Assembly: GCA_021776915.1 (NCBI GenBank)
Contig: JAIQZU010000084.1
Coordinates: 62,001-126,000, forward strand
Reading direction: 5' to 3'
Length of the DNA: 64,000 nucleotides
Source of the DNA: Candidatus Scalindua sp.
GTDB lineage: Bacteria > Planctomycetota > Brocadiia > Brocadiales > Scalinduaceae
Below, piece by piece: positions 1 through 64,000 of this stretch. How positions within the stretch are numbered: the stretch's first letter is position 1; the number at the start of each line of letters is the position of its first letter. Below the pieces are notes generated by a model that saw only the letters and a program-made list of their open reading frames with translations, was not told the origin of the DNA and made no database searches. Both the position numbers and the translations under genes were made by a program.

Positions 1-190
1 TTCCGAACTCCGCCAGCAGTTCAATCGGCTCGGATGTGCTGATAATGCCCAGCAACGGAGGTCCGAGGATGATACCTGCCAGCAACTCACCCAATACGAC
101 AGGCAAGCCAAATCTGGCAAAAACTCTACCCATGAACCAGGCCACAGTTAAGATCAGGATAAGGTTTACAATAAGGTGTTCGGTAATCAT
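1..190 (-). CDS. CPA2-type cation/proton antiporter, N-terminal fragment
   Basis: The frame reads leftwards from an ATG at 188-190 and runs off the left edge, so only the first 63 residues are seen. They form a membrane-inserted start followed by FARFGLPVVLGELLAGIILG and a proline/glycine turn, which is the conserved first part of CPA2 (KefB/NapA-type) monovalent cation:proton antiporters in the inner membrane. Unlike the second antiporter at 5287-6702 it has no signal-like leader or long periplasmic N-terminus. An alternative upstream start is possible because no strong ribosome binding site is seen. Family call is firm; the ion (Na+ or K+) cannot be told from this fragment. Confidence 0.8.
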   Translation of the reverse strand, partial: MITEHLIVNLILILTVAWFMGRVFARFGLPVVLGELLAGIILGPPLLGIISTSEPIELLAEFG

Positions 191-327
191 AATTTTCTTT
201 GCCGCAGACTTCGGCGTGAACTCAGCCGAACGACTTACACAGACTAAGAAAGAATAAAGACATGATGTAACAAGATATTTATAATACTCAAACTAAGTCT
301 ATATAGCCACAATTTTTCATTGGCTAA

Positions 328-519
328 GAGTTTTTTTATCCACTGCCAGACATCGATATATTTCGCGACTTTTTACACATAAAGGAGTTGGTTGAGTGCC
401 AGAAGATTTTTAACAAGGCTGAGATGGATTGTGATACTTGCTTTAAAATAAGAGAGCAAATATTAAGAGATGAATTCGGTAATCCAGAGTTTCTTGAGTC
501 TGCGATAAGAGAATCCTAG
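328..519 (+). pseudogene. Possible remnant of a small cysteine-containing protein
   Basis: A 63-codon stretch is open between stop codons and ends in TAG at 517-519. It looks protein-like (KELVECQKIFNKAEMDCDT, then a CFKIREQ segment), but the only ATG is at 424-426, leaving about 31 residues. There is an AAAGGAG at 381-387 but no usable start at the right distance after it. It may be the tail of a decayed gene or a real microprotein. No family recognised. The rest of 191-693 shows only repeats (see 559-658). Confidence 0.2.
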
Positions 520-558
520 CGAAATGTTTGGGTATATTGCTCTAGGAAGAGTAACCAC

Positions 559-658
559 CAGGATTCACAGGGATATTACAGGCTTGCCACCGTCCCGCCA
601 GAAAGACTATGTATGGCGGGCGACTGTTAGTTTGTTTGTTTGCTTGTTTGTTTGTTTG
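559..658. repeat. Repeat patch: dispersed 24-mer, small hairpin and TTTG microsatellite
   Basis: Three elements lie side by side. At 559-582 is CAGGATTCACAGGGATATT plus ACAGG, whose first 19 bases recur with one change at 19402-19420. At 594-620 CCCGCCA and TGGCGGG form a 7-bp hairpin. From 630 to 658 follows a (TTTG)n-like tract with one interruption, a slippage-prone tetranucleotide run. No coding function is likely. Confidence 0.6.
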
Positions 659-693
659 GCCGGCCTGCCAGACGTGCTCTCTTTTGGCGGATA

Positions 694-1314
694 TCATTTG
701 GCTGAGCGAACCGGACGAACATAGTTGGTGGCATTATCGTATACCCAGCATACATTACCACCTCCGTAAGCACCATGAAAGCGTATGCTCCACGCACCAT
801 CCAGATAACCGGCACTATCGTTTTCATCACCTGTCCAGATACCGCTTTGCGTTACATCAAAAACAGTATCTATATACATGTCTCCGGCATTGTTGTTGGA
901 GTCCAGCAGCGATATGGCTTCTTCCAAAGTAGGCAATCTCCAGTCGGAATATCCGGCATATCCCCTACTGTTCAAATCCTTTACCCATTGCCTGGCTTCA
1001 CTTAAGACCATATCTTTTTCAGAACCGGACTGATACCACATTAAACCTGTGGCATGGTCTATTACCACATTGTCTCCATTTATAGAGTTACTCTCATAAC
1101 TATGTATGATTGTACTGTATCCATAAAACCCGTAATTATGCTTTTTACGTATAGAAACATTAGAGGTTAACAGCACTTGATAAACAGATAAATCTCTATA
1201 AGAAGAACTCAGGGTAATTTGCGGCCCATCTTCTGCCAGCATAACCGGCGGATAAATGTATATAAACGATACGATCAAGATATGCAGTAGTAAATATTTT
1301 CTCATATTAACCAT
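694..1314 (-). CDS. Secreted DUF1566 (Lcl C-terminal-like) protein
   Basis: 206 residues. The N-terminus (MVNMRKYLLLHILIVSFIYI) is a lysine/arginine start plus hydrophobic stretch, a signal peptide, so the protein is probably exported. Residues from about 85 to the end match the DUF1566/Lcl pattern: ATGLMWYQ, then WRLPTLEEAISLLD, IWTGDEND and the terminal NYVRPVRS. This domain is common in surface or adhesin-like proteins; the exact role is unknown. The gene is isolated, with repeats just downstream. DUF1566 call is confident, function is not. Confidence 0.8.
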   Translation of the reverse strand: MVNMRKYLLLHILIVSFIYIYPPVMLAEDGPQITLSSSYRDLSVYQVLLTSNVSIRKKHNYGFYGYSTIIHSYESNSINGDNVVIDHATGLMWYQSGSEKDMVLSEARQWVKDLNSRGYAGYSDWRLPTLEEAISLLDSNNNAGDMYIDTVFDVTQSGIWTGDENDSAGYLDGAWSIRFHGAYGGGNVCWVYDNATNYVRPVRSAK

Positions 1315-1528
1315 TTAGCTAAATATTAAAATAATAGGAAACGCTGAAATATATAATGATTATAAGCTCAGGATGGAATTAGGCAAGGATTTTTTTAAAC
1401 TGTGAAATGTGCTTTGTGGCAAGATAAAATCGGCCAAATAATAAAACCTATTTTCCAGCGCCGATGTATATGAGCTACCACTACCAGAGATATATTAAAC
1501 ACGGGTCTCATTCCTTGTCTGGTTTTTT

Positions 1529-1924
1529 TCAAGATGGCAGGGTATGACCGTAAAATGATTTGACTTCCTTTTCAGTAACCTTCTTGACCTCAGATATCCA
1601 CTCGACCACTGATTTATTAAAAGCAACGAAGCCAATATTTTTATCATTGTTTTTTGTTTCTTCAACAGTGTTAACAATTGATAAGAACTTTCGGTCATCA
1701 TTCACTATGTCACTTACCCGGCACTTCAAGGTAGTAACATAAATATCACCAGTATATATCTTATCACTTGCTTTTAGCTTCACACTGATAAACTTTCCAT
1801 CTTTTGTTCTATACTCTTCAGGGATAGCAGTTCCACAATAACGACAAGTTTTTGCCCGTAACTTAATATCTTCAGCACATGCAGGGCATTCTTTATGTTC
1901 TATATATTCTTTCGACTCATCCAT
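1529..1924 (-). CDS. Zinc-ribbon protein with small C-terminal beta domain
   Basis: 131 residues. The N-terminal 40 residues hold CPAC-x10-CRYC, a four-cysteine zinc ribbon as found at the start of many bacterial regulatory or membrane-associated proteins. The rest (GDIYVTTLKCRVSDIVND, then FLSIVNTVEE and FVAFNKSVVEWI) looks like a small beta-rich domain of the kind with a conserved R-x-SD-x-x-N motif (DUF6812-like, a resemblance only). No signal peptide, so probably cytoplasmic. It stands alone between DUF1566 and the spermidine-synthase-like gene. Function not recognised. Confidence 0.65.
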   Translation of the reverse strand: MDESKEYIEHKECPACAEDIKLRAKTCRYCGTAIPEEYRTKDGKFISVKLKASDKIYTGDIYVTTLKCRVSDIVNDDRKFLSIVNTVEETKNNDKNIGFVAFNKSVVEWISEVKKVTEKEVKSFYGHTLPS

Positions 1925-2267
1925 TTTAGCTTTCTTTATACAATACTAATTTAAGTAATGTCTTATGATCTATCCACAAAATACATTAAATTTGCCGCTA
2001 TTGTCTGTCCCAACAGAGCTTAATGCAGAATGTGCTAATGAGGATAAAAATAAATTTATTCAAACACATTAAGCAACAGCTATGCCATCTTATGACACAT
2101 ACCTCTAAATGTCTTTCAAGGCTTTGCTTAGGCTGATCAGAGTCCTTATGGAAATTCTCAATGTTTATATTGCCTGTGTGTCATACTAAAACATACAATC
2201 ATTATTCAATTCAAATGTGTGTGATTATGAATCAAGATGTCTCACAATTCAAGAATTCCTGAATCCA
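1925..2267. other. Intergenic region without a recognisable gene
   Basis: About 340 bases, AT-rich, with no frame longer than a few dozen codons and no tRNA-like fold seen. Near its end (2246-2266) the string AATTCAAGAATTCCTGAATCC resembles one half of the palindrome at 8216-8251, so it may be a degenerate copy of that element. Confidence 0.4.
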
Positions 2268-4427
2268 TTATCTAATGGCGGAAAGAATGTTTGAATATCG
2301 GTCGGTCCAGGGACGTATCATACGTGGAGGGTCCGTGTTGAAGTCTGTCCAGCCAAGGGTGGTAATCAGTTTTTCTGCCGCATGGTTATTTCCGGTTATG
2401 GCCACCCACTTGCAGACTTCTGCGTCAGGATGCCGCTCCATAAGATTGGTCTTGCCCAGGCTCCGAATGTGTAATCGTGTAGCATTGGCGTACAAAACCG
2501 GCTCCAGGTTGAGATACTTGTTGGATACATGAAAAAGGACTATGCCGTCAGGGGAGGTACAGCGCAGGTACTCCTGTATAGCCTCTACTGTGATCAGATG
2601 CAGAGGGATCGAATCACTGTTGAACGCATCAATGATGATTAAAGAATAATGCTGATCTGTGATGGAAGAGAGAGATAGGCGTGCATCACCAAAAAGCAGA
2701 CTCAGTTTACCTGAACAGTTCTTCAGAAAGGTAAAATATTTTTCAGCGACAAATTTATTGTATGGGTCAAGCTCATAAAAATCCATCTCCTGAGCAGGGG
2801 TTGCATAGGTAGCAAGACTTCCAGACCCAAGTCCGATAACGGCTATCCGTTCAAGTTCTCCCGCGTACTGACTCAGTACCTGCCCGACCGGTGTTGTCCT
2901 GTGGTAGTAAGTGAGCGCCTCTTTTTGCCGGGAAGAGGACAGAAATTGACTGCCGTGGAGTGTCGTCCCGTGATAAAGCAGGCGCTTAGGGCCAGAATCG
3001 TAGACACGGTATATTCCATAGAAATTACGGTGACGGTGCAACAGAGAACGATCTATCCTGACCAGGTCAACCAGGGGAGTCACGCAGATAATAACCGCCA
3101 TGGCCAGGAAAAGTTCGGGAGGATTTTTGCTCGGACGGTATAAAGTCAATGCCAGCAGTATTCCGGCACAGACAGCTATTACTGTTCCGCAAATGTGGCC
3201 GAAATATCCCAGTGCAACCGGCCAGCAGACAATAAGCACTGCCAGCATAAACAGACTGGCCACGGATTTGAATGAAACTCTCCACTTGTCTGATTTCAGG
3301 GCCATGGCGCCTGCAGCCAGTAACATGGCAACCATGTACTCCATCAGGTGGGCGCTAATCAGAGGCATAATCTGATTGACCAGAACGCTGCCGAAAAAGC
3401 CACCCAGGGCGATGGTAATATAAAAGCCGGGCAGTATTGCAGGGTTTAACGGCCTGTGTTTATTCAATTCTCCATGGCATGTCAGACAGACCGCAAACAG
3501 AATGATCAGATGGACTGGTAGTGTGACCTGCACAGGAAGCTTATATGACTGGATCATCATGATAAAAAGAAATGTTCCTATGGTAACCACCATTGGAAAC
3601 CGGTTATGCAGCCAGTCTGGAAACCAGGGACGCTGCTTGAATGCCAGTACAAAGCTGAGGAGATAAATACACAGAGGCAGAATCCAAAGTAGCGGCACCG
3701 CTGCCAGATCAAAAGTAATGGTATTGGTCACTGCCAGAAACATGGCTGACCCGGCAGTACTCAGCAAAAACCAGTGAAGGCGTCCCACAAACGAAACGGC
3801 AGTATCAGACCCGGCAGGAGGCAATGGCCTTGTACCTGTCAGATGTTTTCCAGAAAAAATACCGGCAAAGCCAAGTATCACCAGAAGCAGATAGCCTCCC
3901 TGCCAGATATAAACCTGAACGTCCAGGTCAAAAAGTGGCTCAAACAAAAATGGATATGTCGCAAGGGCACAGAATGCTCCGAGGTTTGAAGTGGCATAGA
4001 GGATATAAGGATTATTACTCTGTGGCAAAATCGAGGCGGCCATATAGTTCTGGGTCATAGTGCTGATGGATGAGAGCACCAGAAAAGCCATGCCGATGGT
4101 CTGGCTGAACAACAAGGCAATTTCAATCACTGAGGGCAGATCGTGTGCAGGTGCATAAAGTGCCGTGAGCTTTAAAGGAAAAAAGAATATCGGAAGAATC
4201 AATACAGCTAGACAAACCGGATATGAACGCTTCGGACTCAGCGCCAGATTAATACCGTAAGCATAGATATATCCCAGGAGCAGCATCCCCTGAAAGAATA
4301 TCATACATGTACACCAGACCATGTAGCTGCCGCCGAACCCGGGAAGAACTGTCTTGGAAACTATCAACTCTATCTGAAAGAGTAGAAATGCAGCCAGAAA
4401 TACGATCAGTTTACATAGTCGCAGCAT
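2268..4427 (-). CDS. Membrane protein fused to spermidine-synthase-like methyltransferase domain
   Basis: 719 residues. Roughly residues 1-430 are a dozen or so hydrophobic segments; the last 260 residues form a Rossmann-type domain with IAVIGLGSGSLATYA (nucleotide-binding loop), DFYELDP (acidic residue for the ribose) and FGDARLSL followed by YSLIIIDAF, the layout of the polyamine synthase/spermidine synthase fold. Such long membrane-fused proteins are a known family; whether they make polyamines is unclear, because typical spermidine synthases are about 290 soluble residues. No polyamine genes neighbour it. Start chosen at the first ATG, giving a lysine plus hydrophobic first helix. Confidence 0.85.
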   Translation of the reverse strand: MLRLCKLIVFLAAFLLFQIELIVSKTVLPGFGGSYMVWCTCMIFFQGMLLLGYIYAYGINLALSPKRSYPVCLAVLILPIFFFPLKLTALYAPAHDLPSVIEIALLFSQTIGMAFLVLSSISTMTQNYMAASILPQSNNPYILYATSNLGAFCALATYPFLFEPLFDLDVQVYIWQGGYLLLVILGFAGIFSGKHLTGTRPLPPAGSDTAVSFVGRLHWFLLSTAGSAMFLAVTNTITFDLAAVPLLWILPLCIYLLSFVLAFKQRPWFPDWLHNRFPMVVTIGTFLFIMMIQSYKLPVQVTLPVHLIILFAVCLTCHGELNKHRPLNPAILPGFYITIALGGFFGSVLVNQIMPLISAHLMEYMVAMLLAAGAMALKSDKWRVSFKSVASLFMLAVLIVCWPVALGYFGHICGTVIAVCAGILLALTLYRPSKNPPELFLAMAVIICVTPLVDLVRIDRSLLHRHRNFYGIYRVYDSGPKRLLYHGTTLHGSQFLSSSRQKEALTYYHRTTPVGQVLSQYAGELERIAVIGLGSGSLATYATPAQEMDFYELDPYNKFVAEKYFTFLKNCSGKLSLLFGDARLSLSSITDQHYSLIIIDAFNSDSIPLHLITVEAIQEYLRCTSPDGIVLFHVSNKYLNLEPVLYANATRLHIRSLGKTNLMERHPDAEVCKWVAITGNNHAAEKLITTLGWTDFNTDPPRMIRPWTDRYSNILSAIR

Positions 4428-4656
4428 AAAGTCACCTGGAACACTTACTCACCTACGGCATCTTACCGAAGGAGAGAAAATATTTAAGTAAAGATGAGAG
4501 CTTAATTACTTTTTGATATTTGGACATCTTGGCATAGACTAGCATTCTATTATTTTTATTAGTTTATAATATAATAACTGCCAGATTTCATAAAGATTAA
4601 ATGTGTTTATAAAAGGCTGGTGATTAAAAGATGAGATGTGGTTTTTGGCCTGATTA

Positions 4657-5109
4657 TTACTTTTTTTCAGTACGTTCATGCGTGGGTACAACAAGAACCG
4701 GGCAGGGAGATCTATGCAATACCCCCTCACTGACGCTGCCAACTACCAGATGGTAGACAGCACCATGCCCATGAGAACCAACAACAATCAAGTCTGTTTT
4801 TAACTTACTCGCTTCATCAAGAATAACTTCAACGGCGGCTCCTTGAACAAGAAGAGACTCTGCATCTATTCCTGAATTCTGCAGCTTATCCGCCTCTCTT
4901 TGTAATTCCTCACGTTTTTCTTTAAAATCCTCAGCAACATGATCCAATACTGATTGCGGACGGCCCGGCCCGAAGCCTACAAAACCCAGTTCAGGTTTTT
5001 CAGCATATAGCAACCATACTTTAGCAGACAAACCCAAAGCTAAAGTCTTTACATAATGCAAAATCTTTTGGGAAGCACCGGATAAATCAACTGCAACCAA
5101 AATGTTCAT
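4657..5109 (-). CDS. Universal stress protein, single domain
   Basis: 150 residues when started at the internal ATG (5107-5109), preceded by AGGAGA at good spacing; a longer frame exists but lacks this signal. The start MNILVAVDLSGAS and the C-terminal GSHGHGAVYHLVVGS match the UspA fold with the ATP-binding G-x2-G-x9-G-S pattern, followed by PCPVLVV. Cytoplasmic nucleotide-binding stress protein. It lies downstream of a CPA2 antiporter and a double-domain Usp in the same orientation, suggesting a role tied to ion or pH stress. A consensus-like promoter sits at 5170-5198, so it has its own transcription start. Confidence 0.9.
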   Translation of the reverse strand: MNILVAVDLSGASQKILHYVKTLALGLSAKVWLLYAEKPELGFVGFGPGRPQSVLDHVAEDFKEKREELQREADKLQNSGIDAESLLVQGAAVEVILDEASKLKTDLIVVGSHGHGAVYHLVVGSVSEGVLHRSPCPVLVVPTHERTEKK

Positions 5110-5169
5110 TTTCTTTCTCCTGTTGTTCAATATAAGCACAAGTTTTTATGCTGCTTGAAGTGAGATTGA

Positions 5170-5198
5170 ATAATAAAACTATATATTATTTAAGTCAA
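5170..5198 (-). promoter_or_regulatory. Sigma70-type promoter of the Usp gene
   Basis: Read on the minus strand: TTGACT (5193-5198), a 17-base spacer, then TATTAT (5170-5175). Both boxes are one base from consensus. It lies about 60 bases upstream of the Usp start at 5109. Confidence 0.65.
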
Positions 5199-5286
5199 GG
5201 TAAAAGAGAGGTGGGCCTGCCAGACTAGCAGTGTGGTGGGAGCATGGGAACGAGTTGTACTTAAGTATATAATCGGTAGCTTTATT

Positions 5287-6702
5287 TTAATCCTTCTGTG
5301 TAGAAGGCATTCCGGACATTGCCAGCCTGAGGGCGGGAGGGGTAATCAGGGTAGTAATGATTACCATGATTATTAAGGCCGAGAAGATAGTGTCGCTGAT
5401 CACACCGATGCTTTTGCCTATCCCGGCAAAGATCAATGTAACCTCTCCCCTCGGAATCATGGCAACACCGATAGCGATTCGATTCAAGCCTTTTTCCAGG
5501 GCACATAGGCCGCAAACCTGCTTACCAATAATTGCCGCAAGGGTTATTGCCAGAGATACTGTCAAGACATGCATATCGTAAAAAAGCTCCAGCTTTATCT
5601 GCATACCTATCAAGAGAAAGAATACGGGCACGAAGACAAAAGATGCCGGGCGCAGAATTTCCTGCATACCGTGTTCTCCTCCTTTTAAATCCCTGAAACG
5701 AACCTCTCTTAGAATAAGTCCGGCTGCAAAGGCGCCTACTATAGTCGCAAGGCCGATAAGATTAGCTGTATAAGAGAGAAGGAGACAGAAGACAATCGCC
5801 ATAGCCAGCTTCCAACCCTCGGCCTTCCTGCGTACTGTATAATAACCTAGAAAAGGGGCCAACTTAAAACCCATTAATATAGCGCCTGAAAGGAAAAGGA
5901 TAGAGAATATTGAGGTCTGGACAACATGAAAGAGACCCACACTTCCCGTTACTACTATGTCAGTAACTATAGCCAATATAAATAGTACTATAATATCGTC
6001 AATTACCGCCGCACCCATAAGTATACTTGACTCAGTAGTTTGGAGTTTTCCCAAGTCCTTAAATACACGTGCCTTTATACCTACACTTGTAGCACAGAGC
6101 GTAGCCCCCACAAAGAGATGAACATTAAAGCCGGCATCAGGAAAGAAGTAAATACTGGTGAAATATCCTAATATAAACGGTGTTACAATACCACCCAAAG
6201 CTACCAGAAATGATGAAAGACCCACCTTTACAATATCCCGTACATCTGTCTCTAATCCAATTTCAAAGAGAAGGATTATGATACCAAATCTTGCCAGGAT
6301 GTCTACAAAGGCATGATTTCTCAGTGGAGCAAAGAATTCCCAACCTGTAAAATAAGCCAGATTTCCTATAATAATACCGAGAACCAGTTCTCCCAGCACT
6401 GCCGGTTGACCTATTTTTTCAAATATCCCACCGCCAATCTTTGCCGCTGCAAGTATGATAACTATACCAAGCAGGATAGGAGCAATAGGGTCCGAGTGGC
6501 CATGAAATACCCTATCTGTTTTTTCTATAGAATGTTTTTGCGTCTGTATTGCAGCCCCGTCTGGCAGGGATGACTGCTCCTGAACTGCTGATGCGTTGTT
6601 GAGTGATTCTTCTTCAGGTGAGGAGTATATGTGAGATGTGTAAACAACCAGCGGCGCTGTTAAAAGGATAATAGAAATACATTTAGATAATACCTTTGTC
6701 AT
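5287..6702 (-). CDS. CPA2 cation/proton antiporter with leader and periplasmic N-terminus
   Basis: 471 residues. An N-terminal hydrophobic leader is followed by a polar stretch of about 50 residues, then some 12 membrane segments. GQPAVLGELVLGIIIGN is the first conserved CPA2 segment; AAVIDDIIVLF in the middle carries the paired aspartates typical of electrogenic Na+/H+ exchange (NapA/NhaA-type) rather than the single-aspartate K+ type. IPRGEVTLIFAGIG near the end is also typical. It stands between two Usp genes in one orientation, a recurring pairing in which Usp proteins may regulate the transporter. No TrkA/RCK domain follows. Ion specificity is inferred. Confidence 0.9.
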   Translation of the reverse strand: MTKVLSKCISIILLTAPLVVYTSHIYSSPEEESLNNASAVQEQSSLPDGAAIQTQKHSIEKTDRVFHGHSDPIAPILLGIVIILAAAKIGGGIFEKIGQPAVLGELVLGIIIGNLAYFTGWEFFAPLRNHAFVDILARFGIIILLFEIGLETDVRDIVKVGLSSFLVALGGIVTPFILGYFTSIYFFPDAGFNVHLFVGATLCATSVGIKARVFKDLGKLQTTESSILMGAAVIDDIIVLFILAIVTDIVVTGSVGLFHVVQTSIFSILFLSGAILMGFKLAPFLGYYTVRRKAEGWKLAMAIVFCLLLSYTANLIGLATIVGAFAAGLILREVRFRDLKGGEHGMQEILRPASFVFVPVFFLLIGMQIKLELFYDMHVLTVSLAITLAAIIGKQVCGLCALEKGLNRIAIGVAMIPRGEVTLIFAGIGKSIGVISDTIFSALIIMVIITTLITPPALRLAMSGMPSTQKD

Positions 6703-6763
6703 TTTGTTTTATGTCACAGAGTTTTGCCTACCACGCTTAGAATATCTATGTATGTACGGGCGT

Positions 6764-6824
6764 AAAGTCCTCGGCGCAGTTTGTCCGGGGATTGCCACCT
6801 GCCCGACTTCGTCGTTCGGGCGGG
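6764..6824. repeat. 27-bp dispersed repeat copy plus GC-rich hairpin
   Basis: 6764-6790 is a minus-orientation copy, with two changes, of the 27-bp repeat that begins CCCCGGACAAAAAGCGCC and is tandem at 19455-19508 and 20637-20690. It is followed at 6798-6824 by a hairpin, CCTGCCCGA pairing with TCGGGCGGG. Located between the CPA2 and the double Usp gene; no coding role. Confidence 0.7.
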
Positions 6825-6891
6825 TACGCCCCCTACCATTTCCTGATTCTGATTTCCAGCCTCCTAATATCTTTCCATAATGAAATCATAA

Positions 6892-7812
6892 TCAAGGCAT
6901 GGAAAAACTGAATTTCTCAGGTTTAACTATTATGATATCACAGTGTACGGTGCGGACAACTTCTTCAGCAGTACTGCCAATCAGTATATGTTTGATTCCC
7001 GATCTTCCATGGGTGCCCATAACTATCAGGTTTGCCTGTTGTTCCATAGCCGTCTCTACTATATCAGTCTCAGGAATTCCCTTTTTCAGTAATTTTTCAT
7101 ATTCTACTCCATTGAGATCGACAGTCTTCAGAAATTCATCAAATTTGGTCTCATCAACCCGCTCTATCTCTTTCATTATTTCATCTGCCTTCTCCTCAGA
7201 ATTTGCCGCATTTACATAGGGTTCAATAAATGACTTCTCATAAACGTGCAAAATAGTTAATTTACTTTTGTGTGCCCTGGCCGTGGCGGCAGCATATTCC
7301 AAGGCTATCCTGGAACAATCAGAAAGGTCAATAGGAACAATAATCCGTTTGAAACCTACATACTTTCTACCCCTGACAACCATAACAGGACAGCCGGCCT
7401 TTCTCACAATCCTTTCTGCAACACTTCCCAAAATAACTCTATCCACACCCGCCCTTCCGTGAGTACCTATTACCAAAAGGTCTACATTCTCCTCCTTTGC
7501 AACCTGTATTATTTCCAGAAAAGGTTTGCCAAACCTTACAATTGGTATTACACCCCCGCCATCGAATAACTCCGCAGGTATCATTGCCTTAATCTTTTCC
7601 AGAGCCTCCACTTCAAGTTTTTGTTTCATGTCTGCATGTGCGGTACTGGATAGTAAATGTCTGTAATCATGGGGAAATTTTTCGATGGTATGCAATACAT
7701 AAAGCCTTGTCTTCATGCATCTGGACACACCAAGACAAATGTCCAAAGCAACCTTTGAATATCCTGAGAAATCTGTTGCGGCAAGAATACATTTATTTGG
7801 GAATTGGCTCAT
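6892..7812 (-). CDS. Universal stress protein, two tandem Usp domains
   Basis: 306 residues made of two UspA domains. The first (about 1-150) ends in GTHGRAGVDRVILGS, the second (about 155-306) in GTHGRSGIKHILIGS; both keep the ATP-binding G-x2-G-x9-G-(S/T) pattern. A soluble, cytoplasmic nucleotide-binding protein. It is the first gene of a leftward run with the CPA2 antiporter and the single-domain Usp, although the roughly 190-base gap with repeats means these may not share a transcript. Upstream lies the large divergent region before nqrA. Family call is firm; target unknown. Confidence 0.92.
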   Translation of the reverse strand: MSQFPNKCILAATDFSGYSKVALDICLGVSRCMKTRLYVLHTIEKFPHDYRHLLSSTAHADMKQKLEVEALEKIKAMIPAELFDGGGVIPIVRFGKPFLEIIQVAKEENVDLLVIGTHGRAGVDRVILGSVAERIVRKAGCPVMVVRGRKYVGFKRIIVPIDLSDCSRIALEYAAATARAHKSKLTILHVYEKSFIEPYVNAANSEEKADEIMKEIERVDETKFDEFLKTVDLNGVEYEKLLKKGIPETDIVETAMEQQANLIVMGTHGRSGIKHILIGSTAEEVVRTVHCDIIIVKPEKFSFSMP

Positions 7813-7934
7813 AATAGTAACTCTTTTTAATAATCTCTTGTACGTATTACCAGGAGGTTTATACTATTACACTATAAAATCTTTTTTCTCAGGAAGTTTA
7901 AAGTGAGCTAAAGTTGCGGAAAAGATTCTTTAAC

Positions 7935-8040
7935 TTAAGGCACTTCAAACTTTGTTGTGGCTATACCGCACAACGATATAATAATTAAACCGAATTCTCT
8001 TTAAAATACAACCTAAAAGTCCAAAGTAGAAAGTGCCTAA
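7935..8040. repeat. Imperfect inverted-repeat element with inner hairpin
   Basis: TTAAGGCACTT (7935-7945) and its near partner AAGTGCCTAA (8031-8040) are the outer arms; the match resumes further in as ACTTTG/CAAAGT. Inside, GTTGTG and CACAAC form a second hairpin. The 106-base unit looks like a miniature element or a structured RNA. Together with the palindrome at 8216-8251 it is all that can be seen in the 480-base divergent region 7813-8293. Confidence 0.45.
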
Positions 8041-8215
8041 AATGACTGAAGTTAAAAAAAATATTCTGATTCATAACTGTTTATAAATTCTCAGTTTTTT
8101 GTTTTGAAAATACCGTATTCTATGCTAATAATAACTCTCGATTTTCTTTATGCTCTGTCTACCAGAATATGAACAGGCGAACAAGATTGAACCAGCAAGG
8201 ATTTAAGAATTCAAG

Positions 8216-8251
8216 AATTGAGGGATTAAGGAATTCCTGAATCCCTCAATT
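8216..8251. repeat. 36-base palindrome upstream of nqrA
   Basis: AATTGAGGGATT (8216-8227) pairs with AATCCCTCAATT (8240-8251), and the centre AGGAATTCCT is itself self-complementary, so 17 of 18 base pairs form with no loop. It sits about 45 bases before the nqrA start. It could be an operator for a dimeric regulator, a cruciform or a repeat remnant; a partial look-alike is at 2246-2266. Confidence 0.5.
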
Positions 8252-8293
8252 CCTCAATATTATGATTCCAACTAGTTCGGATTAAGTATATAC

Positions 8294-9355
8294 ATGACTA
8301 AAATTAAGAGGATGAAAAAGGCATACAAAAAGGGATTTAATCTTATAGAGGCATATCCTGTAGAATTTTCTGAAACCGTAATATTAGTAAAATATGACGG
8401 CCCGGTAGATAATTTCAGTTTTTCATTTCCTGATAAAAAGGTTGAGCACATCATAGTAAATCTATGTCCCACTGAACCATGGGCGCTTCCCAACCGGGCA
8501 GTCCTTAGAAATCGAACACATGATTTTTTAAATAAACTGGAAACTGTAAGGTCAAAGTACTTTCCTGATTCACACTGTCATGTCGTAGTTAACCATCATG
8601 AAGCAACCCTTTTTAATGAGTTAAACCAATATAAAGCAGGCGCAAACAGAATCCCTCCTTTTGCAAAGGGAGAATATCTCCATTTACATACCATAAAACC
8701 GGTATATCCTTATGATGCACCTGTTCTGATTGTAAAGAACATTCTTGGATTAGATATTGCATTTGGCCAGAATGCCGCCGAGCAAGGTATACTCTTATTA
8801 GACCCTCAGAATGTTACCGGTATTTTTGAATACTATATCAAAGAAAACGAATTTAACACCCGCCTTATACCTATCTCCGGAACAGGTTTGAAAGATAATA
8901 AGATCCTCAAGGTAAAGCCCGGTACTCCTCTCAAAAGAATGTTGGAACTCTACGTTAGAACAGATATCAAATATCGTGTGTTTCTTGATGGGCTACTGAA
9001 TGGCGCTGAAGTCAAGGATTTGACTCAAAAGATTGATTGGTCCACAAGGAATATTGTAGTAGTAGAGGAAAGAGACTATAAGTCACTTTTTCCTTATACC
9101 AAGGTTAATGAATTACTCTTTACAACAAGCCTTATGGGAGAATTGAGACGTTGCGTATATTGCAATCATTGTGATGATATATGCCCTGTGAATCTGGAAC
9201 CAGCCCTTTACTGGCACTGTTATGATCGTGGTGAAAAACACAAGGCACGTACTTATGCATTGGAGAAGTGCATAGAATGCGGACTCTGCAGTTTTATATG
9301 CCCTTCGAAATTGGAACTGTTCCAGGTTATTAAGGAATGCAAATCATTAAAGTAA
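8294..9355 (+). CDS. nqrA: Na+-translocating NADH:quinone reductase subunit A, with two ferredoxin-type clusters
   Basis: 353 residues, first gene of the nqr operon (nqrB follows after 14 bases). It belongs to the NqrA/RnfC family by position and overall plan, but is shorter than typical NqrA (about 445). The C-terminus carries two perfect CxxCxxCxxxCP motifs, C287/C290/C293/C297 and C326/C329/C332/C336, each able to bind a [4Fe-4S] cluster. Such clusters are known in RnfC and are absent from classical NqrA. The NADH/FMN glycine-rich loop of RnfC is not visible. So this is a peripheral, cytoplasmic subunit intermediate between the two families. Start has no good ribosome binding site; an ATG at residue 7 is an alternative. 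Confidence 0.8.
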   Translation: MTKIKRMKKAYKKGFNLIEAYPVEFSETVILVKYDGPVDNFSFSFPDKKVEHIIVNLCPTEPWALPNRAVLRNRTHDFLNKLETVRSKYFPDSHCHVVVNHHEATLFNELNQYKAGANRIPPFAKGEYLHLHTIKPVYPYDAPVLIVKNILGLDIAFGQNAAEQGILLLDPQNVTGIFEYYIKENEFNTRLIPISGTGLKDNKILKVKPGTPLKRMLELYVRTDIKYRVFLDGLLNGAEVKDLTQKIDWSTRNIVVVEERDYKSLFPYTKVNELLFTTSLMGELRRCVYCNHCDDICPVNLEPALYWHCYDRGEKHKARTYALEKCIECGLCSFICPSKLELFQVIKECKSLK

Positions 9356-9369
9356 CACGATAACAAATA

Positions 9370-10473
9370 ATGAAAAATACCATTAAAGACATTGAAACAA
9401 TCTTAAATGAAAACCTGAACAGGATCGAAGCGTTTATCCACTCACATCCAAAGGTAAATTTCCTTTTCGGGGCATTATTCGAGGCGGCTGACGGGCTGAT
9501 CAGAAGCACAAGGGATACAGCAAAGAACCCGCCGTTTATTCGAAACTCTATGGATGTTAAACAATATATGGGTGGTATTCTTGTGGCTTTATTTTTTGGG
9601 TGGGTTGTGCCTGCAATATATTTCTATGGTTTTCTATGCGTTATACCCAAGCTTATTGTGTCATTCGTGGTAGGCGTGTTTGTTGTAGACGTAATCTGGG
9701 TCATACTGGCCGGAGAAGAGAGGATCAATGAAGGAGGATTTGTAACCTGTCTATTTATCCCTGCTTTTCTACCGCCACAGGCACCTCTCTGGTTAATTGG
9801 TGTAGGTGCTGCAATAAGTATACTGTTCAGGAACATACTCGGCGGTGTCGGCCATAATCTTGTTAATCCCGCCCTGTTTGGCCGCCTGATGCTGACAATA
9901 TGCTTTCCTACAATGGTCGTATCCGGTTGGCAGGAGCCTTCCACCGGCATACCAACCATCCAGTCTTTAATGCATGGAGTGGATGCGGTAACACATGCAA
10001 CGCCTCTCATAGCCTTCAAGGAAACTGGTGAAACAGCATCGTTCTTATCTCTAATGTTCGGCGCAAACACAGGCTCTCTGGGAGAAACGTGCAGGGTTGC
10101 CCTCATTATAACGGGAATATGGTTATGTGTGAAAAGGATTGCAAACTGGAGAATTCCCATTGCTTATTTAGGAAGCGTATTTATCTTCTCTGCAATTTTA
10201 TCTGCAATAGCCGGAAAAACCGTGGCGCCTCCTATATTTCAACTTCTGAGTGGAGGCCTTATCTTTGGCGCTTTTTTTATGGCAACAGACCCGATTACAA
10301 CTACATATAGTCAATCCGGCAAGTGGATATTCGGTATAGGTTGCGGACTTATCACGGTTATCATTAGAGGTTATACCCCAATACCTGAAGGCGTAATGTA
10401 TGCAATATTACTCATGAATCTTCTCAGCATCCCGATTCAATCCATTATACTGAAGATAAAATACCGAATGTAA
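9370..10473 (+). CDS. nqrB: Na+-NQR subunit B (NqrB/RnfD family)
   Basis: 367 residues with about 10 membrane segments; typical NqrB is about 410. The flavin-attachment region reads DAVTHATPL (residues 205-213), so the canonical S-G-A-T becomes T-H-A-T with the acceptor threonine T211 and the aspartate six residues before it kept. This subunit is the sodium and quinone-handling core, carrying covalent FMN and riboflavin in the known enzyme. It follows nqrA closely; a 172-base gap with a repeat separates it from nqrC. Confidence 0.88.
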   Translation: MKNTIKDIETILNENLNRIEAFIHSHPKVNFLFGALFEAADGLIRSTRDTAKNPPFIRNSMDVKQYMGGILVALFFGWVVPAIYFYGFLCVIPKLIVSFVVGVFVVDVIWVILAGEERINEGGFVTCLFIPAFLPPQAPLWLIGVGAAISILFRNILGGVGHNLVNPALFGRLMLTICFPTMVVSGWQEPSTGIPTIQSLMHGVDAVTHATPLIAFKETGETASFLSLMFGANTGSLGETCRVALIITGIWLCVKRIANWRIPIAYLGSVFIFSAILSAIAGKTVAPPIFQLLSGGLIFGAFFMATDPITTTYSQSGKWIFGIGCGLITVIIRGYTPIPEGVMYAILLMNLLSIPIQSIILKIKYRM

Positions 10474-10559
10474 TGGGACTCTGGAATCCTCCTGAAAAGG
10501 AGGTGACCTTGCTTTCGCCCGCCTGAATGATTGTCGGACAGGCAAGGAATTCAGTCCCA
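10474..10559. repeat. Inverted-repeat element inserted in the nqr operon (nqrB-nqrC gap)
   Basis: TGGGACT (10474-10480) is matched by AGTCCCA near 10553-10559, and the arms continue imperfectly with GGAATCC/GGAATT. Inside, CCTCCT-GAAA-AGGAGG (10488-10503) is a perfect hairpin with a GAAA loop. The 21 bases from 10483 resemble half of the palindrome at 20746-20793. This explains the long gap between two otherwise tightly packed genes. Confidence 0.6.
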
Positions 10560-10645
10560 ATACCGAAGATGATGGCGGGGGAAAATATTTTCCCAGAATA
10601 AAATAAAGTTTTAATCTCTTGATACATTAAGAAAACTGAAAAACA

Positions 10646-11341
10646 ATGAATGAGTTTAAATTATTCTTAACAAGAGTCCTTTCAATCAGCCTTATTACGG
10701 CTATACCGTGTACTATATTGCTGGCGCTTTATTTTGTAACGGCTCCAAGAATAGCCGAATATCATGAGATAAAGCTCAAAAAATCTGTCCTCGATATCTT
10801 CAGTATCCCGTATCGTACTGAAGAAAAACAGTTCTTTGGCTTTAAACTGAAAAAAATTGACAAGAAAGATATTAGAAAGGTTTTTGAAAAGAACATAACC
10901 ATAGATACACTTCCAGAAACACCTATCGCGGAACAACCGGAAGGAAGTAAAAAAGGAAAAGAACTGTTCAGGTATTATAAGGATGAAAAATTGCAGGGGA
11001 TAGGATTTATTGCCACAAGGCTTGGTTACGGCTTTAACAAAGCGGCAGACATTTCGCTATTTATCTGTGTTGGACCTGATTTGGAGACTGTAAAAGGTAT
11101 AGAGGTGCTGGATCATACCGAGACGCCCGGTCTTGGCGGCAGAATGACAGAAGAGGGATTTATGAAACAATTTGCAGGTAAGAAACTGAAACCAGGGCTG
11201 TCGCTTGTAAGAGGAAGAGAAACAGTAGGCCAAAACGAAGTACATGCCATTACCGGAGCATCTTACACAAGCAAGGGTATAGAAAATATTATTAACGAAG
11301 CGATGGAAATATTCTGGCAGGAAATGGAGGTAAAAAGGTAA
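10646..11341 (+). CDS. nqrC: Na+-NQR subunit C (FMN-binding, NqrC/RnfG family)
   Basis: 231 residues, one N-terminal membrane helix then a periplasmic FMN-binding domain. DHTETPGLGGRMTEEGF (156-172) is the typical DHxETPGLG motif. The flavin-attachment motif, normally D-x-x-(S/T)-G-A-T, reads HAITGASYTS: H200 replaces the aspartate and S206 the acceptor threonine, so flavin linkage may differ. The stop codon overlaps the start of nqrDE by one base, and the GAGG seven bases upstream serves that next start, so they are translationally coupled. NqrC is known to receive electrons through covalent FMN attached by ApbE; no apbE is in the window. Confidence 0.88.
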   Translation: MNEFKLFLTRVLSISLITAIPCTILLALYFVTAPRIAEYHEIKLKKSVLDIFSIPYRTEEKQFFGFKLKKIDKKDIRKVFEKNITIDTLPETPIAEQPEGSKKGKELFRYYKDEKLQGIGFIATRLGYGFNKAADISLFICVGPDLETVKGIEVLDHTETPGLGGRMTEEGFMKQFAGKKLKPGLSLVRGRETVGQNEVHAITGASYTSKGIENIINEAMEIFWQEMEVKR

Positions 11342-12750
11342 TGAATGTATTAGCAAGATACATAAGGCAGGTATCTAAATTCTTTTTAAGAGATAACTAT
11401 ATAATGTCAGCAGCGGCAGGACTGGGTTTCTGCTCAGCCCTGGCGGTTACAAACAAGATGGAAAACTCTCTTACAATGGGGGTAGGTGTTGTTTTTGTAA
11501 CCTGTGTAAGCTTTTGCATTGTGTACCCGTTTAAAAAATTAATTATCGCAACCGGCACTCATCACAAGATTACGCTGCTCATGATTATTGTGTCTGTATT
11601 TGTTACTATATTTAACCTGATAGCTCAGGCTACTATCCCCAGGATTGCCTTCAGCATTAAAGCATACATTGACCTGATTACGACAAACTGTATCGTCCTC
11701 GCCGTAATCTCGGAAGGGCTGACATATGAATTCTGGGACGCTCAGAAGAAGATACTAAAGGCATGTCTCGGTTATTCTATCGCGCTTGTATTTCTGGCCC
11801 TGATGAGAGAACCTCTTGGATTTGGAACGTTAATGAACTTCCGCATACTCCCGGAAAGCTTTCCTGTAGTGGTATTGATGATAACACCTGTGGGTGGTTT
11901 CTTTGCCCTGGCAATGTGGCGTTTTATGCTCAGGCCGTTATTTGTCAAAACCGGTGTTGTTTATGAGGAAAGGCAGAAACAGGAAGAGCCTGCAGATGTT
12001 GAAGTTCCTGTAAAAACAAAGACATCAGGATTCAAAATATCCTGGAAACTTATAATAATCATTGCTGTCGGGGCGCTCCTCGTCATCAGTCTTGTTACAA
12101 ATTTAAAAGCAGTATCTTCCCTGAACAGTCAATTTAAAATTCTTCTCCCTATATTTCTGAGTGCGCTCTTCTTTGACGGTATTGTCCTGAGCAAACTTCT
12201 GGGAATATGTCCGCTGCTGAACAAATCAAGACAAATCGATGCAGCATGGAAGATGGGAGTAGCGGTGGTTATCGTAGTAACATTGTCCACAAGCCTTAAC
12301 TGGATAGTTTACAATAAAGTATTGATAGGCGTGAGCAATTACCTCTCCACAATTTCTCCCATCCCTATAAGACTGGAAAAGGTATTCTACCTCACCGTCT
12401 TTATAGTAACTATCGCTACCTTTGTACAAATCCTGGGAGTACTCCTTAGACGCTTCGCAATGGATGTATATCAACAAATGGGACAATTCCTGGAACTGAT
12501 TACCGTTAACTGTATCGTTCTTGCCAGTTCTACATTTACCATTCCGCCGGGTTTGTCTTTTATGGCTACAACTGTCACAGCCTTCGGCTATGGCCTCCAC
12601 TGGCTGATGGTATGCGTATGGCTGGCTGTATTGAGACGTCACAGGTTATTTGTGCCCTTTAACACATGGGATGAGGACTCCGTCGCAATATTATTGCTGG
12701 GTATCATGGCAGCAATATTTACAGGTATTGGTGCGATAAATATTTTTTAA
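11341..12750 (+). CDS. nqrDE: Fused Na+-NQR subunits D and E
   Basis: 469 residues, made of an NqrD/RnfE-like half (about 1-205), a charged linker (about 205-232) and an NqrE/RnfA-like half (about 260-469), each with about 6 membrane helices. The four cysteines that hold the membrane [2Fe-2S] cluster in the known enzyme are all present: C31 (GFCSALAVTN), C117 (TTNCIVLA), C290 (GICPLL) and C391 (TVNCIVLA). In well-studied Na+-NQR the two halves are separate genes; the fusion fixes their 1:1 ratio. It is translationally coupled to nqrC. Confidence 0.9.
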   Translation: MNVLARYIRQVSKFFLRDNYIMSAAAGLGFCSALAVTNKMENSLTMGVGVVFVTCVSFCIVYPFKKLIIATGTHHKITLLMIIVSVFVTIFNLIAQATIPRIAFSIKAYIDLITTNCIVLAVISEGLTYEFWDAQKKILKACLGYSIALVFLALMREPLGFGTLMNFRILPESFPVVVLMITPVGGFFALAMWRFMLRPLFVKTGVVYEERQKQEEPADVEVPVKTKTSGFKISWKLIIIIAVGALLVISLVTNLKAVSSLNSQFKILLPIFLSALFFDGIVLSKLLGICPLLNKSRQIDAAWKMGVAVVIVVTLSTSLNWIVYNKVLIGVSNYLSTISPIPIRLEKVFYLTVFIVTIATFVQILGVLLRRFAMDVYQQMGQFLELITVNCIVLASSTFTIPPGLSFMATTVTAFGYGLHWLMVCVWLAVLRRHRLFVPFNTWDEDSVAILLLGIMAAIFTGIGAINIF

Positions 12751-12755
12751 AAATC

Positions 12756-12807
12756 GTAGGGGCGAACCCGCCAAACTGCCGGCGGGCAGGCGGCCATTCG
12801 CCCCTAC
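12756..12807. repeat. GTAGGGGCGAA inverted-repeat element in the nqr operon
   Basis: GTAGGGGCGAA (12756-12766) and TTCGCCCCTAC (12797-12807) are perfect 11-bp arms, with a GC-rich centre containing CTGCC/GGCAG. It lies between nqrDE and nqrF, which otherwise would be close. Likely a miniature repeat element; it would form a stable hairpin in the operon transcript. Confidence 0.7.
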
Positions 12808-12857
12808 AAAAAAAATCAAAATAAACATTTATTATTTATAACAGGAATTTCTAAAAC

Positions 12858-14492
12858 ATGATCACTTCAATAACACTGAGTATATGTATCATCATCATAA
12901 TCATGTTATCCATGGCCGGGCTCAGTGAGATAACCTATCAACTTTTTGGCAAGGGGAAAAGGCTGAAACTCTGTATTCACAGTGATGATGATTTCAAGAA
13001 AGAACTCAACATAGAGGGTGGAGACAAGCTACTCAATACACTTCAGAACAAGGGATACCATATACCCTCCGGTTGCGGTGGTAATGCCACATGCGGACAG
13101 TGCAAGGTTAAGCTGCTTACCGATATGGGTTCATACTCACCAACCGAAACACCTCTTTTCGATCGCAGGGCAAGGGAAGAGACCAGAAAGTTTCTTGAGG
13201 AAGGTAAAGGCGATGGGTATACAAGGCTTTCGTGCCAGGTAAGGATAGACAAGGATGTTGATATATATCTACAAAAGTCAACATTACAGGTTAAGAAATA
13301 CACTGCCCGTGTGGTCAAGAAGGTACGGCTGACCTCAGATAAGTATGAAATCAGCTTGCTTCCATTCCAAAGGTTCAACTTTACCCCGGGACAGTATATA
13401 CAAATAGGACTGCCCGATGATTATGTTGAGCAGCATTATAAGAAATACGGTGAACAGATAAGGTGCTTTTGTAATGAATCTGGAAAGGACTTTATCCCCT
13501 ATACCCCAGGTGTTGACCTTTATAGAGCCTATTCAATTGCTGCTGAGAAGAAAGAAATAATAAAATTAATTACAAGAACCGCTCCTATAAACCCGCGTAC
13601 ACCGGTTGAAGACGGTGGAGTCCCCTGCCTCGGGCCCAACTGTGTAAAAGAGTATCTCCAGGACGAATCAATATGGAACATATGGTCTGGGGACAGGGTC
13701 AGATTTACAGGCCCTTTTGGCAATTTCCTTCTGAAGAAGCAAAATCACACTGCGGTTTTTGTGGCAGGCGGAGCGGGACTTGCACCCATATTAGCGCTCA
13801 TGGAGCAATGGTTCAGTGAAGGGCGCAAAGAAGACGTCTACTTCTTCCTGGGGGAAAGACGATTTCAGGATATCCCATTGCTCTATATATTGAAATGGCT
13901 GTACTGGCAGAAAGAAAATGCCGGCTTCAAATTCATACCGGTAATGTCAGGCGGTTTTAGAGGAGACAACCCTTCAGAACTGGACGACAAAGACAAGGAA
14001 TGCTTTATCAATGCATCAGATGAGCACAAAAGAAATATCGTTGAACAAGGTTTGATTGATAAGAGTGGAGAAAAGTGGCTTGGTGAGATAGGCTTTATTG
14101 GCCCATTGCTCACTAAATATCTTACACATGACCCAAATATAACATTTTATCTATGCGGCCCGGCGCCAATGACTGTGACCGTAATTGATGCGGCAGCCAA
14201 TAATCTGGGTGTACCAAAAGAGAATGTTCTATTCGATGATTTTACCGGTACCCTCACTCCATCCCTCGACCTGATCTACCAGAAACTTGAGATCTCAAAC
14301 AAAATCAGGGAACAGGGACTGCTTCACTCAGACAACGATATAGAGAAGATGACCAGTATCCTGATCATGAAGCTGATATTAAGAGACAAAATTGATGAGG
14401 CTTATGAATTCCTGGACAAAGTCCGGGAAGTATTAGAAAAAACTGTGACTAAGGAAGAAAACCTCGAATTACTATTTAAAGAGTACGAATAG
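12858..14492 (+). CDS. nqrF: Na+-NQR subunit F (NADH dehydrogenase component) with C-terminal extension
   Basis: 544 residues; known NqrF is about 407. An N-terminal membrane helix is followed by a [2Fe-2S] ferredoxin domain with CGGNATCGQC (C73, C79, C82) and C126, an FAD domain with RAYSIA (R223-A228) and a NADH domain with GGAGLAP (304-310) and YLCGPAPM (431-438). This is the entry point for electrons from NADH on the cytoplasmic side. After the usual DDF ending (about 462) some 80 extra residues follow, rich in charged helices. An inserted stretch with two extra cysteines (about 255-263, CLGPNC) is also present. Function is firm; the extension is unexplained. Confidence 0.92.
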   Translation: MITSITLSICIIIIIMLSMAGLSEITYQLFGKGKRLKLCIHSDDDFKKELNIEGGDKLLNTLQNKGYHIPSGCGGNATCGQCKVKLLTDMGSYSPTETPLFDRRAREETRKFLEEGKGDGYTRLSCQVRIDKDVDIYLQKSTLQVKKYTARVVKKVRLTSDKYEISLLPFQRFNFTPGQYIQIGLPDDYVEQHYKKYGEQIRCFCNESGKDFIPYTPGVDLYRAYSIAAEKKEIIKLITRTAPINPRTPVEDGGVPCLGPNCVKEYLQDESIWNIWSGDRVRFTGPFGNFLLKKQNHTAVFVAGGAGLAPILALMEQWFSEGRKEDVYFFLGERRFQDIPLLYILKWLYWQKENAGFKFIPVMSGGFRGDNPSELDDKDKECFINASDEHKRNIVEQGLIDKSGEKWLGEIGFIGPLLTKYLTHDPNITFYLCGPAPMTVTVIDAAANNLGVPKENVLFDDFTGTLTPSLDLIYQKLEISNKIREQGLLHSDNDIEKMTSILIMKLILRDKIDEAYEFLDKVREVLEKTVTKEENLELLFKEYE

Positions 14493-14588
14493 AAATATTT
14501 ATTGATTTTATTTGTCTTTCCAATTAACATACCTAATCTCAAAATTTACTAAGATATATTTACAGACATTAATGTAGGAGTATTAAGG

Positions 14589-15356
14589 ATGATTCTTAAA
14601 GATAAGACTATACTCATTGCCAATATCTCAGGCAAACGCAGCACCGGTTGGGCAATAGCACAATCCCTCTCAAAACAGGGCGCAAAGGTTGCATATACCT
14701 ATCAAAATGAAAGATTCGGCAATGAGGTCAGGAAACTTTTTGAACCTTTAGATTCAATAGATGTCGGGGAGTGCGACGTCACTTCAGATGACGATATAGA
14801 CAAACTTTTTGAGCGATTAGGCAACAACGTTGACGCCCTGGATGGACTGATACACACCCCTGCATTTGCCAAGGAAGAAGACCTGGCCAATGGTTTTATC
14901 AATACATCACGAGATGGATTTAAGCTTGCCCTGGACATAAGCTGTTACTCTTTAATTGCGTTATCCAGGCGCGCATTGCCATTGATGGAAGTTCGTGGCG
15001 GTGCCGTAATAGCGCTCACGTACCTGGGCGGAGAAAGAGCTGTCAAAAATTATAATGTGATGGGAGTTGCCAAAGCAGCGCTCGAATCCAGCATCAGGTA
15101 TTTAGCAGTTGATTTAGGCCCAAAGAATATTCGTGCCAATGCAATCTCTGCCGGCCCAATGCGAACCCTGGCAGCCAGAGGCCTGAAAGATTTCATGGTT
15201 ATGTATGATGATATGAAAGAAAAAGCCCCTATGAAGAGGAACATTACTACAAACGAGGTAGCTGATACCGCTTCTTTCTTGTGCAGTGATTTAGCAAGTG
15301 GAATTACCGGGGAAATCCTTCACGTTGACGCGGGATACCATGCGGTTGGCGTGTAA
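14589..15356 (+). CDS. fabI: Enoyl-[acyl-carrier-protein] reductase (NADH), FabI
   Basis: 255 residues, a short-chain dehydrogenase fold. The catalytic set of FabI is seen: Y145 (LTYLGG), Y155 and K162 in YNVMGVAK, spaced as Tyr-x6-Lys. The N-terminus has the glycine-rich SGKRSTGWAIA loop, and the C-terminus reads GITGEILHVDAGYHA. It reduces enoyl-ACP in the last step of fatty acid chain elongation. The start is preceded by GTAGGAG at good spacing. It follows nqrF by about 95 bases in the same direction and may be co-transcribed or independent. Confidence 0.95.
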   Translation: MILKDKTILIANISGKRSTGWAIAQSLSKQGAKVAYTYQNERFGNEVRKLFEPLDSIDVGECDVTSDDDIDKLFERLGNNVDALDGLIHTPAFAKEEDLANGFINTSRDGFKLALDISCYSLIALSRRALPLMEVRGGAVIALTYLGGERAVKNYNVMGVAKAALESSIRYLAVDLGPKNIRANAISAGPMRTLAARGLKDFMVMYDDMKEKAPMKRNITTNEVADTASFLCSDLASGITGEILHVDAGYHAVGV

Positions 15357-15432
15357 GTTCATAATAATATAACGCAGACTTTTGCAGATACCTGCCCGAC
15401 TTCGTTGCATTTGCCATTATTTACCAATTTAT

Positions 15433-16347
15433 TTAAGTTCGTTTCTCCAGAATTATAGAAATTTGTTCTCTACGAATATTTCTTAGATGTAGAATTAAGG
15501 AAACAATACTAAGTGATGTTCTGCCGCTTATAAACATCAGTATTAAAATAACAACAAATTTAAATATATTATAAGCAATTGAAATTGATCCATTTACTGA
15601 AATTTGGGTAGTAATCGTTAATGTTAACATAAAATTTACAATCCATGGGCAAGACAAAACTCCAATAAGCCAGACAGTAGCAGTCCATCTCTCTAATCCA
15701 CTGAAACCTTCAAGGGCTATCCATGGTTCATCAAGACCTATCTTATCATCAAGAAATGCGCTATTGATACGATTGCGGATAATAATTAATATGAACATTG
15801 CCAATATTGCAATCACCCAAAGCGCATAATTTGATTTCAACTCAAAACCGACTGAAGGAATAAGCACTCCTTGGTCTAAAAGGTTACGTTCAATATCCCT
15901 GAAAACGAGTTTGTAAGAATCTTCACCTGTGTAATCCAATCCAAGATTGAATGCAATATTTCCAAGTTCTTCACTAGCTTTGGAATTGTCAGCACGAAGC
16001 CCCTCTTTTAAAGGAAGTTTAATTAGCCACTTATTCCTATTGATATTCTTCACCTGGAGTATTAAGAATAAGTCATCGCCTATTTTGCTTAATTTTGTAG
16101 TTAATTCACCAATCCCTCCTACAAAATGATTCTCCAAAAGAATAGCCCCTTTTGAACCTTTAAGTTGCCTTAACTTGTCCACCCCTATCTCTTCCAGTAA
16201 GAATAATTTAAAATACTCCTGTCGTGCCTTATGCACAACCGCCATGCGTTTATTATAAGAAATTGCAAAATCCCACACAAGGTACGTTATAATAAATAAA
16301 ACAATGCAAAATATCCTGGCTGATGCGATATGTTTCTCACTATTCAT
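15433..16347 (-). CDS. Membrane protein of unknown function
   Basis: 304 residues. One N-terminal hydrophobic helix (about 10-30), a soluble central region of about 150 residues with charged and beta-like stretches, then about four membrane helices in the last 130 residues. No motif recognised. It is preceded by a second unknown membrane gene with only 8 bases between, so the two form an operon and may form one complex. Codon use looks ordinary. Confidence 0.7.
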   Translation of the reverse strand: MNSEKHIASARIFCIVLFIITYLVWDFAISYNKRMAVVHKARQEYFKLFLLEEIGVDKLRQLKGSKGAILLENHFVGGIGELTTKLSKIGDDLFLILQVKNINRNKWLIKLPLKEGLRADNSKASEELGNIAFNLGLDYTGEDSYKLVFRDIERNLLDQGVLIPSVGFELKSNYALWVIAILAMFILIIIRNRINSAFLDDKIGLDEPWIALEGFSGLERWTATVWLIGVLSCPWIVNFMLTLTITTQISVNGSISIAYNIFKFVVILILMFISGRTSLSIVSLILHLRNIRREQISIILEKRT

Positions 16348-16355
16348 ATTTGAAT

Positions 16356-17213
16356 TTATAATTGATCTTTTCTTCTGTAACTTTTACGAACTAAAATCTT
16401 TCGAGCATGACCGGGAGTTGCATCATTTAATCGCTTTTCCCTCATATAAAGAAAGTAAATTGCAGGACCAATCGTCCATATAAGAATTGGAACACTGAAT
16501 ACAAGCCCCAGCCATGAACCACTGATACATGGGCATTCTTCAGTTCGCTTACGAGTTGCGATGTCAACCGGCAAAGCCACAACAAACTCGATCCAACTAC
16601 CGCATAAAACAATCTTGATTAACTGTGAAAGTGCAGAGAAATGATTAAGGCCTCGTAAATAAATCAAGGAAACAATGAACCAGAAAACCCATGTAAATGA
16701 TATTACTACTAAATGCGGCACATATTCCGGTTCGTTTAATAACGATTGGAAAAATCTATAAAAAATATTAGAATCATCTGATACCACCATCAAGCTGTAA
16801 TATTGGTCAGCAAATTCCAGGAAGATCATAATCACACTAAACGAGATTATTGTAATTAAGGCGGAAATAATTAACAGTGAAACTATAAGTTTACGTGACT
16901 TTACTGGAGCAGTAGATATCGAAATTCGACCGCCTCCCCAAATAAAAAGAGCCTGTAATCCAAGGAATGCAGCTAGAAATATAACTCGGAACAGGAAACC
17001 CTCACTAACAGAAGTATGAACCAATTCTGAATAATCTGGGTTGGCTGGATTTAACATCCAGAAATATCCATCGGGAATAATTTCACTAATTCCTATAAGA
17101 GAGAAGAAAATAAATATAACGAGTACAAAGAAATACATAATTATCAGTAAACTTCGATAATGCGAAAGTCTATTTAAGATTTCAGTCAGGTAGTTAATCT
17201 TCTTGGTTTGCAT
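16356..17213 (-). CDS. Membrane protein of unknown function, partner of the gene downstream
   Basis: 285 residues with about seven hydrophobic segments, starting with a helix at about 25-45. A conserved-looking motif near the end, RKRTEECPCISGSWLGL, precedes the last two helices and a basic tail (GHARKILVRKSYRRKDQL). The cysteine pair in it could be metal-binding or a loop. It is 8 bases from the start of the next gene (15433-16347) in the same direction. No family recognised; the two read as a pair. Confidence 0.7.
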   Translation of the reverse strand: MQTKKINYLTEILNRLSHYRSLLIIMYFFVLVIFIFFSLIGISEIIPDGYFWMLNPANPDYSELVHTSVSEGFLFRVIFLAAFLGLQALFIWGGGRISISTAPVKSRKLIVSLLIISALITIISFSVIMIFLEFADQYYSLMVVSDDSNIFYRFFQSLLNEPEYVPHLVVISFTWVFWFIVSLIYLRGLNHFSALSQLIKIVLCGSWIEFVVALPVDIATRKRTEECPCISGSWLGLVFSVPILIWTIGPAIYFLYMREKRLNDATPGHARKILVRKSYRRKDQL

Positions 17214-17305
17214 TATATTTCAGAGTTGTGATTTAAAATGTAATATACGATCCCCATAAGCCATACTCTTTTCTATTAATAAGTAATAAATTATTGAAAC
17301 GTAAT

Positions 17306-18046
17306 CTATTTCTTCATATCATAGTTTGTATTATAACGATTGATCAAGCCTTCGTCTGCAAAGCTGAAATACTTCTCCTCACCAACAATAATATGGTCTA
17401 ATACCTTTATTTTCATAATCCTGCCTGCAAAGACAAGTTCTTCGGTAATCGCCTTATCTTCACTGCTTGGTTTAGGTTCACCGGATGGATGATTATGCGC
17501 AAAGATCATTGCTGCAGCGCCAAACTTATTTGCCAGATTGATAATCTCTCTTACATACACACTGCTCATCGTTACGGTACCCTCATGAGCAGTAACTATA
17601 TCTATGACCTGATTCTGACTATTGAGGAATATTACCCTGAAAACTTCTTTTTTCAGATCCCTCATCCTCGGGAAAAGCAGATCATAGGCTTTCCTTGACG
17701 ATGAGGCTATACCTTCTACTTTTTTTGATTCCTCAATTATCCTTTTCCCCAACTCTATTGATGCCTTTATTTGCGCAATTTTTGCATCACTTAAGCCCTT
17801 AATGCTGTACAAATCTTTTGGCTCCAGTTTGTCCAGACCTCTCAAGCCCTTCGCCTCTCTGATTATCTGCCTCGCCAGATCAACAGCACTTTTCCCTTTA
17901 ACCCCAACGCGTAGTAATATTGCAAGTAACTCGGCATTAGTTAAGGTGTGCGCACCAGACTTTAACAACCTTTCTCTCGGCCTCTCTTCTTCAGGCCAGT
18001 TACTTATTGAGTCCTCATAAACCTTATCTTTGGGCTTTTCTGTCAT
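17306..18046 (-). CDS. radC: RadC family protein (JAB/MPN domain)
   Basis: 246 residues. An N-terminal helix-hairpin-helix-like part (LTNAELLAILLRVG) is followed by the JAB domain with HNHPSGEPKPSSED, the zinc-binding motif of the family. Length is normal (about 225-250). RadC proteins are widespread and their molecular role is disputed; DNA-repair annotation is historical. The gene is alone on the minus strand and its upstream region carries a repeat element. Confidence 0.93.
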   Translation of the reverse strand: MTEKPKDKVYEDSISNWPEEERPRERLLKSGAHTLTNAELLAILLRVGVKGKSAVDLARQIIREAKGLRGLDKLEPKDLYSIKGLSDAKIAQIKASIELGKRIIEESKKVEGIASSSRKAYDLLFPRMRDLKKEVFRVIFLNSQNQVIDIVTAHEGTVTMSSVYVREIINLANKFGAAAMIFAHNHPSGEPKPSSEDKAITEELVFAGRIMKIKVLDHIIVGEEKYFSFADEGLINRYNTNYDMKK

Positions 18047-18073
18047 GATATTTCACATCCATGTTGAAATACT

Positions 18074-18204
18074 AATCCTCACACGAAGCCACGAAGAACA
18101 CAAAGGAAAAACTATTATCTTTTGTTCTATTCTTTAAATTTCGTTTTCTTAGTGCTTGTCCTCGGCGCTTTCTGTCCGGGGAATCCCTGTGTCTTTGTGT
18201 GATT
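18074..18204. repeat. Imperfect terminal-repeat element carrying a 27-mer copy
   Basis: The left side begins AATCCTCACACGAAGCCAC (18074-18092) and the right side ends GTGTCTTTGTGTGATT (18189-18204); they are imperfect inverted partners of the type ACACRAAGMCAC. The right half contains a 24-base match to the 27-bp repeat (18158-18181, one change, minus orientation). No gene is seen in it. It resembles widespread short environmental repeats of unknown mobility. Confidence 0.45.
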
Positions 18205-18387
18205 ATCTTTTTAAATGTTATATCTGGCAAGGAAGTTCATTCGTTTACATCCTTGTAAAAATAAACTTACTTATGAAAGCGCATCCATCATCTGACGGAG
18301 CTTATGTCTGTGTAGTATGAAATCTTGTAGATTGTAGAAATACTAGGGATTATAATACTCAGGTAATTACTGAAATCAAGAGGAAAA

Positions 18388-18471
18388 ATGATAAACAATC
18401 CCGACTGGCAAGAACCTAAAGAAAAACCATACTTTCATCAAATTACGCCAAAATACAATGAGTACTCCTAA
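18388..18471 (+). CDS. Small open frame overlapping the DUF4238 gene
   Basis: A 27-residue frame starts with ATG at 18388 after AAGAGGAAA, a good ribosome binding site, and ends in TAA at 18469-18471, overlapping the DUF4238 start (18458) by 14 bases in another frame. Such an overlap can couple translation. The start AATGAGTACT of the main gene has no binding site of its own inside this frame, supporting coupling. Sequence is hydrophilic; no family known. Confidence 0.4.
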   Translation: MINNPDWQEPKEKPYFHQITPKYNEYS

Positions 18472-19384
18472 ACGACATCACTATCTTCCAGAATTTTATT
18501 TAAAGGGATTCAGCAGAGACAAAGCTTTATTTGTTTATGACAGAGAGCTTAATGAGTATAGGGAGCAAATGCCTAGAGACACAGCTGTAATGTCGCACTA
18601 TTATACACTGAAAGATGATAAAGGTAATAAGAATGTTGAGATAGAAAAGTTTCTCTCTCGAATTGAAGGAAATGCTAAGCCAATCATTGAAAAACTTGAA
18701 AAAGACGAAAGTATATCTGAAGAAAACAAAAAACTTCTTTCGATATTTATATCTTTCTTAATGAACCGTGTACCCGATTTTGAAAAGTCTGAGAATAAGA
18801 TGCTTGAAAAAATTGCTGAGATGACGAGTAACATTATTTTCCAAGATGAAGAAAGGGCAAAATCGGTGATCGACAAGCATGAACGGGACACCGGTAAAAA
18901 AATGAATATTTCGCCAAAAGAATTAGTCGACTTTCATAGAAATGTACCACATAAATATATAATTAATAGGAATATGAGTTTGAGATTAATGTTTGAAGCT
19001 AGTTTTAAAATCGCACATTACTTTAAGCAAATGAATTGGATGTTATACCATGCTTCATCTATAACCTCATTTATTACCACTGACAATCCATTTGTTTTAC
19101 TCCCTCCTGCAGGTTATGATTCAATATATGTAACTGGAATATTAATGCGTGGCACAAAAAAGATTGTACCGTTGACCCAAAGTATATGTTTAATAATGTT
19201 TGACCGAGGCACATCAACTGCACATAAAGACATAGACAGGGAAATGACCAAGAAAATCAATCATAACATTGCCTACTGGTCAGATCGTTTTGTAATTGGA
19301 AGAGATGTCGCACTAGTAAAAAAAATGGTCAAGACTGCAAAACTTGATCAATGGAAATATAACGGTAGGCTTAGAGTAGATTAA
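18458..19384 (+). CDS. DUF4238 family protein
   Basis: 308 residues, soluble. The N-terminus TPKRHHYLPEFYLKGFSR is the typical opening (R-x-HY-x-P-x-F-x-L-x-x-F) of DUF4238. The centre is charged helices and the C-terminal part contains FITTDNPFVLLPPAG, also common in the family. Function unknown; the family is often found in accessory regions. Here it is flanked by repeats (18074-18204 and 19402-19508), with a possible upstream leader frame. No nuclease or toxin motif is seen. Confidence 0.8.
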   Translation: MSTPKRHHYLPEFYLKGFSRDKALFVYDRELNEYREQMPRDTAVMSHYYTLKDDKGNKNVEIEKFLSRIEGNAKPIIEKLEKDESISEENKKLLSIFISFLMNRVPDFEKSENKMLEKIAEMTSNIIFQDEERAKSVIDKHERDTGKKMNISPKELVDFHRNVPHKYIINRNMSLRLMFEASFKIAHYFKQMNWMLYHASSITSFITTDNPFVLLPPAGYDSIYVTGILMRGTKKIVPLTQSICLIMFDRGTSTAHKDIDREMTKKINHNIAYWSDRFVIGRDVALVKKMVKTAKLDQWKYNGRLRVD

Positions 19385-19401
19385 TATTTTAAACTAATCA
19401 T

Positions 19402-19508
19402 CAGGATACACAGGGATATTGCTGGTGAGATGTGGTTTGATAAATGCCCTGCTTCCCCGGACAAAAAGCGCCGAGGACTTTCCCCGGACAAAAAGCGCCG
19501 ATGACTTT
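19402..19508. repeat. Dispersed 19-mer followed by tandem 27-bp repeat, two copies
   Basis: 19402-19420 (CAGGATACACAGGGATATT) matches the start of the 559-582 repeat with one difference. Then 19455-19481 and 19482-19508 are head-to-tail copies of a 27-bp unit starting CCCCGGACAAAAAGCGCC, differing at one base (GAGG versus GATG). They lie in the 160-base gap between the DUF4238 and PHP genes. Confidence 0.8.
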
Positions 19509-19543
19509 TCGCAGGGAGTCCAGGGGTTTTGAACATTTACAAT

Positions 19544-20590
19544 TTATCTAACGTAGATTGGATTGGTAAATACCCAGGGTCTGCCTTCCATGTATGCCTC
19601 TACCCTGTAGACGCCCTTTTCAGCAGTTGAAGAGTCTAAAGAGGTACCTTCACTTTCATTATATATTTTGCCATTTCTCAGGAGTTTAATTGTGGCATGG
19701 TGTGGAGATTTGATACTAAAATGAATTTTCTTCTCAATGTCAAAGACCTCATCACCCATATAATAAGTCCTGTCACCTGTATCGGCAAAGAAGTTAAAGC
19801 CTGTGGCATCCGACAGTAAATCAAAAGACACATAACATCTGCCCTCTTTATGTGCATCACAAACAGATTGAATAGCTTCATCAGATTTAGCTAATTCACT
19901 CTCAAGAAGGACGTGGGTACGAATTGTTTTAAAAAGTTCTTCATAGGTAAAGAACGGTCTTTTCGCAAACGGAATCTTCCTGTAATGAGCATCAAGGCCG
20001 GAGATGCCGGTTACTTTCCTTTTCTGCCCCAATTCATCCCATAAAGACAACAATATAGGGTCAGGACCTTTTATCTGAGAATTTGGATTTTTATAAAAAT
20101 GCCAGAGATTTGTCAGTTTGAGATCATCAATCCAGTCATGCAGGTAAGACCATATCTCAATACCGGCAAATCCATTATGTTCCCAGTCATGCCACGCCTC
20201 AAGGATTATGCTAAATGATAGTTTCCTCCTACCAAGAGGATGCACGATAAACGCTGTTCCCCCGTTACTGACAACATCATCAAGGCAATCTTTAGACGTC
20301 ATATACTTGTACTTCTTTGGATTAACATACCTGTTATCGGTTAGTGGTTGTGTATCAAGCGTCAGAAAATGGCCATCACGCCGGGGCGAAGCCTCCATAC
20401 CGACAATCACCAACAGGTCGTCATGCCAGCCTTCCCAGCCGTCTTGCTTAGGCAGGAAAGTATTGTGGTCTGACAATATTACAAAGTCAAGACCAGCATC
20501 CTGAGCGCTTTTTATTACGTCAGAAACAGGAATACTTCCATCGGAATACTCTGTATGTATATGGCATGCGCCTTTATAGTCTTTTAACAT
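19544..20590 (-). CDS. PHP-domain metallophosphoesterase
   Basis: 348 residues. HIHTEYSDG near the start (residues 10-18) is the first metal-binding motif of PHP domains, and LSDHNTF (about 39-45) the second; VGMEASP and FIVHPLGRR give further ligands. The second half is beta-rich and may be an accessory domain (ends VFTNPIYVR). Family members hydrolyse phosphoesters; a close substrate cannot be named. No neighbour helps. It ends near the tandem repeats and starts next to another pair of them. Confidence 0.85.
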   Translation of the reverse strand: MLKDYKGACHIHTEYSDGSIPVSDVIKSAQDAGLDFVILSDHNTFLPKQDGWEGWHDDLLVIVGMEASPRRDGHFLTLDTQPLTDNRYVNPKKYKYMTSKDCLDDVVSNGGTAFIVHPLGRRKLSFSIILEAWHDWEHNGFAGIEIWSYLHDWIDDLKLTNLWHFYKNPNSQIKGPDPILLSLWDELGQKRKVTGISGLDAHYRKIPFAKRPFFTYEELFKTIRTHVLLESELAKSDEAIQSVCDAHKEGRCYVSFDLLSDATGFNFFADTGDRTYYMGDEVFDIEKKIHFSIKSPHHATIKLLRNGKIYNESEGTSLDSSTAEKGVYRVEAYMEGRPWVFTNPIYVR

Positions 20591-20636
20591 TTGAAATTCT
20601 GCAAATTCTTAATAATCTAGAAAAAGCCCTCCCCAT

Positions 20637-20690
20637 CCCCGGACAAAAAGCGCCGAGGACTTTCCCCGGACAAAAAGCGCCGAGGACTTT
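20637..20690. repeat. Second tandem pair of the 27-bp repeat
   Basis: 20637-20663 and 20664-20690 are two identical head-to-tail copies of the same 27-bp unit (start CCCCGGACAAAAAGCGCC), in plus orientation, just upstream of the PHP gene. Together with 19455-19508 the PHP gene is bracketed by direct tandem pairs. Confidence 0.85.
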
Positions 20691-20745
20691 AATCACCTCT
20701 TGCCTGTTAAGAAGTAGTTCAGGCGAGTGAAAACACGGACATGTT

Positions 20746-20793
20746 CCTCTCTTTCGAGAGGATTCCAATACTGGAATCCTCTCGAAAGAGAGG
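20746..20793. repeat. Perfect 22-bp inverted repeat with 4-base loop
   Basis: The 22 bases 20746-20767 are perfectly complementary to 20772-20793, separated by ATAC. Each arm also holds an inner hairpin, CCTCTC-GAAA-GAGAGG (20778-20793) and its complement. No T-run follows on either strand, so it is not a standard terminator. The right arm is related to 10483-10503 in the nqr operon. Confidence 0.85.
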
Positions 20794-20861
20794 GCTGTCG
20801 TCAGAACAGAAATTCAGATAGTACGAATCCTTCATTCGAACGAGTAAACGTTTTCCTCTGA

Positions 20862-21917
20862 TTATTGAGAACATCTGATGTTTTTAAGCATTTCAACAAA
20901 TGCTTCTATCCTCGTCCTCATAGAACCACTTAATCTCCCGGGGCGGTCACAATCAAGCGTTAATATTGGAATATCAATATACTTGCGAACAAGTCTGTCA
21001 TATATATGTCTGTGACAGAAGTTTTGAACGTAATGAACAATCCCATCAATCTTCCTCTCAGCAATCTGTTCCTTTATATCATCGATGTGGTAACGTATTT
21101 CATATGGGTATGTGTAACAAATATATTGGTCTACTAATGTATCTGTTTTGTACGGCATACTGAACTGCCTCTGCACTTCGTTGAAAACAACATGTACCTT
21201 CAGTTCACCCAGGAAGGAATACAGGTCACAGCAAATTGGGGGTACGCCGATGTATCCTAACCTTACTTCCGGGTTAAGCGCCGGGCGTTTTCCGGCCTCC
21301 TCAAGAAAATCTAAAGCTTTTGTTTCAAAAAGTTCATAGTCTCCCATTAGATCGCTTGTTGAGACATTCCAGATATGATTTTCCTCACCCGTAACCCTGT
21401 TTTCTTCCCACGTAAGACGATCAATCTCATGTACCGTCTTTCTTGCTTTATCCAATACAAGTTTCATCTGATGCGCCTTCTCCAGATTTGTCCCCAAAGT
21501 ATTAGACAGAGATTCTAATTGTTTATAAAGTGAATCTCTGTTTCTATCGTGAGGATAAGAGAATGGAATCGCCTCAATATCTTCAGTCTGTAGGACCTCG
21601 ATTAAGGCCTGATTGTTACTGCAATCCCCCTGGATGACACCAATGATTTTTTTTATCCCTGTTTTTTTAGTTGCTGAATATATACCCTTTATCCATGCAC
21701 ACGTGTTCCTGGGTAATCCTTTAATTTCAGCGTAATCAACAAGTGCATCAGGCTCATCATTGCAAATAAAGATATTATTCAGATCAATAGGTACATAACC
21801 CGCAGCGTACACAATTTCAATTGGCACAGTTGTCGTAATCCCTATTGCTTTATCAACCGATATACGGTAAGACATCGGAAACGACATGCCGACATTAACT
21901 AAATTTGCAGAATTCAT
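20862..21917 (-). CDS. 2-hydroxyacyl-CoA dehydratase D-component-like protein
   Basis: 351 residues, of the HgdB/FldB-type family (R-phenyllactate or 2-hydroxyglutaryl-CoA dehydratase subunit fold). Cysteines typical of an iron-sulfur site are in NTCAWIKG, PICCDLYS and NFCHRH, and the end has LDCDRPGRLSG. The usual companion subunit and ATP-dependent activator are absent nearby, so it may be a stand-alone member with a different role, such as a reductase of the double-cubane type. An in-frame ATG at residue 11 is an alternative start. Upstream (21918-22390) lies a repeat and the acsA promoter. Confidence 0.8.
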   Translation of the reverse strand: MNSANLVNVGMSFPMSYRISVDKAIGITTTVPIEIVYAAGYVPIDLNNIFICNDEPDALVDYAEIKGLPRNTCAWIKGIYSATKKTGIKKIIGVIQGDCSNNQALIEVLQTEDIEAIPFSYPHDRNRDSLYKQLESLSNTLGTNLEKAHQMKLVLDKARKTVHEIDRLTWEENRVTGEENHIWNVSTSDLMGDYELFETKALDFLEEAGKRPALNPEVRLGYIGVPPICCDLYSFLGELKVHVVFNEVQRQFSMPYKTDTLVDQYICYTYPYEIRYHIDDIKEQIAERKIDGIVHYVQNFCHRHIYDRLVRKYIDIPILTLDCDRPGRLSGSMRTRIEAFVEMLKNIRCSQ

Positions 21918-21965
21918 ATCAATTTAATTATACCTGAATTGAGCGATTTTATTTTACATGCCGTT

Positions 21966-22094
21966 GTAGCCGTTGGCTTCCTGCCCGAATAGGTACCCGT
22001 CCGAACGGCATCGCCGGGCGGGCAGGCGGGTAGCCTGCGTTTTACATCACCTGACGGATTTGTGTAAGTTACGCAACCTCAAGGTTGCGGCTAC
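21966..22094. repeat. GC-rich repeat with GTAGCCG/CGGCTAC arms
   Basis: GTAGCCG (21966-21972) and CGGCTAC (22088-22094) are the ends. Inside are a GGGCGGGCAGG block and a perfect hairpin CGCAACCT-CA-AGGTTGCG (22072-22089). Probably a composite repeat element; it lies between the dehydratase-like gene and acsA. The rest of 22095-22291 shows nothing else. Confidence 0.6.
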
Positions 22095-22291
22095 GAAATC
22101 ACTCAATTCAGATTATAGAAATTATTTAGCCACACACTCACGACCTAAGATATTTACATATTGGCACTTAACGGCATTAACCACACTTGGTATTTTCACA
22201 GGTAATTACGTAATTTTCGATTTATCATAACTTATTGATTAGTGAGTATCAAATCATTTATCAGGGCAGTACTACTCCTTATATCTTAATA

Positions 22292-22320
22292 TTGACATAA
22301 ATTTTATGCTCTGTTATAAA
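22292..22320 (+). promoter_or_regulatory. Sigma70-type promoter of acsA
   Basis: TTGACA (22292-22297, consensus), a 17-base spacer, then TATAAA (22315-22320). About 70 bases upstream of the acsA ATG, which has TTGGAG at good spacing. A long 5' leader follows without clear regulatory structure. Confidence 0.75.
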
Positions 22321-22390
22321 TAGCAACTTTCATGGCTGGAATATTAAGATAGAAAACACTCGCTAATTTAAAACTTTTGGAGATTTCACA

Positions 22391-24118
22391 ATGGAATATA
22401 GAGACATTATATATAAGACTCCTGTTAAACATGGATTAATAAATTACGAAAATACATATAAGGATTTTAATTGGGATGATGTCTACAGGCACTTTGAGCG
22501 CTTCTCTGAGGATGGAGTAAATATTGCTCATGAGGCAATCGACAGACATACAAATAACGGTTATGAGAATAAAATTGCCCTGCATTGGGAAAATGAAGAC
22601 AATACAAAAAAGCAGTATACGTTTTCAGATATAAAGAGACAATCCGACAAACTGGCAAATGTATTGAGGAATATGGGTGTAGAAAAAGGTGATCGAATAT
22701 TTTTGTTCTTACCAAGGGTCACGGAGCTTTACATAAGCATTATTGCCATTGCAAAGGTTGGCGCCGTTGCCGGCCCAATGTTCTCAGCATTCGGACCGGA
22801 AGCAGTATTGGACCGCCTTCATGACAGCGAAGCAAAAGTGCTTATAACAACTCCTGAACTAAACCGGAGAGTGGATGAAATAAAGGAAGAGTTGCCTGCG
22901 CTTAAACATATATTACTGGTCAATGCGGAACACAATCTTAAACAGGACGAAATCAGTTACGAATCCGAAACAAATAAGGCATCGGAAACATTTAAAATAA
23001 GATGGGTTGATCCTGAAGATTACCTGTTTATCCTTTACACCTCAGGTACTACAGGAAAACCCAAGGGTGTAACTCACGTTCACAATGATATGGTCTCTCA
23101 TTATATTACCACCAAGTGGGTTCTAGACTTAAGGGAAGACGATGTTTACTGGTGTACGGCAGACCCCGGATGGGTAACCGGCACAGTGTACGGTATCTGG
23201 GGGCCATGGTTAAACGGCATCTCACAAGTCGTATATAACGGGAGATATGATGCTGAAAAATGGTACTCAATTATAGAAAAATATAAAGTTACTGTATGGT
23301 ACACTGCGCCAACTGCTTTAAGGATGCTCATGAAGGCCGGCGACAAGATCATTAAGAAATACGATTTGAGCAGCCTGAGATATATCTGCAGTGTCGGAGA
23401 GCCTTTAAATCCGGAAGTTATAAGGTGGGGACTGAAGGTTTATAACCTGCCTATTCACGACAACTGGTGGCAGACGGAAACCGGCTCAATAATGATAGCT
23501 AACTATCCCAGCTTACCAATAAAACCTGGTTCAATGGGTAAACCATTTCCTGGTACTTGTGCAAAGATTATTAATGCAAAGGGCAAAGAATTATCTCCGG
23601 GGCATCATGGTCTCCTGGCGTTGAAACAAGGCTGGCCATCAATGCTGAGGAGGATATGGTCAGACAAAAAGAAATATAATGAATATTTTCGTATCTCCGG
23701 ATGGTACACCACAGGAGACACGGCTTATATGGATGATGACGGTTATTTCTGGTTCGTGGGAAGAGCGGATGACGTCATCAACACTGCCGGACACCGTGTA
23801 GGCCCGTTTGAAGTGGAAAGTGCATTAGTGGAACATAAAGCGGTAGCAGAAGCCGGTGTTATTGGAATACCTGATACGGAAAGAAGTGAAATTATTAAGG
23901 CCTTTATTGTTCTAAACCAGGGATACAAACCTTCACCTAATCTTAAGAAGGAGATACAGGAATTTATAAAGAAACGGTTAGCTGCTCATGCATACCCGAG
24001 AGAAATCGAATTTACAAAAGACGTACCTAAAACAAGAAGTGGTAAAATAATGAGGAGATTATTAAAGGCAAGAGAATTAGGATTACCAACTGGAGATTTA
24101 TCTACATTAGAGGATTGA
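22391..24118 (+). CDS. acsA: Acetyl-CoA synthetase (AMP-forming), short form
   Basis: 575 residues, close to the shorter acetyl-CoA synthetases (about 570) rather than the 650-residue type. The ATP/AMP signature YTSGTTGKPKGVTHVH, WWQTETGS and YTTGDTAYMDDDGYFWFVGR are present, and TRSGKIMRRLLKA at the end carries the lysine that is acetylated in the family for regulation. It turns acetate into acetyl-CoA in the cytoplasm and fits with the C1 genes elsewhere. It has its own promoter at 22292-22320 and faces ugd with a shared hairpin between. Confidence 0.9.
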   Translation: MEYRDIIYKTPVKHGLINYENTYKDFNWDDVYRHFERFSEDGVNIAHEAIDRHTNNGYENKIALHWENEDNTKKQYTFSDIKRQSDKLANVLRNMGVEKGDRIFLFLPRVTELYISIIAIAKVGAVAGPMFSAFGPEAVLDRLHDSEAKVLITTPELNRRVDEIKEELPALKHILLVNAEHNLKQDEISYESETNKASETFKIRWVDPEDYLFILYTSGTTGKPKGVTHVHNDMVSHYITTKWVLDLREDDVYWCTADPGWVTGTVYGIWGPWLNGISQVVYNGRYDAEKWYSIIEKYKVTVWYTAPTALRMLMKAGDKIIKKYDLSSLRYICSVGEPLNPEVIRWGLKVYNLPIHDNWWQTETGSIMIANYPSLPIKPGSMGKPFPGTCAKIINAKGKELSPGHHGLLALKQGWPSMLRRIWSDKKKYNEYFRISGWYTTGDTAYMDDDGYFWFVGRADDVINTAGHRVGPFEVESALVEHKAVAEAGVIGIPDTERSEIIKAFIVLNQGYKPSPNLKKEIQEFIKKRLAAHAYPREIEFTKDVPKTRSGKIMRRLLKARELGLPTGDLSTLED

Positions 24119-24155
24119 TAGAATAACTGGTTTTCTTGGAAACGGGTATTCTATC
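24117..24155. terminator. Possible bidirectional terminator between acsA and ugd
   Basis: GATAGAATA (24117-24125) pairs perfectly with TATTCTATC (24147-24155), with GTTT/AAAC pairing further in. It spans the convergent gap and overlaps the ends of both genes. No long T-run is seen, so efficiency is uncertain. Confidence 0.5.
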
Positions 24156-25449
24156 TTCCTACTCCGACATAATTGAAGCCGGCTTTTCTCATTTCGTCCG
24201 GTTCATAGAGATTTCTGCCGTCTATTATATTAGGCTGTTTCAACAACCTTTTTACGTGTTCAAAATCCAAGACTCTAAATTCGTTCCATTCAGTAGCAAT
24301 CAATAAAGCATCACAGCCCTTAACAGCAGAATAAGGATCGCTACAGAAAGTCACACCCTTTAAGACCTTTTTTGCGTTTATCTTTGCCACAGGATCAAAT
24401 GCGCGTATTTTAGCACCTGACTTTTGAAGTTCTCTGATTATGTCAATAGAAGGTGCCTCGCGTATGTCATCTGTCTTTGGTTTAAAAGCCAGCCCCCAAA
24501 CAGCAATGCTCTTTCCCTTTAATGGTGAAATCAGTTTTTTTATCTTCTGGAAAATAAATTTTCTTTGATCTTCATTTATTGTATTCACAGCAGACAATAA
24601 TTTATCTTTAACGTTATTCCGCTTCATCAATTCCGACAGTGCCTTAACATCTTTTGGAAAGCACGAGCCACCATAACCCATACCCGCCTGCAAAAACCTG
24701 GGTCCAATTCTGTTGTCCAGCCCAACACCCTTCGCAACACTCTTAACGTCAGCACCGACCTTTTCACATAATTGTGCAATTTCATTCATAAATGATATTC
24801 TTGTGGCTAACATTGCATTACTGGCATATTTAATCATCTCTGCACTCTTAATATCTGTAATAAATATCGGTTTGTCTGTCCTTGCAATTCCCCTGTATAT
24901 TGACATCATTATCTTTTCTGCTTTTTCACTGTCGGTACCAATTACTATTCTATCAGGATTAGTAAAATCTTTTACAGCTTCGCCCTCACGTAAAAACTCT
25001 GGATTTGAGACTACATCAAACTCACATTCATCTGCCTGATTCTTTCTTATAATTTTCTTTACTAACTCAGCAGTACCCACAGGCACAGTACTTTTATTTA
25101 CAATTAATTTATAAGACTTCATGTTTTTACCAATTTGTTCTGCAACGGATTCAACGGCGCAGAGATCGGCCTCATGGTTTTTCCCGGGAGGTGTACCAAC
25201 GGTGATAAAGATTACGTTTGAGTGCTTAATAGTAGTTTTCATGTCGCTACTGAAATACAAACGTTTCCCTTTAACATTTCTTTCGAACATATCCTTTAAA
25301 CCTGGCTCGTAAATAGGTATAATACCCCCTTTAAGCTTATTTATTTTGCCTTTATCTATATCACAACAGGTCACTTCGTTACCCATATCGGCTAAACAAG
25401 TCCCGGCAACAAGCCCTACATAACCACAACCCATACAACTAATTTTCAT
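24151..25449 (-). CDS. ugd: UDP-glucose 6-dehydrogenase
   Basis: 432 residues. Rossmann start MKISCMGCGYVGLVAG, TVPVGT, and the catalytic cysteine C263 in GMGYGGSCFPKD, with K207 in the helix before. Makes UDP-glucuronate from UDP-glucose using NAD, a precursor for acidic surface glycans; the two glycan clusters to the right are the likely users. Normal length for the family. Downstream it converges on acsA. Other nucleotide-sugar dehydrogenases (such as UDP-ManNAc types) are less likely because the spacing fits the Glc type. Confidence 0.92.
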   Translation of the reverse strand: MKISCMGCGYVGLVAGTCLADMGNEVTCCDIDKGKINKLKGGIIPIYEPGLKDMFERNVKGKRLYFSSDMKTTIKHSNVIFITVGTPPGKNHEADLCAVESVAEQIGKNMKSYKLIVNKSTVPVGTAELVKKIIRKNQADECEFDVVSNPEFLREGEAVKDFTNPDRIVIGTDSEKAEKIMMSIYRGIARTDKPIFITDIKSAEMIKYASNAMLATRISFMNEIAQLCEKVGADVKSVAKGVGLDNRIGPRFLQAGMGYGGSCFPKDVKALSELMKRNNVKDKLLSAVNTINEDQRKFIFQKIKKLISPLKGKSIAVWGLAFKPKTDDIREAPSIDIIRELQKSGAKIRAFDPVAKINAKKVLKGVTFCSDPYSAVKGCDALLIATEWNEFRVLDFEHVKRLLKQPNIIDGRNLYEPDEMRKAGFNYVGVGR

Positions 25450-25734
25450 AATACTTTTCCTCTAAAAGCCTTATAATCCTGACAGTTACCACTTTTTTGA
25501 CGGTCATTTTAGTATCATCATTGTAAAGAATTATACAAGTTTGTGATGGTACAGTTACGCAAATTTGTTGTCAACCTATAAATCCGAAAGACATTGAGGA
25601 AAGAAAGTCTGGCCTCTATACTTGTAAAGTATTTCTAAATTAATGCCATTATTTCTGATTGGTGTGTGTTTAATTCAAGAAAGCTCTGTTGTCTTAAAAG
25701 AGAACGAAAAGTGAATGATAATTTCCTGCATTTT

Positions 25735-25947
25735 TCAGATTTGATTTGGATAAATGTTTGTATGGTACTTCGACTTATTTATCATCTCTATCTCATCTGT
25801 ATATTCTATAAATAACCTTTCCAATATTCTTTTCTCTTCCCCTTTTACTTCTTTAACTTCTTCAGGAGAAACATTTCTATACCATCTAATAAAATTTCTC
25901 TTTTCCATTTCTTTATTCCATTTTATTTCTATTTCTTCTCCACTCAT
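25735..25947 (-). CDS. Small hypothetical protein downstream of dnaA
   Basis: 70 residues when started at the internal ATG (25945-25947), which has GGAG at suitable distance; the longer frame adds MVWRFF without such a site. Highly charged (MSGEEIEIKWNKEMEKRN, then VKEVKGEEKRILERLF). No family known. It reads in the same direction as dnaA, 55 bases after its stop. The opposite strand is also open but is less protein-like. Confidence 0.5.
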   Translation of the reverse strand: MSGEEIEIKWNKEMEKRNFIRWYRNVSPEEVKEVKGEEKRILERLFIEYTDEIEMINKSKYHTNIYPNQI

Positions 25948-26002
25948 AAAGAATCTCCAGACCAAACCCCATGAATATATATAACTTAAAATAAAGATTG
26001 TA

Positions 26003-27358
26003 TTATTGTTTCTTTAGAATCTCCACCAGGTTTTCTGTGTGATATCTGAACTCAGAACTACTCTTCATCTTTTCTTTTATCTTATTTATAGCAAAAATAA
26101 CAGTCGTATGCCTTTTGTTCCCAAAGTACCGCCCTATTTCCTGGTATGAGGACTCTGTAAGTGCCTTTGCAAGATACATGCATATTTGACGGGCAAGAGC
26201 AATATTCTTTGATTTGTTCCCGGAATGAATGTCATTACGAGACACGTTATAATGCTTAATTACAATGTCCTCTATATCCTTCAGCGTAACACTCTTTCTG
26301 TTATTGTACAGTTCACTCAGGGCGTCAGAAGCCAATTGCAAATCTATCTTTACCTTGTTTATGTTTGCAAATGCCTGCACAGTAGTTATTGCACTTTCCA
26401 TTGATCTCACGCTGTCATTGAACTTCTCAGAAATATATTCCAGAACGTTGTCAGGAATTTTCTTCCGTGTATTCGCAACTTTAGACCTTAGAATCTGTAA
26501 TGAGGTGTTGAGACCGGGCTGTTCAATCTTTGCAATCATTCCAGACATAAACCTGCTGACAAGACTCTCTTTAAGCTGATTCATCAATCTGGGATGAGCG
26601 TCGCTTGCAAACACTATTCTTTTAGATAAACTATGCAACGTATTGAACGTATGAATGAATTCTTCCTGAACCCCATTTTTGTTAGCAAGAAAATGAACGT
26701 CATCCACAAGAAATATATCAACACCACGAAACTTTTTCCTGAATGATTCAAGTCTGCCGCCTTTTAGAGAATACACAAACTCATTTGTCCAATTCTCAGC
26801 AGGCATGTAAACGGCGCTTATGGCGTTTGGTTCAGCTTTCAATCTATTCCAGATACCCTGGAGAAGGTGTGTTTTACCTACCCCAATGGATCCATGCACA
26901 AACAGCGTATTAAATGCTACTGGCCCGGGTTTTGAAATTTCAAGAGCCGCAGCGTAAGCTAACCTGTTGCAACCACCTACAATATAATTCTCTAACAGCA
27001 ACTGCCTTTTGCTTATGAAACCGTTACTTTGATTCAATGGCTTCTCAGATTTTATAATATCAGCCATTTTATTGTGGCTGATTTGAGAATGTCCATTGCT
27101 TTCTACAAGAAGTTTTATTGAAGGATTAATTCCGGTTATGCTTTTTATTGAATCTATTATAAGTAGTTCGAAACTATCACGAATCTTCGTCTGGACAAAT
27201 TGATTCGGCACGGCTATACTTAAGGATTCGTTGTCGAATGAAATCAGGCGTGTATTTTTGAACCATAAATTATATTGTCGTGTGCCAATCTTTGTCTCAA
27301 TTCCAGAGCTAACTTTTTCCCAAAGATTAGAAGATTCTTTTGTTGTAGAACAGTTCAT
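26003..27358 (-). CDS. dnaA: Chromosomal replication initiator DnaA
   Basis: 451 residues, normal for the family. Domain I at the N-terminus (WEKVSSGIETKIGTRQYNLW), AAA+ domain with Walker A GSIGVGKTHLLQ and Walker B DIFLVDDVHFL, and C-terminal DNA-binding domain with GNKRHTTVIFAINKIK. It opens the origin by binding 9-bp DnaA boxes. The upstream region 27359-28156 contains these boxes. dnaN, rpmH and gyrB, common neighbours, are not beside it; instead ugd, a small protein and a sugar phosphomutase are. Confidence 0.97.
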   Translation of the reverse strand: MNCSTTKESSNLWEKVSSGIETKIGTRQYNLWFKNTRLISFDNESLSIAVPNQFVQTKIRDSFELLIIDSIKSITGINPSIKLLVESNGHSQISHNKMADIIKSEKPLNQSNGFISKRQLLLENYIVGGCNRLAYAAALEISKPGPVAFNTLFVHGSIGVGKTHLLQGIWNRLKAEPNAISAVYMPAENWTNEFVYSLKGGRLESFRKKFRGVDIFLVDDVHFLANKNGVQEEFIHTFNTLHSLSKRIVFASDAHPRLMNQLKESLVSRFMSGMIAKIEQPGLNTSLQILRSKVANTRKKIPDNVLEYISEKFNDSVRSMESAITTVQAFANINKVKIDLQLASDALSELYNNRKSVTLKDIEDIVIKHYNVSRNDIHSGNKSKNIALARQICMYLAKALTESSYQEIGRYFGNKRHTTVIFAINKIKEKMKSSSEFRYHTENLVEILKKQ

Positions 27359-28156
27359 GTAAGGAGAGGAGAAACAGATCAGGGCAAATTTCGAATAAAA
27401 AACTGTCTAACGTTTTTGAAGGAAAACTACAAATTAATATACGGTTCTTTAAACTTTTTGGTGTCCTTTTAAGTCGGGATATTAGCAAAATTAATTTTAC
27501 TGTCAAATTAAAATACCGATGTTTTCTTTAATTTTTATTGGCATATAATTTTAAAGTTCATAAGACTATTGATATCAATAAGATTGAACTTCAAGACATG
27601 GAAAAATTATTTTTTAAAAACTTTTATAAAAATATATTTTCTGCAATACCTTTCACATTAGAAATACATTTTTTACAATTAATGCATGTGCTTACCACGC
27701 CAATAACCACAAGTCCTTATTTGACAGATCATTACACAAGCAGCACTATAAACTGCAGATTATCCAATCTTCAGCTTTACATGATTTCAAATTGTGGATA
27801 ACTTGTGGATAACTTGTGGATTTCCAAAAAGACTATTTCTTTGTGTCCTGGTGATTTCTTAAATTCTCAAAATAATACATAAATCAGGAATCTGGCCTTA
27901 GAGTAAAGATACATACAGTCTTGACTGAAAACGCTTGAACGTTTTTAAGTAAAAAGCAATAATAATGTGACTAAAAAAATGTCTGTTTTCTTCTACATAA
28001 TAAATTCTATTGACACATTTAAATTCTGCTTATTGTGGAAAACCTTTGTCACGTATAAAAACTTTCTTAGTTCCCGTTTTTACTTTACATATTCAAATGG
28101 TTGCTTTACCATTAATACTAAAAAATAATTTTTCCGACGCATAATTCTATTATCCT
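27359..28156. other. Probable replication origin (oriC)
   Basis: An 800-base gene-free region upstream of dnaA. Two perfect DnaA boxes (TGTGGATAA, the complement of TTATCCACA) at 27793-27801 and 27804-27812 and a weaker one at 27815-27823 form an 11-bp tandem array. Other near matches are TTATCCAAT (27760-27768) and TGTGGAAAA (28034-28042). An AT-rich stretch at about 27600-27690 is a candidate unwinding element. An open frame through this region (87 codons) is not convincing. Origin by context and boxes; no experiment. Confidence 0.75.
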
Positions 28157-29740
28157 ATGACAAAAGATATAGTAAAACCAAAACGTCAATGTCCTGGCGA
28201 CGGTTACGAGATCAGCATATCCATTTGCAAAGGCAGGCAGAAGGTACATTACCCAAAATGTCCTGTCTGTCACTATAGAGCAGAAGCTGTTAATGTGTCA
28301 TCAACATCAGTAGAAGAAGATACAGAGAAAGCAAACATGGAATCTGGCAGTGCAAGGAAGGTTGTACAACTGTCTTCAAACCAGGACAAAGCAATCAACC
28401 TCAAGATATTTAAGAGTTATGACATAAGAGGTGAATATCCGGAACAATTAAACGAATATACATCTGAGAAGATAGGGATGGCAACTGTACAATTCTTAAA
28501 AGGTGTAAAAGCAGATATTAAAAACATAGTAGTCGCAAGAGACATCAGACTTTCTTCGAATTCATTAGCCAGGTCCCTAATGAAAGGTATAATAAAATCC
28601 GGAGTTAATGTTATTGATATAGGAGAGGTATCTACAGATACTACATATTTTGCAGTAGGACATTACAACTATAATGCTGGCATTATGGTCACGGCGTCAC
28701 ACAATCCGGCAAAATACAATGGATTTAAACTATGCCATGAAAAAGCTATGCCGATCAGCTTTGACACGGGTTTATCAACAATATCAGAATTGGCACGTCA
28801 AACCGGATTACCAGCTTCTAATCAATTTGGAAAGATTATAGAGAAAGACATACTTAATGATTACAAAAAACATGTACTCAATTTCGCCAAGAATATCAGA
28901 CCGTTAAAGATCGTCATTGATGCCGGAAACGGAATGGCGGGAAAAATGATTCCCATTGTCTTTAAAGACCTGCCGTGCAAAATTGTTCCGTTATTTTTCA
29001 AACCTGACGGCACTTTCCCAAATCACGAACCAAATCCTTTAGAGAGCAAGAACTTACGGGATTTACAAAGAAAAGTTCGTCAAACTAGAAGTAATTTTGG
29101 AGTAGCGTTTGACGGCGACGCTGATAGATGTGTCTTTGTAGATGAAAATGGCCAGGAAATTGGATGTGACATTATTTCTGCCATAATCGCAAAGGAACTT
29201 TTACAAAAAGATAAGGGGTCTACTGTTATATATGATCTAAGATCCGGCCGGATACTGCCTGAAGAGATCAGGAAAGCAGGTGGTAACCCTTACCGGGAAA
29301 GAGTTGGACATTCTCATATAAAGGCTACTATGAGAGAAAAGAATGCAATTTTCGGCGGCGAGTTGTCCGGGCACTACTATTTCAGAGAAAATTGGTTTGC
29401 CGATTCAGGAATAATTGCCCTGATAGAAGTACTAAATGCTCTTAGCAGCAGAAATGTTCCAATGTCCAATCTGATTGCACCACTTAAGAGATACTCTTCA
29501 ACTGGTGAAATTAATTTTAAGGTTGCAGACAAGGATAAAAAGATTGAACAGATTGCTAAGCGCTTTAATGACGGTAAGATTGATTATCTGGATGGCATTA
29601 CTGTTGTATATAAGGATTGGTGGTTTAATGTAAGAAAGTCTAATACTGAACCGTTGCTCAGATTGAACCTGGAAGGTAATACAGAACTGATAATGGAACA
29701 AAGAAAGAAACAAGTGATAGATATTATTGAGGAAGAATAA
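28157..29740 (+). CDS. Phosphomannomutase/phosphoglucomutase with N-terminal zinc ribbon
   Basis: 527 residues. The last 445 are a standard alpha-D-phosphohexomutase: catalytic phosphoserine S181 in TASHNP, metal loop DGDADRC (319-325), sugar loop GGELSGHYYF and phosphate loop RKSNTEPLLRLN. The first 45 residues carry C12, C24, C35 and C38 (QCPGDGYE, then KCPVCHYRA), a zinc ribbon not usual in this family, joined by a serine-rich linker. It interconverts hexose 1- and 6-phosphates for nucleotide sugars used by the glycan clusters. Starts at the first ATG; it lies at the right side of oriC. Confidence 0.88.
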   Translation: MTKDIVKPKRQCPGDGYEISISICKGRQKVHYPKCPVCHYRAEAVNVSSTSVEEDTEKANMESGSARKVVQLSSNQDKAINLKIFKSYDIRGEYPEQLNEYTSEKIGMATVQFLKGVKADIKNIVVARDIRLSSNSLARSLMKGIIKSGVNVIDIGEVSTDTTYFAVGHYNYNAGIMVTASHNPAKYNGFKLCHEKAMPISFDTGLSTISELARQTGLPASNQFGKIIEKDILNDYKKHVLNFAKNIRPLKIVIDAGNGMAGKMIPIVFKDLPCKIVPLFFKPDGTFPNHEPNPLESKNLRDLQRKVRQTRSNFGVAFDGDADRCVFVDENGQEIGCDIISAIIAKELLQKDKGSTVIYDLRSGRILPEEIRKAGGNPYRERVGHSHIKATMREKNAIFGGELSGHYYFRENWFADSGIIALIEVLNALSSRNVPMSNLIAPLKRYSSTGEINFKVADKDKKIEQIAKRFNDGKIDYLDGITVVYKDWWFNVRKSNTEPLLRLNLEGNTELIMEQRKKQVIDIIEEE

Positions 29741-29765
29741 AGACTTAGGCACCAAATAAAGGTTT

Positions 29766-30662
29766 TCATGCTCTTGGATGAAATCTCTGATGTATGGATT
29801 TAAGGTATTTCCTGTCTACGTGTGTGTAAATCTGCGTGGTAGAAATGTTGGAGTGCCCAAGCATCTCCTGAACTGAACGCAGATCCGCCCCACCCTCCAG
29901 CAGATGAGTCGCAAATGAGTGCCTTAATGTGTGCGGAGAAATGTTTGATCGAATACCTGCCTTAACAGCATATTTTTTTACTAATTCCCAGATATTTTCA
30001 CGTCTCAATTTTTTGCCTGTCCTGGACAAAAACAGTAAAGGTTCGTCGACTTCTATCTTCACAAGAAAAGGCCGCACCTCCTGCAGGTATCTTCTAATAG
30101 ATTTCGATGCCTCAGCGCCCATGGGTACAATACGTTGCTTGGAACCCTTCCCCTGACACCTGATGTAACCATAATCAAGGTTTATCCAACTGACTCTTAT
30201 GGATGCAACCTCAGAAACCCTCGCCCCTGTCGCATACATAAGCTCTAATATCGCCTTATCACGTATACCGAGCTTATCATTACTATCCGGCGCCCGTAAT
30301 ATTTCCTCAACAGCTTTATAATGGAGCACTTCCGGCAGATGCTTCTGTAGCTTGAGTGTATTAACTGATGACATCGGATTAACAGAAATCTTTCCTTCCA
30401 TAATCATGTACTTATATAACATCTTTATGGTAACGAGACTTCTTGAGATTGAATTCTCCGAAAGTCCTCTCTGTTTCTCCTTTTCTATAAAATTTACTAT
30501 CATTTTTGCACGTAAGTCCTGAAACCGCTTAATGCCTTCGCCCTGCAAATAATTTGAAAAATTACTCAGGTCGCCCTTGTACCCTTTTATGGTATTCTCG
30601 GAAAGGCCGCATTCAACGATTAGATAGTTCAGGAATGATTCGACAAGCGCCTCATCTATCAT
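29766..30662 (-). CDS. xerD: Tyrosine recombinase XerC/XerD type
   Basis: 298 residues from the ATG at 30660-30662, the start that fits the family (MIDEALVESFLNYL). The catalytic residues are all present: R in ATGARVSEV, K in GKGSKQR, H and R in HTLRHSFATHL, H in LGHSN, and the tyrosine in TQIYTHVD. N-terminal SAM-like domain and C-terminal catalytic domain as usual. It resolves chromosome dimers at dif; near oriC rather than the terminus, which is common for the gene. The start overlaps the end of glyS by 11 bases. Symbol chosen for XerD-like end; XerC possible. Confidence 0.88.
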   Translation of the reverse strand: MIDEALVESFLNYLIVECGLSENTIKGYKGDLSNFSNYLQGEGIKRFQDLRAKMIVNFIEKEKQRGLSENSISRSLVTIKMLYKYMIMEGKISVNPMSSVNTLKLQKHLPEVLHYKAVEEILRAPDSNDKLGIRDKAILELMYATGARVSEVASIRVSWINLDYGYIRCQGKGSKQRIVPMGAEASKSIRRYLQEVRPFLVKIEVDEPLLFLSRTGKKLRRENIWELVKKYAVKAGIRSNISPHTLRHSFATHLLEGGADLRSVQEMLGHSNISTTQIYTHVDRKYLKSIHQRFHPRA

Positions 30663-32739
30663 GTTCAACGATAAATGCGAGGTTTGCAATGTTTTCGACA
30701 TATATTTCGTTAACCTTTTTAACTAATAAGAGCCTGTTATTCTTTATTTCTTCGTCCTCAACATTTACAAAAACCTTATCAAAAAAATCATGAACCGGCT
30801 TTGCAAATACATCATTATATGCAATCGACAATTCCTCATACTTTCCCTGCGGAACGTATTGAACCAATCTTTCCTTTTCTTTCTTATATGCAGCCCATAA
30901 TTCTCGTTCTTCATCCTCTTTTAATAATTCTTCATTAACTTCACCGTGAATTGTACAATTTTTCCCTATATTGAATGTCCTCTCTACGACTGCTACAAGA
31001 TTTTGCCAGATTGGAGCTTTGGAAATCCTGGTTACGACCTCTAATCTACAAACAAAATCCGATATATTGTCAAACCCGGACTTCATTACCGATTCTACGA
31101 TATCGTAACGATAGTTCCTTTCAATATAAATATTATATACCCTATCCTTAAAGAAATCTATTATCTGCTCATAAACCTTATCACCTTCAGGACAAATGCT
31201 TGTCAAGTTAGATAGTGATTTCTCAAACACCTTTTTTAAAGAGATATCAAGTTCTTTAGTTTCCAGAATGCGTATTATTCCCAGTGATTGCCTTCTCAGC
31301 GCATAAGGGTCTTGAGAACCCGTAGGAATCAAGCCTGCCGAAAAACAACTTGCGATTACATCAAACTTATCCGCCAGGCTGAGCACAGTACCTATTTCCG
31401 TCTCCGGCAGCACATCATCAGCGTACCTCGGTAAATAATGCTCTGCTATTGATCTTGCAACCTCTTCATCCTCACCTTGTGCCAGGGCGTATTCACGTCC
31501 CATTATGCCCTGAAGTTTTGGAAATTCTCCAACCATCTCTGTTAAAAGGTCAGTCTTGCACAAGCTGGAAGCACGTTTAACCAATTCCAGTTTGTCAGAA
31601 GAAAAATCCAACAATTCTGCTATAAAATGTGCCAGGTCGCCAATTCTTTCTTCTCTGCTTAGATAGCTTCCTATATCTTCATGAAAAGCAAGGCTTTCCA
31701 AACCCTTAACTCTTTCATGAAGGGGTATCTTTTTATCCTCATCCCAGAAAAAATTTGCATCAGCAAGTCTTGCCCGCAAGACACGTTCATTCCCTTTCCT
31801 GATAATTTCGCCATCACCTGAATCCCTGTCTGTAATTACAATAAATTCAGGTAACAACTTGCCATCCTTGTCCTTAACAGGAAAATATCTTTGATGATCC
31901 TTCATCGAAGTTTCAATAACTTCTGATGGAATTGCCAAAAACTTCTTATCAAAGCTGCACTTTACAGCGCCGGGAAACTCAACAAGATTTGTCACCTCTT
32001 CAAGCAGCACTTCATCATCCAGAGTAGTGCCGTAGACAGATAGGAAAGAATTTATTTCTTCCCTTATAATATTCCGCCTTTCGTTTATCTCTACTATTAC
32101 GTTTTCACTCTTTAATATCTCTTTGTAACTATCATAATCAGCATCCTTAATGTCTATTACATTGTCAGAAAGAAATTGATGCCCGTTTGTTTTACGATCA
32201 GCCTTTATGCCATTTAATTCCAGATTGATAACGTCTTTATCAAAAAGCGCCATAATTGTACGTATGGGTCGTGCAAAATACAATTTCCCGGCTTTCCATC
32301 TCATAGATTTCGGAAAAGCAATTGACGTTATGATAGATGCTAACATTTCCGGCAGGAGGTCAAATATCCTCCGCCCTTCTATCTCTTTTACGGCGAAACA
32401 ATATTTTCCTTTGGGTGTGTCCACAACCTTCATATCTTCAGCTTTAACCCCTTGAGAACTTGCAAAACCAATAGCCGCTTTAGTCGGTTTTCCACTTTCA
32501 TCAAAGGCAACCTTTGCGGCAGGACCTTTGACCTCCTGTACAACATCCTCCTGCCTTTGCGGTAATCCGCTTGCAAACAGTACCAGTCGCCTCGGCGTAC
32601 CGGTGGTATGTATGCCATCAAAGCTTAGACGGTTCTTTTTGACCTGCTCGGCAAACAGTTCTTCCATTTGTTTTAGAGCTGGTTCTATATAACCTGCAGG
32701 AATCTCTTCAGTTCCTATTTCTAACAAAAGATTGGACAT
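30652..32739 (-). CDS. glyS: Glycyl-tRNA synthetase beta subunit
   Basis: 695 residues, normal for the beta subunit. Starts MSNLLLEIGTEEIPAGYIE, the typical opening; FFWDEDKKIPL and the LADKFDVIASCFSAGLIPTGSQDPYALRR block are also conserved. Works with the alpha subunit (glyQ, not in this window) in the alpha2-beta2 enzyme. It is the third of four leftward genes with 3 bases to the cyclophilin-like gene before and an overlap with xer after, so it is in an operon. Confidence 0.95.
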   Translation of the reverse strand: MSNLLLEIGTEEIPAGYIEPALKQMEELFAEQVKKNRLSFDGIHTTGTPRRLVLFASGLPQRQEDVVQEVKGPAAKVAFDESGKPTKAAIGFASSQGVKAEDMKVVDTPKGKYCFAVKEIEGRRIFDLLPEMLASIITSIAFPKSMRWKAGKLYFARPIRTIMALFDKDVINLELNGIKADRKTNGHQFLSDNVIDIKDADYDSYKEILKSENVIVEINERRNIIREEINSFLSVYGTTLDDEVLLEEVTNLVEFPGAVKCSFDKKFLAIPSEVIETSMKDHQRYFPVKDKDGKLLPEFIVITDRDSGDGEIIRKGNERVLRARLADANFFWDEDKKIPLHERVKGLESLAFHEDIGSYLSREERIGDLAHFIAELLDFSSDKLELVKRASSLCKTDLLTEMVGEFPKLQGIMGREYALAQGEDEEVARSIAEHYLPRYADDVLPETEIGTVLSLADKFDVIASCFSAGLIPTGSQDPYALRRQSLGIIRILETKELDISLKKVFEKSLSNLTSICPEGDKVYEQIIDFFKDRVYNIYIERNYRYDIVESVMKSGFDNISDFVCRLEVVTRISKAPIWQNLVAVVERTFNIGKNCTIHGEVNEELLKEDEERELWAAYKKEKERLVQYVPQGKYEELSIAYNDVFAKPVHDFFDKVFVNVEDEEIKNNRLLLVKKVNEIYVENIANLAFIVEHDR

Positions 32740-32742
32740 AAT

Positions 32743-33117
32743 TTATTCTATTCTTTCTAATTTTATATTGGCGCCATCCCGTACACTCTTAAATATTTCA
32801 ACATCTCCCTCAACCCTGCCTACTATGTTAACGGCGCTGGCAGGACGTATCTCATCACCCTCACTGGCCGGTGTCGGGCCAAAGAATATGCAGAAGGCAT
32901 TTCCTGTCGGCCAGTAACCCAAATCGCCTTTTCCAACCACCTCTTTTGCAGTCTCATCCAAAGTTGATTTAACAGGAATATCAAAATATATTTCTTCTCC
33001 CCACGTGCTCACGGTATTTTCAATCGGCAACGCATCCCAGATATCTTCCGACGTCTTACTATCCAGAAGTTCCGCTACCGCAGAAACGTCACCTGCAACT
33101 ATTCTGATCTTTTTCAT
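32743..33117 (-). CDS. Cyclophilin-like fold protein
   Basis: 124 residues. GDLGYWPTGNAFCIFFGPT and a final GRVEGD segment match the bacterial cyclophilin-like family (structure known from a Thermotoga protein). No catalytic arginine set of true peptidyl-prolyl isomerases is evident, so enzymatic function is unsure. Lies 3 bases upstream of glyS and 11 after a small membrane gene in one operon. Confidence 0.75.
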   Translation of the reverse strand: MKKIRIVAGDVSAVAELLDSKTSEDIWDALPIENTVSTWGEEIYFDIPVKSTLDETAKEVVGKGDLGYWPTGNAFCIFFGPTPASEGDEIRPASAVNIVGRVEGDVEIFKSVRDGANIKLERIE

Positions 33118-33128
33118 AATCCCTGTTA

Positions 33129-33356
33129 TCAGCGTTCACTTCTTTTCATGTTCTGCACAAAAAAGAATACTCCTAAGGCGAAAAGCCAAGCATAGACAAC
33201 AATATTCTTCTTTGAATATTCCATCGTACCTGTAAAATTAAAAATTATCAACGTTAACGACGACGCCATCAGGACGACGGATAACATCATCAGCATCTTA
33301 TGTCTATTCAATACAATTACCCTCCCCATTTCTCCGGTTATTTCTCCAAAAACCAT
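33129..33356 (-). CDS. Small two-helix membrane protein
   Basis: 75 residues with two hydrophobic segments (LMMLSVVLMASSLTLIIF and NIVVYAWLFALGVFFFVQ) and a basic tail. Start uncertain: M1 or the methionine at 10 are both possible. First gene of the leftward set with the cyclophilin-like protein, glyS and xer. No family recognised. Confidence 0.6.
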   Translation of the reverse strand: MVFGEITGEMGRVIVLNRHKMLMMLSVVLMASSLTLIIFNFTGTMEYSKKNIVVYAWLFALGVFFFVQNMKRSER

Positions 33357-33504
33357 AAATCAAGCTTCTAACCTAAAATCTTCCAGCAATCGCATTGTTT
33401 AAAACTGTCTATGTTTACGTCCCGGCATGTCCTGTTACTATAGCACGTCATATTTAATTGATTATTACTATAAGGAGTGTAAACAAGATGAAAGTATATA
33501 AAAA

Positions 33505-33578
33505 TGGGCCCACTAGGACTCGAACCTAGGACACACGGATTATGAGTCCGTTGCTCTAACCAACTGAGCTATGGGCCC
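33505..33578 (-). tRNA. tRNA with anticodon CAU (Met, possibly Ile2)
   Basis: On the minus strand GGGCCCA and TGGGCCC form the 7-bp acceptor stem, with AGCTCAGTTGGTTAGAGC as D arm, ACGGA/TCCGT around the CTCATAA anticodon loop (CAU), and a TTCGAGT T-loop region. 74 nt without an encoded CCA; a T-run follows. Elongator tRNA-Met fits best; tRNA-Ile with lysidine at C34 cannot be excluded because it shares the anticodon. Confidence 0.92.
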
Positions 33579-33797
33579 CGAAATGATCTATGAAGTGATC
33601 AAATACTCTATTTCTCAATATTAAGGTAACGCAGTCCGGCTTGAACTTACGCCCACTTATATGTAAACTACGAGGAGGAGTCTATCAATTTTTCGGTTTG
33701 GTTTCAAGTGTTTTGTTTCACTCAGTTTATAGTCAAAAACAAGGAAGTCATTATTGGGGGTAAGACCGAAAGTAACAGCCTTTTTTTTCCTGATTCT

Positions 33798-33944
33798 TTA
33801 TGCTTTTATCCTATCACCTGGCTTCAAATGACATAATTCCAGACAGCCATAAGTATGGATGAAAACTGAACAAAGTTCTACGGCTTTCTGGAATTCAGCA
33901 ATTTCATTCTTAATCTCATTTTGCTCATATACTACTCTCCAGTT
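33798..33944 (-). pseudogene. Possible gene remnant upstream of the glycan cluster
   Basis: A 48-codon stretch on the minus strand between in-frame stops (33945-33947 upstream and 33798-33800 downstream) reads like protein, with NEIKNEIAEFQKAVELC and CLELCHLKPGDRIKA, but has no ATG start. It could be the end of a degraded gene. The rest of 33579-34139 shows nothing further. Confidence 0.2.
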
Positions 33945-34139
33945 TCAAATATTTACCTTAAACTATTTCAGGTGTTTCATAACGTCTATCCAATCTAAAA
34001 CACTCGTAAACACCTTTTATCCATTTTTCAGAGTAAGATTCACATACGAAAAACAGATAGAATTATGAACTAATAAATGATACTATTTAAAACACTTTCT
34101 GGTAAACATATGATAAATGTTTAAACCAAAGAACATTCT

Positions 34140-35342
34140 ATGCGAAAAATTTTCAAATTTGCTACTTTAAATATTATAACCATAATAGTTATCTTACTGG
34201 TTACAGAATCATCTCTCCGATTGGTTTTATTCCTTTCTATGGGCAAAGAACGATACGAGGCTTCCAAATATATAAACGCAGATATAAGTGGTGCATATGA
34301 CTATTTGGCCCCTAAGGAATGGCAATTCGGTAATAATTTAGGGTTTAATTCAAATTATGATAATACCGTTACTAAAGACAAAAACAGGATAAAGTTATTA
34401 GTAATTGGAGGATCTGGAGCAGGTGGATCTAAAGACGAAAACTGGCCCGGAATGCTAATGGATATACTTAATGAAAAGACGAGGGGTAAAACATATGAAG
34501 TGTACAACTGCGGTGTAGCTGGTGCAACATCAACGATGGAATTAGACTTACTTTCACGCTTGATAAATCTAAACCCGGATATCGTTATTATCTATGACGG
34601 CTGGAATGATGTTTACTTTTCTCATTACGCGAAGGACCCTTATGTCCGGCATAATAACTATATCCACAATAAGTTTTTAGACAAAAAAGTACAATTTAAA
34701 TGGTTCCTTAAAAAGAATTTCGAGATTTGCAGGCAGCTTGTAGTAATAAAACATAAATTAAGTATGCTTAAGGAAAGAAGCACAGGTAACCGTTCAGGGA
34801 AAACCTGGCTGGCAACAACCGCTCCCAACACAGATAAAAACATAACCCAGCTTACTGCAGATGATGCGATGGAAGTAAGGTCAAAATATCGAATGATGGA
34901 TTCAGTCTACAAAATAGACCATAACAAACCTATAAAAGACAATTTTAGCTCTGTTTACACTGACAACCTGGAAAGGATGGTAGCACTTTGTAACAAAAAT
35001 GGAATAAAATGTATCATCATCATACAACCCAGTCTCTTGTTCACTAAGAACATTTTCGCTCAATCGATTAATATTTCAGGAGTAAAAGGTATAAAGGAAA
35101 ACACTCCAAAATTCGAGGATTGGCGCCGTACGGTTAGTTCATTGTATCCAATACTCATAGAAAACGCCAAAAAGGTTTATAAAAAGAGAAACTGTTTATA
35201 TGCTGACTTCACAGATATTTATGTAAACGAAAATGATATGGCAGAAATCTTTACGGATGATGTCCATCAAACATTTAAAGGAAAACAAATAATCGCTCAG
35301 AATATTTACTATTTATTGAAAAAATGTCAATTAGTCAACTAG
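34140..35342 (+). CDS. Membrane-anchored SGNH/GDSL hydrolase family protein
   Basis: 400 residues. N-terminal membrane helix (about 8-30), then a SGNH fold: block I reads VIGGSGAGG (S92, the GDS position is G-G-S), block III is DGWNDV with the asparagine, and block V is DDVHQTFKG with the catalytic D-x-x-H spacing. Such proteins remove or transfer acyl groups on glycans. It heads a rightward cluster and has a partner of the same family at 36991-38124. Substrate unknown. Confidence 0.8.
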   Translation: MRKIFKFATLNIITIIVILLVTESSLRLVLFLSMGKERYEASKYINADISGAYDYLAPKEWQFGNNLGFNSNYDNTVTKDKNRIKLLVIGGSGAGGSKDENWPGMLMDILNEKTRGKTYEVYNCGVAGATSTMELDLLSRLINLNPDIVIIYDGWNDVYFSHYAKDPYVRHNNYIHNKFLDKKVQFKWFLKKNFEICRQLVVIKHKLSMLKERSTGNRSGKTWLATTAPNTDKNITQLTADDAMEVRSKYRMMDSVYKIDHNKPIKDNFSSVYTDNLERMVALCNKNGIKCIIIIQPSLLFTKNIFAQSINISGVKGIKENTPKFEDWRRTVSSLYPILIENAKKVYKKRNCLYADFTDIYVNENDMAEIFTDDVHQTFKGKQIIAQNIYYLLKKCQLVN

Positions 35343-35378
35343 CACATTAGTTTTGATATTTTAAAGAAGAAGTTACTT

Positions 35379-36929
35379 ATGAAATCGTGGACACAAAAAC
35401 ACATTGTTCTTATATTCTTTTTTCTTATGGCCTTGCCTTTTGTTTACCGTCCTATTGATGGATTTCACGCATGGAGACAATCTAATACGGCAGCAGTCTC
35501 TAAAAATTTTTACCAGGAAAGTCTAAACATTTTCTTTCCCAAGATTGATATCCGAGGTGAAAGCGTTGGTATTGGAGGAGTTGCAAAAATGGAATTCCCC
35601 CTCTACCAGTTTATCATTGCCCTTGCTTACAAAATATTTGGAACGATTTGGGATGGCTTTGGAATCCTTCTCTCACTTCTAAGTTCCCTTGCGATTATAT
35701 GGATCACACCAAAAGTATTCAGGATTCAAAGAGATTCGGTCATTTATTTTCAAATAATTATGGCGTCATGCCCACTCTTCTTTGCCTGGTCTACTAAATT
35801 TATGCCTCAAACATTTGGCCTGGCCCTGGCTTTGTTTGGATATTATTATTACAAAGAAAACAAAGATTCCCCAAAGCCAAAACTTATTATTTTAAGCACA
35901 ATATTTTTTACCATAGGTGTCTTGGTTCGCCCTTTTTATATCTTATGGTGTTTTCCCATCTTAATGGACTTTTGTCTCAAATTAAGAAAGAGAGCCTTCA
36001 AAAAAGCCTCATTAGAGCTTATGCAAGGACTTTTTATTATAACTCTTTTTTTTGGGTGGTATTTGTTATGGGGGAAATATCTCACTAAAAATTTCAACTC
36101 CAACTTTATGTATCCCGGCAGCATCCTTAAATTTGAAAACTATTCACTATCCTATTCACTAGAATTCCTTTTAGCATTTTCTAAAATCATCTTTTTAAAT
36201 CAAATGAATTTCTGTTTTCTTGCCGCTTTCTTTGTCGGCATTCTTAAATTAAAAAATAATCCTTTAAGCTTTGAACTTATTTGCATACTCTGTTTGTACT
36301 CTGTCACATTACCCTTTATTGTTGGTACCACACAAATTGATTACCATCCTTATTACTTTTTAGGAGTTTCTCCTATATTGGCCTATGTAATTTCTCAGGG
36401 AATACATAAATCATTAGAAAATAAATTATTGATCACGAGTTTTTTTGTTTTCTTGATTATTGGAATTGGGTTCAATCTCACATTTACTATTCCATCCAAG
36501 ATATTGATGGCCGGACTTTTTCTGCCTTTTATCTTCTATGGAGTAAAGTTCTTTTTTGACTACTTATATAAAAGAAACAAAGAGGTATGGGGTGTAATTA
36601 TTATTATCTTAGCTTTATTAATGACTCCTGTTATTTCAAGAATATTTCTGAAACCTACTCCACTAAGGATGGCCTTAGAAAGGATACAACCTGCAGTCCA
36701 AAAGAACGTATCTCCAAATGACCTTATCGCTATTACTGCAAGAGATCATGCCTTTCCTCTTTATGTGCTTAAGCTCAAGGGCTATCCCATCGCTCCTCCA
36801 CAAATGGAAGATGTCAATATTTTTATGGATTTAAAAAAACAAGGAGTGAAATGGGTGATTCCATACAATGAAAATCTTAATCATTTTTCCTTATTTAAAA
36901 TAAACGATTACATTCAAAATCTTAAGTAA
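35379..36929 (+). CDS. GT39-type membrane glycosyltransferase
   Basis: 516 residues with about 10-12 membrane helices. The N-terminal loop GFHAWRQSNTAAVSKNFYQE follows the first helix and is the typical H-x-WRQ-x-x-TAA segment of polyprenyl-phosphate-sugar dependent ArnT/PMT-like transferases. It probably transfers a sugar on the outer side of the membrane. Sits between two SGNH hydrolases in one orientation. Donor and acceptor cannot be told. Confidence 0.8.
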   Translation: MKSWTQKHIVLIFFFLMALPFVYRPIDGFHAWRQSNTAAVSKNFYQESLNIFFPKIDIRGESVGIGGVAKMEFPLYQFIIALAYKIFGTIWDGFGILLSLLSSLAIIWITPKVFRIQRDSVIYFQIIMASCPLFFAWSTKFMPQTFGLALALFGYYYYKENKDSPKPKLIILSTIFFTIGVLVRPFYILWCFPILMDFCLKLRKRAFKKASLELMQGLFIITLFFGWYLLWGKYLTKNFNSNFMYPGSILKFENYSLSYSLEFLLAFSKIIFLNQMNFCFLAAFFVGILKLKNNPLSFELICILCLYSVTLPFIVGTTQIDYHPYYFLGVSPILAYVISQGIHKSLENKLLITSFFVFLIIGIGFNLTFTIPSKILMAGLFLPFIFYGVKFFFDYLYKRNKEVWGVIIIILALLMTPVISRIFLKPTPLRMALERIQPAVQKNVSPNDLIAITARDHAFPLYVLKLKGYPIAPPQMEDVNIFMDLKKQGVKWVIPYNENLNHFSLFKINDYIQNLK

Positions 36930-36990
36930 AAAACCACACCAAAGGGACATGGTATTACATGTTTAAATAAGTTTCCTAATTTAATAATCG

Positions 36991-38124
36991 TTGATGATGA
37001 ATATGGTTAGAAAAAGAATTCTTTCGTTTAATTTACTACTAATGATTGCATCTGTAACTGTCACTCTATTAGTGACAGAAGAGGTGTTTCGGTTAGTATT
37101 ACCGCAAAATTTAAATGGGTCATGGTTTGCTTCAACAGATAATGGACTTTTAGTCAACAAGTCATCCGGAACAGCTAAACATCAACATGAAAAACGCATT
37201 GTCAGGTATTCATTCTATGAACCAGGCCTGCGTGATACACCAATAAAGGAGACCGGTATCAGGATATTAGTAGTTGGGGACTCCTTTACATTTGGCTGGC
37301 TGTTAGAGAAAGAAAATACATACGTGTCCAGACTTCAGGTATATACAGACGATGAATTCGGTACAGGCACCTTCCAATACTTGAATGCTGCAGTCGGTGG
37401 TTGGGGTGCAGCAGACTACGTGGCCTATGTTGAAGATTTTGGGAACACTATCAAGCCTGATATAGTTCTTGTGTTTTGTAATGGAAATGACATCAGGAGA
37501 AGTATTAATAGAAATATCTACACGCTGTCAAGTGAAAATGAGTTAGAGCTGAATCGCCATATCCTAAAATCTTCCAAATTAAAAAACTTTGTAAACTCAA
37601 TTCCCGGCTATCAATGGTTTATAGAAAATTCGCACCTGATTCAATTCGTGAAAACAAGAATACTAACTATGCAATATAACAACAAAATAGATAAACAAGA
37701 AGAGGGAATGGAACAACCCATGCAAGAACCTGTCTCTATTGAATTAGATATATCACGAGCAAAAACCAGTTCTCTCGGCAAAGCTCTTTTTCAACGTCTA
37801 AAAAAATGGTGTGACAATAACAGTGTATTTTTATTCGTGACAACAACCGGCTGGTACAATCTAAGCAATGCTGATACCTATAAAGATCCTACTAAGGCAT
37901 TTTTGTATGCCGCCCAAGATTTTTTCCAGGACATTAATGTTCCATTCTTTGACACTTCACCGGTTGTTTACAAGAAAAGAAAAGAAAGGCCAGGTGAATT
38001 TATTGTACAGGGAGATAGACATCCCAATGAAGATGGAAGTAAATTGATTGCAGATATCTCCTGGCAACTCTTTATAAAAGAACAGTTGAATGAATATTGC
38101 CGCATATCAGGACATTGCAACTGA
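36991..38124 (+). CDS. SGNH/GDSL hydrolase family protein, second copy
   Basis: 377 residues, one N-terminal membrane helix. All blocks are clear: VVGDSFTFGW (catalytic serine), GGWGAADY, FCNGNDI (asparagine) and DRHPNEDGSK (D-x-x-H). So it is probably an active acyl hydrolase or O-acetyltransferase-related protein at the cell surface. First methionine may be M1 or M4. Related to the hydrolase at 34140-35342 but clearly diverged. Confidence 0.85.
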   Translation: MMMNMVRKRILSFNLLLMIASVTVTLLVTEEVFRLVLPQNLNGSWFASTDNGLLVNKSSGTAKHQHEKRIVRYSFYEPGLRDTPIKETGIRILVVGDSFTFGWLLEKENTYVSRLQVYTDDEFGTGTFQYLNAAVGGWGAADYVAYVEDFGNTIKPDIVLVFCNGNDIRRSINRNIYTLSSENELELNRHILKSSKLKNFVNSIPGYQWFIENSHLIQFVKTRILTMQYNNKIDKQEEGMEQPMQEPVSIELDISRAKTSSLGKALFQRLKKWCDNNSVFLFVTTTGWYNLSNADTYKDPTKAFLYAAQDFFQDINVPFFDTSPVVYKKRKERPGEFIVQGDRHPNEDGSKLIADISWQLFIKEQLNEYCRISGHCN

Positions 38125-38319
38125 CTATCGCTCTGTCATGTTCTCGTACGGTATGTGAGTACTATCGTTACATTTATTATAATTCACTTGTAATTAATAC
38201 AATTAGTGCTATCAATATAGACATGGAAGAATTTAAAGGATTAATTTGTTTATCGACCAAAAGCTATATAGAAACCCCATTTCTAGATATAAGCCAGTTT
38301 AAGCTTGTGGGGGGAAAGA

Positions 38320-39285
38320 ATGGAAAATAGTATATTTGTTTCGGTTGTTGTTCCAGTGCATAACGAAGAACAGAGTCTGCCCGAACTAACTAATCGTATC
38401 GTGGCAGCTTTTCACCTGATAGAATTTAAGGATTCATTTGAGGTTATATTCGTGAATGACGGCTCATCTGATCGATCAGGTAAAGTCATTCGCCAGCTCT
38501 GCAATGAGTATGTACAAGTAAAAGCAGTTGTTTTCAAAACAAATAAAGGTAAGTCACTTGCTTTAATGGCCGGTTTCTATGTGGCAAAAGGTGATTATAT
38601 TATTACTATGGATGCCGATCTACAAGATAATCCTGAAGACATTCCTGCATTAATCAAAAAACTTGAAGAGGGGCATGATCTCGTTTCTGGCTGGAGGAAA
38701 AAACGAGAGGATAGCAGAATTAGAGTCATTGGTTCACTTATATTTAATTGGGCTATCCGAAAAACTACAGGTTTGGACATACACGACGCTAACTGCGGCT
38801 TCAAGATCATGCGTAAAGAAGTAACAGAGCGTATAGTTATCATTGGACATGCACATCGGTATATACCAGTCTTAGCCTATCAAAATGGCTTGAAGATAGC
38901 AGAAATACCGGTAGTCAATAGTAAGCGAAAGTACGGGGCCTCGCAGTATACTACATTTCGATTTCAAGGGCTTTTTGACCTCATGACAATATTGTTTCTT
39001 AACAAACACGGCTTTAGTCCACTTCACCTATTCGGAACCATTAGCCTGTTGCTCATTATTCCAAGCAGCCTGGTGCTTCTATATCTGACAGGAGGCCATA
39101 TTTTATTCTGGTTCGGGTATGGAAAAGAGTTATTCAATCGCCCATTACTGATTCTTTCTGTGGTGGCATTCTTAGCTGGTATTAATATTTTCTTAACAGG
39201 CTTTGTTTGCGACTTTATTTTGTACCATTTGATAGATAGAAGTATTGAAGAAAAAATCAATAAAAATATAGATGAAATTTACTAA
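38320..39285 (+). CDS. GT2 glycosyltransferase of the dolichol/undecaprenyl-phosphate type
   Basis: 321 residues from ATG 38320, which has GGGGGGAAAGA before it; a TTG start five codons upstream is unlikely. Start VSVVVPVHNEEQSL, DDG-equivalent FVNDGSSD, DADLQDNPEDIP and SGWRKKREDS define a GT2 domain of ArnC/DPM1 type, then two C-terminal membrane helices. It makes a polyprenyl-phosphate sugar, the donor for GT39-type enzymes like 35379-36929. 14-base overlap with the next gene. Confidence 0.88.
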   Translation: MENSIFVSVVVPVHNEEQSLPELTNRIVAAFHLIEFKDSFEVIFVNDGSSDRSGKVIRQLCNEYVQVKAVVFKTNKGKSLALMAGFYVAKGDYIITMDADLQDNPEDIPALIKKLEEGHDLVSGWRKKREDSRIRVIGSLIFNWAIRKTTGLDIHDANCGFKIMRKEVTERIVIIGHAHRYIPVLAYQNGLKIAEIPVVNSKRKYGASQYTTFRFQGLFDLMTILFLNKHGFSPLHLFGTISLLLIIPSSLVLLYLTGGHILFWFGYGKELFNRPLLILSVVAFLAGINIFLTGFVCDFILYHLIDRSIEEKINKNIDEIY

Positions 39286-40897
39286 AATGTTCCCTATTTT
39301 CTCAGAAATTGCCCTCATAAAACTGCTTGATCAGTTATATCCAAGAATAATCTCACAAATCGACCGAGATCCCCATTCTCAAACCTACGGTTCATGTGAT
39401 AGAAATCATTGGATGTACCGTTTACATGATTTTAGTTCAGGAATTTTACAGCAATCCTCTCTTGTGTTTGCAGAGTTTTATGCACTTTTTACATCTCATG
39501 GAGTACAAGATCAAATGTTTCTTAAAAAGAGTACGGCAAAGTATTGGCATAGACTAGCCAGGGATATCAATCTGTTTACCTTGAAGCTTTTAAAAAGAAA
39601 TGGCTATCTGGATGAATACTACCCAGGGGAGAAATCCTTTGCCGCAACAGTTTTTTCCTGCTATACGTTGTTAAAATCTGCTTTGTTATTGGAACAGCAA
39701 GAAGTGATAGAATCTAAACTTCTTAATCATACAGCTAACAAGTTACTGAAAAGAACTCCCTCAATGGCGGCTAATCAGGATATTGCTTGTGCGGCTTTTT
39801 TGGGATTATTAAGCAAGGCCAGTGACTGGAAGGTGAATGAGGTTCATGAAAAAATTTCTGAATTTATAAATAGAGAAAACTTTGGTTGTCAGTTTTCAGA
39901 ATATGGTGGTTTTGACCTGGGTTATTCATCAGTAACTCTCAATTATTTAGCTTATATGGACTATGATGAGACGTTTGATACGAAGGAGCATATATTAAGG
40001 TTAGGAGAAATGTGTTCTTACTACATAACTCCATCTGGGAATTATGGTGGAGAATTTGGATCCCGGAGTACAGCTTACTTTCTTCCTTTCGGCTTCGTTT
40101 ATGCGGCTACTCTAGACAAGAATTTAACAAAAACTGTTTCTGTTCTGGATTTGGCCTATAATTACCTTAAATTAGATGACAGATATTTGATGCATTATTG
40201 CCTGCCTTCACTGGCCGTTGCTGCTAAATTCCTTTTTACAAAAGGAAATGTTGAATCTGTTAATAACTGTACGAGAGAAAATAATGCATTTATTAAAGTT
40301 GATAATGAAACTAAAGTATGCTCGTTCAAAAAAAACAATGCATGTCTTTTCATTGCTCTAAACAAAGGAGGCACTCTATTTCTGGAAAAGGACAGTCAGG
40401 CCTACCATAATTGCGGTTATATAATAAAAAGGGGAGCGAAAACATTTGCCACGAATATATTAACTGAAAATCATGTTTATAATTTGGAAAATATGAAGGG
40501 CGAGGTATTCAGAATAAGAATAGAGGGAAGATTTTATACTTTTAGAATAATTTTACCATCTACATTTAAAACTGTCGTCTTGCGAATCTTAGGATTTATG
40601 GGGCCTGTTTTTAATAAAATGTTTAAAGAGCTTCTCATTAAGCAACCAATACCGTTAAGAGGAGTTAGTTTTATAAGAGATATAAAAATAGATAAGGATA
40701 AAGGACAAGTTGAGGTTGTTGATGAAATAGTAAATTTGAGAAAAGATGACAAGGTTTTTAAATCACCAGTTTCATCACTCAGGCTTGTTCCAAGTTCGAA
40801 GTTCTATCAAAGGGGAGAAGAAGACGCTTCTGCGGATATATTTATTAGTAATAAATATTATGCGAATGCAAAGTTTAAGAATACCTTTGAAGTCTAA
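39272..40897 (+). CDS. Putative polysaccharide-acting protein, helical toroid plus beta domain
   Basis: 541 residues, no signal peptide. The first 330 residues are helical with repeated aromatic segments (WMYRLHDFSSGILQQSS, EYGGFDLGYSSVTLNYLAYM, GNYGGEFGSRSTAYFLP), resembling the alpha/alpha toroid of heparinase II/III-like lyases; the last 200 are beta-rich. Catalytic residues cannot be assigned with confidence. It sits in a glycan cluster and overlaps the GT2 gene by 14 bases. May also be a glycosidase or a modifying enzyme. Confidence 0.45.
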   Translation: MKFTKMFPIFSEIALIKLLDQLYPRIISQIDRDPHSQTYGSCDRNHWMYRLHDFSSGILQQSSLVFAEFYALFTSHGVQDQMFLKKSTAKYWHRLARDINLFTLKLLKRNGYLDEYYPGEKSFAATVFSCYTLLKSALLLEQQEVIESKLLNHTANKLLKRTPSMAANQDIACAAFLGLLSKASDWKVNEVHEKISEFINRENFGCQFSEYGGFDLGYSSVTLNYLAYMDYDETFDTKEHILRLGEMCSYYITPSGNYGGEFGSRSTAYFLPFGFVYAATLDKNLTKTVSVLDLAYNYLKLDDRYLMHYCLPSLAVAAKFLFTKGNVESVNNCTRENNAFIKVDNETKVCSFKKNNACLFIALNKGGTLFLEKDSQAYHNCGYIIKRGAKTFATNILTENHVYNLENMKGEVFRIRIEGRFYTFRIILPSTFKTVVLRILGFMGPVFNKMFKELLIKQPIPLRGVSFIRDIKIDKDKGQVEVVDEIVNLRKDDKVFKSPVSSLRLVPSSKFYQRGEEDASADIFISNKYYANAKFKNTFEV

Positions 40898-40918
40898 AAC
40901 TAATGAATTGGTTATCAA

Positions 40919-41968
40919 ATGAATGAAAGACAATGTTTATATCTAAAAAAAAAGAGTGGTATTTCAAAGTCAGGTATACTGAATGGAAACTATGATGAAA
41001 AGTATTTGATTGGTGAATATGAATACTTATATTTAGGACATAGCAATGATCACATGGAAAGAGAAAAAGGGTCTTCTGGCGGAATTGGCACAGCTTTACT
41101 TAAATATTTGTTAGAAAAGAACATAGTGGATGGTGTAATCGGTGTTGGCTTTTCTTCTGATGACCCTCTTAAATGTATTTATAAGCTTGTTAATGTGGTT
41201 AATGATGTGTTGGAGTTGGCTGGGTCAAAATATGTATATATGGGAATTGGAGAACTTGGAGAACTAATCGAAAAAAACCATCAATTATCGTTGGCTGTAA
41301 TCGCCCAGCCCTGTCATGTACAAGTACTTCGAGTATGGCAAAAGAAAAGGTTTTCTAATATCAAATATATTTTCAGCTTTTTCTGCGGGTACAATATTTC
41401 ACCAAAAGCTACCAAATACATGACACAGAAAGCTAACATTCCTCATAATGATATTCTTAGCATTGAATACAGAGGGGGTAAGTATCCTGGGGGCTTCAGG
41501 GTTGCCGGTAAGTCTGGCAGTGTAGTCCAATTTGGTAAAGAGAACTACGAATTAATTGATCTGATGTTTCTACTACCCCATTGTCACCGCTGCCATTTTT
41601 ATATGGGAGAATTTGCAGATATTGTACTAGGTGATGCATGGGTAAAAGAGCATGAAAATTTAACAACAATTATTACAAGGACACAAATTGGCAATAAGCT
41701 GCTAAGGAACATGTACACAGAACGTTGGCTTTGTCTATATGAATTAAGTAAAAGTGAATTAATAAAAATGCATAAGCACAATCTAAAATATAAAAAGTTC
41801 GGTCATGGCATTTTTATGAAGTTTTTAGTGTGGCTTTTTAGAGATTTTTGTCCTAGTACTCTAATCCCTTTTCACTTCCTTGGAAAACTATCAAAGTATA
41901 GAAGGAAATTTAAAATTGGAATTTCTATTCCAATATTGAAAAAGATCGACTTTAATTCCTACAGGTAA
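40919..41968 (+). CDS. FrhB/FdhB-like (coenzyme F420 hydrogenase beta) protein
   Basis: 349 residues. KGSSGGIGTALLKYLL, AQPCHVQVLRVW and HCHRCHFYMGEFADIVLGDAW are the standard motifs of the family, with cysteines for iron-sulfur clusters and a flavin fold. In glycan clusters such proteins often stand next to pyruvyl transferases or other redox modifiers and their reaction is unproven; there is no F420 evidence here. Follows the 541-residue gene by 21 bases. Confidence 0.85.
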   Translation: MNERQCLYLKKKSGISKSGILNGNYDEKYLIGEYEYLYLGHSNDHMEREKGSSGGIGTALLKYLLEKNIVDGVIGVGFSSDDPLKCIYKLVNVVNDVLELAGSKYVYMGIGELGELIEKNHQLSLAVIAQPCHVQVLRVWQKKRFSNIKYIFSFFCGYNISPKATKYMTQKANIPHNDILSIEYRGGKYPGGFRVAGKSGSVVQFGKENYELIDLMFLLPHCHRCHFYMGEFADIVLGDAWVKEHENLTTIITRTQIGNKLLRNMYTERWLCLYELSKSELIKMHKHNLKYKKFGHGIFMKFLVWLFRDFCPSTLIPFHFLGKLSKYRRKFKIGISIPILKKIDFNSYR

Positions 41969-42074
41969 AAAGCCCTTAATGCCTAATACTCCTGTCGCTT
42001 CTTAAAAGTCTAAGTATCAACAGGCTGAATCTTTTATCTTCATATTATATTTTTCCATTTAGGTTTATAATCGC

Positions 42075-43004
42075 ATGATTATCAGGTATTTCACTAATAT
42101 ATCTCCACACATAAAATTAGCAGTAAAATTTTTTTTAACTGTCGCCATTATTGCATTTCTGATATACGCTTTAGAACTGGAAAAGCTTTGGGCATCTGTA
42201 AAAACAATTCAAGTTGATTTACTTCTTGCAGGTATATTCTTAAGTGCTATTTTTGTTTTCTTGCGCATTGGTAAATGGCGAATACTTACTGTAATTAACG
42301 GTATAAATGTACCTAAATCAGAGTTTGTACGTACGGTTTTATATTCACTGGTGATTGGAATAGTAACACCTGCAAGGGTAGGTGAAGTTATATGTGTCAG
42401 TTGTATTTCGCCAAAACAGCGAACTCATGGATTTATTCTTTTCTTTTTTGATCGCCTGGCTGAGCTTTGCACAGTGTTGATATTTGCTATTCCCGGCATG
42501 TTCTTTCTGCCATGGTGGCTTGCTATACCAGTTGGTATCAGCTTCACACTAGGGATATTTATCTTACTTGTTATATTTTGTAGTAAATCTCTTCGGGTTA
42601 GTTTAGGACGTTTTCTACGAATAGATAGAAATTCTAAATTCCGCGACCTAATGCAAAGCGATATATCTATATCAATATCATACATCCTAATGTGTATTTT
42701 AACATATATAATAGCTTATACCCTTATCGCAGCTTTTATTGCAGGGGCATTTGAGGTCTCTTCGTGGCGTTTTATTCTATTTTTACCCATTGTTACTTTA
42801 TCAAACCTGATATCAATTACTTTTGGAGGCTTGGGCGTTCGCGAGGGATTGGCGGCTTGCATACTTCCTTTGGCAAGTATACCCCCTGAGGTTTCTGCTT
42901 CCGCGCTTTTTCTTTCCTTTATCTTCACCCGTGTTGTCCCAGGAATTCTGGGTTTCTTATGGACAGTAAGCCGGACTTTGATTAATCTGAGGAATAGTAA
43001 TTGA
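42075..43004 (+). CDS. LPG synthase transmembrane (UPF0104) flippase-like protein
   Basis: 309 residues, about 8 membrane helices; FGGLGVREGLAACILPL is the typical motif of the LPG_synthase_TM family. Members move or modify lipids; here a role in lipid-linked glycan handling is an inference from location. Last gene of the rightward cluster, 106 bases after the FrhB-like gene. Confidence 0.8.
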   Translation: MIIRYFTNISPHIKLAVKFFLTVAIIAFLIYALELEKLWASVKTIQVDLLLAGIFLSAIFVFLRIGKWRILTVINGINVPKSEFVRTVLYSLVIGIVTPARVGEVICVSCISPKQRTHGFILFFFDRLAELCTVLIFAIPGMFFLPWWLAIPVGISFTLGIFILLVIFCSKSLRVSLGRFLRIDRNSKFRDLMQSDISISISYILMCILTYIIAYTLIAAFIAGAFEVSSWRFILFLPIVTLSNLISITFGGLGVREGLAACILPLASIPPEVSASALFLSFIFTRVVPGILGFLWTVSRTLINLRNSN

Positions 43005-43075
43005 AAGTTCACAGTAAGCTTATAATAAGGTTGCAAGCCTGTAACAACCACGTGTATTCAAACGTTAAATTTTAT

Positions 43076-43104
43076 TTGACATAATGTGATTATGAAAATA
43101 AAAT
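43076..43104 (+). promoter_or_regulatory. Sigma70-type promoter of the NfnB-like/metF pair
   Basis: TTGACA (43076-43081, consensus), 17-base spacer, TAAAAT (43099-43104). About 70 bases before the start at 43173, which has AAAGGTGAAGAG as ribosome binding site. Confidence 0.75.
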
Positions 43105-43172
43105 GTGGGATTCTTGAGTAAACTGGTCCATACAAATATGTATACAGTAAACATTTTAAAGGTGAAGAGTAA

Positions 43173-45251
43173 ATGACAGATGTTTTTGGAGACAAAACGA
43201 AAACAAATAGATACGAGATTGACGAAGAAGCTCCTTGCATTGTTGCCTGCCCGATCAGACAGGATGCGCGTGATTATGTACAATTGATTGCAAGAGGTAG
43301 ATTTTCTGAAGCAATGCAGATCGTAGCGGAAAGAAACGCATTGCCGTCTGCATGCGGCCGTATATGCACTCATCCATGTGAAACTGAATGTAGAAGAAAC
43401 AGCATAGATAAACCCATTGCAATAGCATGGCTTAAACGGTTTCTTGCCGATGGTTATTTCAATGACACAACACAAGGTAAAGACAGGCAGGCAGAAATCA
43501 AGTATCCGGAAAGAATAGCAATCATTGGCGCCGGACCGGCAGGGTTGGCAGCCGCAAAAGACCTGTCACTCCTTGGGTATCAATGCACTATCTTTGAGGC
43601 ACACTCTGGACCCGGAGGTATGCTTCGCATGGGAGTGCCAACATACCGTTTGCCCAGAGATTTCATGGACAAAGACATTAACTTTATAAAAAAACTGGGA
43701 GTAGAAATAAAGTATAATACGACTGTAGGCAAGGATATTTCATTCAGTGATTTACAGAATGAAGGTTATGAGATTACGTTTATAGCTGTGGGCTTGCCAG
43801 TAACCAGGCGATTACCCATTGAGGGCACAGATTTAGATGGCGTTCAGGACGCTATTACTTTCCTTAAAAGCGCAAACTGCCATAACAATGCAAAGGTTGG
43901 AAATAAGGTTCTGGTTATTGGCGGTGGAGCGGTTGCAATGGATTGCGCAAGGACGGCCTTAAGGCTTGGGCCGAAGGAAGTCCACATTACGTGCCTGGAA
44001 TCCAGGAGTGAAATGCCAACGAGTGATTACGAGATTGAGGAAACATTGCAGGAAAAAGCAATACTTCATACTTCAGTAGGCCCAAAAAGAATTGTAGGAA
44101 AAAATGGTAAGGTCACTGGACTTGAAACGCTTAAGGTAAAATCTGTTTTCGACAGCCAGGGCAGATTCAATCCTACATTTCATGAAGGGAGTGAATCAGT
44201 TCTGAATGCAGATACTATTATTCTGGCCATAGGCCAGGCCTCTGATTTATCCTTTCTTGAGGGGCAGGAGAAAATTCAAATTACCAGAGGAGGCACAATT
44301 GACGTAAACGCTGACACTTTAAGTACCGGCATGCCGGGAGTCTTTGCGGGTGGAGATATAGTATTAGGTAGAGGAACCCTTACTATGGGTCTGGGGCATG
44401 GTAAGAAAGCGGCATTATCAATCCACAATTATCTCAGAAAGTCTTCTGAGACTGACCATAAATTCAGAGACGTTAAACCTATTGATGAGCTTTCAGAGAC
44501 AGAGACGAGGGTGGAGAAAATAAAAAAAGAAGAGAGGGATGAGATGCCATCCCTTGATCCAAATACAAGGGTAGAAAATTTTGATGAAGTTGAACTTGGT
44601 TTTACAGAAGAAATTGCAGTCCGTGAGGCAATGCGTTGTATGAACTGCGGTAATGGAGCTTCTGTCTCATCAGAAGCCTGTATTGCATGTTTGACCTGTG
44701 TCAGGGTCTGTCCCTTTGAAATCCCAAAGATAAAAGAAGATGAAAATTTTGCTTATATTGATAATGATTGCCAATCATGCGGTATGTGTGTTGTAGAATG
44801 CCCAGCCAAGGCAATTGAGTTTAAAGGCCCTTATGAGGACATGGGCAAATCTCAACTGGATGATATTTTTAAAGAAACAAGAGGCGCAGATCCTCTGATA
44901 ATAAACTTCTATTGCAGTTATAACATGGACTTGGCACTCTCTAAAAAGAAGCTGCCGGATAATGTCAAACAGGTCAACCTGCTCAGTTTAGGAAAGTTAA
45001 GCCCCGGATTAATACTTGAGGCATTTGAAAAGGGTGCAGATGGAGTCTTAATTACTTCGTGTGACGACTCGTGCCATTTCGGAGATTCATGTAATGCCTG
45101 GGCAGAGCAAAGAACTGAAACGGCAATGGATTTCCTGACTTCAATTGGCATAGAAAAAGAAAGAATAAAGTGTCATGTGCATTCTGTCAAAGATGGAGAT
45201 GGACTCCTGCAAACGGCAAGTCAATTGATAGAAAATATACGAAAACTTTAA
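43173..45251 (+). CDS. NfnB/GltD-like flavoprotein with ferredoxin and MvhD-like domains
   Basis: 692 residues, three parts. 1-95: cysteine-rich Fer4_20-like part (SACGRICTHPCETEC); 110-430: FAD/NAD(P) dithiol-reductase-like module with GAGPAGLAAAKDL and GGGAVAMDCARTA, as in GltD and NfnB; about 500-560: two ferredoxin motifs (CIACLTCVRVCPFE and CQSCGMCVVECPAK); about 570-692: MvhD/FlpD-like domain (FYCSYNMDLAL, SCDDSCHFGDSC). It probably passes electrons between NAD(P)H and ferredoxin or a partner protein. metF follows after 56 bases, so they likely work together. Own promoter seen. Confidence 0.85.
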   Translation: MTDVFGDKTKTNRYEIDEEAPCIVACPIRQDARDYVQLIARGRFSEAMQIVAERNALPSACGRICTHPCETECRRNSIDKPIAIAWLKRFLADGYFNDTTQGKDRQAEIKYPERIAIIGAGPAGLAAAKDLSLLGYQCTIFEAHSGPGGMLRMGVPTYRLPRDFMDKDINFIKKLGVEIKYNTTVGKDISFSDLQNEGYEITFIAVGLPVTRRLPIEGTDLDGVQDAITFLKSANCHNNAKVGNKVLVIGGGAVAMDCARTALRLGPKEVHITCLESRSEMPTSDYEIEETLQEKAILHTSVGPKRIVGKNGKVTGLETLKVKSVFDSQGRFNPTFHEGSESVLNADTIILAIGQASDLSFLEGQEKIQITRGGTIDVNADTLSTGMPGVFAGGDIVLGRGTLTMGLGHGKKAALSIHNYLRKSSETDHKFRDVKPIDELSETETRVEKIKKEERDEMPSLDPNTRVENFDEVELGFTEEIAVREAMRCMNCGNGASVSSEACIACLTCVRVCPFEIPKIKEDENFAYIDNDCQSCGMCVVECPAKAIEFKGPYEDMGKSQLDDIFKETRGADPLIINFYCSYNMDLALSKKKLPDNVKQVNLLSLGKLSPGLILEAFEKGADGVLITSCDDSCHFGDSCNAWAEQRTETAMDFLTSIGIEKERIKCHVHSVKDGDGLLQTASQLIENIRKL

Positions 45252-45307
45252 AGAGCAAGCTAATCTTAATTTTTTTCATAAAATCTTGATAATCCTGTTA
45301 TATTACT

Positions 45308-46258
45308 ATGAGTGAAGAACACGATACAAACACTAATAATTTAAAGTCTGGAAGTAACCTGGAGAAACTGCTCAGGAAAGGCGAGTTTGTTGTTACGTCA
45401 GAACTGGGGCCACCCAGAGGCGCCAGCCGTGAAGCTGTAGAAAAGAAAGCAGAAATCTTGAAAGGCTATGCTGACGCATTCAATTTAACTGACTGTCAGA
45501 CAGCAATGGTGCGCCTTTCCAGCATTGCAAGCGGAGCCATACTCCTTAACATGGGAATGGAACCTGTAATACAAATGACCTGTAGAGACAGAAACAGAAT
45601 AGCAATGCAAAGTGATATACTTGGAGCCGCAGGCCTGGGAATGAAAAATCTTCTCTGCTTAACCGGAGACCATCAGTGCTTTGGAGACCACCCGGAGGCA
45701 AAAGGTGTTTTTGATGTTGACTCCATTCAGCTTCTGGATATTGTCAGGCAAATGAGAGATGAGAAAAAGTTTCAGTCAGGTGAAGATCTAAAGACTGAGC
45801 CCAGGCTTTTCTTAGGTGCCGCTGAAAATCCTTTTGCCGACCCTTTTCAATATCGAGCTATTCGTCTTGCGAAAAAGATAAGAGCCGGAGCTGATTTTAT
45901 ACAGACACAAATTATTTATAACGTGGAAAAATTTGAGAAATGGATGGAGATTGTACGGGATATGGGATTGCATAAGAAGGTATTTATCTTAGCCGGTGTT
46001 ACTCCCATCAGATCTCTAGGCATGGCTAAATACATGAAAAAGAATGTTCCCGGCATGGATGTTCCTGATGAAATAATAAAACGCCTGGAGGGAGCGGAAA
46101 AGAAAAAGGCTGAAGGCATAAACATCTGCCTTGAAATAATCGAGCGGGTACGCCAGATTGAAGGAGTCTCAGGAGTTCATATTATGGCTGTTGAGTGGGA
46201 AGAAATTGTCCCTGAAATCGCAGAGAGAGCCGGCCTGCTCCCAAGACCTACACCATAA
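45308..46258 (+). CDS. metF: Methylenetetrahydrofolate reductase (MetF family)
   Basis: 316 residues, normal for a bacterial MetF barrel. SELGPPRGASRE, TDCQTAMVRLS, LLCLTGDHQ, and FIQTQIIYNVEKFEKWM are recognisable. It reduces methylene-THF to methyl-THF, feeding methionine synthesis or, with the acetyl-CoA pathway, carbon fixation. No MetV-like cysteine-rich subunit is fused or next to it, yet the NfnB-MvhD gene upstream is. In acetogens MetF works with MvhD-containing complexes, so this pair is a likely functional unit. Confidence 0.9.
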   Translation: MSEEHDTNTNNLKSGSNLEKLLRKGEFVVTSELGPPRGASREAVEKKAEILKGYADAFNLTDCQTAMVRLSSIASGAILLNMGMEPVIQMTCRDRNRIAMQSDILGAAGLGMKNLLCLTGDHQCFGDHPEAKGVFDVDSIQLLDIVRQMRDEKKFQSGEDLKTEPRLFLGAAENPFADPFQYRAIRLAKKIRAGADFIQTQIIYNVEKFEKWMEIVRDMGLHKKVFILAGVTPIRSLGMAKYMKKNVPGMDVPDEIIKRLEGAEKKKAEGINICLEIIERVRQIEGVSGVHIMAVEWEEIVPEIAERAGLLPRPTP

Positions 46259-46280
46259 GCTATCCACTTATCACATACTG

Positions 46281-47030
46281 TCATCTAATTTCAAGTTTAA
46301 ATACAAATGGTGAATTGTGCATTCCTACAGTTATTTCATTAATACTCTTCTTTAATATAAGTTGTTCTCGAATTATTTTGCCATTAACTATAGTACCCAG
46401 TTTGCTCCCTCTATCTATAATAACTACTTCAGCCCCTACCTTATCAATAGAAAAGTGATTTCTTGATACATTAAAAGGCGGGAAATCTTCAAGATACAGG
46501 TCATTATCAGAGAGAACATCGACCACTCCTGATTCATGCAACCGTCCAACCTTGAAAGGAAACTTATTAATCTCCATTTCACAATCATCCAGCGCATCTC
46601 TGCTTGTTTCGTTTGTTCCAGAAAGAACAACAATTTTTGCCTGATCCAATTCTTTATGTTCAACGGCTTCTTCACCCAGAGTATCCTTACTAATAAGCAT
46701 CTTGTTGGCAGTCCTCAATCTTTCAAAAAGTGATTTTATAATAGGCAAAAGCACTTTAGGGTTTTTCTCAAATAGTTCATTAAAGTTTTCACGACTAATT
46801 ACCGCTACTTTCGTATCATCAATAGCGGTAACCGTAGCTGATCTGGGTTTATCTTCAACCAGTCCCATTTCACCAAAGATTTTCTTTTCCCCCAAAATAG
46901 CCAGAATCGCCTTTTTATTATTGACTAAACCAGATACCTCTACTCTTCCTGACTCAATAACGTATGCGCATGTTTCATGTGAACCTTTTTCAATTATTAC
47001 ATCACCTTTTCTGAATATTTTAGTTTCCAT
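46281..47030 (-). CDS. Cyclic-nucleotide-binding domain fused to FHA domain
   Basis: 249 residues. The N-terminal 110 residues are a cNMP-binding beta barrel (GEMGLVEDKPRSATVTA); the C-terminal 90 are an FHA phosphothreonine-binding domain (NVSRNHFSIDK, RGSKLGTIVNG). No DNA-binding domain. It is probably a regulatory adaptor linking a nucleotide signal with a kinase target. It converges on metF and stands beside the exopolysaccharide cluster, which it may or may not control. Confidence 0.88.
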   Translation of the reverse strand: METKIFRKGDVIIEKGSHETCAYVIESGRVEVSGLVNNKKAILAILGEKKIFGEMGLVEDKPRSATVTAIDDTKVAVISRENFNELFEKNPKVLLPIIKSLFERLRTANKMLISKDTLGEEAVEHKELDQAKIVVLSGTNETSRDALDDCEMEINKFPFKVGRLHESGVVDVLSDNDLYLEDFPPFNVSRNHFSIDKVGAEVVIIDRGSKLGTIVNGKIIREQLILKKSINEITVGMHNSPFVFKLEIR

Positions 47031-47091
47031 ATTATTACTCCAAACAAAAAATATACACTTTCAATAGTTTAATAATAATTAAAAATAAAGA

Positions 47092-48495
47092 TTAATAGGC
47101 ATGTTTATTTACAAGTCCTCTCCAAATAGTCAACCACATTATTTCAAAATCTAACCTGAGACTCCAATTTTCTATATAATATAAATCACACTCAATTCTC
47201 TTCTCAAGTGATGTATTTCCTCTCCATCCGCTGATCTGTGCCCAGCCTGTAATACCAGCCTTCATCTTATGTCTCAACATATACTTTGGAATCTTGTCTC
47301 TAAACTGCCGTATAAAAAATTCTCTCTCAGGTCTTGGACCAACAATACTCATATCCCCTTTAAGTACATTAAAGAATTGAGGAAGTTCATCCAGACTTGT
47401 CTTTCTCAAAAAGGCGCCAATTGATGTCCTGCGAGAATCATCCTTTGCTGCCCATACAGGACCTGTTTCCTTTTCGGCCTCAATTGTCATAGTCCTGTAT
47501 TTCAACATTCTGAATATCTTTCCATCTAAACCCATACGTTCCTGGCTGTAAAATAGAGGGCCACTGGACGTCATCTTTATCAGCAATGAGATAACAAGCA
47601 TCAAAGGAGATGTAACTAATATAATGATTAAAGATAATACAACATCTGTTGCTTTTTTAATCACTATACTCCAACCGTATAGGGGTGAATCCCTTAAACT
47701 AATTATTGGCATACCTTCAAACTCTCCAATCCCCCCCCTTAATGTAGCAAACTCAAACAAATCCGGGATTACCATGATTGAAACCATCTCATCTCCTATA
47801 TCATCAAGAACTGATTTTAGCTTATCTTGAGCACTCAAAGAAAGAGTGATAAAGACTATATCTATCTTATGATTCACGACAACATTTCGAATATTCTTAA
47901 AAGTATCCAGTACTTTAAAACCTTTCAGTTCGTCACCAACATGAGAATTATCCTCGCTCAAGAAACCACTTATTTTGATTCCAAGTTCCGGATGATTATG
48001 TACTCTATCAGTAACATCCCGTCCCAGACCCCCTGTCCCTACAATCAAGGCATGCCTGAGGTTATAACCTCGTTTTCTAATAAACCTCAAAAGCTCACGA
48101 AAAAGTATTCTTTCAATACATAAGGCAATCACACAAATTATCCAGAAATACAGAAAGGTAACCCTTGAAAACTCATATTTTCTCACAAAAAATGTCAATG
48201 AAACCAGGATTAAAATAGCAATTGTAGTTGCCTTTGCAATATCCATTACCTCTGCAACCTTAGACGAAATCCTTCTCGGTCTATATAGACCAAATGCCTT
48301 AAACACTATATACCAGAGTGGAAGTATTATGATGAGAAGCGTGGTATACGTGTAAAATGAGGGTACACCTTTAGATACGGAAATGATTGGAATATGAAAA
48401 CGTGCGTAGTAGGCCAATATCCATGAACAGGAAAGTGTTATCAAATCCATAAACAAAACCAGTGTTTCAAAAAACTTACTATGCTTTTTTAACAT
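47092..48495 (-). CDS. Polyprenyl-phosphate hexose-1-phosphate transferase (initiating glycosyltransferase)
   Basis: 467 residues. N-terminal about four membrane helices, a Rossmann-like CoA_binding_3 domain (LIVGTGGLGRDVTDRVH), then the bacterial sugar-transferase domain with SSGPLFYSQERMGLDGKIF, KYRTM and LDELPQFFNVLKGDMSIVGP. It puts the first sugar phosphate on undecaprenyl phosphate at the cytoplasmic face. Marks the start of the leftward polysaccharide cluster (last in transcription order). Sugar (Glc or Gal) not predictable. Confidence 0.92.
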   Translation of the reverse strand: MLKKHSKFFETLVLFMDLITLSCSWILAYYARFHIPIISVSKGVPSFYTYTTLLIIILPLWYIVFKAFGLYRPRRISSKVAEVMDIAKATTIAILILVSLTFFVRKYEFSRVTFLYFWIICVIALCIERILFRELLRFIRKRGYNLRHALIVGTGGLGRDVTDRVHNHPELGIKISGFLSEDNSHVGDELKGFKVLDTFKNIRNVVVNHKIDIVFITLSLSAQDKLKSVLDDIGDEMVSIMVIPDLFEFATLRGGIGEFEGMPIISLRDSPLYGWSIVIKKATDVVLSLIIILVTSPLMLVISLLIKMTSSGPLFYSQERMGLDGKIFRMLKYRTMTIEAEKETGPVWAAKDDSRRTSIGAFLRKTSLDELPQFFNVLKGDMSIVGPRPEREFFIRQFRDKIPKYMLRHKMKAGITGWAQISGWRGNTSLEKRIECDLYYIENWSLRLDFEIMWLTIWRGLVNKHAY

Positions 48496-48542
48496 ATTAT
48501 TTATCTCTAAAACGGTCTTTTCTAAACAACAATCTTAAATAT

Positions 48543-49706
48543 TTATTTGAAAGAAGTTTCCTTAAATTCGCTATATTTTTGCTCGATATAATTCCTTATT
48601 TTATCCTTAAATATTACCCTGTCAAAAGACTCGGCATTTTTCCTGATCACCTGGCAGTTAAACAAACCTTTAACATCTTCGAAACGAGTTACCGCTTGTA
48701 CCAGTGATTCTGGAGTCTGCTCATAGAAGAATATGCCTGTTGCTTTATCAGATTCTCCCTTTTCACTTTTAATGTCTATCTTGTTTCCTTCTAATGGAAC
48801 AATTGTTTCTAAAGCACCACCTTTTCCATAAGCTATCACCGGCTTCCCACATGCCTGCGCTTCCAGTGGAACAATTCCAAAGTCGTCCTCTCCAGGAAAA
48901 ATTAGCGCTTTACATGCAGCATAGTGATTTCTAACTGTTTCATCCGACTGCCAACCCATAAGCTCAACGTTCTTGCCTGCCATTTTTCTTAGTTTCTTCT
49001 CCTCCTGTCCTGAGCCGATTACCTTAAGATGCAAGCCAAGTTTATTAAAGGCATTAATCCCAATATCCACGCGTTTATTCGGTGCTAATGGAGAAACCAT
49101 CAGATAAAAGCCTTCATCAGATGATACCGGGTTGAAATACGAAGAATCAACCGGTGGAAATATTATATCAGACTCTCTATCGTAATATCTTTTTATTCTC
49201 TTAGCTACATATTTTGAAATAGCCACAAAATTGTCTACACGCTGACTGCTATCCACATCCCATTTTCGCAAATAATCCAGCACAAAAGAAACAGAAAACC
49301 TTGTAATAGCTCCGGATCTTTCTCCTGCAAAATATTGATCATACATATCCCATATATATCTCATTGGTGTAAAGCAATAGCAAACATGTAATGTATTTGA
49401 ACCGGTTATCACGCCCTTTGCCACACAATGACTGCTGGATAAAACAACATCATATTCACGAAGATCAAATTTTTCAATAGCCGATGGGAAAAGAGGCAAG
49501 TAATAACGGTACTTGCTCTTTCTCAAAGGGAGGTTCTGCACAAAAGACGTCCTGATATCCATATTCTCAATCGTATCCAGAACACTTCCTTTATTATGCA
49601 ATAGTGTGTACAAATGTGCATGAGGGAAAAGTTCACAAAAAACCTCAAGGACTTTTTCTCCTCCACGTATACCAGTAAGCCAGTCATGAACCAGTGCAAC
49701 TTTCAT
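48543..49706 (-). CDS. GT4 glycosyltransferase
   Basis: 387 residues from the internal ATG at 49704-49706 (MKVALVHDWLTGIRGGEK), the GT4-like start; the 17 extra codons of the longer frame run into the inverted repeat at 49751-49778 and are rejected. EDDFGIVPLEAQACGKPVIAY is the EX7E nucleotide-sugar motif. Cytoplasmic or membrane-associated transferase building the repeat unit. Followed by the initiating transferase 47 bases later. Confidence 0.88.
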   Translation of the reverse strand: MKVALVHDWLTGIRGGEKVLEVFCELFPHAHLYTLLHNKGSVLDTIENMDIRTSFVQNLPLRKSKYRYYLPLFPSAIEKFDLREYDVVLSSSHCVAKGVITGSNTLHVCYCFTPMRYIWDMYDQYFAGERSGAITRFSVSFVLDYLRKWDVDSSQRVDNFVAISKYVAKRIKRYYDRESDIIFPPVDSSYFNPVSSDEGFYLMVSPLAPNKRVDIGINAFNKLGLHLKVIGSGQEEKKLRKMAGKNVELMGWQSDETVRNHYAACKALIFPGEDDFGIVPLEAQACGKPVIAYGKGGALETIVPLEGNKIDIKSEKGESDKATGIFFYEQTPESLVQAVTRFEDVKGLFNCQVIRKNAESFDRVIFKDKIRNYIEQKYSEFKETSFK

Positions 49707-49750
49707 CCTATTAAACCTTTCTGAGATAAGCTTTGTCTGAAAAAATTCCA

Positions 49751-50201
49751 GCCGCAAAAGGGCACAAAATACGCAAAGTTAATTACAATTTGATAGAACA
49801 TACTTTTTGACCTCCAGTTTTGGCGCTCCAAAATTTATCAGTAAACCATGCTCTATCCTAGAAGCACGAAGATAACCAAGTAATTGGGCTGTATGATCAC
49901 CAATAATTGCTTTACAAGCATTTAACTCTACAATCAAACAGTTTTCAATATACAAATCAGCAATAAAATCTCCCAAAATTGTTCCATCTTCATCTACTAC
50001 CTGGAGAGAATACTGCTGCTCAACTTTTAAACCTGCTTTTCTCAGACGGTGTGCCAATCCGTTTTCATAAACTCTCTCCAAGTGACCATGACGAAGATAT
50101 TGATGTAGAGAAAAACTGGTTTCCCTTACTAGATCACACAATCTAAATATTTCAGTTTGATCTTTCAAGATTCTTTTGCGTCTTTTGTGCCTTTTTGTGG
50201 C
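49751..50201. mobile_element. GxxExxY gene cassette flanked by inverted repeats
   Basis: GCCGCAAAAGGGCACAAAA begins the left end (49751-49778); the right end (50173-50201) is its imperfect reverse complement, 25 of 29 positions with one gap. The arms share GGCACAAAA and ACGCAAA. The single gene 49779-50168 fills the space between. No target-site duplication is seen. The element separates two glycosyltransferases; similar repeat-flanked cassettes are a plausible but unproven mobile unit. Confidence 0.55.
49779..50168 (-). CDS. GxxExxY family protein, PD-(D/E)XK-like
   Basis: 129 residues. The name-giving motif is G28-H-L-E31-R-V-Y34, then GDFIADLYIENCLIVELNA: D67, D71, E81 fit the nuclease-like core, but the usual catalytic lysine of the E-x-K position is N83, so activity may be lost. 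C-terminal LINFG typical of family. Lies inside inverted repeats that abut both its ends. Family widespread in environmental bacteria; function unknown. Confidence 0.85.
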   Translation of the reverse strand: MKDQTEIFRLCDLVRETSFSLHQYLRHGHLERVYENGLAHRLRKAGLKVEQQYSLQVVDEDGTILGDFIADLYIENCLIVELNACKAIIGDHTAQLLGYLRASRIEHGLLINFGAPKLEVKKYVLSNCN

Positions 50202-51305
50202 TTAACTCATCATTTTCTGATATACTTCATATGTTTCTTTTGCTACCTTTTTCTGTGTATATTTATTTAACACCCTTTGCCTGCCTTTATTTGCCAATTC
50301 CATCCTTAAACCTGTATTATAGAATAACAACTTCAGCTTTGAAGATAAATCACGAACGTCACCTTCTTTAAATATTAATCCACAGTCACCAATAACGTTT
50401 GGAATTTCCCCGGAGTCAGATCCAATGACTGGAACTTCACATGACATCGCCTCAATCAATACCCTTCCAAATTGCTCCTTCCATTTCAGTGTGGTACGAG
50501 AAGGAAGCACTAAACAATCCATACAGTTTAAATAATTGGGAACCTGAGAAGAAGAGATAGTATCTAGAATCCTGATCTGCTCTAATATCCCCAAACGTCT
50601 TCCCTCTTTCATTATCTGATGTTTTAATTCACCATCACCTATCAGCAGAAGATTAAAATAATCATTTATCATGGATACAGCTTTTAACAAATCCATAACC
50701 CCTTTTTCCATGACATACCTGCCTATGTATCCGATTGTAAACGCTTCCAGTCTCAGCCTGTCTCTTAATTCTGTTGATTCCGTTTTTCGGAACATTTCAG
50801 TATCTGCACCCAGCGGAATTATCGAGATCCGCTCATTATCAAAGCCTTTTCTTACAAGGATGTTACTGACTTCATCACTACCCGCTACTGCATAATCTGC
50901 GTTTCTCAAATTATATTTCTCTATCCATGAAAATGGAAAAGGATATTCCTTATAAATATTCTGCCACGAAACAAACAGGCACTTAATATTATACTTCTTT
51001 GCCAACCTGATAGCCTGGAAGGTTACAAAACTATAATGTTCTTCCTCAACATGAAAAATGTCCGGTTGTATCTGCTTTACATATTCTTCCAGCCCGGGAT
51101 ACCAATGGAAATGGTTATAACCACTCAACATAACCTTTACCGGAATTATCTTATATTCCCTGCAATTTTTCTTCTCCAGATTAGTTTTGTGCCATTTAGC
51201 AGGTACAATTAAGGTTAACTCAACATCTTTAAACCCCGCCAGTTCTTTTAGTTTCTTATGATACGTTTCAGATACCAAAGCCTTCCAGATTACCAAAACC
51301 TTCAT
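50202..51305 (-). CDS. GT4 glycosyltransferase
   Basis: 367 residues from the internal ATG at 51303-51305 (MKVLVIWKALVSETYHKK), with CAGGAAA before it; five extra codons are less likely. IGYIGRYVMEKGVMDLLKA, LPSRTTLKWKEQFGRVLIEA and GEIPNVIG are GT4 motifs. Its stop codon touches the right arm of the cassette. Part of the leftward repeat-unit assembly set. Confidence 0.88.
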   Translation of the reverse strand: MKVLVIWKALVSETYHKKLKELAGFKDVELTLIVPAKWHKTNLEKKNCREYKIIPVKVMLSGYNHFHWYPGLEEYVKQIQPDIFHVEEEHYSFVTFQAIRLAKKYNIKCLFVSWQNIYKEYPFPFSWIEKYNLRNADYAVAGSDEVSNILVRKGFDNERISIIPLGADTEMFRKTESTELRDRLRLEAFTIGYIGRYVMEKGVMDLLKAVSMINDYFNLLLIGDGELKHQIMKEGRRLGILEQIRILDTISSSQVPNYLNCMDCLVLPSRTTLKWKEQFGRVLIEAMSCEVPVIGSDSGEIPNVIGDCGLIFKEGDVRDLSSKLKLLFYNTGLRMELANKGRQRVLNKYTQKKVAKETYEVYQKMMS

Positions 51306-51420
51306 TTCATTTCCTGTCATTTACCTCTAGCAAAGATGATAATACCATTCAACCAAACTCTTTCAAAATCTGGAACTTCAGAATGCCAGTTACCATCTTC
51401 TATTGTTATTGTTCAGTATT

Positions 51421-51453
51421 TTCTTGGCGTACCTTGCGGCTTTGCGTGATATC
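51421..51453. repeat. Possible dispersed repeat remnant
   Basis: GGCGTACCTTGCGGCTTTGC within 51426-51445 resembles one arm of the cassette repeats (GCGGC and GCG spaced by T-rich runs). Lies upstream of GT4 and after the flippase gene; low confidence. Confidence 0.3.
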
Positions 51454-51477
51454 TTCTTTTTTCCAAACGTAATGCGC

Positions 51478-52914
51478 TTATTTCCGGATTAAGTGCGAAA
51501 GAATCACTTTGTCATCTTCTGTAAAAAACCTGAGTACCAAAAGACTGGAAAAATAAATTAATGCACTTAAAAATATAACAAGGACCAGATGCAGTTTAAT
51601 CAGGATTGAGACAATACATACTCCCATAATAATAACACTAATTAAAGGCCTTATAAGCAAAACCACAATATTAACCCTGCAAACATACTTAGCAACAAAA
51701 AACAGGCTCAATGCGAACAAGGCTATTTCAGTAATAACGGTGGCAGTGCCGGCGCCCAGATATCCATAGCGGGGAATTAAACACAGATTTAATAATATAT
51801 TAATAAAGACACATGTTCCAGCCACAATGGCATTAATCTTCTGCCTATCAACTGCGACAAGTATATTCATCAAAATATAATTGACAAAAATAAAAATTAG
51901 AGCAAACACCAATATCTTTAACGCTGGAATTGTTTTGAAATATTCTTTACCGTAAATTGTATATATTAAACGTTCCGATAATAATAATATGCCAACTGCT
52001 GTCGGCAAAGCAATAACCAAAAGATACCTGAAAGATGCCTTGAAAACTTTTTTAAGGGAATCTATAGAATCCTGGTACAAACTGGAAACGATAGGAAAGA
52101 GTGCACTCGTAATCAGTGCCGGTATAACAACCATCAACTCTATCAATCTCATTGCCGCAGAATACCATCCGATCTCACTATTATCCCCTCTGATTAGAGA
52201 AAGCATAACAACATCTATTTTAAAATAAATAACAGTAAAGATTACTGTTAATGCAAGCGGCAATGATTCCCTGAGAAGATATCTCCAGAACATCAGATCA
52301 AAACATGGGCGTATGTTTGCTATACTCAAACAAACTATATAAAAGCCAATGATAGAGCTAATCAAATAGGTTAACAAGAATATATTAGCGAGGCCCAATG
52401 TTCCAAACCCTAGTGACAGTACCACAATACCCGATAAGAAAAGAAGAATATGGCTTGTTCCTTTTAAGAATGCTTCCATGTCCATCCATTCATAAGCATT
52501 AAAAACAGCACAAAAGAAATCCACCAAGGTCCTGAAAAACATTGCTCCGCCAAATATCATGACAACAGTAATTACTTCAGCAGGATAATCAGTCACAAGG
52601 AAAAACAATCCCATTACCGAAAGACTTACAACAGAAAGAACAATTTTTAATACAAAGATATTGTCAATATATTTTCCAGTCTGATCTTTTTGCCTGGACA
52701 AACTTCGAATAAGTATTGTATTTAAACCAAAATCTGCGACGATAATAAAAAGCCCCGCAAAAGAATACGCAAAAGATAATTTACCAAAATCTTCATCACC
52801 CAGTATCCTCGCCATATATATGAACAACAATGCTGGCAAGATTCTAGAGAATTCCGACAATAATTTATAGAATATATTTCGCTTTGCGCGATGAATTATA
52901 CCGCTTTCTGACAC
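51478..52914 (-). CDS. Wzx-like oligosaccharide flippase
   Basis: 478 residues, about 14 membrane helices, opening with IIHRAKRNIFYKLLSEFSRI, then ARILGDEDFGKLSFAYSFAG, typical of the polysaccharide biosynthesis (MATE/PST) family. It flips lipid-linked glycan units to the periplasm. Overlaps the ligase-like gene start region by 19 bases (52896-52914), so translationally coupled. Confidence 0.9.
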   Translation of the reverse strand: MSESGIIHRAKRNIFYKLLSEFSRILPALLFIYMARILGDEDFGKLSFAYSFAGLFIIVADFGLNTILIRSLSRQKDQTGKYIDNIFVLKIVLSVVSLSVMGLFFLVTDYPAEVITVVMIFGGAMFFRTLVDFFCAVFNAYEWMDMEAFLKGTSHILLFLSGIVVLSLGFGTLGLANIFLLTYLISSIIGFYIVCLSIANIRPCFDLMFWRYLLRESLPLALTVIFTVIYFKIDVVMLSLIRGDNSEIGWYSAAMRLIELMVVIPALITSALFPIVSSLYQDSIDSLKKVFKASFRYLLVIALPTAVGILLLSERLIYTIYGKEYFKTIPALKILVFALIFIFVNYILMNILVAVDRQKINAIVAGTCVFINILLNLCLIPRYGYLGAGTATVITEIALFALSLFFVAKYVCRVNIVVLLIRPLISVIIMGVCIVSILIKLHLVLVIFLSALIYFSSLLVLRFFTEDDKVILSHLIRK

Positions 52915-54170
52915 GTTCCTGATTCCCTAAATTGCGTTAACAACACAGCAAGTCCTAAAATTATGCCCCATTGAAGGTGAATCCCATGAACCGTCAATAC
53001 ATTTGCAAGATTATTGAATAAATAGACAAACACCCCTCCTACTAGACCAACAAAAATATCATAGTGCCTGTAGTTTTCTAATGATTTCATAGCCCTAATT
53101 AGATATCTGATTATGCCTGTTAACCAAAACACAAAGGCAAATAAACCAATTAGCCCTGCTTCAACAAACAACTGTAAATACAGGTTGTGTAGGTCTGTAG
53201 TTATTAGGTGTCCCATTTCAGCAGTATCAGTATACTTTTTAATTAGTAAAGGATAGTTTCCAACTCCTATTCCGAACAATAAGTCGTTTCTTACCATGTT
53301 AAACCCTATTGGATACGATAGAATCCGTTTTTCCAATGGGTCATATGTCGCTGCAAATTGTAATCTTCCTGAGAAATCTTTTTTGATTCCTGAAGATATA
53401 GAAATAATAGCAAATGACATAAAAAGGATAATCACCATAAACAAATATTTTTTTCTCACTTTGACAAAAGAAACAATGAGGATCACAGTGACCACCAGAG
53501 ATAGCCATCCAGACTTAGAAAATGTCAGAAACCAGGTTATTGTAATTAATATAGTAAAACAAATTAACGTAATCCTTTCCCACATAAAAGTAGTGGCCAT
53601 CAACATACAAAAAAGGACAGGAATCGTTAAATTAATATAGCCTGCTAAAGCATTTGGATGACCAAAGAAAGAAAATGTTCCCGGCCTCCCCTTTACGGCT
53701 TCAGCACCTTCTAAGTAATTAACAACCCCACATATTGAGACTACAACAGTAGTTAAGAATATAGAGTACAAAATTACTCTTAATTTTTTCTGATCGGTTA
53801 CCAAATTAATGGTTAGAAAATAAATCACTATAAGTTCCAGCCAACGCACATTTTCTTTTATCGTCGATGACAATTCGATAAATTTCAAGGATGAGAGCAG
53901 GATGCATATCATAAAAGGAAGGTAGTAAAAAACTAACTTCATATTCTTATAATCATTACTTTTCTTCACTATTATCTTAAATATATAAACGGAAATAAGA
54001 ATACCCATAATTACCTCTAAGGGGTAGAAATGGAAGCCGTTAACACATACTTCACCCTCAAATGGAATAGAAACAATAACAAACACAATCCCCAAATATG
54101 GCATGAAATAGATAGTAACTGTAATGACGCACAGTATGGTAAATATGCAGATCCAGAATAATATTTCCAT
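52896..54170 (-). CDS. O-antigen ligase/Wzy-like polymerase
   Basis: 424 residues from ATG 54168-54170 (MEILFWICIFT). The longer frame starts inside a terminator-like hairpin and is rejected. About 10-12 membrane helices, a large loop with RPGTFSFFGHPNALAGYIN and a periplasmic GIGVGNYPLLIKKY segment, as in Wzy_C proteins. Works with Wzx, polymerising or ligating glycan. The hairpin at 54179-54206 precedes the start directly. Confidence 0.88.
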   Translation of the reverse strand: MEILFWICIFTILCVITVTIYFMPYLGIVFVIVSIPFEGEVCVNGFHFYPLEVIMGILISVYIFKIIVKKSNDYKNMKLVFYYLPFMICILLSSLKFIELSSTIKENVRWLELIVIYFLTINLVTDQKKLRVILYSIFLTTVVVSICGVVNYLEGAEAVKGRPGTFSFFGHPNALAGYINLTIPVLFCMLMATTFMWERITLICFTILITITWFLTFSKSGWLSLVVTVILIVSFVKVRKKYLFMVIILFMSFAIISISSGIKKDFSGRLQFAATYDPLEKRILSYPIGFNMVRNDLLFGIGVGNYPLLIKKYTDTAEMGHLITTDLHNLYLQLFVEAGLIGLFAFVFWLTGIIRYLIRAMKSLENYRHYDIFVGLVGGVFVYLFNNLANVLTVHGIHLQWGIILGLAVLLTQFRESGTCQKAV

Positions 54171-54178
54171 TGTCTTAT

Positions 54179-54206
54179 AAAAAAAGAAGCCTTGCAAAAG
54201 GCTTCT
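54179..54206 (-). terminator. Rho-independent terminator before the Wzy-like gene
   Basis: On the minus strand AGAAGCCTT-TTGC-AAGGCTTCT followed by a run of 6-7 T. Perfect 9-bp stem. It ends the transcript of the double GT4 gene 54232-56547, yet lies 8 bases from the next start codon, so the next gene needs read-through, a promoter within the hairpin, or attenuation. Confidence 0.85.
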
Positions 54207-54231
54207 CCTTAAATTAATTTATGAAATGTAA

Positions 54232-56547
54232 TTACTGTTTAGATAATGTATTTATATGTAAAGATCTATTCTCTAAGAGAGTTTCTTTGTATATTTCTAA
54301 TATCTTTCTCGCCGTATCTTCCCATGAAAACAATTTAGATCTTTCTAATCCCTTACTACTCAAATGTTGCCTCAATTCATTATTGGTTAATACATTATAC
54401 ATAGCTTCACATAATGAATTAATATCAGTAGGACCCACCATAATTCCAGCCTCGCCAACTACCTCTGGCAGAGAAGAAGTGTTAGATGTGATTACGGGTA
54501 TTCCACATGCCATTGCTTCTAATATTGGCAAACCAAACCCTTCGTAAAGTGATGGATAAACAAATATATCAGCACAATTATATAACATAGGTAAATCATC
54601 ATCCTTAATAATGCCAGGAAATAAAACTTCATTCCTCATATTACTGGATTCTATTTCCTTGAAAATCCGATTATAAAGCCATCCCTTATCACCAACTATA
54701 ACTAATTTATAATCTTTTAGCCCTTTTACCTTTAATTTCTTGAATGCTCTTATTAAACTAATAACATTTTTTCTGGGTTCCAGAGTACCTATATTTAAAA
54801 TCATCTTTAATGGCAGGCTATTTTCCAACCTATATGCTTCTACGTCACCGATAGGACGAAATCTGCGTTCAACACCATAATTAACAATCTTTACTTTACT
54901 ACTTTTAATTCCACAATAATGTAAAATATCCTTTTTTGTTGAATTTGAGGGTACAATAATAACATCAGCCTTACTAATAGATTTTTCAAATATGTATTTC
55001 TTATATATCTGTCTGGATTTATTGAATAAATGTGGAAACCGAATGAATGCTATATCATGCACTGTAATGATAAAAGGATGTCTTCTTTGTAATATTGACG
55101 ACGCATGATCAGTGTAGTGAAACAAATCAAGCCTGTCATCCAGTGAATAGAAAGGCAAGACTATCTGTTCCCATAAAATTCTTAATGTGTTGTTGCGTGT
55201 AACTATCCCAGCCTTTTTGACATGAATTGCCTTGTGATCTATCCCACTCAACCGGTAAATTTCACTAGTTGTGTACAGAAAATAATCACACGTACTACCA
55301 ATCTTTGAAATAGATTTACACAAGTTATTCGTAAATCGTCCCACACCTGTATGTACATCTAAAACCTTTGAAATATTTATACCTACTCGCATTCTTCTAA
55401 CGTTACCAGGAACCAAAGGAACTGGATGCAGTCTTTTTGATCTCTCTAAATAATGTGTTTTGAAGATATCTTCATATATATCGAGTGTCCTCCTTACCGT
55501 ATTCTCCCAGGAAAACAGATTCCTTCTTTTTAATCCTTCTTTTATTAAATTATTTCTTAAGCTCTCATTTGTCAGCACCCTGTAAATAGCATCAGCCAAC
55601 TCTTCTGGACGCTTTGATTCGACTATTACGCCAGCCTTCCCCAGAATTTCACTCACAGAAGGTGTCTTAATTGCTACAACAGCCGTCCCACATGCAATCG
55701 CCTCTATAAGGGGCAAACCAAAGCCTTCATAAAGAGATGGTGAAACAAATACATCTGCCTCACTGTAGAAATGAGGTAAGAACTCATCTGATATTTCACC
55801 TACAATAACTACCCCTTCCAACATATTATTCTTTAGTCCATTCAGAAATGATTGGTCTTTTTGACCAACTATTACCAATTGATGGTCTATTCTCCCCCTC
55901 AGTTGCTTATAAGCCTCAATGAGTAAGCCCACATTCTTATGAGGTTTCTGATTACCTACATACAGGATAAACCTGCCGCTAATACCAAACCTATCTTTAA
56001 TTTCATTAACCCTGTCGCCATTGCTCCTTCTGAATATTTCATCAACTGCATTATAAGTAACAACTATCTTCTTCAGAGGTACATTCAGATACTTAGCTAT
56101 GTCATGCTTTGAATTTTCGGAAACAGTAAGGATTCTACATGCATTCTTTGCAGCTCTTTTAACAATAAAACTATAGTACGCCCTGTGAAAAACAGAAGAT
56201 TCTTCCGGAAATAATACATGAATCATGTCGTGTATTGTCATGACTACTTTGCACTCTCCAATGATAGGGCCAAAAAATGATGGTGAGTGAAATATATCTA
56301 CTTTTTCCTCTTTCAACACTCTGGGAATTGTGATTTGCTCCCTAATACCATACAACCTTGGTTTTGTAAGTCTTAGAGAAAAGTTTTCACGGGAAGATAC
56401 AAAATCATTTAAATAATTATCATTTGAAATCAATACATAATCGTTTTTCTTATCAACATCGGATATGCCCTTTATTAAATTATAAGCATACCTGGATATT
56501 CCGTGCTTAAATGAACCTATCATACGAGTATCAATAGCAATTCTCAT
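54232..56547 (-). CDS. Two fused GT4 glycosyltransferase domains
   Basis: 771 residues, two GT4 enzymes in series. Domain 1 (about 1-365) begins [20 protein letters not shown] and has [17 protein letters not shown]; domain 2 (about 385-771) begins [19 protein letters not shown] and has [17 protein letters not shown]. Both EX7E motifs are intact, so both halves look active. Adds two sugars in sequence. Its start overlaps the GT9 gene end by 4 bases (ATGA). Confidence 0.92.
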
Positions 56548-57668
56548 TCAGCGACACCTGCCATGCTTCCAAATAATGCATCCAATTCGTACAAGACATC
56601 CTCAACCCTTATATTGCCCATACACAAGTGAGTATTTTGGGGGCATATTCTCATCTCACAGGGAGAACACTCTACATCTTTATGTATCACCTTATTGACA
56701 TTATTATCAGGATCCCCCCATTGCTTTAAAGTATTTGTTCCACTGAAAAGAACAATACACGGTGTTCCAACTGCTGCTGCAACATGGACAGGGCCAGAAT
56801 CGCAGCTTATCAAGACTGAACATCTTTCTAACAACACAGCCAGCTCCCTAATACTGAGCCTGCCAATAGTACTTATATAATCAATACTTAACCGTTTACG
56901 TATATAATTAAAGCAAATGTCATTATTATCATTTCCTACCAATACAATCCTGCCATAGTTCCTCTCGTTCAGTTCCTTAAGTAATTGCAGAAATCTTTCT
57001 TTCTTCCATGACTTTGAAGGATAACCTGCTCCCATATGAACTGCTAACAAAGAATCATATTTGCCAACATTCTCCCTCTCTAAGAATTCCAGAACGTTTG
57101 CTTGATCAGATTGAGAATAATAAATCTGCAATCTCCTATTGGCCACTTTACAATCCAGCCCTTTGATCAATCTAATATTCTTTTCAACCTCTTGCATATC
57201 TTTTTCATAGTCCTGTATCATATTAAGTAAAAAACCTCCACCCGTAACACCATATCCCACTCTAAATTTCACTTTACCAAGGAGCATTAACAAAATATTC
57301 CTCATATCACCCCTTAAGTCAATCCCTATGTCAAAGTTTTCTTTTCTGATCTTCCTCAAAATAGAAAGGATTTCGTCAAACTTTATTCCACTAACGGCGG
57401 AAAACCACGTCTTCTCCATTACAAAGACGCTGTCTACATATGGATTCATCTCTACAACTTCCTTTGTCTGAATGCTTACAAGTACAGAAATCCTGGCTTC
57501 CGGATATTTTCCCTTCAATGCCTCATACAAAGGAGTAGTGAACATCACATCGCCTATACCATCCAGTCTTATAACTAATATTTTTCTGATTCTTTCTGGT
57601 AATTCAAGCCTCTTCAATCCAAATGGAAAAAAAAGAATGTTGCCTATCAAGTCGAATATCTTTGCCAT
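56544..57668 (-). CDS. GT9 (heptosyltransferase-type) glycosyltransferase
   Basis: 374 residues from ATG 57666-57668, preceded by AAGGAAC; the longer frame adds 11 codons without a site. KILVIRLDGIGDVMFTTPL, LAVHMGAGYPSKSWKKER and SCDSGPVHVAAAVGTPCIVLF are heptosyltransferase motifs. It transfers a heptose-like or other sugar to an LPS core type acceptor. A final cysteine-rich stretch (CSPCEMRICPQNTHLCMG) resembles the C-terminal part of the family. Stop overlaps the double GT4 start. Confidence 0.9.
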   Translation of the reverse strand: MAKIFDLIGNILFFPFGLKRLELPERIRKILVIRLDGIGDVMFTTPLYEALKGKYPEARISVLVSIQTKEVVEMNPYVDSVFVMEKTWFSAVSGIKFDEILSILRKIRKENFDIGIDLRGDMRNILLMLLGKVKFRVGYGVTGGGFLLNMIQDYEKDMQEVEKNIRLIKGLDCKVANRRLQIYYSQSDQANVLEFLERENVGKYDSLLAVHMGAGYPSKSWKKERFLQLLKELNERNYGRIVLVGNDNNDICFNYIRKRLSIDYISTIGRLSIRELAVLLERCSVLISCDSGPVHVAAAVGTPCIVLFSGTNTLKQWGDPDNNVNKVIHKDVECSPCEMRICPQNTHLCMGNIRVEDVLYELDALFGSMAGVAE

Positions 57669-57932
57669 GTAAATGTTCCTTTTTTTCTTAAAGATATACA
57701 TATTTACTAGCTCCTTGAAAAGGCATTTCTATCAAATCATGATACGTACTAACTTAAATAATTTCAAAGCGGGAGGAGGAAAGAAAGGAGTGTAGTAAGT
57801 TAATTTTTCTCAGGTAAGCCTTTGTTGGTAAGTGAGATTACTTCCATGGGTTCTCTTGTAAGATATTTTACAGAAATACCCAATATCGGTTAGTTTGACA
57901 GATATCAGTTAAATGTCCGCAGAAATTCTTCA

Positions 57933-59453
57933 TTACATATACTTTCGCTTGAAAATTATTTGCCTGATTTTCCTGGAAAGATTGGGAGCAATTCTCAAAG
58001 ATAACCTTTTAAGTGAAATAACCGGAAATACAATTGAAAATACAACCGGATATATTTTTAAATAAATGATGTGAACTGGAGCAAGGTATAATTTGTCTAA
58101 TATTCTTTCTATACACTTAGAAAGTTTACCAGGTTTTACATAATAAGCAATTCTGTACAATTTAACAAAGACAGGAAAGTATTTATAGGCAAATTGTATC
58201 TGTTCTTTCGAAATCGTTGGCAACTTCAACACAGAATTACCAAAAAAGGTTGAAACCCCCTTTTTGCTATTATCCAGGAACCCGTTTTCCTTACATATCT
58301 CATAAAGTCTGGTATGTGGGTATGGCTGGAAGATTGAAACATGAGCCTTGTGACACATAACTGTTGCATTTAATTTTACCGATTCCAGTGTATGCTCAAT
58401 CTTTTCAAAAGGAACTCCCACCATAACGTAACTTGTAAAATTTATTCCATATTTCCTGCCCAGTGAGAAAGCTTCTGTTATTTGCTTATTTGACATATGC
58501 CTGTTTAAGACATTCTTTCTTATATCTTCGTTACCACTCTCAATACCCATGGCAAGATATTCACAGCCTGTTTCTTTTAACAGTCTAATAATATCTTCAC
58601 TTAGAACATTTACATGTGAATTACCATGAAACGGCATGCCCACCTCTTCCTTGAACCTTGGCAGGAATTTTCTTAACCAATTCTTATTCAAGCAAAATGT
58701 ATCGTCTAGAAAATTAACATATTCAAGATAAGGATATTCCTCTTTTACAGACTTTATCTCCTGAATGACAGCTTCCGGGTCCCTGAACCTGACATACTTG
58801 TTAGCGTTTGGATATAATTTTCTGTATTGGTGATTACAACAATATGTACACCCATAAGGACAGCCCCTTCCGGCCAGCACTGTCAACATACCAAGTCTTG
58901 CGTCAGACAATTTTTCAAAATCAAATATACTCCTGTCAGGAAATGGCCTGCTTTCAAGATTATCGTTTAAGGGCCTTATGCTATTTCTTATGATATTTCC
59001 ATTATCCTTCACCCATATACTTTCCACATTTCTAAAATCCTTATCATGATCCATCTTATCACACAACTCTACCAGGGCTTCTTCACCTTCACCTATACAC
59101 ACCATATCAATATTTTCGTCATTCAATGTCTCTTCAGGGGCAACAGTTGGGTGTACTCCACCTGCGACAGTATGAATCTTCCCTGCCTCTTTAGTAAGAG
59201 ATGCAAGTTTCTTTACCAACCCAAACTGATGAGAAAAAAGGCTGAAGGCTACCAGATCAGGCTTTTCACACATAATAGATTCTATATATTCCTCTCTTTC
59301 CAGTATCCTTGTTATGTGGATCAAAGAAACCATATGGCCTGCATGTTTCAGCGAGGAAGAAAGATAGCCTACGCCATGCGCAAATACGCCGTCATAATCC
59401 GGCATATATTCTTTAACGTAATTCAAATCCGGTAAAACAAACGTAATTTTCAT
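57933..59453 (-). CDS. B12-binding radical SAM protein
   Basis: 506 residues from ATG 59451-59453 (MKITFVLPDLNYVKEY); the frame extends 42 codons further upstream without conservation. N-terminal cobalamin-binding-like domain with AGGVHPTVAPEETL and GEGEEAL, then the radical SAM motif C198-x3-C202-x2-C205 (GCPYGCTYC), then QPYPHTRLYEICKENGF near the end. Class B type methyltransferases of this architecture methylate unreactive carbon or phosphorus atoms. Next to the PEP mutase fusion, suggesting a phosphonate tailoring role; target is an inference. Confidence 0.88.
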   Translation of the reverse strand: MKITFVLPDLNYVKEYMPDYDGVFAHGVGYLSSSLKHAGHMVSLIHITRILEREEYIESIMCEKPDLVAFSLFSHQFGLVKKLASLTKEAGKIHTVAGGVHPTVAPEETLNDENIDMVCIGEGEEALVELCDKMDHDKDFRNVESIWVKDNGNIIRNSIRPLNDNLESRPFPDRSIFDFEKLSDARLGMLTVLAGRGCPYGCTYCCNHQYRKLYPNANKYVRFRDPEAVIQEIKSVKEEYPYLEYVNFLDDTFCLNKNWLRKFLPRFKEEVGMPFHGNSHVNVLSEDIIRLLKETGCEYLAMGIESGNEDIRKNVLNRHMSNKQITEAFSLGRKYGINFTSYVMVGVPFEKIEHTLESVKLNATVMCHKAHVSIFQPYPHTRLYEICKENGFLDNSKKGVSTFFGNSVLKLPTISKEQIQFAYKYFPVFVKLYRIAYYVKPGKLSKCIERILDKLYLAPVHIIYLKIYPVVFSIVFPVISLKRLSLRIAPNLSRKIRQIIFKRKYM

Positions 59454-59591
59454 AGTCACAATGCAGCCTGTAAAAAATGGTAAGATAAGGCTAATATATT
59501 CAGCGAGTTTCTGTTGGTTCATCCAAATCAGTTTCACATACAAGAAAGATAATACATGTGAGAAAATGCATTTGGACAATTAAAAACAGTT

Positions 59592-61253
59592 TTATTTAAT
59601 AATTGAACATGCCAGTTTATAATCCTCAAAAGAGTGGATTTCAAGCCACCCTGAGTTAGCCTCCATACCATATACTGGAAAATTAGAGTTGATAATTTCT
59701 TGAAGGAGATCAGAAAATAAAGCGTGCTCGAATTTGTCTACACTATAAAAAGGTTTTCCGCTATATTTCTCCAAAGATGTACGATATATATTTTTTACAA
59801 CCTCAACTCCCTTTCTTGAGAGTAATACAATACCGGGAAATTCAGATTGGCATTTGGCAGGATTCAAATCTTGACCAATCTTCTCAATACGCCTCAATTC
59901 ATTACTGTGTAAACTTCTCCTTGCCTTGAGAGTCGTTCCTTCAACAATAACTAATTCCTTTCTTCTATTATCACATGCATGTTCTGAATCGTATGAATTA
60001 TCAATGAGTACAGTGATATCATCTTTACTTTCCATGATCCGGCTGAGGATAACATGATCAAATATTACGTCACCGTAACAAATAATCGTTTTCTCACTAA
60101 TATTATTAAGGGCACACATAATCGAATAAAGCGTACCTGTATTACTATAGTCAGGATTATGAATTAACTTAACCCCATTAACGCCAACCTCCTCTTTCTT
60201 ATAACCAACAACAACATTAATTGAATAAATTTTACATCTATTTAATACCTCCACCTGACGTTGCAGAAGGGGTTTTCCGTTTATATCAAGCATTGAAAAA
60301 GGTATATCTTCTGAAATATTCTTCATTGAATGCTCTTGAAGATGATCACCGGCAACCGGTATAACTGCAGCCACTTTTGCTGAATCAGCCATGGCGTATT
60401 TTAATTCCGACTCTTTCATTTGCAACATCCCCTGCAGTTCAAACACCTCGTCTAAAGTTGCAATCTTATCTTCCACAGCAGCAGTACTTCCAGACTTATA
60501 AACGCTCGAAAACACCTCACTCATTGCCTTGATGCTTGCACGAATACCATGATTTGCATAAATGACCATTGATATTCGCTTTTCCTGCAACTCATCAGCA
60601 GTAACTTTATAATATTTTGTTGGAACCACAACTAAGGGCGCTCTATTATTCCATTTTTCAACAAACTCATAAATCTCGTCAGCAGTCTTGGATTTACTAT
60701 GAATAAGAATGGCGTCTGCCCCTGCGTCAGCATACGCATGTGCACGTTTAAGGGCTTCTTCCATTCCCCATCCGGCTATTAATGCTTCAACTCTCGCTAT
60801 TACAAGGAAATCCGGATCATTTTGAGCATTCTTTGCCGCCAATATTTTTCCTACAAATTCTGCAATTGACGCCAATTCCTGTCTTCCTGGAATAAAACTA
60901 TTAACCTTAGGAAAAAGTTTATCCTCAATACAAACGGCAGCTATCTCTGCTGCTTCATACTTTTTAACCATATGAATTACATTATTTGAGTTTCCATAAC
61001 CGGTATCACAATCCGCTATAACAGGAATATTGACAGCTTCATTCATAGAAGAAGCCGCATTGAAAAAATCAGTCATGGTAAGGATGTTGGCATCAGGCAG
61101 AGCATAACTGGTAGAAATTTCCAGACCGCTTGCCCATACAGCATCAAAACCTGATCTTTCCACCAACTTTGCACCCAAAGCATTATGTGCTCCCATGACA
61201 TGAATCAGTTTATGTGAAGCAAAAAGAGTGCGAATTTTTTTTGATTTAGTCAT
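59592..61253 (-). CDS. pepM: Phosphoenolpyruvate mutase fused to nucleotidyltransferase-like domain
   Basis: 553 residues. Residues 1-290 are PEP mutase: W40-A-S42-G43, ALPD (51-54), DCDTGYGN (D81, D83) and the signature EDKLFPKVNS (110-119), which forms the C-P bond of phosphonopyruvate from PEP. Residues about 294-553 resemble a sugar/choline-phosphate nucleotidyltransferase: VIPVAGDH at the G-x-G-x-R site (no arginine), P318-F319 where P-K is normal, then NPDYSNTGTLYS and CYGDVIFD with the metal aspartate, and GWLEIHSFEDYKLA. The activation lysine loss is notable. Fusions of PepM and cytidylyltransferase make CMP-activated phosphonates. Confidence 0.9.
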   Translation of the reverse strand: MTKSKKIRTLFASHKLIHVMGAHNALGAKLVERSGFDAVWASGLEISTSYALPDANILTMTDFFNAASSMNEAVNIPVIADCDTGYGNSNNVIHMVKKYEAAEIAAVCIEDKLFPKVNSFIPGRQELASIAEFVGKILAAKNAQNDPDFLVIARVEALIAGWGMEEALKRAHAYADAGADAILIHSKSKTADEIYEFVEKWNNRAPLVVVPTKYYKVTADELQEKRISMVIYANHGIRASIKAMSEVFSSVYKSGSTAAVEDKIATLDEVFELQGMLQMKESELKYAMADSAKVAAVIPVAGDHLQEHSMKNISEDIPFSMLDINGKPLLQRQVEVLNRCKIYSINVVVGYKKEEVGVNGVKLIHNPDYSNTGTLYSIMCALNNISEKTIICYGDVIFDHVILSRIMESKDDITVLIDNSYDSEHACDNRRKELVIVEGTTLKARRSLHSNELRRIEKIGQDLNPAKCQSEFPGIVLLSRKGVEVVKNIYRTSLEKYSGKPFYSVDKFEHALFSDLLQEIINSNFPVYGMEANSGWLEIHSFEDYKLACSIIK

Positions 61254-61298
61254 TTAGTAGCAGAATATTATAATTAACATATCTTAAGAACTATACTT

Positions 61299-61922
61299 TC
61301 ACTTTATACCTGTACAAACAAAATGCGATAACATGGAATATTCATGAAATGGAAAGGAATTCACCTCTCTATATCCGGTTTTACTTAATAATTTGCGTGT
61401 TTGTTCCTGGTCCCGAAAATAGAATCTGTCTCCAAAATACAAGACATGATCAATAAATTTGGTAAACCAGAATTTATATAGCGGCCTGAGATCTATTTCT
61501 ACAACAATAATCTTTGCACCTTTCCTCAGTTTCTCATAACATTCCATCAAAAGTTTTTCCTGACTATCGAACGAAGGTAAATGATGCAGAACATGAACCA
61601 ATACAATTGTATCACAATCTACAATTTCTAATTGTTGAATATCCTCATTGACAAATTCTGTATTCGTGAACCCTATGTCTGCATATTTGATTTTCCTCTT
61701 AGAAAGTTCTACACCAACAATCTTTCGTTCCGGTGACAAATATGCCAATAAATTCGGAAAAAAGCCGTAACCACAACCCAAATCTACTATTAAACCCTCT
61801 CGCGGCACCAGACCTTCTATTCGGCTATAAGAAAGGTGGAGATTGCGAAGTAATAAGAAAAGCTTAATATTAAAAGATGCCTTATATAATCTAATAATCT
61901 TAAGTAAAGTTTGATCCAACAA
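61299..61922 (-). CDS. SAM-dependent methyltransferase
   Basis: 207 residues, class I Rossmann fold. DLGCGYGFFPNLLAYL is the SAM loop, GVELSKRKIKYAD the second motif, LVHVLHHLPSF the fourth. Soluble. It lies between the PEP mutase fusion and GT2 in the same direction; possible substrate is the phosphonate or sugar. Confidence 0.85.
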   Translation of the reverse strand: MLDQTLLKIIRLYKASFNIKLFLLLRNLHLSYSRIEGLVPREGLIVDLGCGYGFFPNLLAYLSPERKIVGVELSKRKIKYADIGFTNTEFVNEDIQQLEIVDCDTIVLVHVLHHLPSFDSQEKLLMECYEKLRKGAKIIVVEIDLRPLYKFWFTKFIDHVLYFGDRFYFRDQEQTRKLLSKTGYREVNSFPFHEYSMLSHFVCTGIK

Positions 61923-61951
61923 ATCAGCCCTACTAAATTATATGGTAAATG

Positions 61952-62689
61952 TTAATCGTATTTCCCTGATACATCATTTGACTTAATCTTAAATAAGCTT
62001 ATAAATGATTTAATACCATCCAGAACAGGTCTGACTTTAGAACCTTCATAATGCTTCCAGTTAACTGGCACCTCTTTAATTTTCAGATTGTACTTTTCCA
62101 CCAGAAACAATGTCTCTAAATCAAAGCTCCAGTCATTCATTCGCTGTCTGGAAAAAATCTTTTTTGCCACATTGCTTTTAAACATTTTGAAGCCGCAATT
62201 ATAATCCCTTACACTAATTTTAAAAAACAATCGTGAAATATATATATATATTTCACCTAGAATGTGACGATATGAAGGCTGAGATATCACAATGTCATCA
62301 GGTATATTCTTCAATCTTCTGGAGCCAATAATAATATCATAACCATCTTCAAAACATGGCAGCATTCTCTCTAATTCAAATATTCTTGTTGAATTATCTG
62401 CGTCCATAAAGAGTACATAGCCACCGGATGCTTCCATAATCCCCTTTCTTACAGCATGCCCTTTTCCTCTATTAGGTTTATTCTTTAATATCCTTATGCA
62501 TCCGTTACTATTTAAAGCCTTATATCTTTTAATAATATCAAGTGTATCGTCCTCGCTCCCATCGTCAACAATAATAAGCTCGTAACCATATCCTTTCCCG
62601 CTTAAATACCCTGTAACCTCATTTATGGTAACCTCAATTTTTTTTGCCTCATTAAAGGCAGGAATCACTACGGTTAATTTCTCATTCAT
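61952..62689 (-). CDS. GT2 glycosyltransferase, dolichyl-phosphate beta-glucosyltransferase-like
   Basis: 245 residues. LTVVIPAFNEAKKIEVTI, IIVDDGSEDDTL, MDADNSTRIFELERML, GSRRLKN and the CGFKMFKSNVAKKIF segment are typical of ALG5-like GT2. No membrane helices. Makes a polyprenyl-phosphate sugar for the GT39-like gene next to it, whose end its start overlaps by 8 bases. Confidence 0.88.
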   Translation of the reverse strand: MNEKLTVVIPAFNEAKKIEVTINEVTGYLSGKGYGYELIIVDDGSEDDTLDIIKRYKALNSNGCIRILKNKPNRGKGHAVRKGIMEASGGYVLFMDADNSTRIFELERMLPCFEDGYDIIIGSRRLKNIPDDIVISQPSYRHILGEIYIYISRLFFKISVRDYNCGFKMFKSNVAKKIFSRQRMNDWSFDLETLFLVEKYNLKIKEVPVNWKHYEGSKVRPVLDGIKSFISLFKIKSNDVSGKYD

Positions 62690-64000
62690 TTCGATAAAGC
62701 ACCTTATACAAAAGCAAATTCAAATCTTTTGATTTACCCTTATATGTATGTTGATAAACAAGTTCAACGTCCTCACTATTGACAGATTCAAAAAAATCAG
62801 GGCATGTTCTGGCAATCTTTTCCTTATAAATCTCAAGGTAATTAACTCCTGACGACCTTGCCCGCGCAATCATATCGTTATAACTTTCCGGATTCATATA
62901 CACATGCTTGCCACCTGCATAAAAAGCCATTCGCGGAGACATGCCCATAATGATTGAAGGAACTTCTTGTGCATTTTCCCTAAGCCAGTAACCGGCCTCC
63001 TTCACGCCCACTCTTTCTGCCCTATGAAATTTCAGTGTCTTTGGCAAAAGCAAGCAGATAATAATCACTGGCAAGATTGTCTTAGCGTTTAAATATTTAT
63101 TATATTCTATTGATTGAAATACAGATATCTTTTCTGCCCAATTACATAATGTTTGTACTCCTATCGCAGAGCAAAACATGGTCGGTATAACCAATGGCAT
63201 CAAATGCCTGCGACTTAGATAATAAAATCCTTCCCCGGAGAATACCAGTGCCAATGCATAAAGTATGAATAGATAAAAGGCTAGTACAAAACTGAGATAT
63301 ACACCAGGCATTCCCAGTCTGGGTATCTTTTTACACTTTATTAATCCTATAATAATAAATAAGAACAAAAGTGGATGATACGTAGAAACAAATTTACTTA
63401 TCACAAAGAGAAAAGTTTTAAAATATCTCCTGTATCCTAGATTCCATATCTTTCTCAAAGGTTTTGCTATTACAGACTTATAGTTTGAGACACTTCTTGC
63501 ATCATTCTCAAATGTCTTATTTTCTACATCCTGTTTAAATGAAATATTTTCGAAACCCAGCAACTCGGTTACACCTTTCTTTTTAGTCAACGCCCAATAA
63601 CCAGTTTGCTTTTTAATATATACCAGATATGGAGACGCCAGAAAAGAGAAAGCCAACAGCATGACTCCCAAACACCACAATCTCCTTGACAAAGAAACTC
63701 TTACATTTGAAATCTTCCAGAATACAGTAAAAAAACCTACTATAATTAATACGCCTACCCCTTCAGGCCTAGCCAAATAAGCAAGTGCAGAACTTAGACC
63801 CGTACCCACAAAATACCAAAGCCTCAAATTGTTTACGGCAATATATCCTAACCCAATTGCTAATACAAAGAAAAAGAAATATGTTGACTCCGACAAGATT
63901 TCTGCTGAAAATCTAGCGGCATACGGATGAAAAGCCACAAGAAGGGCACAGAGAAGTGCTATCCTGAAATCAAAAACCTTTTTACCAAACATATAAACAA
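62682..64000 (-). CDS. GT39/ArnT-like membrane glycosyltransferase, 5' end missing
   Basis: About 439 residues seen, open to the right edge. An ATG at 63990-63992 exists but the frame stays open beyond, and the first helix-loop with the acidic pair of the family is missing, so the gene very probably starts outside. About 8 membrane helices, RPEGVGVLIIVGF and FYLSRRHLMPLVIPTMF are recognisable, then a soluble tail. Probably uses the polyprenyl sugar made by the GT2 gene downstream. Confidence 0.75.
   Translation of the reverse strand, partial: VYMFGKKVFDFRIALLCALLVAFHPYAARFSAEILSESTYFFFFVLAIGLGYIAVNNLRLWYFVGTGLSSALAYLARPEGVGVLIIVGFFTVFWKISNVRVSLSRRLWCLGVMLLAFSFLASPYLVYIKKQTGYWALTKKKGVTELLGFENISFKQDVENKTFENDARSVSNYKSVIAKPLRKIWNLGYRRYFKTFLFVISKFVSTYHPLLFLFIIIGLIKCKKIPRLGMPGVYLSFVLAFYLFILYALALVFSGEGFYYLSRRHLMPLVIPTMFCSAIGVQTLCNWAEKISVFQSIEYNKYLNAKTILPVIIICLLLPKTLKFHRAERVGVKEAGYWLRENAQEVPSIIMGMSPRMAFYAGGKHVYMNPESYNDMIARARSSGVNYLEIYKEKIARTCPDFFESVNSEDVELVYQHTYKGKSKDLNLLLYKVLYRNE

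Follow-up and report, generated by a model that had tools for sequence, protein, structure and literature searches.

The window (the whole 64,000-nucleotide stretch of DNA analysed here) encodes a 553-residue protein in which a PEP mutase (PepM) is fused to a C-terminal nucleotidyltransferase (NTase) domain. The open reading frame runs on the minus strand, from an ATG at 61253 down to a stop at 59592; a preliminary description of this DNA had placed the fusion correctly at 59592-61253 and named no strand. In the window annotation, the gene lies within a minus-strand run of polysaccharide-type genes, which encode glycosyltransferases, an O-antigen ligase, a flippase homologue, a methyltransferase, and a B12-radical SAM protein. 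When the surroundings were checked for a Pnt tailoring cluster, no decarboxylase, AEP transaminase, or PntC gene was found adjoining the fusion gene. The features are listed below, with the fused domains grouped into classes A (the clade of the query), B, and C.

59592..61253, minus strand: PepM-NTase fusion gene, 553 residues (open reading frame and translation; full-length relatives L009, 91% identical, and L010, 59%)
60393..61253, minus strand: PEP mutase domain, residues 1-287 (TIGR02320 over its cut-off; PF13714; phmmer to 5unc and 1m1b)
60897..60926, minus strand: PepM signature EDKLFPKVNS, residues 110-119 (E, D, K, F, P, K, N, and S invariant in class A)
59595..60380, minus strand: degenerate PntC/LicC-like NTase domain, residues 292-553 (PF12804; AlphaFold2 model with Foldseek; profile search)
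60327..60353, minus strand: AGDHLQEHS, residues 301-309, replacing the G-x-G-x-R loop (Arg in 0/55 fused domains, 49/49 separate NTases)
60297..60302, minus strand: Pro318-Phe319, replacing Pro-Lys (Lys25 of Tde-PntC; Lys in 0/14 of the query clade, 49/49 separate NTases)
60069..60077, minus strand: YGD, residues 393-395, with the metal-binding Asp395 kept (Asp in all sequences of the alignment)
59916..59918, minus strand: Arg446 (Arg in 14/14 class A and 22/25 class B; Glu in 41/49 separate NTases)
59871..59873, minus strand: Gln461, aligned to Lys153 of Tde-PntC (separate NTases, Lys 31 and Arg 16 of 49; class A, Lys 6/14)
59634..59648, minus strand: WLEIH, residues 536-540, with His540 at the Asp of W-x-E-x-D (Asp in 49/49 separate NTases and 0/14 class A, where it is His in 8, Gln in 4, Arg in 1, and Asn in 1)

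Directly downstream of the fusion lies a gene for a B12-binding radical SAM protein (57933-59579, minus strand), for which none of the NCBIfam models listed gave a score over its curated cut-off. The B12-binding match starts only at residue 69, so the annotated TTG start probably lies too far upstream. This gene was not seen adjoining the fusion in L009 or L010 and is therefore not tied to the pathway. In the same run, 54232-56547 (minus strand) encodes in one frame a 771-residue protein with two group-1 glycosyltransferase units in tandem.

The N-terminal half scored 341 bits against the curated equivalog model TIGR02320, whose cut-off is 319.55, and phmmer aligned it over its whole length with the solved Mytilus and bacterial enzymes. 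The complete EDKxFPKxNS signature that had been attributed to this half is present. The intact motif and the family membership suggest that this half would convert PEP to phosphonopyruvate.

The C-terminal domain matched PF12804 with 40.2 bits (cut-off 27), although the match begins only at profile position 18, that is, past the G-x-G-x-R loop. A full-length AlphaFold2 model built from three sequences was not usable (pLDDT 35), whereas a model of the domain reached pLDDT 70.6 and pTM 0.75, with low confidence at residues 303-316 and 421-471. In a Foldseek search with the domain model, Tde-PntC (6pd2) was the best PDB match (E 1.3e-11) and LicC the fifth, so that the NTase plan assigned to this domain in the preliminary description is right.

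Alignments with Tde-PntC put its Arg15 at the Arg of G-x-G-x-R and its Lys25 at the Lys of P-K in the separate NTases. The preliminary description had read the loop as AGDHLQEHS and the P-K as P-F, with YGD retained, and each of these readings was borne out. A merely shifted loop was ruled out: the 17-residue segment from G302 to P318, GDHLQEHSMKNISEDIP, is free of Arg, and the single Lys within it, K311, is not conserved across the clade. The alignment revealed two further changes, His540 at the Asp of E-x-D and Gln461 at the position of Lys153; Glu538 of the W-x-E-x-D motif is kept. A sequencing error or one-off change was likewise ruled out, because relatives share the loss, namely the 91%-identical orthologue (L009, with its counterpart in the same-genus genome G003) and the more distant L010. 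Asn366, Ser377, Asp395, Asp418, Arg446, Trp536, and Glu538 are each conserved in 14/14 class A domains. Asn366 and Ser377 are presumed to form the base pocket of the fold.

Comparison of the window gene with its orthologue (91% identical) gave a dN/dS of 0.114 for each half and of 0.075 for residues 294-420. The domain is thus maintained, since it is under the same strong purifying selection as the PepM half.

The relatives came from the phylum of the query, Planctomycetota, from Omnitrophota (L010), and from Burkholderiaceae and Roseomonas replicons of a plasmid collection; Bacteroidota, Spirochaetota, Actinomycetota, and Bacillota fall outside the sample of fused domains. No fused relative was found in an IMG/VR scan or in a phage collection. 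The 55 fused domains comprise 53 with both halves and two judged to be contig-edge halves; the 49 separate NTases came from the same collection of loci (sampled genomes and clusters). L091 and L132, initially taken for separate Arg-less NTases, were judged from their position and tree placement to be contig-edge halves of fusions and were regrouped.

The peculiarity is not that of a single protein: every PepM-fused domain found lacks the Arg (0/55, in Planctomycetota, Omnitrophota, and Pseudomonadota, vs 49/49 in separate NTases), and one clade among them lacks the Lys as well. In class A (n = 14), which includes the query, the Arg, the Lys, and the E-x-D Asp are all missing, and the loop is about three residues longer. 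Class B (n = 25) also lacks the Arg, with Lys in 24 and Arg in one at the Lys position. Class C (n = 16) lacks the Arg at its position, keeps the Lys, and has an altered E-x-D in most members; most of its domains carry an Arg three positions upstream of the lost one. Position 446 is Glu in 14/14 of the nearest separate enzymes, and the charge swap to Arg is common to classes A and B. In a maximum-likelihood tree with midpoint root, all fused domains formed one clade (96/81) with the Arg-bearing separate enzymes outside; A and B grouped together (100/97), and A grouped with L117 and L132 (100/99). The simplest reading is that there was one fusion, whose domain would have lost the Arg early; the Lys and the Asp would then have disappeared along the branch leading to class A.

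Within one genus, the class of the fusion differs between genomes (G004, G007, G008, and G010 vs G000 and G003), being A in some and C in others, which suggests replacement by gene transfer. In another genome of this genus (G011:C102:844-1044, L025), a class A fusion is represented only by its residues 487-553, at 87% identity, owing to either a truncated gene or a contig break. At L054 (in L133), a PepM of 306 residues nests within class A and has lost the domain outright; a decarboxylase-type gene follows 27 bases after it. In class B (L034-L051, L084-L089) and in the unfused L134, the PepM-like half reads ED(N/A/S)xFPK(R/K)CS instead of EDKxFPKxNS. These class B halves nonetheless sit in clusters with decarboxylase, AEP transaminase, and PntC genes, and a filter for the motif EDKxxxxxNS would drop such putative PEP mutases.

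An intact separate NTase was present in the available flank of 34/53 fused loci (A 5/12, B 20/25, C 9/16); in 7/12 class A loci none was found in the flank, and flanks were often short. The flanking NTases often occur with phosphonopyruvate decarboxylase-like, AEP transaminase-like, and CDP-alcohol transferase genes, which are annotated accordingly in Mycetohabitans and Roseomonas. The query genome has a single PepM, and three intact separate NTases of the PntC/LicC type were seen in it. A cluster on its contig C66 (L066:6435-10048) encodes a split TPP decarboxylase, an AEP transaminase (TIGR03301 over its cut-off), an intact PntC-like NTase, and a CDP-alcohol transferase, and contains no PepM. 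The window PepM may be linked to this cluster; we offer the link only as a hypothesis, because the decarboxylase is ambiguous (below both cut-offs, its halves fit the sulfopyruvate type slightly better than the phosphonopyruvate type) and because matching clusters, decarboxylase pairs included, turned up in genomes of the same genus in which a PepM was looked for and not found. Elsewhere in the query genome, about 26-30 kb past the window end, contig C83 (L058:5660-9654) encodes a radical SAM protein, an Fe-alcohol dehydrogenase (nearest model TIGR03405, 248 bits, below its cut-off), and a 442-residue protein with a kinase-like N-terminal part fused to an intact NTase.

Fusions of PepM with PF12804 are known, and their degeneration is absent from the papers found: in the literature searched, supplements aside, only Rice et al. 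treat such fusions, and the degeneration of the fused domain is not mentioned. In that paper (Rice et al., 2019, PMC6697681), the fusions were inventoried as about a third of PepM (Ppm) enzymes, and their frequency was read as a predominance of nucleotidyl activation. They share the architecture seen here, in which a MobA/LicC-like NTase domain comes after a PEP mutase with EDKxxxxxNS. In the text considered here, the fused domains are treated as activating enzymes and assays concern only enzymes outside PepM, whereas the fused domains analysed here lack the Arg, and the query clade additionally lacks the Lys and one acidic residue. The count in that paper used Pfam gathering scores. All eight class A proteins tested here also pass the PF12804 threshold, as do one class B and one class C protein, so that a profile-based count does not tell them from active enzymes.

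Compared with PntC (Tde1415 PntC-AEPT, 6pd1/6pd2; Ari1348), the query domain has the same fold and keeps the metal Asp and W-x-E, but it lacks the equivalents of Arg15, Lys25, and Lys153, reads E-x-H for E-x-D, and has PepM instead of AEPT as its fusion partner. With LicC, the CTP:phosphocholine cytidylyltransferase (1jyk/1jyl), it shares the fold and overall plan; in LicC, unlike the query domain, the G-x-G-x-R...P-K and E-x-D motifs are complete. In fosfomycin biosynthesis, Fom1 likewise joins PepM to a cytidylyltransferase-type domain (PF01467; PMC6697681). The Fom1 domain belongs to another NTase family, is N-terminal, and is active on 2-hydroxyethylphosphonate, whereas the query domain is PF12804 and C-terminal.

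The C-terminal domain has lost its clamps for the pyrophosphate and alpha-phosphate of CTP, along with one acid of the C-terminal metal motif, so it would not make CMP-phosphonate. The presumed base-pocket residues and the first-metal residue are kept, which would fit binding of a nucleotide or CMP-conjugate without turnover. We consider it reasonably probable that the protein is a PEP mutase with intact motifs and a conserved pseudo-cytidylyltransferase domain, with nucleotidyl activation left to a separate PntC. Judging solely from conservation, the most likely role of the domain would be binding, regulation, or scaffolding for the mutase, and the selection on it is consistent with such a non-catalytic part. 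It might, for instance, sense CTP or the end product CMP-phosphonate. The retention of Asp395 and Glu538 counts against a pure scaffold, which would need neither. The co-occurrence of separate NTases suggests that a PntC with intact G-x-G-x-R...P-K would perform the activation. The preliminary description had proposed either a different nucleotide chemistry or substrate binding without activation. The second part is the one favoured here, given that the whole clade lacks the equivalents of Arg15 and Lys25, needed for cytidylyl transfer, and retains, under purifying selection, the fold, the first metal Asp, and an Asn/Ser of the presumed base pocket. The first part seems less likely; no positive evidence of a replacement for the phosphate-binding residues was found.

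The main rival to the pseudoenzyme reading is a re-wired catalyst, in which the missing charge comes from elsewhere (Arg446, for example, or some residue in the PepM half) or the enzyme acts on a different nucleotide or acceptor. The preserved Asp395, Glu538, and Asn366/Ser377 pocket would suit such an enzyme, as would the strong purifying selection and the near-constant Arg446 of classes A and B. It would, however, have to work without the Arg, the Lys, and the E-x-D Asp, all missing in class A, and with a variable residue at the Lys153 position. In Tde-PntC, R15A, K25A, and K153A each left <10% activity, and the Lys-to-Ala change abolished activity in FrbH and YgbP (PMC6697681), so that a single Ala at any of the three positions is crippling. 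Position 446, moreover, lies within a low-confidence stretch of the AlphaFold2 model. We regard re-wiring as unlikely.

The same Glu-to-Arg change at 446 would also suit an anionic ligand, and the fusion to PepM is constant. Both could be explained if the domain bound an intermediate of the pathway, either phosphonopyruvate or AEP, with no nucleotide involved, and so pulled the unfavourable PepM equilibrium or passed the product on; we know of no precedent for this in the PntC/LicC fold and consider it very improbable. The outright loss of the domain at L054, nested in class A, could instead mark it as a functionless relic heading for loss. Against this, dN/dS equals that of the PepM half, and several positions are conserved in 14/14 class A domains across two phyla, which makes a relic highly unlikely.

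The pseudoenzyme reading might extend beyond the query clade. It is conceivable, though rather doubtful, that the PF12804 domain fused to PEP mutases in general is a pseudo-cytidylyltransferase, perhaps one that tunes PepM by sensing CTP or a CMP-phosphonate allosterically; the Lys kept in classes B and C, and the Arg three positions earlier in C, suggest that some fused domains may be active. If the extension is true, one would have to revise the view that at least a third of PepMs have an activation domain of the PF12804 family of their own. If the fused domains are non-catalytic, pathway predictions in which the fusion makes CMP-phosphonate would be wrong, and C-P bond formation may have a regulator that has gone unnoticed.
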